From Symbiodinium sp. CCMP2592 (taxonomy: Eukaryota; Sar; Dinophyceae; Suessiales; Symbiodiniaceae), in the NCBI GenBank assembly GCA_905221615.1, contig CAJNDT010000609.1, forward strand, positions 62,001-126,000: 64,000 nt of DNA. Direction: 5' to 3'. Below the pieces are notes generated by a model. It was not told the origin of the DNA, searched no databases, and was given only the letters and a program-made list of their open reading frames with translations. Shown here in pieces: positions 1 through 64,000 of the stretch. The stretch's first letter is position 1; every line of letters begins with the position of its first letter. The position numbers and the translations under genes were made by a program.

Positions 1-2213
1 TTTAACGCCATCCACCCTCGCCGTGTCCGAGAAGCGCCGTGTTATTGCCAGAAATGGCAACAAAAGAGCGTTGTGCTGCATGGCAAATTGCAGAGCACGT
101 GCAAAGCAAGCAGTGCCATTAGTGATCAGGGCCATCTGCGGTTTCAGCGGGTTTGCCTTATGCGTTGATAAACGCTTCTGGCGGAGTGGAGCTCTTCCAA
201 GATGTGGTGAACCAGACTAGTGCTCGCCCTGAACATCAGCCTGCAGCGCCTTTTGGAGGGATGGTCGTCCTGCTCGAGAACGTGAGGCTGGTGTCTTCGC
301 TACAGGACCTGTCTCCTATTGGTTTGGTCGAATCAGTGTGCAAACCGAGCGCAGCACTTGCAGCGGCTCGCACTGCCGATAACTGGCCTCTGCCTAATGA
401 GCAACTTGGTGGGTTGCCAGGGATTCAGGTTGCTGAGGTGGATTGAGGTGGTGTGGTTGGCAAACAGCATGATGGCTAGGAGTGCCATGTACGATGATGG
501 CCACGTGTTTCTCAAATTTACATCTCGGCAGCAATTGATAGCCTTGACCATGGGGCAGTTCAGTGGATCGTTGCCCGATTCAACAATCCTGAGGTTGCTA
601 CCGGCATGCGCTTCCTCAATAGTCTTCTTACCAACCAAACCTTGCATTTCAGTTTGTCGGGCGAGAATTGATCGCAGAAGATTTCGCGGCACAGCCACAT
701 CACAGCCGAAGGTGGAACGCACTTCCCGAAGCTATGCCCGAATTTTGTGTTTGGTGTTCGCTGATTGGGGTGAAGCTTGGATGCTTCGGGGAGAAGTGCC
801 GCCCTTCACAGCTTTGTCCTTGGCCCTTTGGGCGCTCTTTTTTGTGGATGATGGACTGCTGCCTTTCACGGGGATGGCCCAAATATGAAAGCTCCTGCCA
901 GATATCATTCAAGCCCTGCATCACCTTGGCCTTGGCATTCATCGCGGCTGTTGGGCCGGCACGGGCGAGGGCCGTTGCCAGCCTGCTTTGCCTGGTGAGC
1001 AGGTGGTTGCTCAAGTCACATTCTTGGGCTGTAGTGTTGTTTGTTACTGCATCAGATGAGGAGGTGGCCCAGTTGTTAGGGTTTTTTTTGCGTCTAGCCA
1101 ACTATGTGTTGGATCGCATGGTCACATTTTCCAAAGGGTTTTCTTGATCAACATGTCGGTGGTTGCTTGAATTCGATGAATGATTTGGTGGGTGGGCGCC
1201 CTCTTCTGCAGTGTTGTGGCTACGCTGAGTCCAGCATTGCACGCTGCTGGCTTGGCTACGGGTTTTTCCGACAGCATCAGTCATGGGCCGATCTTTCCCA
1301 GTTTGCCTCGACGCGTCATGCGGCGAAGTTGCGGGGACGATGCTGTAATGGGTATCGTTGGGATGGTCTATGTGCTGTGCAGTGTTGGGGTTTGGTTGGG
1401 CATATGGTTCGCTCTTCTGCCTCAAGGTTGCCGTGTGCCGCTTTGACTTAGAGGTCCATATGGGAGCTTTGCATCAGGGCATGCGGCGGTCCAGACGCGG
1501 TCCCGATAAAGCCAATGCAGCTCGAGTGTCTCAATTCTTGCACTTACTACACAGGAGATGGGAGTCTGCCGAAAGCCGAGTTTCGTGGCCATCCTTGGAT
1601 CGCAATGGGTGCACTATTGCGGTGTGCTGACCCGTGATGTGGCCTGCAATGTGGAGCTTGTTCCCGTCGAGCACATGTCGTTCAGCTGTCGTTGTTTACA
1701 AAAGTGTGCTTCAGGGATCCCACCCTTTTTGCCACGCAGTTTCGGGACGTTTGCAGTTGAGTGAGTTGCGCATGCGTGAGGGGAGGGTTTCCTTTTTGAG
1801 CTCCATCTCGGAGAGCAAGTTTCAGTCGTTGGAGCTCCTAATTTTGGACGCTCCATGCCACTGTGATATGGTGCATCTCATGTTAGGTTATATTTTTGCG
1901 AAATGTCTGCTGTTGCCATTCTTTCGCTTCCGCCCTCAGCTAGCATGCTGTGTGGTGTTCCCGTGCAGCGGATTTCCATAGTGTCATTTGAACCTTGATT
2001 TTGGACACCCTAAGTGATGCGGCGTTGTGCTGCTGTGAAGTGGCATTGTGCTGCTGAGTGGGTGTCCTGTGCATGTAGTTGCGCTAGTGGATGCCCGGAC
2101 TCGAGAGCGCTGAGAGAGAGGTTAGTGCCACGAGCAACAAAGGAGCATGAGCAAGATGTTCGGCCGGTACATGCAGAATCGAGGGATGAAAAGCGATTAA
2201 TGCGACATTTTTG
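1..2213. repeat. Left copy of a long direct repeat (spacing 4,269 bp)
   Basis: This block starts at or before the window edge and is repeated at 4270-6482. By eye I see about seven substitutions in 2.2 kb, for example at 220, 358, 1079, 1344 and a three-base cluster near 1632, so identity is above 99%. Similarity continues beyond 2213 but falls abruptly to a diverged level. The block has no convincing plus-strand gene; overlapping plus-strand ORFs of 90-190 codons look like shadows. The minus strand has weak coding-like stretches, listed separately. Confidence 0.95.
333..1476 (-). pseudogene. Weak minus-strand coding-like stretch in left repeat copy
   Basis: One minus frame is open from about 1476 to 700 except for a single TAG at 1102-1104. 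It encodes a polar Ser/Thr/Asn/His/Gln-rich protein of about 255 codons with no recognised domain. A second frame (722-333, 129 codons) continues downstream with fairly protein-like composition, which would need a frame change near 710. Nothing here shows function. The same stop and frame change are present in the second copy, so they predate the duplication. It may equally be non-coding repeat DNA. Confidence 0.22.
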
Positions 2214-3545
2214 TGTCGTCGAGCACATGCAAGCAAAGGCAACGAAGCAGCCTTGTGCTGCATGGCAGGTGGGAGCGTGTAAAACAAGCAGTGCGATTCG
2301 TGGGTAGAATGTGATTAGTGTCCTGGGACATTCAAAAGCGATGAAGGAGCGCAATCAAGATGTTCGTAGAATCAAGCGATTCAAGCTTGTGTGTGTGGCG
2401 ATGGAAATCAAAGATCAAAGAAGTGCCTTAAAGTTGATGGTGTTCGAAAAAGCAAAGTTCGGTAAGCGCAAATATGTTTGATAGGATCCATGCAGACGGC
2501 CAAAGTTGAAATGTTTGTTCAGGTCGTGCTGCTTGGCCGCGCAGAATGCACAACAGTTTAATTTGCCAGATTTTTGTGTTGTTGCGCACGCGCAAGCATG
2601 CGCACCGAAAGAGCTTTGTGCTGCATGGCAGCTAGCCAGGGCACGTGCATAGCAAGCTGTGGGATTAGTGACTAGAATGTGGTTCGTATCCGGACCATAC
2701 TCAAGCTGTGCGGCCGGCACATGTAGAATCAAGCCATTTAAACTTTTGTGTTGTCATGCAAGACGCAGTTGTGTGTGGCGATGGAACATGATGGAACTCA
2801 AAGATCAAAGAAGTGCCTTATAGTTGATGGTGTTCGAAAAAGCAAAGTTCGGTAAGTTCGGTAAGCACAAATATGTTTGATAGGATCCATGAAGACGGCC
2901 AAAGTTGAAATGTTTGTTCAGGTCGTGCTGTTTGGCCGCGGCCAGGGCACAGAATGCACAACAGTTTAATTTGCCAGATTTTTGTGTTGTTGCGCACGCG
3001 CAAGCATGCGCACCGAAAGAGCTTTGTGCTGCATGGCAGCTAGCCAGAGCACGTGCATAGCAAGCAATGCGATTAGTGACTAGAATGTGGTTCGTATCCC
3101 GGGGCCATGCAAAAGTGAGAATGGAGCAGAATCAAGATGTGCGGCCGGCACATGTAGAATCAAGCCATTTAAACTTTTGTGTTGTCATGCAAGACGCAGT
3201 TGTGTGTGGCGATGGAACATGATGGAACTCAAAGATCAAAGAAGTGCCTTATAGTTGATGGTGTTCGAAAAAGCAAAGTTCGGTAAGCGCAAATATGTTT
3301 GATAGGATCCATGAAGACGGCCAAAGTTGAAATGTTTGTTCAAGTCGTGCTGTTTGGCCGCGGCCAGGGCACAGAATGCACAACAGTTTAATTTGCCAGA
3401 TTTTTGTGTTGTTGCGCACGCGCAAGCATGAGCACCGAAAGAGCTTTGTGCTGCATGGCAGCTAGCCAGAGCACGTGCATAGCAAGCAATGCGATTAGTG
3501 ATTAGAATGTAGTTCGTTTCCCGGGGCCATTCAAAAGCGAGATTG
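2214..3545. repeat. Satellite-like tandem array, unit about 390-430 bp
   Basis: The marker AAGATCAAAGAAGTGCCTTA occurs at 2411, 2801 and 3232. Each copy is followed by a conserved run with GGATCCATG, GACGGCCAAAGTTGAAATG, GTCGTGCTG, CACAACAGTTTAATTTGCC, GCATGGCAGCTAGCCAG and GATTAGTGA.TAGAATG. Units differ by small indels, so the period varies (390, then 431). No unit holds a convincing ORF. The array sits between the two copies of the long repeat. Confidence 0.9.
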
Positions 3546-3559
3546 GAGCATATTCACCG

Positions 3560-4269
3560 GATTCAAGTTTTTTTTTTGGGGGGGTAACGGGTGGTGAGAT
3601 TTTTTCCCCATGCGTTTCTGTTTGTTGCTTATTGCTTTCTGCTTTCTGCAGTTCGCTGCTGGCTTCTTTTTGCCCCCTGCTTTTGGCTTTGTCCTTCTTT
3701 TCTTGCTTCTTACGTTTTGCTGTCAGCTTTTTGCTCGCTATTTGTTGCTTCCCGCGATCTCCTGAGTACTGTTAGCTTCCTGGCTCTCGTTGACTGCGCT
3801 CAGCTTCCTGATTGCTGCTATCTGCGATTGTTTGTTTTTTTCTTCTTGCTTCTTTTTCCTGGTAGTACTTTTCTGCTTAGTAGTACTTGCCGTCTTTCAT
3901 CATGTGTGCATCATATTCAGAATTTCCCTTATCACCCATTTCTTTCAATTTCTGTCAGCAGTGACAATATCCTTTATCATTTTCCATAATTCTTGGCAAT
4001 TGTCATGGCTTTTTCGTCAATTGCATATTGTTTAATAATTCTCCAACCTTCCGCATTATTGTCCATGTTCTTCATGGGTTTTCATGCTTTCTCGGTAGTT
4101 TCCATCACCTTTCATCGCCTTTATCCTTGTTGTTTGCACGCCTTTTGTGAGGCCATCAATGCTGTAATAAAGAAGCATCATGTCATCACCATGTTTGCAA
4201 TGAGGAATGCTTCTGCAGATCATTTTGTTTGCGCATGGGCAGGAGTTGTCCCCGCCCCTCACCCCTTGT
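3560..4269. other. Homopolymer junction and pyrimidine-rich filler
   Basis: An uninterrupted T run followed by a G run (about 3566-3586) starts a stretch of roughly 700 bp with a strong C/T bias on the plus strand. The hydrophobic plus-strand ORFs here (3591-3989, 3790-4035, 3993-4274) are what T-rich DNA yields in any frame, and I do not call them genes. No other structure seen. Confidence 0.6.
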
Positions 4270-6482
4270 TTTAACGCCATCCACCCTCGCCGTGTCCGAG
4301 AAGCGCCGTGTTATTGCCAGAAATGGCAACAAAAGAGCGTTGTGCTGCATGGCAAATTGCAGAGCACGTGCAAAGCAAGCAGTGCCATTAGTGATCAGGG
4401 CCATCTGCGGTTTCAGCGGGTTTGCCTTATGCGTTGATAAACGCTTCTGGCGGAGTGGAGCTCTTCCAAGATGTGGTGAACCAGACTAATGCTCGCCCTG
4501 AACATCAGCCTGCAGCGCCTTTTGGAGGGATGGTCGTCCTGCTCGAGAACGTGAGGCTGGTGTCTTCGCTACAGGACCTGTCTCCTATTGGTTTGGTCGA
4601 ATCAGTGTGCAAACCGAGCGCAGCACTGGCAGCGGCTCGCACTGCCGATAACTGGCCTCTGCCTAATGAGCAACTTGGTGGGTTGCCAGGGATTCAGGTT
4701 GCTGAGGTGGATTGAGGTGGTGTGGTTGGCAAACAGCATGATGGCTAGGAGTGCCATGTACGATGATGGCCACGTGTTTCTCAAATTTACATCTCGGCAG
4801 CAATTGATAGCCTTGACCATGGGGCAGTTCAGTGGATCGTTGCCCGATTCAACAATCCTGAGGTTGCTACCGGCATGCGCTTCCTCAATAGTCTTCTTAC
4901 CAACCAAACCTTGCATTTCAGTTTGTCGGGCGAGAATTGATCGCAGAAGATTTCGCGGCACAGCCACATCACAGCCGAAGGTGGAACGCACTTCCCGAAG
5001 CTATGCCCGAATTTTGTGTTTGGTGTTCGCTGATTGGGGTGAAGCTTGGATGCTTCGGGGAGAAGTGCCGCCCTTCACAGCTTTGTCCTTGGCCCTTTGG
5101 GCGCTCTTTTTTGTGGATGATGGACTGCTGCCTTTCACGGGGATGGCCCAAATATGAAAGCTCCTGCCAGATATCATTCAAGCCCTGCATCACCTTGGCC
5201 TTGGCATTCATCGCGGCTGTTGGGCCGGCACGGGCGAGGGCCGTTGCCAGCCTGCTTTGCCTGGTGAGCAGGTGGTTGCTCAAGTCACATTCTTGGGCTG
5301 TAGTGTTGTTTGTTACTGCATCAGATGAGGAGGTGGCCCAGTTGTTAAGGTTTTTTTTGCGTCTAGCCAACTATGTGTTGGATCGCATGGTCACATTTTC
5401 CAAAGGGTTTTCTTGATCAACATGTCGGTGGTTGCTTGAATTCGATGAATGATTTGGTGGGTGGGCGCCCTCTTCTGCAGTGTTGTGGCTACGCTGAGTC
5501 CAGCATTGCACGCTGCTGGCTTGGCTACGGGTTTTTCCGACAGCATCAGTCATGGGCCGATCTTTCCCAGTTTGCCTCGACGCGTCATGCGGCGAAGTTG
5601 CGGGGACGATGCTGTAATGGGTATCTTTGGGATGGTCTATGTGCTGTGCAGTGTTGGGGTTTGGTTGGGCATATGGTTCGCTCTTCTGCCTCAAGGTTGC
5701 CGTGTGCCGCTTTGACTTAGAGGTCCATATGGGAGCTTTGCATCAGGGCATGCGGCGGTCCAGACGCGGTCCCGATAAAGCCAATGCAGCTCGAGTGTCT
5801 CAATTCTTGCACTTACTACACAGGAGATGGGAGTCTGCCGAAAGCCGAGTTTCGTGGCCATCCTTGGATCGCAATGGGTGCACTATTGCGGTGTGCTGAA
5901 AGGTGATGTGGCCTGCAATGTGGAGCTTGTTCCCGTCGAGCACATGTCGTTCAGCTGTCGTTGTTTACAAAAGTGTGCTTCAGGGATCCCACCCTTTTTG
6001 CCACGCAGTTTCGGGACGTTTGCAGTTGAGTGAGTTGCGCATGCGTGAGGGGAGGGTTTCCTTTTTGAGCTCCATCTCGGAGAGCAAGTTTCAGTCGTTG
6101 GAGCTCCTAATTTTGGACGCTCCATGCCACTGTGATATGGTGCATCTCATGTTAGGTTATATTTTTGCGAAATGTCTGCTGTTGCCATTCTTTCGCTTCC
6201 GCCCTCAGCTAGCATGCTGTGTGGTGTTCCCGTGCAGCGGATTTCCATAGTGTCATTTGAACCTTGATTTTGGACACCCTAAGTGATGCGGCGTTGTGCT
6301 GCTGTGAAGTGGCATTGTGCTGCTGAGTGGGTGTCCTGTGCATGTAGTTGCGCTAGTGGATGCCCGGACTCGAGAGCGCTGAGAGAGAGGTTAGTGCCAC
6401 GAGCAACAAAGGAGCATGAGCAAGATGTTCGGCCGGTACATGCAGAATCGAGGGATGAAAAGCGATTAATGCGACATTTTTG
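4270..6482. repeat. Right copy of the long direct repeat
   Basis: It matches 1-2213 base for base apart from a handful of substitutions and begins with the same TTTAACGCCATCCACCCTCG. It ends where the left copy reads GACATTTTTGTGTC and this copy reads GACATTTTTGCTATG. With the intervening 2,056 bp it forms a 4.27-kb unit present at least 1.5 times in the window. Near identity implies recent duplication or homogenisation. Confidence 0.95.
4602..5745 (-). pseudogene. Weak minus-strand coding-like stretch in right repeat copy
   Basis: This is the counterpart of the stretch at 333-1476, with the same in-frame TAG (here at 5371-5373) and the same frame change near 4980. Differences between copies include substitutions that change residues (Asn to Lys, Pro to Leu), so there is no sign that protein sequence is being preserved. 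Product not recognised. Confidence 0.22.
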
Positions 6483-7060
6483 CTATGGTACATGTTTTAC
6501 AAGCAGTGCGATTAGTGAATAGAATGTGATTAGTGTCCTGGGACATTCAAAAAAGGAGCACGATCAAGATGTTCGTAGAATCAAGCGATTCAAGCATGTG
6601 TGCGTGTGGCGATGGAAATCAAAGATCAAAGAAGTGCCTTATGGTTGATTGTAAGAAGCAACGTTCGGTAATCGAAAATATATTTGATAGGATCCGTGAA
6701 GACGGCAAACATTGAAATGTTAGTTCAGGTCGTGCTGTTTGGCCGCGGCCAGGGCACAGAATGCAAGGCCGTTTGATTTGCAACATGTTTGGCGTCGTCG
6801 CGCACGTGCAAGCATGAGCACCGAAAGAGCGCTTTGGCTGCATGGCAGATAGCCAGGGTACGTGCAAAACTAGCAGTGCGATTAGTGATTAGAATTTGAC
6901 TCGTATCCCGGGGCCATTCGCAAGCGGCAAGGGAGCATAATCAAGATGTGCGGCAGAATCAAGCGATTCAACCTTGCGAGTTGTCATGCGAGACGCTGTT
7001 GTGTGTGACGATGGAAATCAAAGACCAAAGATGCCTCATGGTTGATTGTGATCGAAGAAG
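6483..7060. repeat. Diverged continuation of the satellite array
   Basis: After the end of the near-identical block, sequence related to the 390-430 bp satellite returns. Marker copies lie at 6622 and, degenerate, at 7021 (spacing 399). It parallels 2270-2900 but with many substitutions and indels, clearly older than the long repeat copies beside it. Confidence 0.8.
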
Positions 7061-7080
7061 CAAAGTTCCATTGCGGTCGG

Positions 7081-7208
7081 GAAGGGTGTCTGCCGCACCG
7101 CTCGCACCGCCCGCACCGCCCGCGAAAGACCCTGTACCACGATCATACGAAGACTTGATTTGCACCATCTGTCTCTCCATTGGTCCATCGAGGATCGAAG
7201 AAACATGA
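7081..7208 (+). CDS. Possible short exon with a Cys-x-x-Cys start, unrecognised
   Basis: The open frame 6948-7208 changes character at about 7081, from satellite-derived sequence to a Pro/Ala-rich stretch (PLAPPAPPAKDPVP), then SYEDLICTICLSIG before a stop at 7206. A Pro-rich linker followed by an Asp-Leu-Ile-Cys-x-x-Cys segment is how many RING fingers begin, but no further Cys/His pairs follow, so a RING domain is not shown. It could be the truncated end of an inserted exon. No splice sites identified. Confidence 0.2.
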
Positions 7209-7651
7209 TTACCAGCATCGGCAGCTCCTGCTGGTGCCTTGCTCGTTCATTTGAAAATCAAGGGGCATCCGCCAGTTGCAGCCTTGCTGTCACTGGCTTT
7301 GGTGCCTGACTTGGCTGCTAGCTTACAGGTTCGAGTCATCGGAGGCTTGAGGCATTCGAGGCTGTCGCATGCGTTCCATGATTCTCCATCTTAGCTTGCC
7401 GCAGCTGCGTCAGGTGTTGACTGCTACTTTGGGCGTTTTGATGCCTGCAACTCTTCTTACGGCTGCGCTGGCGCTAGGGAGTTTTGTGGTCCCAAGTGCT
7501 GCTCTCCGAAAAGGTTGTGCTCAGATGTAACATGCAATTCCATACCACCAAGTCGCTGCACTGTCCTCGTTGTCGCCTTACAGCGCTGTGCTTGAGAGTG
7601 TATCGCCGAATGAAATAGGATACTCGTGATTGTGACTGTGTGACATAACGT

Positions 7652-7897
7652 GATGCATGAAGGCATCAGCGACGAAAGCGTGCAGTGCTGCATGGCACAT
7701 CGCCAAGAAGCACGTGCAACAAAACACATGTGGAAATATTGGGCGATGCATGAAGGCGTCAGCAACAGAAGTGTGCAGTGCTGATGGCGCGTCGCCAGGG
7801 CACGTGCAACAAAACACATTTGCAAACATTGAATGATGCATGAAGGCGTCAGCGACAGAAGTGTGCAGCGCTGCATGGCACATCGCCAGGGCACGGC
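7652..7897. repeat. Minisatellite, three copies of about 90-93 bp
   Basis: Three head-to-tail copies begin GATGCATGAAGGC at 7652, 7745 and 7835 (spacings 93 and 90). Each contains CAGTGCTGCATGGCAC-like and CACGTGCAACAAAACACAT segments, and the third breaks off after CGCCAGGGCACG. The array continues the repeat-rich left end of the window and shares its core with the larger repeats. Confidence 0.9.
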
Positions 7898-8697
7898 GAT
7901 GCTGACCCCGCGGTGCCCGAACCCGTATACTAGTCACGCGCTACTTGAGCCTAGGGGGCGGGAGGGGGGACAATTACGTACCTTGCACTCGCAAACTGGC
8001 AAAAAAGCATCCCGTCTTCCTGCGCACTACGCAGAACAGCATCGCAGGTGCATCGCTTTCTGCACTTCAGAGGCTTTTAAGTTGCACCTCCGGAGCATCC
8101 TCCAGAGTTGGCGCACAAGGGCCTGACCTAAACTAACCATGTACCTTAGTGTTCGTTGGCACCTTGTTAGCCATGCCTGAGCAAGACCTTTTTGGCTCGC
8201 CTTTGCGCACGTTCAGCCTCCCTAACACCAGAAATGGAGCTGTGTTGCTGCGGAGTGCGGAACCATGGCGCGGCCCTGAGATCTTGCTGTGCATGCGCCT
8301 TGGTGTTTGTTTTGCTTTGCGCCGTGCCAACTTACCGAGGAACGCAGCAGAGCAAGACAATTCCCCAGGACAAGCTACACCACATGATCTCACAGCATGC
8401 CTCGAGGCATGGTTCATCTAGGTGCTTGACCTCCTCTTAGAGCTTGGCCCGATTGTTGGCCCGCTTCTCCAGGTCGCAATTCATCAAAGACCAGCCAATC
8501 TATGTATTGCCGCTGTCAACGGGCCAATCTTTGTCAAGCTTGCCGCAGCCAGTGCCCTGGCTGATCTTGGCAACGCATGGTGACACTGGGCTTGGCCTTT
8601 GAAGTGCCGGCTTCAGACACGTCGCGCCAGCAGAGCTCCAATTCCCGGTTTCGATAGGCTGTTTTTGAAGCTTCAGACTAGAGGGGTTAGTTGAAAA
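7898..8697. other. No gene seen
   Basis: Overlapping short ORFs occur on both strands (for example 8149-8421 plus and 8133-8417 minus), none with a convincing domain or codon pattern. A G-rich run (GGGGGCGGGAGGGGGGAC) lies near 7955-7972. I see no other structure. Confidence 0.5.
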
Positions 8698-9246
8698 ATG
8701 GCTTGCCTGCAACCAGCCCAGGTGCGAGAAAACCTGGGCAAAGTTGACAAAACGAGCTACGGGCATCTTGACAACCTGGATGCTTTCGGGGCTGTGTCGC
8801 TTCAGTTCAAGAAGGACGCGGGCACGAAGTCAGTGACGCAAAAACATGACGAGTATTGCATATATGCAGATCTTTTGGATGGTCACCGTGCCGTGATTCC
8901 TGCGACAGCGCGCTGGTCATGGGCCACGCTCGGCCACACCCAAATGATTCTTGACCTTCTCAGCTGCCGCACCACTTTTCCGTGCAGTCTGTGTTGTGCT
9001 CATAACGTGCAGGCAGCAGAGGCTCTGCTGCCATGGCAGTTTAAGTTGCGTGTGAATGCCTTCATTTCCGAGCTTCTTGGATGCCCTGTAGCTGCCAGTC
9101 TGAAACCTTGTCCTGCCCGTTGGGACACGTTCATGGCAGGCTCACAAATTTGCATCATTATGTTTTGTTTGCATTTGCGGATCATGCAAAAACCCAGGCA
9201 AATGGGTGTGGTTCTGAAGGACTTGTCGTGGGCCTTACGCCAGTGA
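8698..9246 (+). CDS. Hypothetical protein, 182 codons or part of a larger gene
   Basis: The frame opens with ATG at 8698 and closes with TGA at 9244. The predicted protein has a polar N-terminal third, then a Cys-rich middle (CSLCCAHNVQA) and a Trp/Met-rich C-terminal part. No domain is recognised. Codon usage looks more protein-like over the first 90 codons (many AAG, CTG, GAC) than later. It may be one exon of a spliced gene; the sequence does not show which ends are splice sites. No neighbouring gene suggests a role. Confidence 0.33.
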   Translation: MACLQPAQVRENLGKVDKTSYGHLDNLDAFGAVSLQFKKDAGTKSVTQKHDEYCIYADLLDGHRAVIPATARWSWATLGHTQMILDLLSCRTTFPCSLCCAHNVQAAEALLPWQFKLRVNAFISELLGCPVAASLKPCPARWDTFMAGSQICIIMFCLHLRIMQKPRQMGVVLKDLSWALRQ

Positions 9247-10102
9247 GTTAGCCTCTGCACGCTGTAGCCTGGCTGTAGCCAACCACTTCGGACGATGAAG
9301 CGTGCGTGGAAACTGATGATGAGCGTGACGTTGTGATGATGTTTTCTTGATTCATTGTAATGCCGTGAGGTTGATATGTCGATGTTTGTAGCTGCCACAG
9401 TCCCATTCTTGCTACTTGTACCATTGGCATGTTGCAGGAGTCCTCACTGCTGTGGCACTTGTCCTGCATGCGTTTTCGTCCTGGCTGCAGCATGTTTCAA
9501 AAGTACGTCACACTGACCTGGTTGCTGATGTTTTCGTTCTGCTACTTACTAGTTAGTTACTCCCACCGACTCCACGTTCGCAAGCAGGACTCCAGGCTCT
9601 GACAGGTCTTCTTGCTATTGTACAAACTACTACCACGTACACCTTTGACTTCTTCGCAGACTTCTCCGCCGTTTGCCTGAAATTTTGCATTCCTCAGTAT
9701 TCTTGCTTCTCTCGAGGCATGCAAGTCTCCCAGATACCACGGAGTTAGAGTTTCTTCATGAGTTCTTTTCGTGCGCTTTTGCACGCTAATGCGAGGTTGG
9801 CGCGTTATTTACTCATCCACGTTACAAATATTGAAAACCTAAACTACTGTTCGTGGCGATGTCAAGATCATCAGCGTTTGTTGCACGTAGGTTTGCAAGA
9901 TAGCCTATGCTTCTTGTACCAACAGGTGTTGAGAATCTTGTTTGTTCAGAATGGTCGCTTGATGCGGGCTTCGATTCTGGACGCCCGCATGATGGCTTTT
10001 GCCGTGGTAATAGGGAGGCTTAGGCACCTTCGAAGACCAATCTTTTGAAGCCTTTCGGTTGGCCACCCGAGCGTTACCCGCATATCCGTTCGCTTGTAAG
10101 AA
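9247..10102. other. No gene seen
   Basis: Small ORFs on both strands overlap without protein-like features. No repeat or RNA gene recognised. Confidence 0.4.
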
Positions 10103-10420
10103 TTGGCTGCCACGTATCGTTGCGAATTTCAACGTGATGCCCTGTTCAGCTTGCAGGACAGCACGCCGGACTTCTACTTGGTCTCAAATAATGTGTTCGA
10201 TGCGTCTTATGCGATTGTGGACTCAGAGATGGTGGTCACAAAGAATCCAAAGCTGGCCGGTGCGTTCAAAGCGTTTTTTCCAGACATGCCTGAAGGTGTA
10301 GCAGCGGCCATCAAGAACACGCCGGTAGCCATGGTGTCAACGAGTGATTTGGGCGTTGGGAAGGATCAGGCAGGATCTGCTGCTGTAGAGTTGGCAGCTG
10401 CGTGCTGCAAGCCAAAATGA
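10103..10420 (+). CDS. Hypothetical small protein or exon, 105 codons
   Basis: The frame reads from a TTG codon at 10103 to TGA at 10418, and may begin further upstream as an internal exon. The translation is well balanced and acidic to neutral, with protein-like segments such as DFYLVSNNVFDASYAIVDSE and AFFPDMPEGVAAAIKNTP, ending in a Cys-Cys-Lys tail. Alternating hydrophobic and charged residues suggest a folded domain. I do not recognise the family. It is one of the more convincing coding segments in the first 20 kb, but there is no upstream ATG in a good context. Confidence 0.45.
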   Translation: MAATYRCEFQRDALFSLQDSTPDFYLVSNNVFDASYAIVDSEMVVTKNPKLAGAFKAFFPDMPEGVAAAIKNTPVAMVSTSDLGVGKDQAGSAAVELAAACCKPK

Positions 10421-11340
10421 TTCTGTGAGGCCTTCAAAATATCATCGCCATGGGGTGATACACAGGAGAAGCCACAAGGCATGGATGCTTGGATCGTGGT
10501 ATCTGGCACCAGCAATCGGCCAGAGTATTACCTTTGCAGCGTGGCTGATGCCTTGGAGATTTTCACAGGTATTTGGCAAACACGGGGTTCACTCTGCTTC
10601 AGGTTAAGCATGGTTAAGTGCGTGTTCTTCAAGCAGGGGCTCTGACAAGGATAAGAGCGCGGAGGTGGGTTTTCCCATAAAGAGCACGATGTGCAATTCA
10701 GAAATTAAGATTGCTGTTTTGGGGATGCTGGGTGCTAGAGAAGATTTATGGGAGTTGCTGGCATGGGTATTTCGTGGAATTTTTTGCGCCATACGATTTG
10801 ATTCAGGGTGTGCTTTGGATTTCTGTCAAGTCCTGGTCCGTCTGGATTCTGTTCGGGATGCTGCTTGGGGTGCAGTTTCGGATCCTGATGTTGGCATGGG
10901 GCGGTGCCAGTCTTTCTGAGCAGCATCTGTGCGCCAGTATGTCTAGTAGTGTAGGAACTATACGGCTGACTTGCTGAGCGGGCCATTGGAGGGGGCTTGT
11001 CGGAACTTGCGTGAATCATTGCTGCTATTTTGCTTGCATGGTTGGGGTGCAAGCTTGATAGTAATTTGCTGCAGGCAGTGTACGTAGTCTTGATAGCAAC
11101 TAGATGCCCATGTCCTCTTCCTCATCGGCTGCATGTCTTGCATTCGAGAATGCATGCACGCCCAGGCAACGTGGATGAGAATGGCCTACCATTGGGATAC
11201 AAGCGCTTGTGATCACAGGTTTCTGTCAGCAGGAAAGAGTTGCCGCAGCAAGCGCGAACTGTTTCTCAGATCTTTTCCTGAATGCTCTGCAGAAGGGTTC
11301 CCGTTTCAACTGTTGGGGTCCAGGACGTGACCAAAAATCA
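10421..11340. other. No confident gene
   Basis: Two overlapping plus-strand frames (10665-10919 and 10711-10977) and a minus-strand frame compete. One has a hydrophobic Trp-rich stretch near 10800-10900 that could span a membrane, but nothing discriminates between frames. No feature called. Confidence 0.35.
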
Positions 11341-11461
11341 CGCGTTTGCGTCTGTTTTTGCGGCCGCAATTAGTAAACCTCACGCTCCCCCTCCCACTCC
11401 TCCTCCTCGTCTTCCTCCTCATCCTCGACCCTCGTCATCGTCGTTGTAGTAGCAGCAGCAG

Positions 11462-11462
<1 letters not shown>

Positions 11463-11545
<83 letters not shown>
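11463..11545. repeat. Pure AGT trinucleotide microsatellite
   Basis: About 27 uninterrupted AGT units. It is flanked by degenerate AGC/AGT triplets upstream (11440-11462) and by scattered AGT/AGC triplets to 11650. The poly-Ser, poly-Thr and poly-Tyr ORFs it creates are not genes. Confidence 0.97.
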
Positions 11546-11658
11546 AGTGGCATAGTGAGGCAAGTTTTATAGCAGTAGCAAACGATTGTAGTGGTTGTAG
11601 TATACCTCGTATAGTGGTAGTAATAGTAGCAGTAGCAGTAGCAGTAGCCAGCAGCATT

Positions 11659-11692
11659 CGTCGTCGTCGTCGTCGTCGTCGTCGTCATCGCA
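11659..11692. repeat. CGT trinucleotide microsatellite
   Basis: About nine CGT units ending in CATCG, 110 bp downstream of the AGT tract. The intervening sequence is also triplet-biased. Confidence 0.9.
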
Positions 11693-11860
11693 GTGGTGCG
11701 TTCGGTGCATCTTGGAGTGGCTTAGAGGTGCGTCCTGGAGGGCGGGGTAAAAGAATATATGCCCACATAAGCCATGGATCCACAATCAATCACACGATGA
11801 ATTTGATCGATATGGTTTGAATCGTTCTTTCCTAGCATGCGCCTCAACTGTTTCAACAAG

Positions 11861-12220
11861 TCAGGAGCACATGGTCCATCTAGAATGGCAATGCTGGTCT
11901 TTCACGTGTGTCCTTGGTTGAAGCTTCTGGAAGGCTAGGTAGAGCTGACCCAAGTTATTGTAACAGGATTCAGGTACAAGGCCCAGGCGAGCTCCCTGGG
12001 TCAACTCTGGCTTGGAATCGTTTGGCTCAGGGTCGCAGTCGCGACGTGCCTCGACAAGATAATTAGCTTGGTCTCGCTTGTTCACCCAACGCTTTTTGCG
12101 AACGAGCCCCGCATATAATATAGGTCCCTTCCCTCCGGTCTCCGCACCTCCCACCTTCCGGTCTGGCGCACCTCCTTGCATCCGCGTTTCATTGTTTTTA
12201 GCTTTCGAGTTTAGCATCAC
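11861..12220 (-). CDS. Hypothetical exon-like ORF, minus strand
   Basis: The minus frame encodes 119 residues. The segment from about 12118 to 11925 is most protein-like: basic (RKKRWVNKRDQANYLVEARR), then acidic/proline-containing, then CYNNLGQLYLAFQKLQ. The first 35 codons look less convincing, so the real exon probably starts inside. No family recognised and no neighbour that explains it. Confidence 0.3.
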   Translation of the reverse strand: MMLNSKAKNNETRMQGGAPDRKVGGAETGGKGPILYAGLVRKKRWVNKRDQANYLVEARRDCDPEPNDSKPELTQGARLGLVPESCYNNLGQLYLAFQKLQPRTHVKDQHCHSRWTMCS

Positions 12221-12612
12221 TAGCTTGTGCTTCGGTTCTGTAGTCGAAGGTTAGTTCTACACACCCTACATTGTCATACATGTTATCAACCTTGGAAATT
12301 CTCGGCCCTCGTCACTTTGCAAAGAGACGGTCTCATTTGCTATGGGCTGGGATGGTTAGGCTAGTGCTGTAGCAACACAAATTGAGAAGATGCTTGCGTA
12401 CCACAACCCTGCGGGCTCAAGCAGCCCTTGCACTTTTGCAGCTATCTACCCTAAACGAATGCAGCCTAGGTCGCCTGCAATTTGTTAACATGTTCGCCCA
12501 GACAGCAGACGAGTCGCCACAAGAGTTCGTTAATCATATTGCATTTGGGTACTAAGTAACGGCAGGTTCTCACATAGAAGTCAGGGTTTAGTAGCGCTAG
12601 AAATGTTGATCA

Positions 12613-13008
12613 ATGTGCAACTGCCTGGACGTCGAGCGTAGCGAGGGATATGCGAGCGAAGTGGCTTCAGAACGTAGACGTTACTTGGAGCAGGAGATGC
12701 CAGGCTTTGAGGCGTCGAAGTGGGCCTTATTCCAGGGGGAGAGGTTAGTCCATCGCAACAAGTTGCTGTGTGAGGAGGAGGACATCCGCTACCTGTTCAA
12801 GGAGTCTACAAGCAAACCTGGCCAACGGAGGACTCGCCGCAGCCAAGGTCACGAACAACAGTTTAGTTTGCCCAATATGAAATGCCCTCGCAACTGCTTC
12901 GAAACACCTGGCCAAATGACTGAGAAGAAAAGGGAGCGAAACAATTGCAAGCATCATTGTTTGAGGACTGCGGACATGCTATACACTACATCTCGCTACA
13001 TTTTGTGA
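12613..13008 (+). CDS. Hypothetical charged, helical protein or exon
   Basis: Codons 5-65 give a strongly charged, probably alpha-helical stretch (VASERRRYLEQEMPGF, then FQGERLVHRNKLLCEEEDIR), typical of a coiled-coil or linker region. The last 50 codons are basic and Cys-containing and may be intronic read-through. The upstream ATG at 12613 is in no obvious context, so I would treat 12625-12830 as the core exon. No function is proposed. Confidence 0.38.
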   Translation: MCNCLDVERSEGYASEVASERRRYLEQEMPGFEASKWALFQGERLVHRNKLLCEEEDIRYLFKESTSKPGQRRTRRSQGHEQQFSLPNMKCPRNCFETPGQMTEKKRERNNCKHHCLRTADMLYTTSRYIL

Positions 13009-13361
13009 AATATTTTGATGCAGTTCAAGCATCGAAGTCCACATCATCCAGCTCTTCTGGAAGAGGCTCCTGGCCTTAGGACTTTCTGCTTGAATCCCTG
13101 GTCCACTGATTCCAGAACAGAAACTTCCTAGCCTGTAGCCTTGGCCCGGAAGGAGCATTTGCCATCCATTGGTGTGCTGGTGCATGCCACGTGCTGTGAC
13201 TATGCCAACTACCGGTCTTCCTTTTCGGGGTGGTACTGAAGCGGCTCCTGGCAACAAAGCTTGGCTTACTTGGCATTGGCTTGTTTACCCTTTCGCCCCT
13301 TGCACTGATTCTCTAAAGCACAACGCCCACACCTCAGGCTCGTGCCAAGTCTCCAGTCACG

Positions 13362-13589
13362 GTGCTTGGAGCACATGTTTTCGAGGAGTTCTGGAATTCC
13401 AACGGGGCCCGGGTTTGCGGCTTGGCTTTCGGGGCCCAGGAATTTGGGATTGTGGAGTTTGAAAGTATCCTGGGCTTGCCTGCCTCCAGGACTCATGTAC
13501 AGCAACTTAATGCCTATAACTGTGACCGGAATGCCTGCACCCTACTCAGAGCCCAAAATCCAAGCATGCTTCCGTGGAACCTTTGGTGA
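13362..13589 (+). CDS. Hypothetical exon-like ORF, 75 codons
   Basis: The frame runs from TTG at 13362 to TGA at 13587. It is compact and protein-like, with Gly/Ala/Glu/Phe-rich text (VFEEFWNSNGARVCGLAFG, EFGIVEFESILGLP). It overlaps a longer frame (13342-13617) whose composition is poorer. Probably a fragment of a spliced gene; family unknown. Confidence 0.3.
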   Translation: MLGAHVFEEFWNSNGARVCGLAFGAQEFGIVEFESILGLPASRTHVQQLNAYNCDRNACTLLRAQNPSMLPWNLW

Positions 13590-14094
13590 TAGCCCCCTGT
13601 CGGAAAGACCCAAATGACCTAAATGCTGGCCTGACTCGTAGAAGGCCATACATACAAGCAGCATTACTACCCCTGGCCGACGGCGCTGACGACAAGCTGC
13701 CAGGTTCCTTGCAAGCTTGGTCGATCGCATCTAGGTTTTACTGCAGTGAGTGGAGGCTGGTACCCAAAATTGTGGCTGGCTTGTTTAGAGCTATCGCTTT
13801 CCGACATCCGCCATGCTTGTTCCATGACACGGAGGCGCCTCCTTTATGGTCTAGGGGCACCTCAATGATGGATTGGATGATGGGATCTCACGACATGATA
13901 TTATATATATATATATGCACACGTACTGCACCACCATGCATCAAGCAGCTGCGATGGAGCTCGCGGCTGTCTTGCGCAGCACCCTTTGGACGTAGTAGGG
14001 GTTGGTGCACAGGGAAACTATTATGGGACACCGGGAGCCAGCGCGGGCTGCTGATGGCGGACAGACATCTGGAACACCTATCTATAATGCAATG

Positions 14095-14884
14095 TCAGCA
14101 CTTGTTCGTGAAGCCTGTGGGTGGCATCAAGTCCAATAGGTCATCGAACTGCTCGCTCAGAGCCCTGATCATCCTAACATTGCGGTCGGGAGTCTCCTGC
14201 CTGCTTTCACGGGCCTGCATAAGGCGCGCTCGACGCGCCGCCTTTGGCTCCTGCGAGTCCCCAGCATCGTACATGAAGCGCGGTGCCTGCTGCGCCTGTC
14301 CCCGCTCATCCACACCCTTCTTGCCGGCGCCCTTTGTCACTCGCATCCACAGCATCAGGTCCATTTGCCCGACCCAGCTCATCCGCACCCTTCTTGCCCG
14401 TGTCACCCTCATCCATAGCTTTGCGTGCCAAACACGGGCCTTGACCTTCTGCGGGGTCACTTTCAGGCTCCGGCTTCTCCGAGGTTGGCAGAGCCGGGGG
14501 GGTCGTGACCTCTGGCCCTGAGAAATCATGCGACTTGGCACGACACATTCCATCACCAATCGAATCACTCGAAGCTTTGCGCTTCAAGCCAGCCTGACGC
14601 CCAGTGTCCTTGGGCTCATCAGGCTTCTTCACACTGCAGGCCTTTGCAACCTTCACACGCTTGCCAGCGGGCTTGGTAGCCGCCGTCTTCATCTGCTGCT
14701 TTTCCTGTTTGTGCGCAGCCTTTAGCCCCCGCTGCTGCTCACGCACGTTAGCGGTTGACAGGCTGAGATCGTCAGGCAGCTTGCCTTGCAACTCTGCCGG
14801 GAGGGCAGCACGATCAGGAAGGAGGGGCTTCCGGTCCTGAAGCCACGCAACGCGGCACAGGCTAAGAGCATGGAAAATGAACAT
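14095..14884 (-). pseudogene. Basic, lysine-rich protein gene with a one-base frame break
   Basis: The minus strand encodes a basic low-complexity protein. From about 14840 it reads Lys/Ala-rich text, with a nuclear-localisation-like cluster (GLKRKASSDS) and a Pro/Glu-rich segment (EKPEPESDPAEG). Two related repeats follow, containing DEGDTGKKGADE and, after the break, GAGKKGVDERG. Dropping one G of the GGG at 14330-14332 joins the frames, after which the protein continues to 14095 with a charged Arg-rich helix and the tail LSEQFDDLLDLMPPTGF. The frame break could be a true mutation, a sequencing slip in a homopolymer, or an unrecognised tiny intron. The first 20 codons may be upstream intron. 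Function unknown; a nuclear role is only suggested by composition. Confidence 0.5.
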
Positions 14885-15013
14885 GTAATTGCAGCACGTG
14901 AAAGCTGATCAGCGTACACTTAGCCATGAGAACCGGTCCTTGAACCCAGGGCGGGCGTGGGTCGATGTTCCGCTGCTTGATGAAGCATTCGACGAAGATG
15001 CTGGTGTAGCATC

Positions 15014-15504
15014 CTATAGGCTATAAGACAAGTAGCGGGAATGCACACACAGAAGAAAGAAAAACACTGGCACATCACATGCGATATGTGTGAGCGCAGA
15101 CACATGGTTGTCATGAATTTGCAGCCCAGCATGCAAATCCACATCGGAACCAGTTCCAGCAACTTTGATCATATCATCATCCCATGGAATCAGATTGAAA
15201 ACTTCCAGAGAATCGCGAACATCTGCACCGTCGGGCCCACTTTCCATTTCCTGTGTCAGTCGTTTATTGCGAATCAGCACATATGCATACGCACATTTTG
15301 ACACCACAGCTCCCGGGAACTGTACGTGACCACAACTTCTAGGATATTTATGCCAGCTTCTCGGGGTGCCAAAGAGGCATCAATATCCTCCATATCGAGG
15401 CCATGCCACCAGTCATCCTCCTCCGTAGGCATGGTCTTGAGCAAACTGTTGTTGTGATGGTTGAATATAGTCATGGAGTCTAAATTAATGGCATGGGGCC
15501 CCAA
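15014..15504 (-). CDS. Two exon-like ORFs, minus strand, possibly one gene
   Basis: The upstream piece (15504 to about 15310) is acidic, with EEDDWWHGLDMEDIDASLAP. The downstream piece (about 15245 to 15060) reads EMESGPDGADVRDSLEVFN, then IPWDDDMIKVAGTGSDVDL. Both have balanced composition with few rare residues. A polypyrimidine-poor but plausible acceptor (GACACAG) precedes the second at about 15251. They lie upstream, in the minus sense, of the lysine-rich ORF at 14095-14884 and could belong to the same transcript; I cannot prove the junctions. No family recognised. Confidence 0.33.
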
Positions 15505-15617
15505 GATTCCATAATATTCTCTAGAATCTTAAGGGAGGGCGTGCTACATGTACGTACATGTCGGTGGCTAGTGGCACACACTGTACATATAAATATATAA
15601 CTTAGCGTATACGTAAT

Positions 15618-15660
15618 ACCCTGAAACCCTAAACCCCCAAACCATGAAACCCTAAACCCT
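15618..15660. repeat. Short interstitial telomere-like tract (CCCTAAA-type)
   Basis: Degenerate CCCTAAA units: CCCTGAAACCCTAAACCCCC, then CCATGAAACCCTAAACCCT. This matches the plant-type TTTAGGG telomere repeat on the other strand, as reported for dinoflagellates. Followed by an AT-rich stretch and TAG-rich triplets (15735-15765). Confidence 0.75.
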
Positions 15661-15879
15661 ATATATTATGTAGTACTAGTAACTTACTACTCCACTAAAA
15701 ATATATTAACATAGTGGTACTAGACTAGTATAGTGTAGTAGTAGCAGTAGTAGTGGTAGTAGTACATGGTTCCAGGAGGCCTTTGGGAATGCAAATCCTG
15801 AAAGGGTGCAATGCAATACATACTGAATATCCTTTCCAGGTTCCATGTGTAGCTACCACTTGCTCCTGCGGCACGTCGT

Positions 15880-16312
15880 CATGGCGGATTCCAGAAGAGA
15901 AGCTCGAGCATGATGTCGTCGACAGATCCTCTGATCAGGTTCTTGAAGTATGTCATGCGCAATACTGCTCAATAATCTCCATGCGCACATCTTGCTAATT
16001 GTTTAACTGATTGAAGGGTAACACCGCCAAGATTCCCCAAAGGAGCCTCCATGGCTGTCTATCATGATCTGCGTCATCTCCCTGTCCAAATCCTGAGCGC
16101 AAAGCCAGGTATCATGATGCAGTCAATATACATTCGAAGTCATCAGGAGCACATTCATCCTGTAAGACCTGCATTCTAATGAACATTATTATTGAGCCTG
16201 GTAACCTCTTCTCAAGTTCTTGGAGCCAACTCAGGTGCGTCTTTTCTCGGCAGGGAGCGCCTCTGGCGGCACTGGTTATGATTGTAAAGCAGCTGCGCCT
16301 GTAAGCAGTCAC
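15880..16312 (-). CDS. Possible exon fragments, minus strand
   Basis: Two protein-like minus-strand pieces lie close together. One is at about 16240-16110, containing HLSWLQELEKRLPG and LQDECAPDDFECI. A second at about 15965-15885 contains MTYFKNLIRGSVDDIMLELL. They are in different frames with stops between, so an intron is needed to connect them. Unrecognised; could be chance. Confidence 0.22.
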
Positions 16313-19016
16313 TTTGTGTGCAGCGTGCTATTCGCAAGCTGCTCATGAAGTTCACATGTCTGGAGGCAGGGTGGCAATGCAAGCACGAAGACCAGGCCGC
16401 CCACACCATGTCCGGAAGACTGGCTACAAATGGCTACAATGCGCGCGTAGCTTAGCTAAGCTTGTGCAGCTTTTTTGCTTTCATGCTGGCGACAGGATGT
16501 TTGACGTAAGGCTTCAATTGTGTTAGCTGCTGTGTTGAGTGTCGGGCGCTGGGGACCTTTGAACATAGCCAGTCCTGCTTCATGCAAGAATCTGCTATTG
16601 TAGCAGCACGGAAAGAATAGGCTAAAGCCTCAGCACCGGGCCGGGATCAGCTTTGAGGTTTCGGAGAATTGGGCATTGTTGATCTCCAGTAGGGCCTTCC
16701 AGAGCCTGCCTCTAGAAAGCACAGAACAAAGTTGGGGAGGAGCTTCTGACATATATCGTGGCATCACAAGAAAAGCGATCAATAAACTTCATTTCAGAAG
16801 AAGTCATGCGCATAAGAATGATCCGTAGATAGATGCCTCCACACGGGTTCAAGAACAACCGGGAAAAAGGATGTCTGCAAGTTCCCAACTCGCATGTTAC
16901 AGAAACCGGAATGTGCACACTGTAGTGAACGTGTCTGATTTCCGGAACAAACGGATACACTTCAAAAATCAAGGCCAAACTGTACAGTGACACCCTGCCA
17001 ATCTCGAGATGAACATCTGATATGTTTTCACATGCACTGCCTTTCTGGGCAGCAGCGGGTTTCCCGTGGAGTTGTTTTCTCACAGCAGGCATACCTTTTG
17101 CCAGAATCTTTCAGGTCGCTGAATGAAGCACAATTCCGAGGGCAGGGAGTTTAGCTCAGAATCTGCTTCCTCACTTGTGAGACCAGCCGCCGACCTGCAG
17201 ATTTGATTCGTGGGGGGTTGAAGCTCATGGTCCTGCAAGGATGGTTTCAGAGTGTAGGCTTAGGGTTCACGTTGCATGGCTTTTAGGGTTTTAGGGTTCA
17301 TGTTTAGTTTTGCGTGGTCTGGAACTTTAGGCCAGGTACTAGCAAAGTACTTCGAAAAAGCGGCCTCGACATGCAAGCCGATACACTAGGCCTGACAGCG
17401 CATGAGCCCAAAAGCGGTGGGGAGCACGTAGGACGGCGGGAGCTTGTCCACCATCTCTGTTGCGAAGATCCATTCTCTCTCCATGTCCTTCAGGGCTTGG
17501 ACACCGTGCTGGACGTTCAAGCATGCCGCCGCTTTCCGATCAAAGCTACATTAGTCATTAGTCATTAGACAGTGCTGCAGCAGGTGTTCAAGCAGGAAGA
17601 GAAATAAGGATGACATCCATGCCAGGGATTCCGGGTCCGAGGTAGCGCCGCTACAGTGAAGCCCATCTCTGACCGCAGCGTCAGCTAAACCCAACATGTA
17701 GCAGAATATGCCAAGTATCAGCCGGCCATGAAACGTGAACATGACTAGTAGCCGGATTAGTTTGCCACGAGCTCACCGCTGGCCAAGGCGCGTGACGCAA
17801 GGAAGCGGATCTGGTGTTCTGGAATTCTGGAAGTCCTTGGCCTCGGATTGCAGCTAAAGGTTCAGAGGTAAGTGGAATCCAATGTGCGGGCTAATGACGC
17901 AATGTGCAAAGTAGAGACGCAGTGCGTGGAAAACGACGATAAAGATGCGCACGTGATCTTGACTTGTCTGAGTATCGTCTGCCAAGACCTGACACTGTAT
18001 GGATTGCAGCCGCTACACGCCAGAGCCATCATGTAGCACGACAACGAACAATGCTACTTGCCATGCAGCCACACGGGCACTGAACGAGTCTTCTGCAGCA
18101 TAATTGCCGCAGTGTAGGCCCAACGGGTTACGGCTCCGGTCGCAAGTGCAAGTGGCCTCGCATGCGATCAGTTCTTCCGTCCAGCCGCGTCCTTCGCGCC
18201 ATTCCTGGTAACCACATCTCGAACAGATAATGATCAGGCTCATCCGTGAGGGGTTCAATCGAACGGTCAAGTGCATGAGAAGACGTTTCAGCAACTGAGG
18301 GCCGTTGTCCGACATGCGAATGGCACCACTGCACTTTCTTGGAGTTCTGTGGAGAAGATCTGGCCATAGCAGCGCCCAAAGATTTTGCGAAGCCATGGCT
18401 GGGTTGCCACCCACAAACCTCTGACCAGATCATGAATTGAAACGCGACCCGTGGAAGGTTGCCTTAAAGGGGTTTTGGCTTTCTTCTCACGAAGCCAGAC
18501 ATAATCTGCATATCGCGCAAAGTGTTGCTTGGCGCTCTCAGCATGAGAGGGCTTCAGCTGATAGATGTGGCAGGTCCAGCAACTTCGAAGCTGAATTTGA
18601 TGCTGATTGGAGCAAGGCCTGTTGAACAAATGTAAATTGTACTGTTGAACGTTCTGTCATCGTAGAGCCACTGGTGGTGTTGCTTGTTTACATTGCATAG
18701 TGAGTGGCCTTTGCAGGGCCCTCGACTTAGATCCTCCCTACCGACATGCGTGTACTTGGTCAAGGAGGCCATTGGCACAAAAAATGCTGTGGTGCCATCA
18801 AAAATGTGTGTGGTGAAATCTGTTGAAGATTCGTGCGCTCTGGAGCTTGCGGAAGGCAGAGTGAAACTCAGTTGTACCTCGCACGATCGCAAAGGACCGA
18901 TCTGCTGCAGCTCCTCAATGATTTTGATGAGCCTCCAGAAAAGAACAGAACTGACTAGTGGCTCAACATAGTGCGTGCGTCCAGTCGGTTGGCTGAGGTG
19001 AGCGCGGAGCTCCTAG
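16313..19016. other. No confident gene
   Basis: Only short overlapping ORFs on both strands, none with a recognisable domain. A small telomere-like remnant (TTTTAGGGTTTTAGGGTTC) lies at about 17281-17299. The frames at 17314-17568 and 18684-18971 (plus) and 18013-18414 (minus) are the longest; none is convincing. Confidence 0.4.
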
Positions 19017-19517
19017 CAGGAGATCGAGCGGTGCTGGAACGCCGAGGCTTGCTGCGAGAAGCTGGAGTCCGCAAAGAACGTCGAGCGAGAGAAGGCTCGG
19101 GGCGACAGCTCTAAGGGGCGATCTGCTCAACACGTTTGGCTTAGGCAATGCTTAGCAGAGTTTGCTGCCTCTTGCACCGTCAGTTTCCTTGACAAAGGCA
19201 TTTTGAGAACGCTCCTCAGGGGGGCAATGCGTCCAGAAATTCAAGCCCACCAGCGTGGTGCGGCAAGAATCCTCTCTGCCAGGTGCCGTAGGGAAGCTGA
19301 CACTTCCGGGCACCGATTTTGGAGATGCCCAGCAATACAACACTTGCGTGATTCCACATTCCCATCTGGCCTGCCACATGATTCGAGCGTCGTGTTAGCA
19401 CGCTTGGGGGTTGTGCCAACAGGTGCAGACAGACAAGTTGCCCAGTCCATCCAAAAGTACTTAGTTGCTGTGGTGCGAGCTACCTCGGAATGCTCCGTGA
19501 GACAGCGCGCTACGTAA
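19017..19517 (+). pseudogene. C-terminal fragment of a LINE-type reverse transcriptase
   Basis: The frame is open from just after a TAG at 19014 to TAA at 19515. It contains a charged helical start, then WLRQCLAEFAASCTVSFLDK and AHQRGAARILSARCRREADT, leading to SGHRFWRCPAIQHLRD. The Cys...His-Arg-x-Trp-x-Cys-Pro arrangement is the usual C-terminal Cys/His signature of non-LTR (LINE) polyproteins; here the first Cys pair is reduced to a single Cys. The catalytic reverse-transcriptase part is missing, as in a 5'-truncated insertion. No poly(A) tail or target duplication was identified. It opens the mobile-element cluster reaching to 27.2 kb. Confidence 0.5.
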
Positions 19518-19566
19518 ACAACTTGACAAACACAGTGCCTACGAGCATGCACTCCAGCATCCGCAT

Positions 19567-19773
19567 TTGCCCATTGTTCCGTCACCTTTGCCAAAACCTC
19601 TTTCAGGATCACCCAATGACATAGTGGTCTATGTCCAGTCTTACAAGCCAGGAAGGCGAAGAAGGTCGGGGCCAAGCAGAGCGGTGCTGGACAGTCCAAG
19701 AAGGGACGCGTCCGCTAGACAAGTTTTGATGGAGGGCAGACTTCTGAACAAGAATCTCCGAATATTGCAGTAG
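19567..19773 (+). CDS. Unrecognised basic ORF after the LINE fragment
   Basis: A 68-codon frame from TTG at 19567 with Pro-rich start (VPSPLPKPLSGSP) and basic centre (KPGRRRRSGPSRAV). It lies in another frame 50 bp downstream of the LINE fragment. It may be part of that element's tail or an unrelated exon; the evidence is composition only. Confidence 0.18.
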   Translation: MPIVPSPLPKPLSGSPNDIVVYVQSYKPGRRRRSGPSRAVLDSPRRDASARQVLMEGRLLNKNLRILQ

Positions 19774-19959
19774 ACATGCCAAGGGTACAGCATGTCGCAT
19801 GGTGCATGAGACACTGTTTGCGAGGGCAGGATGGACCTATGAGAAAAAATCTGAGCGTGATAGGCGCTGGTTCGTTTTGCAATGCACCTCATTTCCTCAT
19901 GTGCCTGAGTTTTGTGTCCTTGCTCAGGTCCATCGTTGTCGCTGCCTACCTGGGATGAT

Positions 19960-20690
19960 GCCGCAAGCCCGTAGTGTGCGGCGTGCTGGGTTCGCGGGTT
20001 TTGAGCTTGGGTGCTGGGGTTTGGGGGTTTGTTCGCTGGCTGTTGCGTCTGCGCTCTCTTCTTTGTTCCTGAACCCGCCTGGTCCTTTTAGGCTGTCCCT
20101 CCCCCACCTTTGCCCTGTCAGGTTGGACCGTTCTCCTCTTCATCGACTTCCTTGCTGCCCGGGCCCCTTATTGCTTGTAAGGGTTGGGTTTCCCTAGGTC
20201 CTTACCCCTAGGTTCAGGGCAGCCCCCTCCATCATCCTTGGTTGGGTTTTTGGGTTCCCCTCCCTACCCCCTAGTTCAGGGTTAGTGCCTGCCAAGTGTG
20301 TCTGCGATTTCGGCGGTTGGGGCTAAGGCCAGGTTAAGGTAATCAGGCAGGTCAGGTCTGGAAGGTCAAGCAGGTGCGCGTCCCCGACCCTTCCCCTTAG
20401 GATCCCCAACCCTTCTGCCCTGTATTGTTGTCGCTTGCCGTGGCTCAGGTGTCCAGGGGTTAAGTTGTTGGTTGATATGTACCAGGGGGTGAGGGTTTTA
20501 TTCTCGCTAGTGGGCTCTCGCAACCTGGGTTTTGAGTGATTTAGGGCCCTAGGGGCTTGGTCTTTAGAACTTAGAGGGGTTAGAGCTTTGGAGTTTAAAG
20601 TTTAGCGGGGTAGCGGTTTAGACGTTTAGGAGCCTATAGGCTTTAGAACTTAGGGGGTTTAGTGGATTGGGGTTTACCATGGCTAGCCAC
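19960..20690. repeat. G/T-rich degenerate repeat region, partly telomere-like
   Basis: The plus strand is full of short GGGTTTGGG/GGTTCAGGG/CCCCTAGG words. From about 20540 to 20670 it has degenerate TTTAGGG-like units (TTAGAACTTAGAGGGGTTAG, GTTTAGACGTTTAGGAG, ACTTAGGGGGTTTAG). No gene; the hydrophobic frame at 19799-20197 is a by-product of base composition. A similar G/C-run style reappears on the other side of the RCC1 gene at 22120-22350. Confidence 0.6.
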
Positions 20691-20730
20691 CATTGTCTAG
20701 GCTTAAGGGTTAGCCACCCGTATCTAGGCT

Positions 20731-20821
20731 TATAGTCCCCCTAGTAGATAGAATATGGCTTTGGGTATTTTACAATAAGATCCCCATATCCCCAAATTCT
20801 ATCTACTTAAGGGGGGCTATA
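20731..20821. mobile_element. Small inverted-repeat (hairpin) element, about 91 bp
   Basis: The left arm TATAGTCCCCCTAGTAGATAGAAT has as partner the right arm ending at 20821 (ATTCTATCTACTT, then AAGGGGGGCTATA), an imperfect inverted repeat of about 24 bp. The 40-bp loop is not self-complementary. Each side is flanked by a near-identical direct repeat beginning GTTAGCCACCCGTA (20709 and 20831) and containing ATCTAGGCTTA, with a third, weaker copy near 20681. This fits a MITE-like insertion or a foldback structure; a clean target duplication is not obvious. It lies about 50 bp upstream of the RCC1-repeat ORF. Confidence 0.5.
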
Positions 20822-20873
20822 ATATAACTGTTAGCCACCCGTAATTATCTAGGCTTAACTGTTAACCGCCGCC

Positions 20874-22112
20874 ATGAAGCGCATGCTGAGTGGCGAGCCT
20901 GTCCAGTTTGAAGATCACGATTGGCGGCGTGGCCGGGTGGTAGGCGACAGCTTCGTTGTCAGCTTTCCCGCGCTGATCGGCAACAGCGCGGCTTTTGCTG
21001 CCGTTCTGGGCGATGGCTCCGTTAAGACCTGGGGCAATGCAAGCAGCGGTGGCGACAGCAGTGGTGTGCAAGAGCAACTGAAGAATGTGCAGCAGATACA
21101 AGCGACGGAGAGCGCTTTTGCTGCCATCCTTGCTGATGGTGCAGTACTGACCTGGGGAACTTACCCCAACTACATAGGGCCCGTAAGAGCGCCCACTGAT
21201 CTTCAGGGCGTGGCACAGGTCCAGGCCACCGCGACGGCGTTTTCAGCCATCCGCGCTGATGGATCCGTGAACACGCGGGGCATTGAAGCTGCTGGCGGCA
21301 ATGGCGATCAACTGCGGGCCGTGCGGGCCATTCAAGCTGGCGAGCTGTCCTTTGCGGCAATCCTTGCTGACGGCTCCGTCGTGACATGGGGCCCCTCCAT
21401 CGATGGCGGCGACAGCAGCGATGTCCAAGAGGAACTGAAGAATGTGCCGGCGATCCATGCAGGTAACCCTGCGCCGGTGCTTTTGCTGCTATCCGCGCAG
21501 ATGGGCGCGTGGTCTCCCGGTACGAAACTTCTTTTGGAGGCGACAGCAGCGCTGTGCAAGATAGGCATGAGGAAACGGCAGCAGATTCAGTCCGCGAGGT
21601 ATGCATTTGCTGCCATTCTTGCCGACGGCTCTGTCGTTGCCTGGGGCTGCACAGACGCGGGCGGCGACAGCAGCGCCGTGCAAGCCCAACTACAGAATGT
21701 GCAGGCGATTCAGGCCACAGACCGCGCTTTCGCGGCCATCCTGGCTGACAAATCTGTGGTGAAGTGGGGCGGCGAGTCTCATGGAGGCAACAGCAGGGCT
21801 GTGCAAGCTCAACTGAATAATGTGCAGCAGATCCAGGCCACAGAGCGTGCTTTGCGGCCATCCGCCGCGATGGCACTGTTGTTACCTGGGGCCATGAACG
21901 TTGAGAAGATCCAGGCCACGTCCGGTGCCTTTGCTGCCATTGGCCACTGGCGCAGCGGTGACCTTCATCAATGATGGTGATGGTGGCGACAGCAGGGAAG
22001 TTCAAGAACAGCTCAGGAACGTGCAGCACATCCAGAGCAGTCGGCAGGCCTTTCCCGCCGTCTTGGGCAACGGATCTGTAGTCCCATGGGCCCATGGGGC
22101 TTTCTACCGTAA
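20874..22112 (+). pseudogene. RCC1-like repeat protein gene, frameshifted
   Basis: ATG at 20874 opens a 366-codon frame made of about ten repeats of roughly 42 residues, pattern FAAILADGSVVTWG...GGDSS.VQ.QL.NVQ.IQAT. These are RCC1/HERC-like beta-propeller blades in the variant common in dinoflagellate gene models, where they are often named HERC2-like. No HECT or other catalytic domain is present. The repeat pattern changes frame near 21470 and returns near 21570, loses one T at about 21850, returns near 21897 and shifts again at about 21941. Repeats then continue in another frame to about 22112 (SRQAFPAVLGNGSVVPW). At least five frame changes make this a pseudogene or a badly assembled gene. 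The repeats imply a protein-interaction role in intact relatives. The long minus-strand ORF here is its shadow. Confidence 0.8.
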
Positions 22113-22119
22113 AAGCGAG

Positions 22120-22396
22120 CCGCGGGGTTGGGGTTGGGTTTTGTTCAGGTTTCCCCTCCTTAACCCTTTTGGATCCCCAAGTGTTCATCAAGTGCCCTGC
22201 AAGTGGAAGGTCAAGCAGATGGAAGGCTGTGCATCCCTCTCTCCCCCAAACCCCACCCTGCCCTTAACCTGCTTCCTGTCTTCGCCGGGGTCCGACGTCT
22301 TCTTTTTCTGCTTTTCTTCTTCTTCTTCTTCACTCGCCCGGCCCCCTTAGTGATTGCAAGTGCCCACAAGCTGGGTACTTCGAAGATGACGGTGTA
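22120..22396. other. G-rich then pyrimidine-rich low-complexity stretch
   Basis: GGGGTTGGGGTTGGG-like words at 22125-22140 give way to C/T-rich DNA with a CTTCTTCTTCTTC run near 22316-22331. It mirrors the composition of 19960-20300 upstream of the RCC1 gene. No coding signal. Confidence 0.5.
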
Positions 22397-22897
22397 TTGT
22401 GCAAAGAACGGCAGGCAAATCAGCATCATGCTGAAGATGTGCAGCTTGTCTATGTAGATGTGCATCAACTGTATCCCGGTGGCCACCAAGGGTACAAGAT
22501 GCTCGCTAAGCATCGTTTTTCCCCTTCGCCTTCGCGGGGGAGGAGTTGGGGGAATGATGCAGCCATGGGGGACACCAGTAGGCGTTCACCTGCAAGTGCA
22601 AGGCGAAACAGGCTGAGCAGGTCCAAATGGCTGGAACTCAGATCGGAACAGTTTGCGGCTGTGCGATCGGACAAAGTCTGGTTGTTTGATCGTCTCAGAG
22701 AAGCATGTTTGTCTGTGCGAGGTCCTTTTGCCATGTATTGCCAGCGCTTTCGCCAAGTCAATGCTGCCAGATCGGGGCGGCAAAGGGACATGTTTCCGCT
22801 CCCGTTGATCAAGGGTAACTTGTTGCAACCACATGGCTGCAGGCAGTGGCTATGGAACATCCTGCTGCAGTTCGCGAATTGCATTGGCACTGAACTA
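22397..22897 (+). pseudogene. Probable N-terminal part of the reverse-transcriptase element
   Basis: From about 22560 the frame encodes an Arg/Ser-rich start (RRSPASARRNRLSRSKW), then WLFDRLREACLSVRG and DMFPLPLIKGNLLQPHGC, ending in an aromatic helix (QWLWNILLQFANCIGTEL). A FPLPL segment shortly followed by Arg/Trp-rich helices precedes the RT domain in dinoflagellate retroelement proteins as I know them; this is pattern memory, not a search. The frame is interrupted exactly at the left end of the inverted-repeat element at 22898. After the TA on its far side (23587) an open frame resumes in phase. Confidence 0.45.
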
Positions 22898-23586
22898 ATC
22901 CCTTCCTCCTAATATAAAGAAGGTCCCCCCCCTAATAATAAAACCCCCCTGGGCCCAAAACGGTTTTATTATTAGGGGGGGGGGGGGTTATTGAACGGAT
23001 TTGGCTGCCTTTAAATTCCTTTAAAATTAAATAAAGCCAAATAAAATATTAAAGAATGAAATACTTAATTAAAACAATTGCCGAATTAATTAATTATTCC
23101 ATAAAAAATGAATTTAAATCAAATTCAAATTCAACAAACAAACAATTGAATTCAAATCAAAATTCCATTAAAATCAATTGAAATCGAATTGAAATTCAAT
23201 GAATATTCAATTAAAAATGAATTGAAATCGTATTAAAGTTCCATTAACCACCAATTGAAATCGAATGAAAATCAATTGAGGTTTCATGCGACACGGCTAA
23301 AATCGTCATAAAACGAATTAAAATCGCATGAAATTCCTTCATATAAAATCCTTTATAAAACCATATGAAAATCAACCAAAACCTAGGATGTCAAGGGGAT
23401 CCCTAATTCCTTTGGATTTTCTATTATCCCCCGCTAATGACCTCAACCCCCCCCCGCCCCAATTCGTGATGGTCTGGCTCCTATTAAAAGTAGTACAGGC
23501 CCTTTTAAATTGCTCATGCGGAATTTTTAGGGCCGGGCTGGGGGGTTTTATTATTCGGGGGGGGGTTATTAATAGGGGGAAGGGAG
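22898..23586. mobile_element. TA-flanked inverted-repeat (Stowaway/Tc1-mariner-like) element, 689 bp
   Basis: The ends are imperfect inverted repeats of about 55 bp. The right end read inward starts CTCCCTTCCCCCTATTAATA and the left starts ATCCCTTCCTCCTAATAT. Both then have a C run, (T/G)AATAATAAAACCCCCC and a GGGCCC-like motif. The element is flanked by TA on both sides (22896-22897 and 23587-23588), the target used by Tc1/mariner elements and Stowaway MITEs. The left end also holds a second, near-perfect local palindrome (22926-22991). The interior, 23000-23380, is very AT-rich with recurring AATTGAAATCGAAT-type words and has no transposase frame, so this is a non-autonomous element. It sits inside the retroelement coding region. 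Confidence 0.68.
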
Positions 23587-25569
23587 TATTTGTTCTCGGG
23601 CAAACCACCAGTGCGGGTACCAGCGGGTTTGACATCAGCGCAGGCCGATGTTCACAAACGGATTGTGCCAAGGTCGCTGGATATGGTAGTTCGCATGGAG
23701 CTGCTCAGGCCGGCCGTTGGGAGCAGTTTTTGCCAGACTGGGTTGCCGGACCCGCCAACTCGAGTAACTCCGGGTGCATTGACCTGCAAGCGGACATGGT
23801 GGACAACCTCGACAGTGCAGGTCGCTGTGATCCGTCGCCAAGCCTACCGGGTGATATTAGAGATCTGGTAGAAACTGCAGCATCCATGCTTCCATTGCCC
23901 CCGATGGCTTAGACCAATTTTCAACTTTCTCTGCAGGCAGCCGGGTTGAGGACATGCAGCATGTTCGCAACCAGCTGCGCTGTGGGTGGCAGTGGGCAGG
24001 AGGGACTCTAAGCAAACAGCGTGAGGTGTGGCATGGGCGACGGGTGTCTCAAGCTGCGCAGAAACCTCCGCCGCCGAGGCACTTAGCATCACCCTGCGCT
24101 CTGGTGCGCTTGGAAGCCACAGACGATAACCCCATCCATGGGTCCAAGCGAGATGCCAAGTGTGTGTTTTCACCAGCTTAGACTGCCTGCTCAGTTGTGA
24201 CCCTGGATGGCCCGCCCTCCAGTGACTGCACGTGAGCTTGTGCAGAAGGCTGGCATGGACTACGCGGAAACAGAACGCAGCTTGGAGCCGCAAGCAGATG
24301 CATCGGCGCGGTGGCTGTATCCAGTATCGCGGGTATGGCCCATGGGTTTCTCATGGTCCAGCTACTTCCCCCAGAAGAAGCTTTTAAGTGTGTGTGTGTG
24401 TGTGCTGGCGCTGGCTTGGGCAGACTGCATTCTAGCAACGGACTTGCCGACACCTCACAGCATGGCCTTCGCCGCGGCCGCCGATGATGTCATGCTCTTT
24501 AGCAACGCCGGCCCAGGGGTCACAGCTGCAGCCGCTGAGCGCTTGGACGCAGCTATGGTCTCCCACGATGTGCTCAAGAACTCCGCCAAAGACGTCACAG
24601 ATTGCCTCAATGCCACATGTGTTGGGGTGAGCTTGGAGAATGGTGTGCAGTGGGCCGTTCCTCCAGAACGTTGCTTAGCTTTGGTAGTGTGCACAACACA
24701 GCTTGCTGCTGGCAAGCAGGCATTGCCAGAGCAAATTCTCCAGCTCTTGGGCAGCCTTCAGTGGTACGATTTGCTGCGCAGACAGCAGTTGGCCGTGCAC
24801 CAGCAAGTCTACAAGTTCACAACGCACAATGATGCTTTTCACCAGCAGCTTGTGCAGGAAGATGTGCTAGAGGAGCTGTTGTTGGGATGCTTCTGGGAAT
24901 ATTCTGGCTCACTGACCTTCGGAAGCCGACCCTTAAGCTAATTGCAGCGTCCGATGCCTCCATAGGCTTCGGGTTTGGTGCTTCCGTCGCCAAGATGCCT
25001 GACCAAGTCCGGCGCCTGGCACGGTTGGCAGAGAAACAGGGTGACTACGTCTTCCCGGAGGGAACGCCGCTAAGCCAGCTTCCAAAGCGTCTTGGGCAAG
25101 CGCATTGTTTAGGACTTAGGCAGGACGACTTCGTGCACATTTTCTCAGTGAAAAGTCGCCACAAAACACACATCACTCTGCTGGAGGCCGAAGCATTTGT
25201 GCTGCGATGCGCTGGATCATTCGTTCTCGTGCACGACATGCTGCCAAAGTTGTCATCATCCTGGACTCAGCAGAGTAGGTGGGTGCTGCGTCCAAAGGCA
25301 GATCATCCACCATCCTGAACCGCTTGCTGCCACGGGCAGCTGCTTTAGAGATTGCCGCTGACTTGACGGTGCAGCTCATACTCGTGCCTTCTGCTGACAC
25401 TCCCAGTGAAGACCCTTCGCGAGGGGTTAGACGGTTAGACACAAAGCCAAGACGCACATCTAGGCCCTTGGAATTTGTTTTCCGTGTTTGCTCGCTGGTC
25501 ACCGCCCATTCAGGGCTGGACGTGCAAACTAGCAGGCATGCTTTCAAAGGCCGGCGCGGGCTCAAATGA
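23587..25569 (+). pseudogene. Degenerate reverse transcriptase-RNase H retroelement (DIRS/Ty3-like RT)
   Basis: RT core, 24207-24941 frame: YPVSRVWPMGFSWSSYFPQ corresponds to the Pro-x-Gly-x-x-x-S block. AAADDVMLFSNAG is the catalytic block, with both Asp but Ala where Tyr is usual. GVSLENGVQWAVPPERCLAL and LLGSLQWYDLLRRQQLAVHQ are thumb-like. After a frame change at about 24890 an RNase H domain follows: LIAASDASIGFGFGASVA (first Asp), ITLLEAEAFVL (Glu), VIILDSA (Asp), then a TAG, KGRSSTILNRLLPRAAALE, and LVPSADTPSEDPSRGV. That order and the PSRG ending are typical of RT-RNase H of the DIRS/Ty3 kind. A GT microsatellite (24390-24405) is embedded in the RT. Upstream (23587-24180) the frame changes at least twice. 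No recombinase or integrase was recognised downstream. Inactive by stops and frameshifts. Confidence 0.75.
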
Positions 25570-26566
25570 CGTGCATGTTGAAGGTGGAAGTTTTCCGGAT
25601 GTTCTGATTGATGGCTTGGAGTGGGTTCCTCACTGCGAAATGTGTCTCGAGCACACAGTGAGAAGCAGTGCGCATACCTTTCCTTGCCAGAAGTCTTCGG
25701 CCAACAAAGCGTTGAACTACTATGCTGCTTGGGTATTACTTCCTGCCAGAGACAGATGCTTGTGCACTTTTGTTTGTTCGGCCCAAGCCTCTGCCACCAG
25801 TGTCGGGGATGGGGGACAGCGCTGCGCCTGTTCTTGCTCACTTTTGTTCTCTATCATCCGGCACTTCCATCACGGTTTTGGAACAGTCCGACTTAATTAC
25901 TTGAAATCCGGCAGAGGCACGCGGAAAGTGGCCCTTGCACAATGACTGTTTGAGCAATGGCCATGTCCGTCTAGCTTCTGCACTTGGATGGGTGGGTCGC
26001 ACAGAGCTGGAAGTGGCTGTGGGCCAACAATATGAGGTGCATGATGACAGCGCGAGCTGTATGCTGCCCGAAAAAGCCCGCTGCAAGCGATAAAGTATAT
26101 AACTAAGCCGCAACGCAGGGCTTTGTACTGCGGGTCCATCTGACTGGGTTTCCCTTCCCACATGTGCCCGCCACTTGTGTCGCTGCTATTATCTCGGCTG
26201 CTCTTTGCCCGGCCGCTCTGCCCAGGTCCTTTGGTCTTCCTCTCCACTTCTACGCTGTTCACTTTCGAGTGTCGGCCCCTCAGTGAGGACTGGAGCAATG
26301 TGCCACGCATATTACCCCCCCCCCCTTTAACAATAGGTTTTTGGAGGGGGTGTGACTGTGGGGCCCACCCTTTCTAAATAGGTTCCGGGACCTATACAAT
26401 TTTTACTTGGTATTTCGGTCACAGTGGGGGGCTGTTCAGACATGTATATACAGGTCTGGGAGAGTAAGTCTGCAGTCAGCGTTGGTTCAGCCCATGATCG
26501 CATACGCCCCATTACAGGGCCAAGTATGAAGCACGGGAACTTGCCCCAAACCTGTCGGCACAGCTG
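25570..26566. other. Tail of the retroelement region, no gene assigned
   Basis: Several short frames on both strands (25475-25945 plus, 25897-26310 minus), none with a domain I recognise. A tyrosine recombinase or integrase might be expected here if the RT is DIRS- or Ty3-like, but I see no diagnostic motif. A C run (26315-26328) and a G-rich segment near 26345 interrupt the sequence. Confidence 0.4.
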
Positions 26567-27184
26567 TTGAAAGCCAGGGATAATTGCCATCCTTTAGCGC
26601 TCGCGGGTTCGCAATTCGGCGCGGAGCCCGGCACCCGTGGGGCGGGCTTCCGGCGCCCTGCGGACGTGTGGCTCGCGCAGTGGGGCCTGCACGGGGCTGC
26701 TGCACTTGATCTGGCAGTAACCTCTGGGCTCCCTGCCGGCGTTGTGCTCGCCGAGTCTGCCCGCTCCGGTTCCTCTGCTGTTGAAGCCTACGAGGCGCGC
26801 AAGCGCTCCCACCTTGACACCGAGCGCCTCTGCCAGACGGAGGGCCTGCAGTTTGTCCCACTCATCGCTGAGGCTTGTGGTGGGGGCTGGGGGCCAACAG
26901 CCGCCGCTACCTGGCGTACCCTTGGAGGCCTCATAGCAGGGCGCTCAGGCGACACCCCAGCGGCCGAGACAGACCGTCTTTTGCAGATCCTTGCAATCAC
27001 CCTGCAACGGGAAAATGCCAGGGCAGTCCTCCGCAGGCTGCCTTCTAGCTCGGGGGATGCCCCCCCCGTACGCGCTCCGCTTGCCTTGCCTCGCGTCCGC
27101 GTGAGCCCCTACTCCGCTCACTCTGCTGCCCCCAGCCATGAGCAGCCTGCCTTTCTCCCTTCGTTCGCCTTGAACGCACTGTGA
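26567..27184 (+). CDS. C-terminal domain of a LINE-type polyprotein (nuclease-like fold suspected)
   Basis: The frame has no stop from 26567 to TGA at 27182. Residues about 25-110 read GFRRPADVWLAQWGLHGAAA, LDLAVTSGLPAGV, AYEARKRSHLDTERLCQTEG and LQFVPLIAEACGGGWGP. The pattern RRPADV..W..G..AALD.AVTS, then E..K..., then FVP...E..GG.W, recurs at the C-terminus of dinoflagellate and other LINE-like polyproteins. The spacing of D, E and K resembles a PD-(D/E)xK nuclease, an inference. A second half (NARAVLRRLPSSSG) is also typical. The part upstream of codon 20 is probably not native, so the insertion looks 5'-truncated. The remaining frame is intact, suggesting it is younger than its neighbours. 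Confidence 0.6.
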   Translation: MKARDNCHPLALAGSQFGAEPGTRGAGFRRPADVWLAQWGLHGAAALDLAVTSGLPAGVVLAESARSGSSAVEAYEARKRSHLDTERLCQTEGLQFVPLIAEACGGGWGPTAAATWRTLGGLIAGRSGDTPAAETDRLLQILAITLQRENARAVLRRLPSSSGDAPPVRAPLALPRVRVSPYSAHSAAPSHEQPAFLPSFALNAL

Positions 27185-27302
27185 GTAGTGTGCAGTTCCA
27201 AGGAAAGGAGACGCAGGATAGTTCCTAGCGTAGTCGCAGTTCCCAGGTGCGGCTGGACGTTAGCTTGCTGTAGCGCAGCGTTTGTATACAGTTGCAATCC
27301 TA

Positions 27303-27837
27303 GAGGCTCACGGCTTGACCTCAACATTCGACAAGGCTGTTGCTGAGGGAGCAGCAGCTGCGGCGGCTAAGGTGAGGGGGGAAATTTGCTTGTTGACAGC
27401 TACCACCTATTAAATTCCGCCACAGGTTGATGGAAGCCCTCTCCTGCTGTACCGGCCCCAAATGACATTGTCAACCCAGTTCCTTGGGATGGGAGGCGGT
27501 GAGCAGGCTGCCTTGATGGCGCAGAATTCCACTGGGATACTGGCATACACTTTGCGCTCACGTCTCAGTGTGATGCTGCTCGAAAGGCCTTTTCAGCGCC
27601 TTGGCTGGTATGCATGGCTTCCGCCCTCTGTGTGCGTGTAGCTGTGACGTATGCTAGGACACAAACACGCTTCTCTTCGTTGTATGTAAGGCCCGGCAGC
27701 GGAGTCTGTTGTTCTCACCAATGGTGTGTCAGTTCGCAGACATCTGCAGCCTGCTCACGCCCGTGTCTTGGGATGACTTGGCCTACGATGAGCAGGTGAA
27801 GGCTTCCAGGGGCGCGATGTTGTTCTTCGACGCATGA
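27303..27837 (+). CDS. Probable spliced gene end, at least two to three exons, unrecognised
   Basis: Exon A (about 27303-27371) ends AVAEGAAAAAAK before a donor GTGAGG. A 54-bp intron (27372-27425) ends in TTCCGCCACAG. Exon B continues in phase with VDGSPLLLYRPQMTLSTQFL, GMGGGEQAALMAQNSTGI and LAYTLRSRLSVMLLERPFQR, up to a possible donor GTATGC at 27609. A last exon near 27720-27837 encodes FADICSLLTPVSWDDLAYDE and ends with TGA at 27835. Composition and phase make this one of the best host-gene candidates. I do not recognise the product. The start lies upstream and is not located; the final exon boundaries are uncertain. Confidence 0.5.
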
Positions 27838-28127
27838 GGCCGGAAACTCGAAAGTAGTCCTACGCCAAGAATCATGGGTCATCTTGCGGATCCGGTGGGA
27901 CAGGAAAGCATTCAGATCCTCCTCCGGTTGCAGTCTGCTGAAGCATTCACATGAGCGTAAAGATCATCTCTTCTACCTCCTCCTGTGAGGGCAGGGCACT
28001 TGAGGCTTGTCTCGTTGCTCTGCCATGAGGCTTTCAGTTGAAAACCTTGTCGGTGTGCCTACAAGTTTTCTTTTCTTTGACTTTGTCTCGTGTGTGTGAC
28101 TTCAAAAGAAGCCGAAGGGTGCAGTCC

Positions 28128-28577
28128 TTAAAAAAGCAAGTTCTCAGACCATACCAAGTAGGCATAGATTGCATTCATGCGAAGTGCTTGTAGAGCATCT
28201 CTTCTTTTAGCGAGAAGAGAAGCCAGCGCTTGTACCTTGTTGTTCGGGGTCGCCACAGTGAACACTCCCAGAACATCGAACTCAGTGGTGATTTTGGCTG
28301 CTGCACCATAAAGTCCGATAGGGATATGAGCATCAGTAGCTTCCAAAGCTATAGCCAAGGGCTGCTGGGTTACCTGACGAAACCATCTCCAGAATTGCTT
28401 GACCTTGTCAGCCTCCACATGGACACCTACTTCATCGCAGAGGTAGGCTTTCACAAGGTGCGGGGCCAGAACTTCAAGGTCCACAATTTCAAATCCCTTC
28501 GGCTTCTCATTATTCCGGATAGGTGCTTCCACAAGCACTATGTCCTCAGGGGAGCCAATGTCCGGGCATGAATGCAT
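28128..28577 (-). CDS. Orphan protein, family seen in dinoflagellates but of unknown function
   Basis: ATG at 28577 opens 149 codons to TAA/TAG-flanked end near 28128. The sequence is strongly protein-like: SPEDIVLVEAPIRNN, APHLVKAYLCDEVGVHVEAD, VKQFWRWFRQVTQQPLAIAL, EATDAHIPIGLYGAAAKI, LASLLAKRRDALQAL. The combination of a leucine-rich H.(L/I)(V/L)..YL segment, FW and a His-(I/V)-P-(I/L)-G-(L/I)-Y-G motif resembles a multi-copy dinoflagellate protein type that I associate with mobile elements. That is memory of a pattern, not a search result. The last 15 codons may be read-through into an intron. No frameshift within the frame. Confidence 0.55.
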   Translation of the reverse strand: MHSCPDIGSPEDIVLVEAPIRNNEKPKGFEIVDLEVLAPHLVKAYLCDEVGVHVEADKVKQFWRWFRQVTQQPLAIALEATDAHIPIGLYGAAAKITTEFDVLGVFTVATPNNKVQALASLLAKRRDALQALRMNAIYAYLVWSENLLF

Positions 28578-31500
28578 GAACTCACGCGTTGTTTTAGGGT
28601 TGGGGCTAAGTGCTTCACATTTGGATTCGCAACAAGTATATCCTCTCAGCTTTGCAGTACATCTATTGAATCTATTGGGGGGTTTACAACATGATGCATA
28701 ATTACAAGACTACATCGTATCACACGGTACAGTTGGCAAAATCCGAACAATGCCCAGGAAATGGTTGTGGCTGCCAAACAAACCATACATAAGATCCATA
28801 AGCACATCTTTAGCAGATACCTTAGGTGGAGCAGAGGGTCGATCTGCTGCATGCCATGCGTTTTTCGGATAGGGCGAGAGAAAATTGCAATGGACGAGTG
28901 TAGCTTGGCATTATCCTGAATTCATTCGGAAAACTGCAATTATTCAAGCTGCGCGCTCTCCATAGCGCTGCCTCACTATATACTTCTTTGGGGGGATTTG
29001 TTATCCGTCCAGGGTGCAGTATAGTGCTTGGTCCCGATCTTCTGCAATATTCTGTAATCTACCAAAGCTGTCAACATTGAACCTCCAAAGGCGATAGACA
29101 GCAGCTGGAGCAGATCAGCTGAATGTGGCACACTTCCGCCTGAAACTCGGACATGACATGCACCGGAAACATCATCCGTAAGCAGTCATGCGCAATGAAA
29201 TTCTGCCGTCATACTAGTTTGCTCGGGATGGCCACCCAAAACAATAGCCACAGTTCTGGCCTAGACTCTGAATCCTTGCAGTCACGAGGATGCTTTCACA
29301 TTGGCAAAAGACACTTCCTGCTTCTGCTACTTCTTAGGCAGCCTGGGCTTCTAAATTGGCACCTGCTGGCGCCGATGTCTTGTAATTTGTAATTTTTTGG
29401 CATTTAGCAGTAAGGGGGGCTGCGACAGATTCATTTGGGGAAAACGCTGTCCTCCTACGTATTGAGGGGGCAGTCATTAGCTAAAGCAACACCGAAGACA
29501 TCCTCTATATCATTTACCCTGCATGTGTGTGTGTGTGTCTGTAACCTGACACTTCTAAACACAGGGCATGTCTAATGTGGGCAAGGTTCCAAGTGATGAT
29601 GTGCTAGGCTTTTCGCACACTGCATGTTGCAGGTGCCAATTTCATGATGTGTTTCATAGATTCAGCAAAATTGATGTTGCAATTCCTGAGTCTGTTGTGC
29701 CAGTGCTCCAGCTGGCTGCAAATTTCCTGTGACGCGATGCATTGGGAGCTAATTCCTTTCAGGCAGGTGGCAAAAGCCGATGTAGTAAGAAATCGAGTTT
29801 CAGGAAGATAGCACCTTCGTCCACAGAGAATTCGTTCTGCGAAATTCGTTAAGAGACGAATCCCAGGCACACGGACAGCAGCTTGCAAACTGTCCATAGC
29901 CTTTGTGACGTGCATGCCTCAGACCAGATGCTTATGCAAGAGTACTGTCAGCCCAGACTTGCATAGGATAGGTGTGTGGGATTGCAGGAGTGGGCCAAGC
30001 AAGGTCTCGCCCAGTAAATTTTGGAGTTGAACATTTAGGACAGTTACGGGCTAAAAGTTGAGGGCAACATAAAGATTTTTTCATGTGGGTCACACAAGTG
30101 CTGCAGATTACATGCCACAATTTAAACCTTCTCGAGTGTCCGTTCGAACTCTTCTTCATGAGGAGTACAGTATCTTTCTGGTGCCCCTACACATGCACAC
30201 ATATGTATATACATACATGTGTACACATATATATATATATACATATGCATATGTAAACATATTCTGCTGCTTTGCTTCCTGAGAAGTAGCCCTACTGAGA
30301 GGCCAGGACAATTGTGCAGGCAGCTTCATGGTGATGACACAATTGAGTTTAGAGATATCATTGCCGATCCTACTTTCGCTCCAGATCCTAAAGCAGTCAG
30401 GCAGCAGGGGTGTTGAATTTATGGCTCACAGATGTAGAGGTACATTCTTCAAGAAGGAGTGTGTTACCAATAGTACATATATCCAGGTTTGCATACTGTA
30501 TATGTCACAGACCGATTTCGAGAAAGACGGTGTTTTTTAAATGAGAGCTTTTTTCTCATGTCCCAAGCATATTACATTCTCCTCCACCTTTAGCCCTTGT
30601 AGGCCAACGCCCCAGATCCCACCGCACAATGTAGAACATGTCTCATGTATATGTAGTCATTTCTAGTTTGCACTGGGTAGAGAGGCCTTGCTTTGTTTCT
30701 TTCTGAAACTCCTGTATTCTCAAACCTCAGCAGAATGCTGAAGGGCTTTCCAGGAGACTGACAAAGATTGGCTTCACGAAATGGGTGTTTCTGGTGAAGC
30801 CTTCTTGGCTTTCGATAAACAAGTTTAACAGTACGTTGTATGTACTTACTCTTAACTTTGAAGACGCATGGCTCCACTTCCCAGATAGCTGACAGCCCCA
30901 AGTAAATTCATGCACATACTAAAACTTCTAGCAGAGCAAGGGGGCGCCATGCAACATAAAGTATATGCAGAAACACCGGCATGGGAATTGGGGCATTCAG
31001 AGGTTTCTGGTCGCGAGAAAAGGTCTTGCAGCCTTGGCTGGACAGTGGCTCGAAATACCTGGCATATAGCCAATTCTGTTATAAAAGCTCTATCATCTAG
31101 GACCTTTTTTGGGGGGGAATCTATGTACCTCGCAGGCAACATTGATGAAACTTGTGCTTATTTCGAGGCTTAAGCTAACGGTTCGAATCTTTCACAGCTG
31201 TTTTTTCCAAGTTTTGCGGGCTTTCCAATATCAGGGTTTGGATTGTATTGTTGAAGTAATGTTGCCGCTGCCAGCATATCAGCCTTTTAGACTTTACGTT
31301 TCCAGGTTCAGGCTTCAGCAGAAGGCCTCATGACTTTTGACTCAGAACTTAGAAACATATAATTATTTGCAGTCTCTCTGATCTATGTTGTAAAGGATAC
31401 CTTTCTTGCTCTTAAGGGGTGTATGCATGTGTACAGGCATGTATACACACTGCATACACCTAGGGAGATATGTGTTTCCAATTGGCATCCATTTCTGTAG

Positions 31501-32812
31501 TCTTGCACAGGACCTGATCTGTTCACCCTTATCTTGTTTCAGGCAGACTGCCATGAAGACCGCTCAAAGGCTTAGACACTGAAAGTCTTGAGCAAGCACC
31601 CAAGCCCCCCGATGCCTGCAACTCTGCCGAAGTCTAAGCTATTCATGCAAGCTATGCTTTAAGCACCAAGCATTATACAGAAGTCCTTGAAAGAAATGAT
31701 ACCTTTGTGGCAGGCCTAGCAGCAATCTTTTTTCGGCCTGGGGTTTAGCGTTCATGGCAGATTAGCATCTCGATCATGAAGCAAGTAGGGCTAGCAACAC
31801 CTTACCAATTCATTTGAAACACCCCGTCCAGCTTGTATTAGCAGAAAGGAAGAAACTATTCAGATTGGGCTTTCACGAAAGTCACGTGCTAGAGGGGTAG
31901 GAGACAATGGACAATTGTTTCCCAACTGCAAGCCGTGATGTTGGAGACATCAAAATCAGCAACCGCGCTAGCTAGCCTTGAAAGATTCATCAAGGCTTTG
32001 CTGCATCTAAGGCACTAGACCTTGAAGCGTCCTAGCCCAGAAGCCCGTGCACTTTTTTCCAGACATGGTCAGTGCGGATTTACAGCGGAAGGTACGAATC
32101 GACTAGACTTTTTCACGCCAGAGGTGCATATGTTCAATCGTATCATCCCAGGGCAGCTGCACACTTTCTAGAAAGCTCTTCAGAATGCAGACCAGGCCTC
32201 GGGCATAATGTGGCAGCTTCCCAATCCCTTCTAACTTTCACTCGGGGCTGCAGAAAAAAGCTATGATTCTTCCCTTGTATATCTGCATCGTAGGAGAGAT
32301 TCTGCGCCCAGGAGCACATCCCTGGAATTACAGCCATGTCAGACCCGTCACGTAGTCTTCACACACCCGTCATGCTTCGCATGAACTTGCCAAATCACGA
32401 ACCGTTTTCTTGGAGTCGTCCAGAGTGTTCTGCATCTTTTGGGAACTGCAGGGCAAGGATGCGTGATCATGCTTGCGAGGAGGCCTTATCAACATCCTCT
32501 GCAAGTCCATGTCTAGCAGAGACGCGCTACGCCATGCTTCTCATGATTCACGTCAGGTCACATGTACACTGCATGTCTGCAAGGACAGTCGCAGCACATG
32601 TTGTAGATTTCAGTTTGTAAAAGCACGATGTTATATGTAGACCACAGGATCCACTACGTCAGGAAAGTGCGCATCTAGGTGAAAGGATGCTTAAAAAAGC
32701 AGGCCGTGCATCTAGATTGTACGTGCCATGCCTCAATTTTTCACGACTCCTACCGCCAAAACTGACATGCACCACATGTATTTCCCAGGTTGAGGGTTCT
32801 ATGAGTTTAATA
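28578..32812. other. Long stretch without a confident gene
   Basis: Short frames on both strands (for example 29604-29915 minus, 30590-30901 minus, 30910-31173 plus, 32336-32620 plus) lack recognisable domains and contradict one another. Minor repeats are present: a GT run at 29524-29538 and an alternating TA/CA tract at about 30190-30260. No RNA gene found. Confidence 0.4.
30200..30256. repeat. Alternating purine-pyrimidine tract (CATATG/TATA type)
   Basis: TATGTATATACATACATG, then GTACACATATATATATATAC, then ATATGCATATG: almost purely alternating purine and pyrimidine, partly self-complementary. A simple repeat with no coding capacity. Confidence 0.85.
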
Positions 32813-33127
32813 TTATCTGTAGTGTATACAAACACGCTTCTTTCTGCCCCCTTTGTTTGCTAGACATGCCTTCAGGAGTTCATCCAAGCAAAGCACATGG
32901 ACGAAGTTGGAAGGGGCCTTCTCGTCATGGTCGATCTGATGCTGCAGCTTTATCCGGCAAGCTTGCAGCAATTCTTTCTGTCTTTTCAGGTCCTTCTTAA
33001 GCTCTTTCTTCAACTCTTTTGATATTTCCGGCCTTACACGAGGAGCATGCTCTGCATCACCCCGTTTAGGAAGACAGACACATCTCATGATTGATAATGC
33101 GCTTGAGGTTTTGAATATAGGGTTCAC
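32813..33127 (-). CDS. Coiled-coil exon-like ORF, minus strand
   Basis: The core from about 33050 to 32830 reads RPEISKELKKELKKDLKRQK, then ELLQACRIKLQHQIDHDEKA, then HVLCLDELLKACLANKGG and a basic end. The regular charged/Leu pattern predicts a helix or coiled coil. The first 20 codons look unlike the rest and are probably intron. No domain recognised; likely one exon of a minus-strand gene whose other parts I cannot find. Confidence 0.35.
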   Translation of the reverse strand: MNPIFKTSSALSIMRCVCLPKRGDAEHAPRVRPEISKELKKELKKDLKRQKELLQACRIKLQHQIDHDEKAPSNFVHVLCLDELLKACLANKGGRKKRVCIHYR

Positions 33128-34472
33128 TCATGCATTGTACTTGCGTAAGGATTCAGATCCTGGTCCGGGCAGGGCATGTGGGTCTGCAGAAGCAAGGTGG
33201 TTTTCCCTGTGGTACACCAAATATTTGCACGACCTATGTAGTCAAAAGCCAGCATGATGTTTGTGCACACATTAGGGCCATTCCTAAAGCCAAACATCAA
33301 GCTGAGTCTAGCACAATTTGTCAACCTTCAGCTCACGATTGCAGGCATGGCTTTGGCAGCGATATATTACTCCACACGCCGCAGGTTTGTTGACTTGGCC
33401 TTTCATGACATGTGATCAGTCTCCAGTAACACAATGACACAGCGATTTCTTCAGTTGTGGCTGCTTCGAGCAATAATTCTCCATCACACAAGTGCTTTAC
33501 GGTAAAAGGTTCTAGAGCTCGAGCTTAAACGTGGTACATGTCAGGGTGTGGATTTGCTCTTCTAAATTAACTAATTCGTAAGGTCTGAGCAAGGGACGCA
33601 TAATTTCTGAAACCGCAAATGTAGCTGCAACTCAAGGCAATGTTTGGGCCCGAGCGATTCGAAGCTTAATTTGGAAAGGATATTAGTTGGAGTGAATGGT
33701 TCCGGGGAATGACTGGAGATTCTGCCCGCGACGTTTGCGTGTTCGTCATTTCCTTAAGCCTAGGAGCAGTTCCTAAATCCTCAACCCAACAATGTAAGGT
33801 ACATAGAGGTTACCTGAAACTCGCATTGTGTGTTTAGGTTAGTACTGTGCTCACTGGGATCGATATCGAGAGGTTTGGGGGCTGAGGTGTAAGGGTGAAG
33901 TGTGATGGATGGCAAAGACGCCTACCACTGCAGGATTTTTTGTTAAAAAGTGGAGAACTTGTGGCAACCCCCTCAAGTGGTACAAGCAACATTTACTTCT
34001 GTCGTACAGACAGGTGATGTTTCACAGGTGGGGCGGCAATAGAGGGTATAAGCTTCGTGGCACATGCTAATCTTGGAAGATTTCGCAGCCGATGTGTGAG
34101 GGTTGGATCGTATGCTGCTCATGGCATGGACTCTTCAGGCAACGTGTCTCTAATATTTAGCGCATCATTGGCCTGCATCACCTACATTTATGGCCACATG
34201 ATTCCTATCGGATGCCTGAGGTAGGTCACAGGCATGGCACCTTCAAGCATGACCTTTCTTTGTAGATGTTTCTGTTAATGTTAACTTGGTTTCTACGTAG
34301 CCAAAGAAAAAGCATGAATGGTAAACCAGACATGTGAACATGAAGCTAAGTTATACTTCTCATGGAACCTAGTGCAACCTACTACTTGCACCGCTATTGT
34401 TACTGGACATACAAGTAGGCCTTAATCTTGTGTGCTTTCTTGGACTGCTAGTATCGAATTTTGTTAGTAACC
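33128..34472. other. No gene seen
   Basis: Only one frame above 80 codons (33130-33393 plus), without protein-like character, and otherwise stop-rich sequence on both strands. No repeats noticed. Confidence 0.45.
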
Positions 34473-35290
34473 TCATATCCATCGAAGCGAGCAGAATTGG
34501 GAAGATGTCGAACAAAAAGTGTGCTGGGTAGATGCACTCATTGAATTAGGAGTAGATCGCTTGCATCCCGCACTACTGCATTCAGAGCAACCTCTAAGAA
34601 ATCCAAAATTGAAAGATAACAGACAGAGCTTGCTGAGGTCTGCACCCGCTTTGCATCTTTCACCACAGTATTGCGCTCTCGGAGCCCTTTTTTTCTCCAA
34701 TCCTCTTTGCTTCTTTTGTTCTTCGCGCTCCCTCCTTCTCTCCTCTTTCTCAGCCTCTCTTCTTCTCTTCCTCTGCCTTTTGAGCAAGCTGCAGAGCGGA
34801 AAGCAGGCTCTTCCTGTTCTTCTTTCCATTGTCTTGTTTATCTTTCTTGCTCTTTGTTTTCTTGTCTTTCTTGCGTAGTTGTTCTGCTTCTTTTTTTTTG
34901 GTCTTCTTGCTCTGGCTTTTCTTTTCTTTCCACTGCCGGAAGCAACGGCATCACTGCTGGAGCTGCTGCTTGGCTTTCTCTCTCTTTTTTCCCCTTTTTC
35001 TCATGCTTGCAGTGCACGTGCATATCGAAGCTTGTGCTCATCTGCGTGAGAATGCCTTCTTCTACATACCCCTCCATGTCTTCGTCCCACACCAGTCACA
35101 AACTTTGTCATCTCTGTGCGGTGCATCTGGATGACCCTTGACTTGGGTTTTCTTCGAAGGGGGATCTGCAAGTTTGTGAGACATCATGGACCTTGCTACG
35201 TCTTCTGACGCATACTTGGGCGCCATTTGCTCGAACTTCATCCGTCTCCAGGCAGAACAAGAACCCCCAGGGTAACCGTAGCACCATATG
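34473..35290 (-). pseudogene. Zinc-knuckle plus Lys/Glu-rich protein, frame-changed
   Basis: From about 35280 the minus strand reads WRRMKFEQMAPKYASEDVAR, then MMSHKLADPPSKKTQVKGHP, then DDKVCDWCGTKTWRGM, where it meets TAG inside GGTATGTAG. In another frame the text continues VEEGILTQMSTSFDMHVHCK with HEKKGKKERE. Together CxxC...HxxxCxH would make a small zinc-binding finger. A long Lys/Glu/Arg-rich tail follows down to about 34650, switching frame more than once. The GTATGT could be a real intron donor or the break may be a base loss. Zinc-binding and charged-linker roles are inferred from composition; function unknown. The hydrophobic plus-strand ORFs opposite it are shadows of the Lys/Glu codons. 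Confidence 0.48.
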
Positions 35291-37663
35291 TATACATAAA
35301 CAAAAGCTTAAAGTACGTCATGCAAATATTGAGTTGTGATAGCATAGGTATGTACAGCTGGGCCCTCGAGTTCTAGAGTTGTAATGCCAATGCTGAGACC
35401 ATGGGTAGCTGGTGTCCACACTCGACCGCATGGTCCCCTCCAAGCCTGCGAGGAACCGGGCTGCTCCAAACAGCAGTACACCTTGCAGGTAATCAGTCCT
35501 GGACAGAACTACTAGTGGTAATTTCGAGCTGGTCGCGGAACTGGAACTTTGTGTTTCTGCATGCAGCAAGGATCTGTCGATTAAAAATGCCACGGAAGGA
35601 TCATACTAGGAGTAGGAGGATTCAACAACAGAATGCTTTTTCTCCATTAAGTTGTTGATATAGTCACAGCACTTGTATTTTCACATGATGATACATCAGT
35701 AGTATGAACCTGGAAAGACTACAGTAACAAGTGCCCACTGATGTTTGGCCGAATCACTCAGCAATAAAACCGTTGTAAACTGTGTATAAACGGCACACAT
35801 TGTTTTCAAGTGACTCATACCTACCGCCAGACATGAGCCAGCATCATTAGCGATCGTTTCAAGGCATAGGCTTTTACTGTTTGGGCAGTCGAGGCTCTCA
35901 GTGGCGTTGTAGTCACATGCCCCGCCCAAGAGCTGACTGCTGTATCAGCGAAGGCCTTCATCATCTCCTTCTAATCGACCACTTCCGATATCAGTCTTCA
36001 CGGCCTTTTCTTTTAACCTCAGCCTAATGAATCTTCCCATATGGGCATCAAAAACATATACGAAGTAGCCTGTCCTCTAAATCATCTATGCAGACCTCAC
36101 AGTTGTAATGGTCATGCCTCAAACCCTTTTTTTATCCAAGGACAAAAGGCTGCCCAAGCACATCAGCAGCTTTCTGCTGGCATCGTCGTCCAACTTTGCC
36201 ACAATCTGCTCTGCAGTCTTCTTCCCACTTTCAGTGGGCACAGCCACCTGCCGTTGCCAAGCATGCTACCAATCACAAGCCTTCGCTAGGTCATCTAGCG
36301 TGCAGGGCTGAACTGAGCTTCATATGTAGTAGTCTGATACATAGTATGTATAGCAACACATTTGTAGCTAACTGCACTTTGATATCTGGTCAGGATACAC
36401 AGCATTAAAGGGGAGAGTACATGCTTGGGCTTTGTAAAAGTGAAAGGAGTATGGCACCACATGATTGCCGTAAGAAGTTGCAATACCACCTGCGTGGCCA
36501 ACAATTACACTCGGGATGTCTATTTACAAAGGGCTTGCAGATAGCACATGCTAGCCAGAAGCAGGCCGGGATGCCGTGGGTCAAGGCTAAGGATCCTACT
36601 TGTTGTACGAAAACCAAGCATGTCACCAACGGAGCCCTGACAGAATATCGATTGTATGGCATCCAAAAAGCGAAGTAGAACTAGGCATTTCTAATGTGAT
36701 TGACCACTGGATTCCTCTACATTTAGCAAGTAAAACAAGTCACGTAAAAACTTCACCCTGGGGATCGGTCCGTGAAAGCTGCACTCAGCCATGTACCTCA
36801 GGTGAACTTGGAGAAGCTGAGGCTAACATGTTTTGCAACCCGAGTTTGACACGCTAAACCGTCAGGACAAGGAGTTTTACATACGCAGACCTGCGACCAT
36901 AGAAAAAAGCGGAAGGAAACCAGTTTTTGTCTGCTGGGCCATTGCAACTCCAGCTACACCTATCTCACTGCCCTGGGGCCAGCCCTAGCTAAGTGCATCA
37001 CTGCTCTGGAGCGAGCAGGCCACATGGGCATAGGTGTGTCTGTGAGAGAACAGAAGGCAGCAGATCCAGTCCATCAAGCCTAGCTCCAAGGGGTGAGCTG
37101 TAACCTTCGGAAGGCATGGCTATGCGTGGCGATCTGTAGCTGCCTGCAGAAGCCATTTATCCTCAAGGGTTCGGAGCCAGCATTCCTTCCACGACTGCCA
37201 GGCGTCCTGGATTGTGTCTCGCTGTAAAATGCATAGCTTGGCCGCCATCTATTCAAAGCAAGACTGCTGTACATAATTTGTGCTTTCTTCCCCAGGCAAA
37301 CTCATGGAGAATATGGCCAGCACAACGCTCGGCGAAGGATCGTAAAGTCACAACTTGACGCGGTTGCAGGGTGAAGCCAACATGTGCACGGCCCGTCCGA
37401 ACTGAGGCCTGTCGCGCCGCACGCTACTTCAGCGAATTGGGCTGGAGGGATGGTTCTATGCGCGCCTAGGTGGCGATTTGGCGTGTCATGGAACCTCAGT
37501 ACTGCAGTCCACGGAGATTCCTTCATTTGCAGACACCTGGTGGTGACCCTTAGGAAGAAGAAGACCAGCAAAGGTGTGACGGCGATGTTGCAGCAGCCTG
37601 GCGTAATTTGAAAGATACTTCAAGACGCTGTGAGTCATAATTATGGACTGACATCGGGGGAAC
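35291..37663. other. No confident gene
   Basis: Overlapping small frames on both strands, for example 35401-35658 plus, 36041-36311 plus, 36405-36662 minus and 37302-37571 minus. None shows a domain or a consistent codon pattern. Confidence 0.4.
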
Positions 37664-37736
37664 ATGCGATGCTCAGGCGTGATTGCTGTGCTGAGCCTTT
37701 CCAGAACGTCTTGCCTGTTTTGGGCATTCCTCATGA

Positions 37737-37928
37737 TTGCATGGCACAAGGTCCTTTCATGTTTTGCTTCTGAGGGCAGACGGGTCGCTGAAGATCAAAG
37801 AGACCTGCCCTCGTCAGGATGCCTCTCGTTTGATGCAAGCTTTCGGGTCTGATTCATCCATCTTGCTGTCAGCAGTCATGGCCGAAGAGTGGGTGGTCTT
37901 CCAGTCCGCTGGTCTTTGCCATGTGTGA
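37737..37928 (+). CDS. Exon-like ORF, unrecognised
   Basis: A 63-codon frame with protein-like text (FHVLLLRADGSLKIKETCPR, then ASRLMQAFGSDSSILLSAVM and EEWVVFQSAG). Mixed hydrophobic and charged residues suggest a folded exon. It ends at TGA at 37926 and has no clear start. No neighbour gives context. Confidence 0.25.
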   Translation: MHGTRSFHVLLLRADGSLKIKETCPRQDASRLMQAFGSDSSILLSAVMAEEWVVFQSAGLCHV

Positions 37929-37944
37929 ATGATGGACATTTGCT

Positions 37945-38250
37945 TCAAAGTGGCACCAGGATACACACTACATCGTTCCGCGTGAGGATGCCGCACGCCG
38001 CTACATCATTGACACCAAACAGCTTTGCCGGCACAGTGTGCGCACCTTGTTGAAGAAACCCGCTTCGAAGGATGCATGCAAGGCAGGAGCCAGTGCAATT
38101 CCTAAAAAAAGTTCTGGCTGCGCGCGAATCGGAAGCCATGCGCAACCCGTGCAAGACACATTTATCCGTACCCATGTTCATAAAAAGCAGGTCTGGAGGT
38201 GAATCGTGGCTTGTGTAAAGCAGGACTCGGGCAAGTTCCGCATTTGACAT
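37945..38250 (-). CDS. Exon-like ORF, minus strand, unrecognised
   Basis: ATG at 38250, 101 codons: ELARVLLYTSHDSPPDLLFM, then GTDKCVLHGLRMASDSRAAR, then Cys-containing LACILRSGFLQQGAH and KLFGVNDVAACGILTRNDV. Composition is plausible for a small globular domain. It is convergent with the plus-strand frame at 37737-37928. Family unknown. Confidence 0.28.
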   Translation of the reverse strand: MSNAELARVLLYTSHDSPPDLLFMNMGTDKCVLHGLRMASDSRAARTFFRNCTGSCLACILRSGFLQQGAHTVPAKLFGVNDVAACGILTRNDVVCILVPL

Positions 38251-41200
38251 GCAGAGGTCTTGTGCGCCTTCTGGGGGTTGGGGGTCCCAGGTTTTCGGGC
38301 TGCTAGTGGGGCGGGGCTGGTGCTGTGAGGGTATTTTGTTCTTTGGCAGGGAGCTTACTAGAGAAGAGGTGAGGCTTGCTGTCCTGCTGCCGACAGATCT
38401 TTATTACCAAGGGCTTTTCAATGGTTCATCGCGGATGAACTGCTACACTTCATGGCGCTCTGGGCTAGTTTCATCAGCACTGATTGGTGTTGCCCACACG
38501 CACACACATACATTCATTGATCCCTCCATTCTCCATGTGCCTTTGTGCATGCACGCATGCCTCATGCACACGTGCATGCAGGCATCTATGGACCGGTACA
38601 TAATCCCATTCATTGATCCACCAAGTACTGAACGAGTTATTGCGTTCTTCACCTATGTCTTGTTTTTTCTTTCGCCAATTCACCCATGAATTTCTTCACT
38701 TGCTCACCTATTCAAATGTTCACCTCGACACCCCCTTCCTGATTTTATTCATGCACCCAGTGGCTCGTTTGTTCATTGTACCTTGAGTTGTCTGCGAGGC
38801 ACACATGCAGCAACGGCGGCAAAAGGCTAGCGTGCGTCTTTGCTAGTGTTGGGAAGCTGGTGCAGGATCATGAGGCGGAGCCGCTTGTCGTGGCAAAGTC
38901 GCAGCTGGGCCGGGAAAGATTCAGCATGAAAATCTCGAGGCTGACGAAGACTACCATTACTGTGTGTCTAAGTGTATTGGCCAGCACGGCACTGCTCTCT
39001 TTTGAAAGCTGCTTCGTTTTGCGGGAGCAGCTTTGTGTTCAAACAGCAGAGGTAACAAGGGCAGGCTTCTGACCGACTGCGGACGGCCTTTCAGGATACA
39101 GCATGATACAGCTAGAGATACATGCTACACCGCTAACGTGTTTCCCCCACTGCCCATTTATGACCTTCCGAAGTCTTGCCAGGATGTGCGCTGAAGGCGT
39201 GAAGCCTTCATCCTCGGGTCTGGGATAAAGCTCCATGAAGGTTGAAATCGCAAAGCTTTCCTTCTTGAACCAGAAGCCCTTGCCCCTGCCGTCGTTTCAG
39301 TCAGCTTGCTGCCAGAGCATGATCGTCATCCGAGGCGCAAGCGTGCAGCGGCCGCGATGGAGTGAGGTCGCGGTCATGAGCAAAGGTGCATTTCACATTT
39401 CACGGAAAGTCAAGGTGCACGTAAGCTGTCACCACGAAGACTTTGCGCCACGATGAGAGGAGGGTGGGATGGGGTGGGTGGGTGTTGGTTTTTGTTTTGG
39501 CAATGACAGGTGCAGAGAGTCACTTAAGATGTGCACTTCCGAAACACTTCTGGGAAGTGCAGCTTCAAAGAACCCCATCCTGTCCTCTCTCCGTGCTCTT
39601 CCGAGCAGACGCGGGCAGCTTCAGCACCCCAACGCAAAATGGGCCATGCGGGCATGTGTTGGGCAACTTCCTTTTGTGACTCAATCTGATGGTGCGGTGG
39701 CTTGCATTTGACTGCAAGAGCACCCCCTGATGAAGTCAGTAGCACTTGTCACCAAACTTGGTTGGCTCATGACCACTTTCCCCAGAAGCCTTCTGATCCG
39801 GGGTCTATCAGCAGGTTTTGAGTAGCGCTCCGTGCATCCCGGAGCCAGCTCTACCCTTGTGAGGTGCCTGTCAGAGGCGGATACGTGCTGTTGCCGCATG
39901 GATTTGTGGAAGTAACAAGGGGGCACAATTGCAAGAGCAGTGAGCTATAAGAAGCCGCAGGAGGGCCAGTAGTTAAAGAGTCCTCGTCAGCGACGAATGT
40001 CGGCCTGCAGCTGCTGCTCCTGCTGGCTCTGCTGCTGGCAGCCGTTCCACTTCAAGGCGGCTGTTGTTTAGTTTTGGTTTCTTGAATGCATTTGCCGCTG
40101 CGGTTGCCCAGGTCTTATAGGTATTGTTTTTATCGTGGGGGGACTGTTTAATGGTATGTCAACACAGTGCTCTAGGGCCATTGAAGCACTGCTAAAGGCT
40201 GGTAGGCTTCACGCCAAGGCGTCTTAAGGATAATTCCGTACACGGATATACACATGTATATGCATATAGTACTGGACGCACTCTGGGTCATGTATAGCAG
40301 TAGATTCAATTATGATTGTCCACAACAAAGCATTCCTTGAAAGATAAACATTGCATTGCTACACTCTACAACGCGTAATAACCCCTTATGAATAGTGCAG
40401 GTGCTCAGCCGTCGGCTAGGCAACAACAAGAAGGCCTTCTGTAATTTCCTCATTGAGCTAGACCTGCTTGAGACTCAAAGAAGTATGGGCTCCAATGTAA
40501 TTTCCTAGCAGTCTTCGATACACGGCTTTGGCTTACAACGCTTCAGGTAGTTCTGGACTTGAGGGCCCGGAACAGACTTGGGCAAACGAAGCCCCATGTG
40601 CTTCTGGTGCCATCGACCAGCCAAGGCTCTACTTTTCCAGACAAATCATGGTCCGGGCAAAACTGGCGCATCACAGCATCGGACTCCAGGTCTTCCTGCC
40701 GGGTGGTGAGGGACAAGGTTGAGGCTTAGTATGAGGAAGCACTAGATTTCAGGTTATTGATATAAGGGGTTTGTGGAGAAACAATGGTTTCTGGATGCTC
40801 ATGTAAGGGCTTTTCAGACCATATTGGGATCTAGGCCGGCTAGAAAGCTTAGTGCCTCCTGGCCTTGACCCACTCCAAGCCAGCGCAGGGGTGGGTCCAG
40901 TACGGGAGAGCCCAGGACTGAGAGTAAACCTCCTCCAGACCGTGGAAGGGTTTGTTGGCTTTCGAAGTTTTATATATTTACATAGGCATTGCTGGAACCA
41001 GCAAAACTATGACAGCTTGGCACCTTGGCATGGGCCCCTGCAATAAATTTGAAAATAAACGAGGACAGCCTCCATAGAGTCTCAAATTTACACCTCCACT
41101 CTTACGCTTGAATTCAGGCTTGGGCTCACCCAACAGTAAACCATCATAGTTCGCAGCTAAAGGGACTGAAGGCCTGCCCAGAGTACTGGGTAACAGTAAT

Positions 41201-41387
41201 CAAGCCGATGACAGACGCTAAAACATTAGCAGTACGCTTGGGGACGGAACAACCCCATGGTTTTCTGCATGCCTCAAAAGGCGCATAAGACACCATACTC
41301 CAATGCGCAGTTGGTGACAGGAGGATTACAAGACCTCTTGTGTTGCTTATAGCCAAAGTTTCACTTGGGTTCGTCCATCACCTAATA
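38251..41387. other. Sparse stretch, at most weak exon-like ORFs
   Basis: Candidates such as 38776-39072 (plus) and 39039-39236 (minus, starting MELYPRPEDEGFTPSA) overlap on opposite strands, and I cannot choose between them. A CA-rich run and short CATGCA-type repeats lie at 38495-38590, and Gly/Ala-poor Leu runs from CTGCTG near 40005-40050. From 40080 to 41380 I see nothing beyond short frames. Confidence 0.4.
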
Positions 41388-41470
41388 TTATAAATTATTA
41401 TTATTAGTATTCTTATAAATATTATTGTTATTGTTATTATTGTTATTCTTATGATTGTTATTATTACTAC
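41388..41470. repeat. AT-rich TTA/TTG triplet microsatellite
   Basis: Imperfect ATT/GTT triplets (ATTATTATTATTAGTATTC, then ATTGTTATTGTTATTATTG). An abrupt compositional change from the flanking DNA. Confidence 0.85.
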
Positions 41471-41819
41471 CTGGACAACGCATAGGCCACGGCGCTGCGT
41501 CAGCTCACGGAGAGACGCTCGCAGCATCTTGTTCGCCCTGCCCCAGAAGCCAGGTCACTGATGAGCCAAATCTGTGTAGGATGTCTATGTAGCACTTTTG
41601 ATTAGACTTTATGTGAGATAGAAATGTCAGAGTAAGCTATACACATTTTACCTCCAGGGTGTGTCAAATATGCAAAGTAGCAAGACCTGGACTGACTGGT
41701 CAAATGCTAGGTTGCCTCCGGGCTTAGCTTTTCAGGTTTAATTTTTTTCGTTTGCACTTTAAGGTTTTAGGTTTCATAGCCTGGCCGGCTGTCAGGCTCA
41801 CGTGCTTTAGGGTTTAAGG

Positions 41820-42155
41820 TTATGAGATTATTAGGGCCACAGGAAGCGGGTCCCCAAATTAATTATTTTTGCATAATTTGTGCGTATTTCTTGCGTATCG
41901 GATTTGGCTTGCGTATCGGCTTGCATATTTTGTGCGTATTTTGTGCGTATTTTGCGCGTATTGTTGCAAAGCAAAAAATATGCAAAACATATGCACAACA
42001 TATGCACAAAATATGCATGACGATATGCACAGCAAAAACAATATGCGTAAAATATGCAAAAACGATATGCACAAAATATGCACAACATACGCATAATTTT
42101 CGCAAAATAATTATTTCCAGGTTTGCCAATGTGTAGCCTGCTAATAATCTCATAA
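41820..42155. mobile_element. 336-bp inverted-repeat element with perfect 15-bp ends and 8-bp target duplication
   Basis: The ends are TTATGAGATTATTAG (41820-41834) and its exact reverse complement (42141-42155). The 8 bases before the left end, GTTTAAGG (41812-41819), are repeated exactly after the right end (42156-42163), as expected of a target-site duplication. Inside, the left half carries runs of TTTTGTGCGTA-type words and the right half their reverse complement (ATATGCACAAA), so the element can fold on itself almost end to end. There is no transposase frame; Cys/Tyr/Ala-rich ORFs on both strands come from the short-word repeats. An 8-bp duplication is seen in hAT, P and Merlin-type elements, but the termini do not match one I know. 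Confidence 0.88.
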
Positions 42156-42163
42156 GTTTAAGG

Positions 42164-42891
42164 CTTTGGGGTTGAAGGGTTGTGGGCTCGTTGAGGCTGT
42201 CAAGGTTCACACTGTAGCGTTTTAGGTTTTCGGTCAATGAGCTAAATCAGCCATCCATGGCGCGTTGCCCAGCCCCAAGGATGGCTCGGAATACCAGTGC
42301 CCGAAGCATCCCATCATTCTCAGGAGTACCCTAGGTCGCCTTAGGTAGCAAGGTTTGAGCCTGGGTTTCTTAAAAGGACAATGGTGCTACGCAAATCCGA
42401 TTTCCTGAACTCTTTCCTGATTTCAGGTTGGCAGCTGCCATGTACTTGAGGCATGCAAACATCTCTGATGCTCGTGGCTCTCCAAGGAATTGGCTTTTTC
42501 TCCAGCGAGCGTTGTGAAGGAGTTTTCCGTGGATCCAAGGTGGTTTCTATGCCGCCACTGGATGGCGAGCTTGTTGCCATGTAAAGGCGCGGGGCGACAT
42601 TCTAAAATGTTGACCAGGAGTCTGCAGTGTTGTGAAGGAAAAAAGGACAATATGCATTTAGAGTTAAGCTGCAACCGCAGGAAGATGCCATAGAAATCCC
42701 CGGATGCTGTGTGAAGAGTATGATGCTAGCCGCGAGGTCACCAAAGCTACTGGCTTTTACTTGTTTCCATGCGTTGCACTGTTTGGAGATTGGTTCTCGT
42801 CTAGTCACTCAACAAACTGAGCGGCCAGGGCCAACCAAAACGCAAAAGAAGTTAGGTTGAGCTTGGAAAAAGTCGTGTTGGCAAGCCACGC
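42164..42891. other. No gene seen
   Basis: Flank of the inverted-repeat element. Short conflicting frames only (42423-42674 minus, 42490-42693 plus). Confidence 0.4.
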
Positions 42892-43332
42892 TTGATCAGA
42901 TTGGCTCCCCCGGTTTCGTCACCAGAGAGCGACATGTCAGAAAGCCAGGCTTCCAAGGCCTTGACTGAAGTCCATGGTAGTTGCTCTGAAGCCAAAGGTT
43001 GCACTGTAGAGCCAGGGGATGGGGAAACCACTGAACAAGTGTTAGAGAGGTTGCTTCGACAGCAGACTGGTCTCACCATGGGCCAAGCAAATGCAAACAA
43101 AATGTATCCTAGCACCTTGCAGCTACCGATCACGCACCCTTGGGTCCATGCCCTCCTGCTAATCAAGGCCAGATTTCACTCAGGTGTCTTTTTTGGGTCG
43201 GGGTTAAAAGCACAAGGGGGCGTTTGGTACAGCAAGTACACGGAGCATCGCCAAAGCTTTGCAGGGAGAGCTGTAAAGGGGAATAGTACTCACAACAACA
43301 GTATTTGTGATGATAGCATTGCGCATTTCTGA
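42892..43332 (+). CDS. Hypothetical exon, acidic to polar, unrecognised
   Basis: The best part is 42892-43110: PPVSSPESDMSESQASKALT, then EVHGSCSEAKGCTVEPGDGE, then TTEQVLERLLRQQTGLTMGQ. A Ser/Glu-rich disordered stretch leads into a helical segment. The frame stays open to 43330 but the later part looks less coding. The DNA just before reads CTTGATCAG, a possible acceptor. Function unknown. Confidence 0.35.
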   Translation: MIRLAPPVSSPESDMSESQASKALTEVHGSCSEAKGCTVEPGDGETTEQVLERLLRQQTGLTMGQANANKMYPSTLQLPITHPWVHALLLIKARFHSGVFFGSGLKAQGGVWYSKYTEHRQSFAGRAVKGNSTHNNSICDDSIAHF

Positions 43333-43439
43333 AGAAGCACCTTCATTCTCACAGGCAACGGCAAAGGGCAACAGGTGATTGCATTCTAGTTGTATGTGTA
43401 TCACCTGAGTTCGGGCTATGATCTTTGCTCCAAGCCTCC

Positions 43440-43740
43440 CCTCACATCAACTGTCCACCTAGCGTTAGCCAAGGCTTCTGGTTTCATTGAGGTTTGGACG
43501 CGCCCGTACTCGACACCACGCCGAGGATCCACAAAATTTGCAACATGTGGTCTCACTTCGGCACAGCAGGAGCAAATGCAGATGATAACTTTTGTGAATA
43601 CATGGCAGGAGGCACCAGTCATCACATACAACTGGGCCACCCCTGGCGGCCTCCCCCGAACGGCACTGGTGTACCACGGGTGTCGACCGGGACCCACCAG
43701 TGTGGTGCAGCGCCAGCCCAAAACAGCCATCTTCATTCAC
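43440..43740 (+). CDS. Hypothetical exon, unrecognised
   Basis: Part of a 207-codon frame (43390-44013). Codons up to about 43740 are protein-like (LALAKASGFIEVWTRPYSTP, TSAQQEQMQMITFVNTWQEA). Beyond that the frame crosses a small AT-rich tandem duplication and becomes hydrophobic. It follows the exon-like segment at 42892 on the same strand by about 100 bp and may belong to the same gene. Confidence 0.27.
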
Positions 43741-43743
43741 TGC

Positions 43744-43811
43744 ACGCAATTACCATCCTTTTTGTCATTATTACTATACGCAATTACCATTCTTTTTGTC
43801 ATTATTGCTAT
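43744..43811. repeat. 34-bp tandem duplication
   Basis: ACGCAATTACCAT starts at 43744 and again at 43778, each followed by (C/T)CTTTTTGTCATTATT(A/G)CTAT. Two copies with three differences. Confidence 0.88.
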
Positions 43812-44399
43812 AACTAATATCATTCCACTACAACTATCATTATACAGAAGCCTGGAAATTGAGATCTTCAGTGTGCTAACGGCAGCAAACAAGCGGTTAC
43901 TCCTAGACTATCACATTGGCCAGGCGATGGGGGCTAGAGGACCGAGGAAAGACAATTGTATGAAGAGCAGACAGACCTGCCTAAGAAATGCAAACCAGAA
44001 TCGAGAGACGTAAGTCTCCACTAATTAACGGAGAATGCAAGGAAGCAGCCCGAAGTTATGCTTCTGGAGCGTCGCAGCTGTTTGCCCTCATCAGCCAGCG
44101 TCTTCGCATTGCAAATCCTCATGTTGGTTAGTTTGTTGCTTGTAACTCGGCCCATGAAGACAACATAAAGGGCAAGGCCTCATAGGTATTGGAGGGTTTG
44201 TTGGGAAAGTGTGGTGTCTCCTTGCCAATCGACCTCGAGGCGGTGGTCCTGTGCAGGAAGTCGTGGTGGAAGGCAACAGGCATGTCCCAGTACTCTAGCT
44301 AGCCGGGGAATTGTGCATGCGCCGTGGCACGAAACATCCACGGCTTTTATAGCACATCCCTCATCAGGGTGCTGCAGGCTAATACAAAACTGGCCATCA

Positions 44400-44720
44400 G
44401 GTAAGAAAGCCGGGGCGTCAGGTTCTTGCGGAAGCGTTTGTTTGGTTCTGTGGGGTATAAATTTTCAGAAGTGCCCAAAGTGTGGAAGGTCTGGTCCCTG
44501 CTGTTACTCACACCTGCCTGTACTAAACCCAAAGCCCAAGACTGACAACAATGTCTGCAATGTGAACCAGCTGATCATGAATCAGATTGCTCATGAAGGG
44601 TCCTTGCCCAGCAGCTGCATGGAGTACATAACGAGACCTCAACATGCATTTCACAAGGGTAGTGGCCCGCAACGTCGGCCCGAGCTGTTTCAATTGTATC
44701 AATTTGGTTGCTTCGTGCAT
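44400..44720 (+). CDS. Possible exon with a CPKCG knuckle
   Basis: The frame 44211-44723 includes NFQKCPKCGRSGPCC (about 44460-44505), one Cys-x-x-Cys pair followed by two more Cys. Composition elsewhere is weak. A related QKCPSCG stretch occurs about 1.1 kb downstream at about 45560. A zinc knuckle is possible but no full domain is seen. Confidence 0.22.
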
Positions 44721-44911
44721 TGAGGCTCAGAAGGATCTAAGTCCATCCGTGTTTGCTGAAGCTAGTCGTTTTTGTTTACTGAACTCGGGAATTTCTGTGA
44801 TTCTGGTCCGAGGGATGGTTGTAAAGATTTGCACGGTAGGCTCCCAGTGCATTGACCTTGTGAGTTATGAGCCGAGGCATGTGCGTTGGCGCGTCGACTT
44901 GTACTTCCAGG
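44640..44911 (+). CDS. Exon-like ORF, unrecognised
   Basis: Frame 44644-45099, best part to 44911: NVGPSCFNCINLVASCIEAQ, then KDLSPSVFAEASRFCLLNSG, then VVKICTVGSQCIDLVSYEPR. A plausible splice donor (CAG/GTTTTC) follows YFQ at 44911. Beyond it the frame is unconvincing. It overlaps the CPKCG frame at its start, so only one can be real there. Confidence 0.27.
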
Positions 44912-45325
44912 TTTTCTGCTTTCATCCTGCCATATTACGACGGATGTCTTGGGACCCCATGCTTGCATTTGGACATGTCTCCTCCCCCCCACACACGCCT
45001 GGCATCGTCTCTGCTTTGTTTCTGGGGATCAACGTGTTGACTTTCGCATTTCGGGGTTTTAATGGAAACGAGAAAAAAGCACAGGCGGAAGCGGCTTGAA
45101 CCCTTGGCCGTGTCCATTCGAAACCGTGATGGGTCCAGCGGGCCCTCGTCAACTATTTGGCTGGGGTCCACTTGAAAAGAGCCGATCTGTGCTGGCTGCT
45201 TAATGAGAAAGTCAAGTATTCCGAGCATGTTTTCACACGCAGAGCTAACTTGTCACTGACCTGTCAGTTTAGAAAACGCAGTTTGCAATGTCTGCGCTCA
45301 TGCAGCACTTTTTTTCTCGTCTGAG

Positions 45326-45982
45326 TTGCAAAATACCAACCCTTGTCGGTTTGAGTTAAAATTGAGTAGTCTTGAAACGGCTTCAGCTGGACAGCTGGAG
45401 TTTGCTTGGAACTTGTTTGACCGGCTTTTGAGGACTAACAGAGCGCAGGCCACAGACGTCATAGATGGCCGTCTTTTGGTCGGAAGTTGGTTGTTTGTTC
45501 GATGTTCCGACCCACTCGGCCCGAGTTGTTCGTTTATATTAATTTGTGGAGAATGGCAGAAATGTCCCAGCTGCGGGGCCGGCATTTGCGTGCAATCCAT
45601 GATGTGTAATGCATTATTCCAGCCAATAAACATCAAGGGAAATCCTAAGAATTTGGGGTGTTTCGGAAGAGAGGGGACTGTTGTGGCGTGGGAAGATAAG
45701 GACAACATCAGCATTTTTTCCTCTTCGTTGCTACCTGTGATGCAGCAGAACAAGCATGCTTTGCTTCGAGCGGTCTCTGTGGCAACACACGTGACATGGA
45801 AAACTACGTGGACGTATATGTGCAGAACACCCAAAACGAAGCGACATATGCTCATGAGACTTGTATTAGGACAGATTCTCATACAGATGCTCAAGGCTTT
45901 TCTCTTTGAGAACGGCCTTCATGTCATTTCAATTGTCACCGTTGTTTTTGTGATTGTAATATGTAGCACTTCTTTAATGTAA
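45326..45982 (+). CDS. Hypothetical ORF, 218 codons, one CxxC pair and a hydrophobic C-terminus
   Basis: One of the longer uninterrupted frames. The N-terminal half is protein-like (ETASAGQLEFAWNLFDRLLR, TNRAQATDVIDGRLLVGSW), then WQKCPSCGAGICVQSMMCN with a Cys-x-x-Cys and two later Cys. The last 30 residues (HVISIVTVVFVIVIC) are hydrophobic and could span a membrane, but lie in T-rich DNA where such stretches arise by chance. It starts from TTG near 45326; the true start is unknown. No family recognised. Confidence 0.3.
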   Translation: MQNTNPCRFELKLSSLETASAGQLEFAWNLFDRLLRTNRAQATDVIDGRLLVGSWLFVRCSDPLGPSCSFILICGEWQKCPSCGAGICVQSMMCNALFQPINIKGNPKNLGCFGREGTVVAWEDKDNISIFSSSLLPVMQQNKHALLRAVSVATHVTWKTTWTYMCRTPKTKRHMLMRLVLGQILIQMLKAFLFENGLHVISIVTVVFVIVICSTSLM

Positions 45983-46279
45983 TTGTTGCAATCAGTCTTA
46001 TTGCCGTTATGGTATTGTTAACACGGTTGTTACTATAACAATATGGAGGTTCCATGCGGGAAGCCCCCCCTTCGAAAACACACATCACGAATAATGAATA
46101 ATGGCGTCGTAGTGCCACATAGTATTTTGATGAAGCTGCTTCGCGCGATGAGGCAGGAGCCGTTCCTAAAGCCGTTACGGTTCTAAGCCGGATCAGGTGC
46201 CCAGTGCTTATTGGCTTTTCATAACCCCAGGGTTTTGACGCTTTTTTCCGAATTTGCCTGCGAGTACAGGTCATGATAG

Positions 46280-47150
46280 GAAAATCCGATTAGTTTAATA
46301 CTTTTGCTAATCCAATGCTCGGTTTTTTCAAATATCAGTATTTATATAAGTATCGACACTCCTGCAAATACTAACACATGTATTCCTATGGTTGTCAATA
46401 ATCATACTGCCACCACTACTAATACTGACAATGATAAATTGTTGAATACTTAACCCAAGACGATTGTACCAATGTTGACGCTTATTTTAAGGCTAACACG
46501 ACGATGCATAATACCAATGTTAATATTAACATTCATGCCCCTGTGCATACTCATAATCATATTCACAATGACATTAGTACGTATATTAATGCCAATATTA
46601 ATGCACACCTGCAGATACTAAAGTACATACGTATGCATACCACTATATTAAAGTAAAAATTTATTATAACGCAGTCATGTATCAATATGCTACTCTTTTT
46701 GGTGTAGCCAAGAGTAATACTAGTACAAACATTCCTGCGAATACAAATCACCACATTCATATTAGCATTAATGCTAGTACTAGTACTAGTATTAATGCCA
46801 ATATTTATACCAATATCAATATTTACGCAAATATTGATGGTTACGAATAGTGTAATACGCAAGCATACGGATATATTCATATACTACTATGCCAACATAT
46901 TGATATACCTATACAACATTGGGTAATATAAGAGCATAATACATATACTGGTATACCAATAATATACTAATGAACTACTGTAATATACGAATATGCGAAT
47001 ATAAAAACATATTAGTACACCAATATACTACTGTGCTCATGCACCAGTTTACCAATATAGAAAGAACAATTATATACACGTATACAAATATACTATTGTT
47101 CCCTTACATGAACTATATTGATATATCAATTTGTTAACACATGAACCTAT
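46280..47150. repeat. AT-rich island of short related words
   Basis: About 870 bp of strongly AT-rich DNA built from recurring words such as ACCAATATTAATGC, ATACTAATACTGACAATG and ATATACCAATA. Many occur in both orientations (TTAATATTAACATTC, ACTAGTACTAGTATTAATGC). It has sharp contrast with the flanks. The Ile/Asn-rich minus-strand ORF (46563-46880) is a product of the words. No open frame worth calling. Confidence 0.75.
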
Positions 47151-47269
47151 CACTGTATGGGAATGAGATGCTATGGGAAGGCCATATGATCAGCAATATC
47201 TAATATTGGACTCGAACAAGGCAGCTCCAGCAGAGCCATGAGACAAGGCAGATCAGAACCAGTACAGTA

Positions 47270-48090
47270 AACCCATTTCTAAAAATGAGCAAAAAAAACA
47301 TCGCCAACATAACCAAAAAAACAATACACATATGAGAAACAACAATATCCAGAACTCTTTCACAAGTGCGCATGATTGCAAAGAGTTCCGCAATATGTTT
47401 TTGTTTTTTTTTGTATTGGTTTTCTTGGTATGTTGATATTGTTTTTGTTTGGTTGTTTTTGGTATTGTTTCTTTGTTTTTGCTCTTATTTAGGAACACCC
47501 CTGGAAGGCATCATAATCCACGCAGTGCTTCATGAGGACCGTATCTGCAAGTCATGAAAAGGCCCAAAAGGCTGGGCACGCGAACCGGCCTACAGCCGTT
47601 ATTTCCTTCAATTCTTGCCTGCCGGATACTCAACACTGCTTTCTACGCCCCGGAAAAGGCCGACGTCATTCGGGTACTCGCGCGTCAGTATACCTAAGGA
47701 AGAAAACCAAAAAAGCCAAAAAGAACAAAGAATCCGAAAACCAAAAACACCAAACACCAAAAAACAACAAGTCTCCAAGAGACTAGTCCACCAGAGTTTT
47801 GTGTGCTGTTTCTTGTTTGTTTTTTTTGTTTGTTTTGTTTTTTTGGGGCTCGGCTGACAGGCGCGTACCTGTGCAGGAGCGAAAAAACCAAAAAAACCAA
47901 AGAAACCAAAAAAAACAAAGAAACCAACAAAACCAAAAAAACCAAAAACCAAAAAAACCAAAAGAACCAACCCCATACCTCCGGAGCCGCCCGGTGACAT
48001 GGGGTCGGTTCTTTTGTTTTTTTTGGTTTTTGTTTTTTTTGTTTTTTTTGGTTTCTTTGGTTTTTTTGGTTTTTTTGGTTTCCTGGCTTA
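47270..48090. repeat. Alternating A-run and T-run blocks forming inverted repeats
   Basis: Blocks of CCAAAAAAACC type (47285-47325, 47700-47770, 47880-47975) alternate with blocks of GGTTTTTTTGG type (47396-47480, 47805-47850, 48010-48085). The last pair is palindromic around 47989: AACCAACCCCAT on the left, ATGGGGTCGGTT on the right, with a 22-bp GC-rich loop. Lys/Asn- and Phe-rich ORFs here are artefacts. Confidence 0.8.
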
Positions 48091-48374
48091 CTCCAGGACG
48101 CAGCAGTGCTTATCACTTCTTGCTTTGCTGATTGTACAGAACGGAAGACTTCGCTTGAGAACAAGGGCTTTGCTTTAAAACCTGCGTGGTGCAGTTAAAC
48201 TTTATTCAGATGGGACTGTTGTGGCTGGTATTGCTACTCTTGAACCTGCAAAAACTGCTTATGTATACACGCCACAACAGTCCTTTCTGTTTCGGAAATG
48301 CCTCTCGTGCCCTCAGAAGCGTTTCGGGTCTGTGAGGCAAGTTTTGAAAATACTTCTCGGGGTCCATATTTCAA

Positions 48375-48689
48375 ATGGATGGTAAAAACTTTCTGAGATC
48401 CTTAAAACCACTATTTGTGAAAGTTAACAGATCAACGCCGCCGTGCAGGCTCCACCAGGGAACCCTGAAGGATGGACAGGACAAGGCTTGGAGTGCTATA
48501 GCTGCTCTGCGACGGGAACAGTGTACGAATGTTGGGGATCAAGCAAGCAGATCCGAGGATCGATATGAAAGGTTGAATTTACGAATTGCGAGCATTTTCG
48601 GCTCCGGGCTTAGTTTTGTTTTCTCGAAGGAACGTTGCGGTAGCGATGCTGCACCTTCCAAATGGGCCGGCAAGCCTTGTCTGCTATGA
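48375..48689 (+). CDS. Exon-like ORF, unrecognised
   Basis: 104 codons with a helical, charged middle (LKDGQDKAWSAIAALRREQC, then RSEDRYERLNLRIASIFG). ATG at 48375 is not in a distinctive context. A second frame (48696-48983) follows in another phase. Family unknown. Confidence 0.25.
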   Translation: MDGKNFLRSLKPLFVKVNRSTPPCRLHQGTLKDGQDKAWSAIAALRREQCTNVGDQASRSEDRYERLNLRIASIFGSGLSFVFSKERCGSDAAPSKWAGKPCLL

Positions 48690-48983
48690 GGCTCCTTGGC
48701 AGCAGCAATTTATGTGGGTTCTTGCTTGCTAGAAGAAATGTCTGGAGTTGTTGGAGCTGCAACACATCTTGGTGTGTCTAGGATCCCTGCTATAGGATGG
48801 ACCTCCGAATGTTTACTTCGGATTTCCAGAGCCCCTCCGCCCGATAGATTTCTCGCTATTCTTGGATTCTATGGAATAATAGTCCAGGAAATAGTTCAGC
48901 TACTGTGTTTTAAAGGCAGTGGTCTGTTTTCTGGGTCTGCAGAGCGACTCGGAAACTCGACCCCCAAAATGGGATCAACATAA

Positions 48984-49342
48984 GTCACCCGGGTAGGGAA
49001 CTTGAAGCAGCCCGATAAAGAATCCACCGGTTTGAGCCGAAATTGCAAACCCAAAAAGCAAAAAGCTGCATCTCCAGAAGTGGGCCCGTGCCTTGGTTAC
49101 GGTTACTGCTAGCATTAAAAATGCTGCCCAGAAAACGAACCACCGAAGCCGGAAACCGCGCATTTTTCACGCCAATCAAGCCCAAGTACTACTAGCGCGG
49201 CGATTAGAAGCCAAATGTTTGCGCATAGCTTGTTGTGGCATGACCGCGTGTTGCAGCAGTTGCCCTTCCCCTAGAAAAGAAGGTCGTGTAACCTTGACAT
49301 GATGGCATGCTTGCGATACTATTGAGGCCCGCTATCGTGAAG
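48984..49342. other. No gene seen
   Basis: Short frames on both strands only; no repeat structure. Confidence 0.4.
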
Positions 49343-49507
49343 CTGCATGCATGGTGGTAGTAGGAGGAGTAGGAGAGTAGTCCTAATAGTAGGAGCTTAG
49401 TAATAGAAGGTTTAGGAGCAGCGTCGTAGTAGTAGTAATAGTAGTAGTAGTAGTAGCAGCAGTAGCAGCAGGAGTAGTAGTAGTAGTAGTAGCAGCAGTA
49501 GCAGCAG

Positions 49508-49567
<60 letters not shown>

Positions 49568-49690
49568 CAGCAGCAGCAGCAGCAGTGGCAGCAGTAGTAG
49601 TAGTAGTAGTAGTAGTAGCAGCCGTGGCAGTGGGACTAGAACAAGAAGAAGAAGTCGTAGTAGCAGTAGTAGTAGAAGATATACGTGTAG
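49343..49690. repeat. TAG/CAG-type trinucleotide repeat region
   Basis: Long runs of AGT/TAG triplets, the purest at about 49507-49562, with interspersed AGC. It includes a duplicated segment: AGCAGCAGTAGCAGCAGGAG occurs with slight change near 49458 and 49491. Pure-triplet structure ends at about 49690. Confidence 0.95.
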
Positions 49691-50386
49691 ATCTCTCCCG
49701 CAGTGGTAGCAAAACTCTTTGCAATTAAGCTTGAAAGATATTAGTCAAGAACAATTTGAAGCTAGCCTTTGAGATTATGGAAATCATCTTTCTCAGAAGG
49801 ATTGTCCAACAGTGTCGGCAAAGAGTAAAACAGGATTCAATTTCTGCAAAGGAAAATTGAACGAGTTTTAGTAAAGCGCGATTCTATACCAGTTTCTTAG
49901 TGCCATGCCCCATTCAAAACAGACACTCCTCCACATCTACGCCTCAAAGGCTTTTTCTTTCCGGGAGTTTTATACTTGTAGGTGAGGGTCATAATTGTCT
50001 TCTGGTGCCGGTATTGTTTTTAATATTGTGGGGGGAGTGCTTAATCTTAGGTCTACGCAGTGCTAGCGGGAGACTCTGCTTCTTGCGACCCTTACCTCCT
50101 GAAAGCACAAGAGGTGTGTCAGTATGAGCTGGTCAACGGCTTCCGTGCCGATTGCCGATGGCTGCTCAGCGCCTGTTTGCTGGCTACTCGACTGCAAGCT
50201 TGCCATGTTTACTTGTGGCCGTGATGATGGGAGTCGTAGTAGCAAGTGCAATGGTTTTGGTGGTGGTACGAAATGGTCTCTTACGACGAGTGCTATTGCG
50301 ATCATGATTTTAGGTGGCGTTCCCAGCGGAGGCGTTGCAGGCTGGATGCAAAAAGGATGACGCCACCGCTCGCACCGCCGCCAAGA
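49691..50386. other. No confident gene
   Basis: Weak frames only (49900-50127 plus, 50063-50305 minus). Lies between two large trinucleotide repeats. Confidence 0.4.
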
Positions 50387-51065
<679 letters not shown>

Positions 51066-52844
51066 ACTATACATGTATTTGGCCGCTGCAATTTGTGACT
51101 ACACAGGGGGAGTACGGCTGTGATCTTTTTTGACTTCGTTTTCAAGGCGTTCTTTTTTTCCACAGTTCTGTTTTTGCTTCGTTTTAGAGCTAAGTGGTCT
51201 TCTCGCTTGTCTTGCGTCATGGTCCGAGAACGCTGCTTTCTTTTTTTTTTTTTTTCAGTTTTGGGCTGCCGCGAACTCCTATACTTCTGACGCCATGCCG
51301 TTTGGGTTACCTTTTGCATTCCACAGAGGTCGCCCTGTTTGTTTTGACGGTTTAAGTGTTTCTCATCACAAGATTGCTAATTAATTCTCTCCGGTTGTCC
51401 GTGATTACAACCACTTCTGAGAGCTGCTAGATGTACGTTGTTGTCGTGCCATGGTACATGGTGCTCCCTGTGGGTCTGAGTGAGGAGTGTTTTTGTCATT
51501 CAGGCTCGCCACATTTCGATGAGGCAGTTGGGAGTGTCAAGACTCAGGAGCATTATAGCAGCATTATGGAATTATCATAGTCGTATGACATAGATTCGCA
51601 TTCTTTTGCATTTTGAGATTTCCCTTCGAGTCAGAGACTTGAGGGTTCAAGTCGGCGTGTTTGCGTGTGTTGCTCCAGGTTTTTCGAGATGTTGGCAGCA
51701 TGTAGGCTCTCCCAGGCGTTCAGCACTCGGGCTAAGAATCGTGGCTAATTTTCTCAAATGTTCCATTGACGTTTTTGCCATAGGGTTCTGCAATAATCAG
51801 TGGACTCCCGAAGCAAAAAAGCAGAGGTTCTGCAGGTCTCATGCCTCATTTCAAGAAGACCTTTAACCACCAGCGGGGGGACAAACTTACAGATTGCGGG
51901 AATTGAAATGCTATTCTCCGGCTAGCTGATTTCAGCTGAGGTTGTCGCCCTTGGACCTCTGCACTTTGACCACAAGGCCGAAGCTGAGCCTGAAAACCGG
52001 CTTGCTAGACTTTGGTTGCGCTGGCTACTAGATGTTTGCATACGTTGATGGCTTCGCTCGTTGCTTTGCCTGAGCTTATCCGTTGCGCCAGTTGTAGTCG
52101 ACTAGTTGCTGTTTACAGGTTTTCTGGTTCTTCCTATGTCCTTCTTTGGTGTACAGCGTCGTTGTTGGAAAAGCTCCGCAGTGCATTTGCTTGTCATTTG
52201 TTTGACGTGGACGATTTTGGAAGACGATCCTGAAAGGCATGCTGCCAAGCTGCCTCGTTTCTTCAAAGTGCTGTGCTGGCTGGTTGTGCTTCAGCAGCAA
52301 GCAAAGCAGACAGTGCTGGGCATTTCCAAAACCAGGGGACCCCAAACCCAGTATACCCCCTCTTCTTATAGGATCCCACCAAACAGGATCAAACAGGGAC
52401 CCCTACCTTGTTTCTGGTTCCTTTTGCCAAGGTGTGCTCTCCTTGCTTGTCTACTTTCTGCCGATTCACTTCCACACCGAAGATGACCTTGGTTTTTTGA
52501 CGAAGTTTAGAATGTTGGGGGTTCACAGCGAATCACGCAGTCCATGTGCGCCTTCTGCGCAGCAAAATGGATTGCCAGCATCTACAAAGCGAAACTGACC
52601 TTCCATCTAGCAGTTCCTATGCATCTGAGGCAGCACGGCCTTGACATTGACGCTGGCCATTCTGCGCCTAAGCGCCAACTCATTCAGCTGCACAGTCGTT
52701 TCAGCAACCAATCAGACTGGTGCGCAAAGTCTCATGGCATTATAAGATGAGGCAATCGGCGAAGGTTGTGACATGTTTGTGTATGATGTGCCTGATTCCG
52801 GCGTGCTTGTCTGTCCTTTTATCAACATAGGGGCCGGGGGCCGG
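51066..52844. other. No confident gene
   Basis: Frames at 52012-52233, 52106-52486 and 52239-52598 (plus) overlap without a recognised domain. A T run of about 18 occurs at 51239-51256. Nothing else noticed. Confidence 0.4.
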
Positions 52845-53055
52845 GGCCTTTTTACGCGAACTCAGGCTGCTTGCCGCAGGAGTGGCTTCTGTCGTTATGA
52901 TCCTGTGCGAACCATGGAATGGAAAGGGGAAGAAGACGAACAAGACGAAGGGGAAGGCGAAGGGGAAGGCGAAGCCCAAGGCTAAGGCCAAGGCCAAAGC
53001 CATGCCCCTCCCCAGCCACATCCCCGAGCCTCAGCCGTTGACGCTCGGCATTTAG
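52845..53055 (+). CDS. Small Lys/Ala/Gly-rich basic exon
   Basis: A plus-strand frame not starting with ATG reads RELRLLAAGVASVVMILCEP, then NGKGKKTNKTKGKAKGKAKP, then KAKAKAKAMPLPSHIPEPQP, ending at TAG near 53053. The AAG-GCC/GGG alternation gives a histone-H1-like basic tail. The same DNA read in neighbouring frames gives Glu/Gly-rich or Arg-rich text, so choice of frame rests on the longer upstream continuation. A DNA- or RNA-binding tail is only a guess from charge. Confidence 0.3.
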
Positions 53056-53579
53056 ATGGCCGCAATGCAGCCTTTTCTTTAAGCAATTACTGAGCATTGC
53101 CTCCACACGTGTTCATTGTTTCAACTTCAGGACGGCATTCATATCGACGCGTTTCAGGACTCTTGACGCCATGCCTTTTCTAGAGCACGTGCGATTTCAA
53201 GCTGGTCTTTCATGCGTTCCTTGCGACCAGGAGGGGCTCTTTCATCATGGCCAAGGCCTTGAAGCTGGCCGCGGAGAAGGTGCAGGCGAGACCAGACTGC
53301 TGAGCATTGAACAGCAACTTTAAGAGAAAGCTTAGTTGCAGAAGAGGAAGCTCATTTTCCTAGAAGACCTAGTTGCAGTGCTTCCTGGACGCCGCTACTA
53401 TAGCAGTGCGGCTGAATGAGTTCTCCCGAAGAGATTGCCCCTGGTGTGCCAGGTTTTCCTGCACCTGATCGACACAACACCTGGGTCTCATATCCGGGAC
53501 ACCTGTGCCATGCCAGCAGGAGATTCACTTTACGGATAATCTCGGGCCATGAGACATGTGCTAATCAAGCTAACAAATT

Positions 53580-53715
53580 GGGACGCCATAGCAACGACGA
53601 CACGACAGCGGCAGCACGCCGACGACGCGACGACGGCTGGAAGACGGCACGAACGACGCGGCGACGATGAGGCGCTGACGAGGCGATGACGGCTCGACGA
53701 CGGCGCAACAACGAC
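53580..53715. repeat. Cryptic CGA-rich triplet region
   Basis: CGACGA, GACGGC and related words recur (CAACGACGACACGACAGCGG, GACGACGCGACGACGGCTGG) without a fixed phase. Arg/Asp/Ser-rich ORFs on both strands derive from it. Confidence 0.7.
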
Positions 53716-54118
53716 AGCGTCACACTGTCTTCGCTTGTGAGATCCCCCTCCCCATTTCTCTGTAGAAGAGGTTGGCCCGCAGTAGCTTTCAGGCGCATGT
53801 TTACAAGAAATATGTGGGATCTTGGGAACCCTCATTTTACAGTATTGGAGTACTTTTTTTTTCAGGCTGGCTCCCCGTTTTACAGTGGAGGTCAAGATAG
53901 GGCAACGAAGTCACCTGAAGCTCGGAATTTGGTTTTGAAGCCCTGGAAGGCGAAAAGCAAATTATTCTGGAACCGCTTTTGAACGAGATGTCCAAATATA
54001 TGCCAAATCCATGATTAACCCTTGGACCCCTCGTTCAATAGATGCCAAACCCCTGGCCCGCAATTGTAGAATGGGCAGGGTCGAGCTGCAAAGGGGAAAC
54101 TTCTGAGGCCAACGGGCA

Positions 54119-54343
54119 ATGGAAACAAGCACGGCCTTTGTCGTGCTTGGCACCGCCGATTACGGCGAAGCCACCATCGGCAATCTAGCGCATACAGGCA
54201 GCTTGGACGCAGTTCCTGTCTACACGTTTCCGCAGGATTTTGTAGGATCGCAGGCTCTGATTACTTGCGCCCATCAGGCTGGGAACTCTCCTACTGGTGC
54301 GCTACGATTCAGCACTGGCGCGGTCGAAGCCCGCCTGTGCTAG
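54119..54343 (+). CDS. Exon-like ORF, unrecognised
   Basis: ATG at 54119, 74 codons, balanced and Gly/Ala/Thr-rich (STAFVVLGTADYGEATIGNL, then HTGSLDAVPVYTFPQDFVGS). No low-complexity bias, so one of the more plausible small exons in this area. Domain unknown. Confidence 0.27.
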   Translation: METSTAFVVLGTADYGEATIGNLAHTGSLDAVPVYTFPQDFVGSQALITCAHQAGNSPTGALRFSTGAVEARLC

Positions 54344-56739
54344 CGCCTTGTCTTGCATTGCTCTGGTCTTTGCTGAGCTCTGAAACTTGCCAAGAAACCT
54401 TCAGTATGGAAAGTCTCCAAATAAAGATGCAAATGATGACGTTTCCCAAACAGCCAAAGGAGGGAAGAGCACACCTGTAGGTAGACAGGGGTTGGTGCCT
54501 TGGTTGCGTCAAAGGTGTGCAGCTTCCAACATCTTCCCTGCTTGAATCTGAGGTTCAGATGGTGCCAACCATCGAGCATTTCACGCAGCTGGGAGCCCGG
54601 GCTGCGTTTGGTGCTGGCTGCTACGCCGTGAGGTGGCAGGCTGGAGTGCACGTGCTCCAGCATAGCTGCTTCTCATGGCTCAGAAAGTTTGGCTTGCGGA
54701 GATTGCAGTGACATCCCAAGCGTGTGCAGGAGTGGACGTCCAACCAGGTGCGTCAACGCGAGCAGATTGAGGCGCGCGTTGAGAAACTTAGCTCGGTGGT
54801 CTGGGTTTGGTCACAGTCCGCGCTGGCGAAGCCAACCTGCTTTTCAACTAAAGGTAGCCCGTCAATATGACAAACCCCCATTTGGGGCAGCGCGAGCATA
54901 GTAGCACAGTGCGCCGGCTGCTCCTGGCACCGTAATTATGTGGGTGAGGCCACCACCAATTTCTGGGGCCATTCGGGAAGCAGCAGCGTATGTGAACAGA
55001 CATGAATTCCTGCATGTTGATACAATGTCCAGCCATTTTGCGGAAGGACGGCCTGCATCACTACGTTCCACGGGACGTCCTGCTAGCTGTGCTGCAGGCT
55101 GTTGGCAGGGGCCCCTGCCATCTTTTTGCTGAGCTTTAGCGGAATGATGTCTGTCCAAAGCCCGCTGGCTTGTATCTTCTCAGGTCGCAGTGGCCACACG
55201 ACCGAGTGTCGCAGCTCCTGGGCAGCATGGATGTCGTGGTTTGTGGTTTGAATGGCATCCGCTGGGATATGCATGTCCATTGCTCGCAGGGTGCAGCAGC
55301 ACTCAGCCGGTGGTTGCATGAACTGAGGTCATGCGCACGCGGCGTGTGATTGCGGTTGGACCTGGGCCACAAGTCGCCAACAGCCATAGAGCGTTCCTTC
55401 TGGTTCTGGGTGGTGTCAAGTATCACAGACGGACGCAAACGACAATTCATAATTCAACAATTCAACAAAAAGTTCGGACTACCGTGCGTCCAGCAAAGCA
55501 GAAAAGCAATCGCAGCTGCTTCCTTTGTGCAATTTGCTGGAAGATTCCGCTTGCAGATGCCCTTTCTCTGTGCAAGTTGCCCTATTTCCCCGCACTTTCA
55601 TGCTTCCGTGTTGTGGCCGCTAAGTTGTCTCCTCAAATCTGTGTCAGGTCACGTCCATACCAGAGTTGGCCAACTTTGAGGATTGAACACGGGCCTTGGC
55701 TTCCATATAACTATGCTTGTTGTAGGTGGTGTGAGTGATGATTGCCAGTCGACTGCTGGCGTCAACAGAATTAACATACCCTTCATGTTGTAATGCCTTC
55801 AAAAAGTCGATGCGGTTATGTTTGTGCTCATGACGACTGCCGCCTTGATTGCCCATGCCATCAAGAGTATCTCACAAAAGTCGATAGCTAGTCTTCGCCA
55901 CATCAATGGTAAATCCAGGACCCTTCCAGTTCTGCGCCGCAGCAAGCAGGTGAATCAACACCTGCGCGGGCTTGGCCCTAAGGACGCTCCTTCCGAGGAC
56001 AGGTTCTATGATTCTGTGGGATGGCGGTCTCACCGGCCTGCAGGGACATGGGGGAACATGCTCCTAAACCAGGTAAGCTGGTCTGATCCAGTGGTTCGTC
56101 GCTACAGTAGAGTAGCCAACCATTCTCTGAGGTAACACCCTTCCACGAAAGGAGAATCTCTTGAAAGGAAACATGCTTAAGTACAGGAAGACTGCTCTTC
56201 GCCTTGAGCTTTAGCATCTTGACCTCTGTAGGCGTTCTGTTCTTCCGTTTGATTATGCAACCCTGTCTCTTCCATGTAATGGAGAACACCAACTGTACCC
56301 GGTAACCTGCAAGAAAAATGTTCGGACACTCCGCTTCAGTCAAAAGTGTACCACACCAATTGACATGGAGATCAGTGCCTCCTGAAGCTAGCTAGGTCCT
56401 CTCGGATAAGAGTGGCCAAGGGCAATTCTTGGACATCAGCAGGTATCAGGGCCAAAACTTTTCCGTGGTGCTGGCGCCCTCAGAGATGTTTTGTCTCCGA
56501 ACCCATAGATGTGAGATCTCCAGAAGCCTGTGCAGTCACCTTAAGCTTCCAGGGCCAAGCGTTTAAGTTTGGAGATGCAAGTTAACCACACGCCTTTCTC
56601 ATTTCTCCAGAGCCACCAGCTTTACGAAATCCCAATACAAAAGCCTTTCCAATCATTCGGGCAAAAGGAGGGAGTCCAGTAGAGGCTTAGTGCCTCGATA
56701 AAGGCCAGTGATAGGACTGCATTTTTTTTTCTCTCTGGG
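54344..56739. other. Sparse stretch with weak exon-like pieces
   Basis: The most protein-like piece is at about 54725-54860 plus (EWTSNQVRQREQIEARVEKL, then SSVVWVWSQSALAKP); it lacks clear ends. Frames at 55331-55738 and 55818-56135 (plus) are longer but poorer. No repeat or RNA gene seen. Confidence 0.35.
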
Positions 56740-57064
56740 GCCTGCCGTGAGAAGTGCGAAGCCTAACTCTCTTCGTACTGTCCTCTTGCTCACCTCTTGC
56801 TCGCAATTTACGTTCCTCTTACCCAGCTCCTCTTGTTCTCGTGTCCTGATCGTGTCACTCTCCTCTTGGTCTCATGTTGCCCTCCTCTTGCTCTTCTCTT
56901 GCTCGGTTCTTACTCTCCTCTTGCTCTCCTTCTCGTCTTGTTCTCCGCTTGAGTTTATCGTACTCGTCTTTTGCCAACTTCTTGCAACCCTTTTCATCTC
57001 CTCTTGATCACCTCTTGCTCAGCTCTAACTCTCTTCTTGCTCTCCTCTTGTTCTCGTTTTGAGG
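56740..57064. repeat. Degenerate CTCTTGCTC-type tandem repeat
   Basis: Words like CTCCTCTTGCTC recur about 20 times at irregular spacing (roughly 13 bp), for example CCTCTTGCTCTTCTCTTGCT and ACTCTCCTCTTGCTCTCC. Read on the minus strand it yields Lys/Arg/Glu-rich text (CKKLAKDEYDKLKRRTRREG), so a charged coding segment on that strand is an alternative explanation. Confidence 0.65.
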
Positions 57065-57617
57065 ACAGCTGCTACACAGGCCAGAGCTTGTAAACATGGT
57101 GTCGGTAAGCTTCACATGTTTCTTTCCGCTTGCGCTTACACGCAGCGCTGCTCCTCCCAGACACGAGTTTCTCCCCATGTGTTCATTAGCAACACTCCGG
57201 AAGAGCATCGTACCTTCGAAGCAGAGTACAGCATTATCAAGGCACTCCTACAGTTCCGTCATGTAACCTGCATCAGTGAGTTTGCCGTCGATTTAGCAGC
57301 AGCCCCTTTTGTGAAGCAGCCAACAGCCTAGATGACAATCGGCGCAGCTTTCAGGCGCATCCAGCAACACACCGTTTTCAAAATTTCGCTCTCGTTGGCC
57401 AGGTGCCTTGCCCGAAACACATCCACGCAATCAAAAGCCGCCCCGAAGTTAACTTCGCACGAACAGTCCAGCCTGAGCTTGGGCTTGACCACCTGCCAGA
57501 AAGGATCCGGCACAGTTCGGCAGGCCACTCATGCGAAGACAATCCCGCACGCACACTGCACGCCAGCACAATCATTCCTCCCACTTCGAGGGGCACAAAA
57601 CCGTGTCACGGATATGA
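57065..57617. other. Short conflicting frames beside the LINE
   Basis: A minus frame (57528-57328) and plus frames (57332-57739) overlap. The minus one has some protein-like text (DVFRARHLANESEILKTVCC) but no recognised domain. This is where the 3' part of the LINE should be if it were complete. Confidence 0.35.
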
Positions 57618-58360
57618 TCACTGAAAGCATTCCTTATGGCTGTCCGCGTACTCTAAATCGCAAACAGGGTGTCCTACAGACCAGGTATTGGGGGCTACTC
57701 CCCTGGACCTTAGCTCATCCTCAACATCTGCAAAAATGACCGTAAGAACCATAGGAAACAGGCTGCTCCGTTCCGTGGCGGTTTGGTTGTTAATTAGTGC
57801 CTTTAGTGATCTGTATACAGCGGCTCTATAATTTTCATCCGACAAACCGACACGTCTTAAAGCAATGATCATGGCGCTGTGGCCCAGAGAATCGAATGCT
57901 TGTTTCCAAGAACAATAGATTCGTGGGATTGTTCGTCATTTCTGACCACTCCATAGCCCTTCTAAGGATAAATGGCGGATGCAGCGTGTTTCTCTATATG
58001 TGCTCTGAACCCATACTCAGTGGTGCGGATATTTGGTTCGTGCTGTCTGCTTAGGCGTTGTTGCAAGATTGCGGCAAAAACCTTATAAACTGCGTCTGGT
58101 AACGAGATTGGTCTGTAATTCGCCGGGTCTATGTCTGAGCCCCTGCCCTTATAAATGATCACTATAACTGCATGTTTCCAATCATCGGGTGCCTCTCCCT
58201 TGACCCAAGTTTCATTATAAAGACGCAGGAGGGCAATCTCTGATTCCGCATCGAATAGCCTGAAAAGCTCATTGGCCGGGGCCCGGGGGTTTGGTCGGGT
58301 CCCGGGGCATTTATTGACCTCAGCCTGGAAAGGGCTCCCTGAAGTTCTTCTATAGCAAAC
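57618..58360 (-). pseudogene. LINE reverse transcriptase domain, 3' truncated
   Basis: RT blocks in order: AIEELQGALSRLRSINAPGP, then DQTPG (block with APGPD); after a frame change FRLFDAESEIALLRLYNETW and KGEAPDDWKHAVIVIIYKGR; GSDIDPANYRPISLPDAVYK; VFAAILQQRLSRQHEPNI and TTEYGFR. The next block, normally FLD.KQAFDS, is split by a small deletion so its catalytic Asp is lost (LLFLE, then WKQAFDSLGHSAM). ALRRVGLSDENYRAAVYRSL leads to VCDLEYADS, where the second Asp of YADD is Ser and the element ends seven codons later. Clearly an inactive RVT_1-type domain. Confidence 0.88.
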
Positions 58361-58879
58361 AGATCTCCATCATTATATTGTAGGTCAACTTACCGTCGTG
58401 CCGTTAGCACAGTGTGGTCGAGGTGCTGGTTGTCCCACTACTTCGTTTCCAAATGCTTTTTTAAATGCTTCGTGCTAACGACTCCAAGGAACCGGCTTAT
58501 TGTCCGCGACGTCCTTGAAAACCCCGTTTTTGAGATCGCACAGTTTGCCAGAAACCTTGCACCTGTGGATCACGAGCTACTTGACCATGGACCCACTCTG
58601 CTCGGTCTTTCCGTGCCTGCCGCTTCGCTTTGTTACCTTTTTCTTGGGTCGCGGTCCTGCTTAGCTTCCGCTGCCCGCGCTTCGGCTAACAACGTGCGAG
58701 TGTCCGCACTTTTCCATGGCCGTCTTGGATTCGTAGATTTTGTACTAATCACCTGCTTGGAAGCCTCCTCCATGGCCTCTGTGAACCTTTGTGAGGTGTG
58801 CGAGCGTCCTGCCTCCGCCGGTTCCGTGTCCGGTAGTTGCACCTTGGAACCCTCCCTGTCCGCCAGAGTTTCCCCTTCT

Positions 58880-59610
58880 CCGCCAGGGAGTCCGCCCTCT
58901 CATTCCCTTCCTGGCCCGAGTGTCCTTATACCCATTGGAAATGCACCTGTAGGTCCTGCTGCCGGACAAGGCTCCGCGCAAGGTTGACCTTTGTTTTGTG
59001 TGACTTTGCCCTCCGCCTTCCCGTAATCACATTGATGGACCAAAGGCTGCCGGAGCATATGACTACTTTCTGAAATCCTTTTCTGGTGTGCATGTAGAAG
59101 GGCCTCTATAATGACGGTAAGCTCCCCTGTGCTGTTCGATCCTATTGCAGCACACTCTAGGCGTTGTGGTCAGAGCTATACTGATTATCGGTCTGCACGC
59201 ATCCATCCATTCGGCTTGCTCTTTGTAGCACCAGCCCCATCCCGCTGCGGATTTGGACGTGCAATTCCCCTAGAGCCCGATCCGTCCGTGTAGCAATGTA
59301 CCACGGAGGCGGTTTGGTCACAGGCTATGGGCAGGATCGGGGGGTGGGAATCTCCCTCTAGAACATCTCTGAGAACTGCGTTGTATTCTGCCCGCTGCTG
59401 CTCGGAAACCCTTTCTGTCTCATATCTAGGAAGTCTGGGAAGCCTGTTGGGTCTGGCGGCAAGCTTGACTTGGATCTCTGTTACTGGTAGGTAGCGGTCT
59501 GAGTTTGAGGGGGACCGGGTATACAACTCCGACCAACAGCTTCGAATAGAATTGATCCATTGTCTCCGGGTAAACCAGTGGTGGAGCCCCTGGAATCTTA
59601 CAGGATCCAA
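58880..59610 (-). pseudogene. RNase H domain and upstream linker of the LINE
   Basis: The linker (59610-59300) is Arg/Glu-rich. RNase H motifs follow. VVHCYTDGSGSRG at about 59292 gives the first Asp. NSTGELTVIIEALLHA in a shifted frame (about 59150-59100) gives the Glu. CSGSLWSINVITG (about 59070) is where the third acidic residue (Asp in S-D-S) is Gly. VHFQWV-stop-GHSGQEGNERADSLAE (about 58940-58890) gives the last His and Asp. The order, spacing and about 140-residue length fit RNase H1-type domains. At least two frame changes, one stop and the Asp loss make it inactive. It lies between endonuclease and RT. Confidence 0.8.
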
Positions 59611-59643
59611 TTGAGGTAAGAGTTTTGGGGGAGGCAGGCTATG

Positions 59644-60444
59644 TTACAATTCTAGAAAGGATCTGACATGTGCCACAGTGGACAGAGCATGTTCTTGCAG
59701 ACCATGATGTAATTTATCATATACCTGCTGCGTGATTAGTGGCCAACACAAACTGAGACCAATCCTTTGCGGGATCATGTGCTGGATGAGATGTTCGCAC
59801 ACACGAGGATCTATTGGAAGAGGCGTTGTGGTCAATGAGCCGACTACCCTTCCCAAAGGTACGTGGTCCCGTGACCCTGCATCATTCTTATGCGAGCCTT
59901 GGGACCTCACATTAAGATCCCCACCGACATAAACAGGTTTTGGGCTTGGGATAGTACTCGGATGTGCATCCAAATCTTCCTAAACAGGCTCCCTGACTTC
60001 TTCCAAATCCAAACCTGAATGTGGACCATAAACTCCTATAATATGGAAATTGCCACCTTGTTTTTTGAAAGCGAGGTGTATCATTCTAGTGGACTTCTGT
60101 ATCACGTCTAGGAGGTGTGGTCTAATCCTTGGAGAAATGATGGCCCCTACTTTGTCCTTCGCATTACCTGACAGGATCACCAAGTGCTGCTCTGAGGTGT
60201 AGGAATGATACGGCTGACTTTTAGTTTCAGTTAAGATGTGCACATCCAATTCATGCTCCGACATCATCAGAAGCGCATTCTTTAGCTTCAATGTATCGGC
60301 AAACCCCTTAATTAACATTGAGCGCCCTGATCCTAACCCTGTCATCATACGACAAAGGCATGGCTCAAAAGCTTGTGGCTCCGTAATGCTGAATCGCAAC
60401 CGATCCTGAGCTAAGCTTGAGCGTTCGAGCATTACCCACATCAC
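59644..60444 (-). pseudogene. LINE APE-type endonuclease domain
   Basis: Motifs typical of the exonuclease-endonuclease-phosphatase fold appear in order. HELDVHILTETKSQPYHS holds the Glu of the active site in LTETK. The middle reads GAIISPRIRPHLLDVIQK and MIHLAFKKQGGNFHIIGVYG, with VYGPHSGLD as the Tyr-Gly-Pro-His block. After one in-frame TAG (59980-59982) comes PVYVGGDLNVR, the Gly-Asp-Leu-Asn block. The C-terminal SDH-type block is not obvious before the stop at 59644. Such a nuclease nicks target DNA for target-primed reverse transcription. The single in-frame stop inactivates this copy unless read through. Confidence 0.82.
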
Positions 60445-61024
60445 ACCCAGATTGCAGTTTACGCGGCTGAGTACTTACATAGAGGTATTTCAGAAGGTGA
60501 CCAGCCACAAAACTTATTCTCCATGGTCCGCTAGAACCAAGATCCTGCTAAGTCACCTTCCTATTTTGCATGCTGATGCTGTTGTTCCAAGCTCAGGTGC
60601 CCCTGTTTGCTGGACCTTTCGGATGGCACAGCGAGAGAGAGAGAGACCTTCCTATTTTGACTTTGACCTCCCTGTCCCAAAGGCAATGTGTATGTCTACA
60701 CATATATGCGCACCCAAGCATTGTACGAGTTCTGAAGGCTATGAACGTCTCAGCAATCCACACATTTCTGAGGGTTTCGGCTGTTGGTCACGAACATGTT
60801 GAAGAGGCTGTAACCATGCCACGATCCTGCTGAGGCTTCCTAATTTTATAAAAAAAAAAAAGCGATTTTTGATCTGAAAAGTTTGTCTTTGATGGCCGGG
60901 GCAATCCGAAAGGGAGGACAGTTCCGCATTCGACCACCACAATTTTTTGATCGAGCTCGAGAATTTTTTGAACTTCAGCAATTTTTTTGATCAAAATAAA
61001 CGTTGTTTTTTTGGATGGCCTTTC
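60445..61024. other. Flank of the LINE; no gene
   Basis: Contains a GAGAGAGAGAGA run near 60632-60645, an A run at about 60849-60861 and T/A-rich sequence to 61010. Short frames only. Confidence 0.5.
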
Positions 61025-61142
61025 CTGCAACCATTTCATCCATTGCACGCGATGGACGAAATGGATGAAATGGCTGGCCCTCAACGCCTTCATCCATTTC
61101 ATCCACCGTTTGCACTGAACGAAATGGATGTAATGGTTGGTC
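61025..61142. repeat. Paired inverted repeats of CCATTTCATCCATT-type words
   Basis: CAACCATTTCATCCATTGCA is followed by GATGGACGAAATGGATGAAA (61055-61070), its near reverse complement. The pattern then repeats as TCATCCATTTCATCCACCG with GAACGAAATGGATGTAATGG. Two neighbouring hairpins built from the same word. Confidence 0.85.
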
Positions 61143-63490
61143 TTTGCCTATAGAAAGCCCATTTTCTCATATGGACCCTGAAGGTCCTACATACACATGT
61201 CTTATACGAGGTCCTTGCTAATGATCCTTATGAAGAAATTTAAGTCAATCTTAGCCAAGGTAATTGTCAGGGATCCATATTGGGTCAGCGTATCAGATGT
61301 TCTCTGGAAACTTCCTGTACTTGACTTGAGTGCATGGTCAGATCAAGGTGATGGTCATATTCTCGCCTGTTTGGCACGAATGGTCTGTGAGTTCGATGTT
61401 GCTGACTTTGAGACGGTGCTTGAATGTTCAGGGGGTAGGTCCCAATGGCAATTCATGTTGCAAAACTAAGGTCAGCGCGGCAGTTAGGACAATGAAAAGT
61501 CGACTTATACCAAACTCAAAGGTTTGGATGGAGTTGCAAGTTGGCATAATTGCCATTTTGACAGTGATACTCTGCTTACACAACTATCCCTGGACGTGAA
61601 TTGCCAGAGGCTGCCGGACCGCGTCGACCTTTGGACGAGTTGCGAGGGGAAGTGGCAGGGACCCTGGTAGAGTTATGCAAGCATGGTAGAATGATAGAAG
61701 CAAAGTACGATGTACACGAAGATTTTCTCTAATGAGGTTCGCCCCCCGCCCATGCTTGAATATCACATCCTCGCATTGGAGTAGCCGAGCTGCGATGTTG
61801 CTCGTATGAAGTAGGAGGGGCGTGATTTCAATGATAGGGCTGCAGGCATCTTTCGCCGCGTTCGCGCGTAGAGTGTATATCAGCCGTCACAAGGCTGGGG
61901 GGCTTGGGGACATCTGAGTACAACAGCACCCACCTTCAGTCAGATGGCCAATTTTCAGCTATGCATGTCGCTGTTAATTATGGTGCTGTTCCAGCCGTCA
62001 GCTTCCTGTCTGAGGTCAGCAATTCCGCAAAACATTGCTGAGTTCCATGATCCCACACCTTGTTGGCTTCAAGAGCAATAGCATTTGTAGGCAAGATCCC
62101 CCTGCGGCTGCATCTGATTGCAAACCGAGGATTGCTGGTGTGTAGATTCGCTCCACGCGCGCACATAGACTCGATCTCTTGCGCATGAGTTGAAAAGGAC
62201 GTTCAGGCCTCTTGTGCAGCATGTGTGGATTCTGTTCCCCGCTCTCATCCTTGAGTTCCACCATGCCAATTTCTTGATCATTCTGCCCTTGGTAGCGCCC
62301 GACATCTCACGGGCTCTTGTTGAGATCCACTTGTGAGGATCCGGGTTGTTGGGTTATTCAGGAGGGTTTCGTTGCTCGCAGGTTCGACATGCCTGCCGGC
62401 CTGAAAGCATTCATCGCCTCAACAAGCTTCAGAGTTGGTGGTTGCTGAAGCACTCCATGATTGCTAAATTTCTACAGCTTCTGTACTTGTAGTTTCGCAG
62501 ATGCTGCAAAGCTGCAGCTTTCCAGTGGCTGGGCTCCCTGCGTAATGCATCAACTGCTGTAGGGGCCTCCAAGGTAACGTGCGTGCTAGAAGCAGTACAA
62601 TCTGTCCGTTATCCAAAAATGCTCGTGCGGCGGAAGTCGAGAGACTGCCATGTTTCCCATATTTGGTTGTGAGACGGTGCGAGCGGCGGTGCTATGGGTT
62701 GCTAGCGTGGTGTCCAGTGCTGGGAGAGTTTGTGACATGAACATAAACTTTGAAATTCAAAGTGGTGCGTACAATGACGATCCTGTCCCTCAGTGGGCTG
62801 CTCCATAGTAGCAAGCTTGCCAGAGCTTCCCCCATGACTTTTCGTGCTGCCTGTGATGCATGTCTGAGCTTGTGACGCGATGAAGTCCGGATCGGGTGGG
62901 AACGTCCGCTGCAAAGGACTCTAGGTATTTCGACATCAAAATCCGTGAGCGAAGTCGCTCTGCGAGTTGCAGGTCGTCAGTATCCGAGGTGCTTTAGCTT
63001 CTGCGCTTCTGGATCTTGGCGCAAGCCTATAGATCCCAGCATCCCTACCGATCACAAACTCGTCCTGGACTTCTCCTCTTCACCGTAAGGGAGGCACTAT
63101 GGATATGTTCCCCTAAGGCAGGCATCTATGTTTTTTTTGAAATTGTGTTCCCGCTGACAAAGGACCAATCTTGGGCTCCACGCAAAGCACCCGCTGCAAC
63201 CGGGTCCTTCAGGTCCTCATGCTGCAGTGACATTGATGGTTTCCTGCCGAAGCTGCATAACGCATGATCAAGCATGGACACATATTTTTCTGCAACTGCC
63301 CTGCTCATGATGATTGAGCATGCGGTACATGCTCTTTGCTGTAGCCATCCAGCTTCAAGTTTTCGACCTGCTGCACGACTCACTTGCTCAGTCGGGGTCC
63401 AAGTTGTGTGATGCATGTCGGCTGCGCGCATGATGGCGATTAGCAGATCCGTGTTTTCATCCTTTTATGCTAAAATTGTGACAGTCTTAC
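61143..63490. other. No confident gene
   Basis: Short frames on both strands (61197-61469 and 61330-61599 plus, 62016-62264 minus, 63016-63267 plus, 63126-63431 minus); none has a recognised domain or is clearly favoured. Confidence 0.4.
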
Positions 63491-63496
63491 CTTCTT

Positions 63497-63720
63497 GTTA
63501 TTCTTGTTCTTCTTCTTCTTCTTCTTCATCTTCTTCTTGTTGCTGCTGCTGTTGTTGCTGTGGCTGTTGCTTTTGCTGTTGCAGTTGCTTTTGCTGTTGC
63601 TGTTGCTTTTGCTGTTGCTGCTGTTGTTGCTGTTGCTCTTGCTGTTGCTGTTGCTGTTGCTGCGCTGGTCTTGCTGCTGCTGCTGCTGCTGGTGTTGTTG
63701 TTGTTGTTGTCGTCGTCTAC
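63497..63720. repeat. TTC then TGC/TGT trinucleotide repeat region
   Basis: About 12 TTC/TTG units are followed by about 60 triplets of TGC, TGT and CTT type, arranged with a longer period: TTGCTTTTGCTGTTGC recurs about every 24 bp. Cys/Leu-rich and Asn/Ser/Lys-rich ORFs on the two strands come from it. The flank to 64000 shows no gene. Confidence 0.93.
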
Positions 63721-64000
63721 GTAGCATTTGCAGTATGGCCGGAGCTCAGGCGCCATGCTTTTTGTAGCAGACGGCCCCGCGCAGATCGTTTGCACGCAGG
63801 CCTGCCCTCCGATGGCGGGCGTTTTTTAAAGCCGCTGTTCAAGCTTCGCTTATGTAGCCATACCATGCGAGTGTTGAGGCAATACTAGCATTATTCCTGA
63901 TATCCTTAGCTGGCTCTTGCTGAGCTCCATGATCATAAGTCGGACCGCACTCCATGGAAGAGAAGCAGCATGTGGTAGCTGGACGGAAACACAACTTGAG

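Follow-up and report, generated by a model that had tools for sequence, protein, structure and literature searches.

The window analysed here, a 64,000-nt stretch of Symbiodinium sp. CCMP2592 (contig CAJNDT010000609.1, positions 62,001–126,000), contains a 336-bp element with inverted ends, which raises the question of what kind of mobile DNA it is and what could move it. It occupies positions 41820–42155 and is bounded by perfect 15-bp inverted repeats, TTATGAGATTATTAG at 41820–41834 (plus strand) and its exact reverse complement at 42141–42155 (minus strand). A perfect 8-bp duplication, GTTTAAGG, flanks it at 41812–41819 on the left and 42156–42163 on the right, and has no further occurrence on either strand of the window. 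A sequence-only reading had proposed this element with its length, ends and duplication, and was right to the base. When up to three mismatches were allowed, the 15-mer was found in the window twice, at the two element ends and both times without any mismatch. Shuffled windows gave a mean of 1.07 matches at the same loose setting and reached two matches in 27 of 100 shuffles, so the weight lies on the exactness of the matches, their inverted pairing and the further copies of the 15-mer in the genome.

The element shows features by which MITEs are recognized: it is short, has perfect inverted ends and carries no transposase of its own. A tblastn search with four proteins encoded by much larger elements with the same ends (P0001–P0004, see below) found nothing in the window at E 1e-2, and no Pfam family was found at E ≤ 0.01 on the plus strand of window positions 36001–45999. 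Degenerate words resembling TTTAGGG lie in the flanks (41738–41819 and 42156–42230); the element may have inserted into an old telomere-like tract. Elsewhere the window contains a direct repeat (1–2213 versus 4270–6482; 99.7% over 2213 bp, spacing 4269 bp), perhaps a recent duplication, a CTA triplet array at 50620–51049 (~144 copies, 94% match) and two GTA arrays (11446–11545 and 49426–49675).

Further copies were sought in the source assembly (1.098 Gb, 5383 contigs). A query that we take to be the dinoflagellate spliced leader has 429 exact matches in this assembly (control, 0). There are 39 exact matches to the 15-mer (21 forward and 18 reverse; control, 0), and 32 of these form 16 inward-facing pairs; these counts are lower bounds, as elements with altered ends are missed. 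One pair is the window copy of 336 bp, 13 span 783–851 bp, and two are giants of 35,780 and 35,761 bp. All 16 pairs, the window copy included, are flanked by perfect 8-bp duplications, so that the target duplication is of constant size, another MITE feature. Two mid-size copies (L011 and L020) share their flanks and were counted as one site, giving 15 independent sites. Together with the spliced-leader matches, the 16 duplicated pairs support the earlier proposal: the element is mobile, its ends are defined, it duplicates 8 bp of its target and its host is a dinoflagellate.

Copies with the same ends are thus present elsewhere in the genome, and their similarity does not run past the termini. 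When 592-bp flanks were compared between sites for the window copy, both giants and all 13 mid-size copies, there was no homology other than that of L011 with L020 and 27-bp matches that link L013 to L017. Repeats between the left and right flanks of one site were found at L012 (260 bp), L019 (119 bp), L017 (29 bp) and C1268 (172 bp); in L012 and L019 the longest of them lie more than 200 bp away from the insertion.

Seven of the 39 matches to the 15-mer are unpaired. Contig C524 carries what resembles a truncated giant, matching to ~7.5 kb and then showing no match above 200 bp in the next 2.5 kb; C2979 repeats the right end and flank of the giant on contig C1 (99.9% over 2.4 kb), and C796 contains a match of ~546 bp to a mid-size copy. 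On C4623, a left and a right tip at positions 601 and 3359 of locus L025, both in plus orientation, have ACCTAGTC and its reverse complement beside them, as if an inversion had split a single element. Contigs C315 and C5344 were left out of the family: the exact 15-mer there (L022, 4208–4222, and L027, 4001–4015, respectively) stands beside an interior unlike the element, the same in both.

The two giants (~35.8 kb) have the same tips as the small copies, as well as subterminal repeats in common with them, and are inserted at different duplications, TGCTGCTG and TCGTTGAC. In the left 28 kb their main aligned blocks are 94–95% identical to each other; the right-hand part is 84–92% identical. 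Every one of the 13 mid-size copies keeps the order of the giant, with a left end of 171–194 bp (94–95%), a piece from near 17.75–18.0 kb (85–99%) and a right end of 261–275 bp (90–94%), as expected of internal deletions. The mid-size copies are 95–100% alike among themselves, and the window copy is 76–77% like each of them. It matches the giant over the left 185 bp at 77% and over the right 86 bp at 84%; its minus strand corresponds to the giant's orientation, with the left tip first. A genome search with the window element returned 61 match rows, among which there was no close sister, the best non-self matches being 78% over ~187 bases, or at most 85% over short tip pieces. It may therefore stem from a different, unseen subfamily of giants.

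Beyond the 15 bp the two tips differ, continuing with CAGGCTACA on the left and GGCC(A/G)CA on the right. In the tip alignment, the left repeat of the window element is followed by GGCCACAG, the giant's right-end type, and the repeat at its right end by CAGGCTACA, the giant's left-end type. Common to 18 aligned tips (nine left, nine right) is a AATTATTTT(T)GC-type box ~40 bp inside both ends, with single-base variants. Its counterparts in the window element are a AATTAATTATTTTTGC box ~37 bp inside the left tip (41857–41872, plus strand), similar to boxes at both ends of aligned copies, and a box of AATAATTATTTTGC type that belongs to the other end (42102–42116, minus strand). Arrays of short words around TTGCATA point inward from both ends of the giants; per 500-base bin of the giant, such subterminal words number 12 and 16 in the bins of the two ends and 0–7 elsewhere, the sole other rich bin (12 words) being the one with the internal piece that the mid-size copies also contain. 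The window element has variants, TTTTGTGCGTA, at the corresponding places: a left array of inward-facing words of TTTTGTGCGTAT type (41873–41965, plus strand), and a right array in which these words run the other way, of ATATGCACAAA type (41978–42101, minus strand), within the part that matches the giant's left end.

Folded as single-stranded DNA, the 336-bp element reaches −80.4 kcal/mol against a shuffle mean of −45.15 (z = −8.77), and none of 100 shuffles folds as well. The sequence-only reading had called it a foldback element, and the opposed word arrays and the fold agree with that description; as an element class the term does not hold, because the folding is a consequence of both ends carrying the same short word pointing inward. 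The TTTAGGG-like words of the flanks could be taken to indicate no more than a simple palindrome, or an inverted repeat arisen by chance, in telomere-like surroundings of low complexity, but the z-score of the fold and above all the recurrence of these ends at 15 independent sites, each with a duplication of its own, refute this, and we give it a negligible probability.

In the giants, whose frame coordinates are given for the C1 element, the main reading frames lie on the minus strand: P0003 (25380–27398), P0002 (23764–25266), P0001 (20952–22946) and P0004 (11599–13074), besides a frame with weak methyltransferase resemblance (28767–29402, equivalent to L031 367–1002, also minus strand). P0003, as the first exon, and P0002 form a two-exon gene with a D...D...C-x2-H...E pattern, and an intron-like stretch with GT...AG ends, read by eye, separates them. 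A longer relative with the same ends and a transposase-type frame, as the sequence-only reading had suggested looking for, therefore exists in both 35.8-kb elements. The lengths of P0003, P0002 and P0001 agree within two codons between the giants, and those of P0004 (492 versus 544 aa) and the 28767–29402 frame (212 versus 243 aa) differ more. Across the five frames dN/dS between the giants is below 1 throughout (0.27, 0.32, 0.41, 0.47 and 0.52), a modest test from a single sequence pair.

P0003 has 68 match rows in the source genome at E ≤ 0.001 (66 of 179 candidates were scored); certain loci are represented by two rows, and part of the near-identical rows may reflect duplication in the assembly. 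Two rows, those of the giants, are at 97–100% identity and the others at 23–48%, and an internal stop interrupts three of the 68. At nine relative loci, the parts corresponding to P0003 and P0002 lie on one frame (757–1148 aa) in seven, on different frames in one, and P0003 alone was found in one. An alignment of ten rows shows D401, C429 and H432 to be invariant and D261 (of YDETP) nearly so, being absent in L064. A DI..(I/V)E..H motif follows downstream in five rows and in P0002, so that the giant's E motif falls in the second exon. Several rows of the family carry an AT-hook-like RGRPR near the start, and there is a weak HMG-like stretch near the end (HMG-box match at E = 0.045 in one relative). 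We take the D, D, C-x2-H, E order of P0003/P0002 to be a hAT-like transposase order; hAT transposases have D...D...C-x2-H...E in succession, and the giant's gene has the same order. From this RNase-H-like motif pattern and its genomic association, the gene encodes a putative transposase.

Profile searches linked it to no known family. No Pfam model reached its cut-off for the giant's exons (E ≤ 0.1) or the nine relatives (E ≤ 1); neither the hAT models, with which a shared fold would still be compatible, nor the KDZ model appeared in these results. Pinin_SDK_N in the transposase relatives (E 8e-4 to 9e-4, 20 bits versus a cut-off of 31) and the sub-cut-off matches to Herpes_US8A, DUF7731 and TetR_C_16 were dropped as chance or low complexity. 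No transposase among the PDB sequences matched, and the only hit there was an AT-hook peptide (E = 4.3). IMG/VR held no relative of the terminal pair, the first exon or the family alignment, and phage records no relative of the first exon.

A divergent relative on contig C4457 (46% identical), the one relative in which the partner order was looked for with enough downstream sequence, keeps the order P0003, P0002, P0001, with P0001 matches of 44% and 39% downstream. The frame at 28767–29402 gave a Pfam match to cytosine methyltransferase with E = 0.02 (14.8 bits versus a cut-off of 22), which was not recovered when the frames were scanned whole at E ≤ 0.1. It matched nothing in the PDB and had one insignificant phage match (E = 0.7); by eye it contains the motif-like strings SPCDPFS and VEQVKGF. 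It is possible that this frame is a cytosine methyltransferase cargo.

At ~35.8 kb, the giants fall within the 14–40 kb range given for polinton-like viruses in PMC12220804, and they might be read as integrated viruses of that kind, with the small copies as remnants. A six-frame Pfam search of one giant, made in pieces, found no capsid, polymerase, protease or packaging match, some of which introns could hide, and nothing above a curated cut-off; sub-cut-off matches to Atrophin-1, PRP38_assoc, Trypan_PARP, DUF3915, SpoIISA, DUF1480 and DUF2207_C were set aside as chance matches or low-complexity sequence. Polintons duplicate 6 bp of their target, whereas the duplications are 8 bp in both giants. 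We consider a viral origin very unlikely.

Target choice was compared at the 15 sites, oriented by the giant. The central dinucleotide of the duplication is TA at nine of them. Position 4 is T at 12 sites and position 5 is A at 12, and at 14 sites both central positions are A or T. Against the TA frequency of the window, nine central TA have P ~2e-9, a value to be read with the centre having been chosen after the data were seen. All nine belong to the 13 small-copy sites, and neither giant has a central TA. The consensus nnnTAnnn is that of Buster duplications (PMC3517528), and 8-bp nnnTAnnn duplications with short inverted ends also link the small copies to the hAT Buster group and its MITEs, such as Mar of Drosophila. 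Mar is reported in the same paper to have the tips CAG(G/A)GGTAGGC, unlike the TTATGAG... of the family here. Further differences from hAT are the lack of a Pfam hAT match and the putative parent of ~36 kb. Judged from these sequences, the family is hAT/Buster-like in target choice and is not assigned membership, because neither its tips nor its protein profiles fit hAT.

These sites also bear on the possibility that a small stand-alone autonomous family of a few kb, for example an ordinary hAT/Buster, moves the small copies, the giants being passengers with acquired ends. The Buster-type duplications (PMC3517528) are found in small copies and in neither giant, and the giant's transposase frame is present at 97–100% in two copies only, both of which would suit such a family. 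On the other hand, the 16 exact-15-mer pairs include no intermediate length (336, 783–851, or 35,761 and 35,780 bp), although elements with altered ends would escape this count, the transposase-type gene has conserved frames in both giants, and the order of P0001 with this gene is kept in the distant C4457 relative. Taken together, we regard a stand-alone family as unlikely.

The copies, their ends and duplications, the shared tips, the transposase-type gene within elements of the same ends and the conserved frames are direct observations. The window element is very probably a miniature non-autonomous DNA transposon made of the two ends of a ~35.8-kb giant and moved in trans by the family's transposase. 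The absence of a central TA from both giant duplications counts against this explanation, and our confidence is slightly reduced on that ground. According to the proposed mechanism, the giant's transposase-type protein, whose N-terminus is AT-hook-like, would bind to the subterminal repeats that face inward from either end. The 15-bp tips would then be brought together and the DNA excised in a cut-and-paste mode. The target would be cut with an 8-bp stagger, in many cases with TA at its centre, and repair after insertion would leave the 8-bp duplication. Miniatures would arise from giants by internal deletion, the giant presumably coming first and the miniature later, and would be supplied with transposase in trans.

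The sequence-only reading had also described the insertion as apparently recent, an age that the evidence does not establish. A 30-base pattern of the joined flanks, representing the empty site, gave three matches, each with two mismatches; in the two candidate loci examined (L072 and L073) the similarity ends within ~30–50 bp without continuing into the flanks, and we claim no empty site. The window copy is moreover a lone subtype at 76–77% similarity to the mid-size copies, and the points in favour of a recent insertion are its perfect ends and duplication.

Several other known systems share single traits with the family. Zisupton (KDZ) elements have 8-bp duplications, and DNA transposons with a DNA-modification gene (TET/JBP) have been described (both in PMC12730594); here there is no Pfam KDZ match, and the modification-like exon weakly resembles a cytosine methyltransferase instead. 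The two Kyakuja families described in the same paper differ by 7-bp duplications and by being without inverted ends. ToxhAT is likewise a large transposon, and its name implies hAT, but it is fungal, measures 14 kb and moves ToxA (PMC12506042). Dinoflagellate retrotransposons with acquired cytosine methyltransferases (PMC5890265) are comparable in being mobile with a possible C5-methyltransferase; the element here is unlike them a DNA element with inverted ends, and its methyltransferase match is below the curated cut-off. Introner elements are also short and repeated, many of them with inverted ends and target duplications (PMC9860276 and PMC7789003). Some DNA transposons of alveolates, such as Merlin, are described (PMC8101967). 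In the titles and opening abstract text of the open-licence papers that our searches returned, no description of these ends, this transposase or such a giant in dinoflagellates was found.

The end pair and the family are real; the small element alone is ordinary, and the giant parent and the unplaced transposase family are not. We tentatively suggest, with somewhat more doubt than confidence, that they may represent an undescribed superfamily of ~36-kb dinoflagellate DNA transposons, with a two-exon transposase lineage outside known profiles, dozens of diverse and mostly uninterrupted frames in one genome, a conserved partner, a possible methyltransferase cargo and miniatures of 336–851 bp. 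The sequence now defines the tips and the target choice as well as the transposase-type and partner genes, all of which are open to direct test. If such a superfamily exists, its 336–851 bp miniatures would allow the family to be traced.
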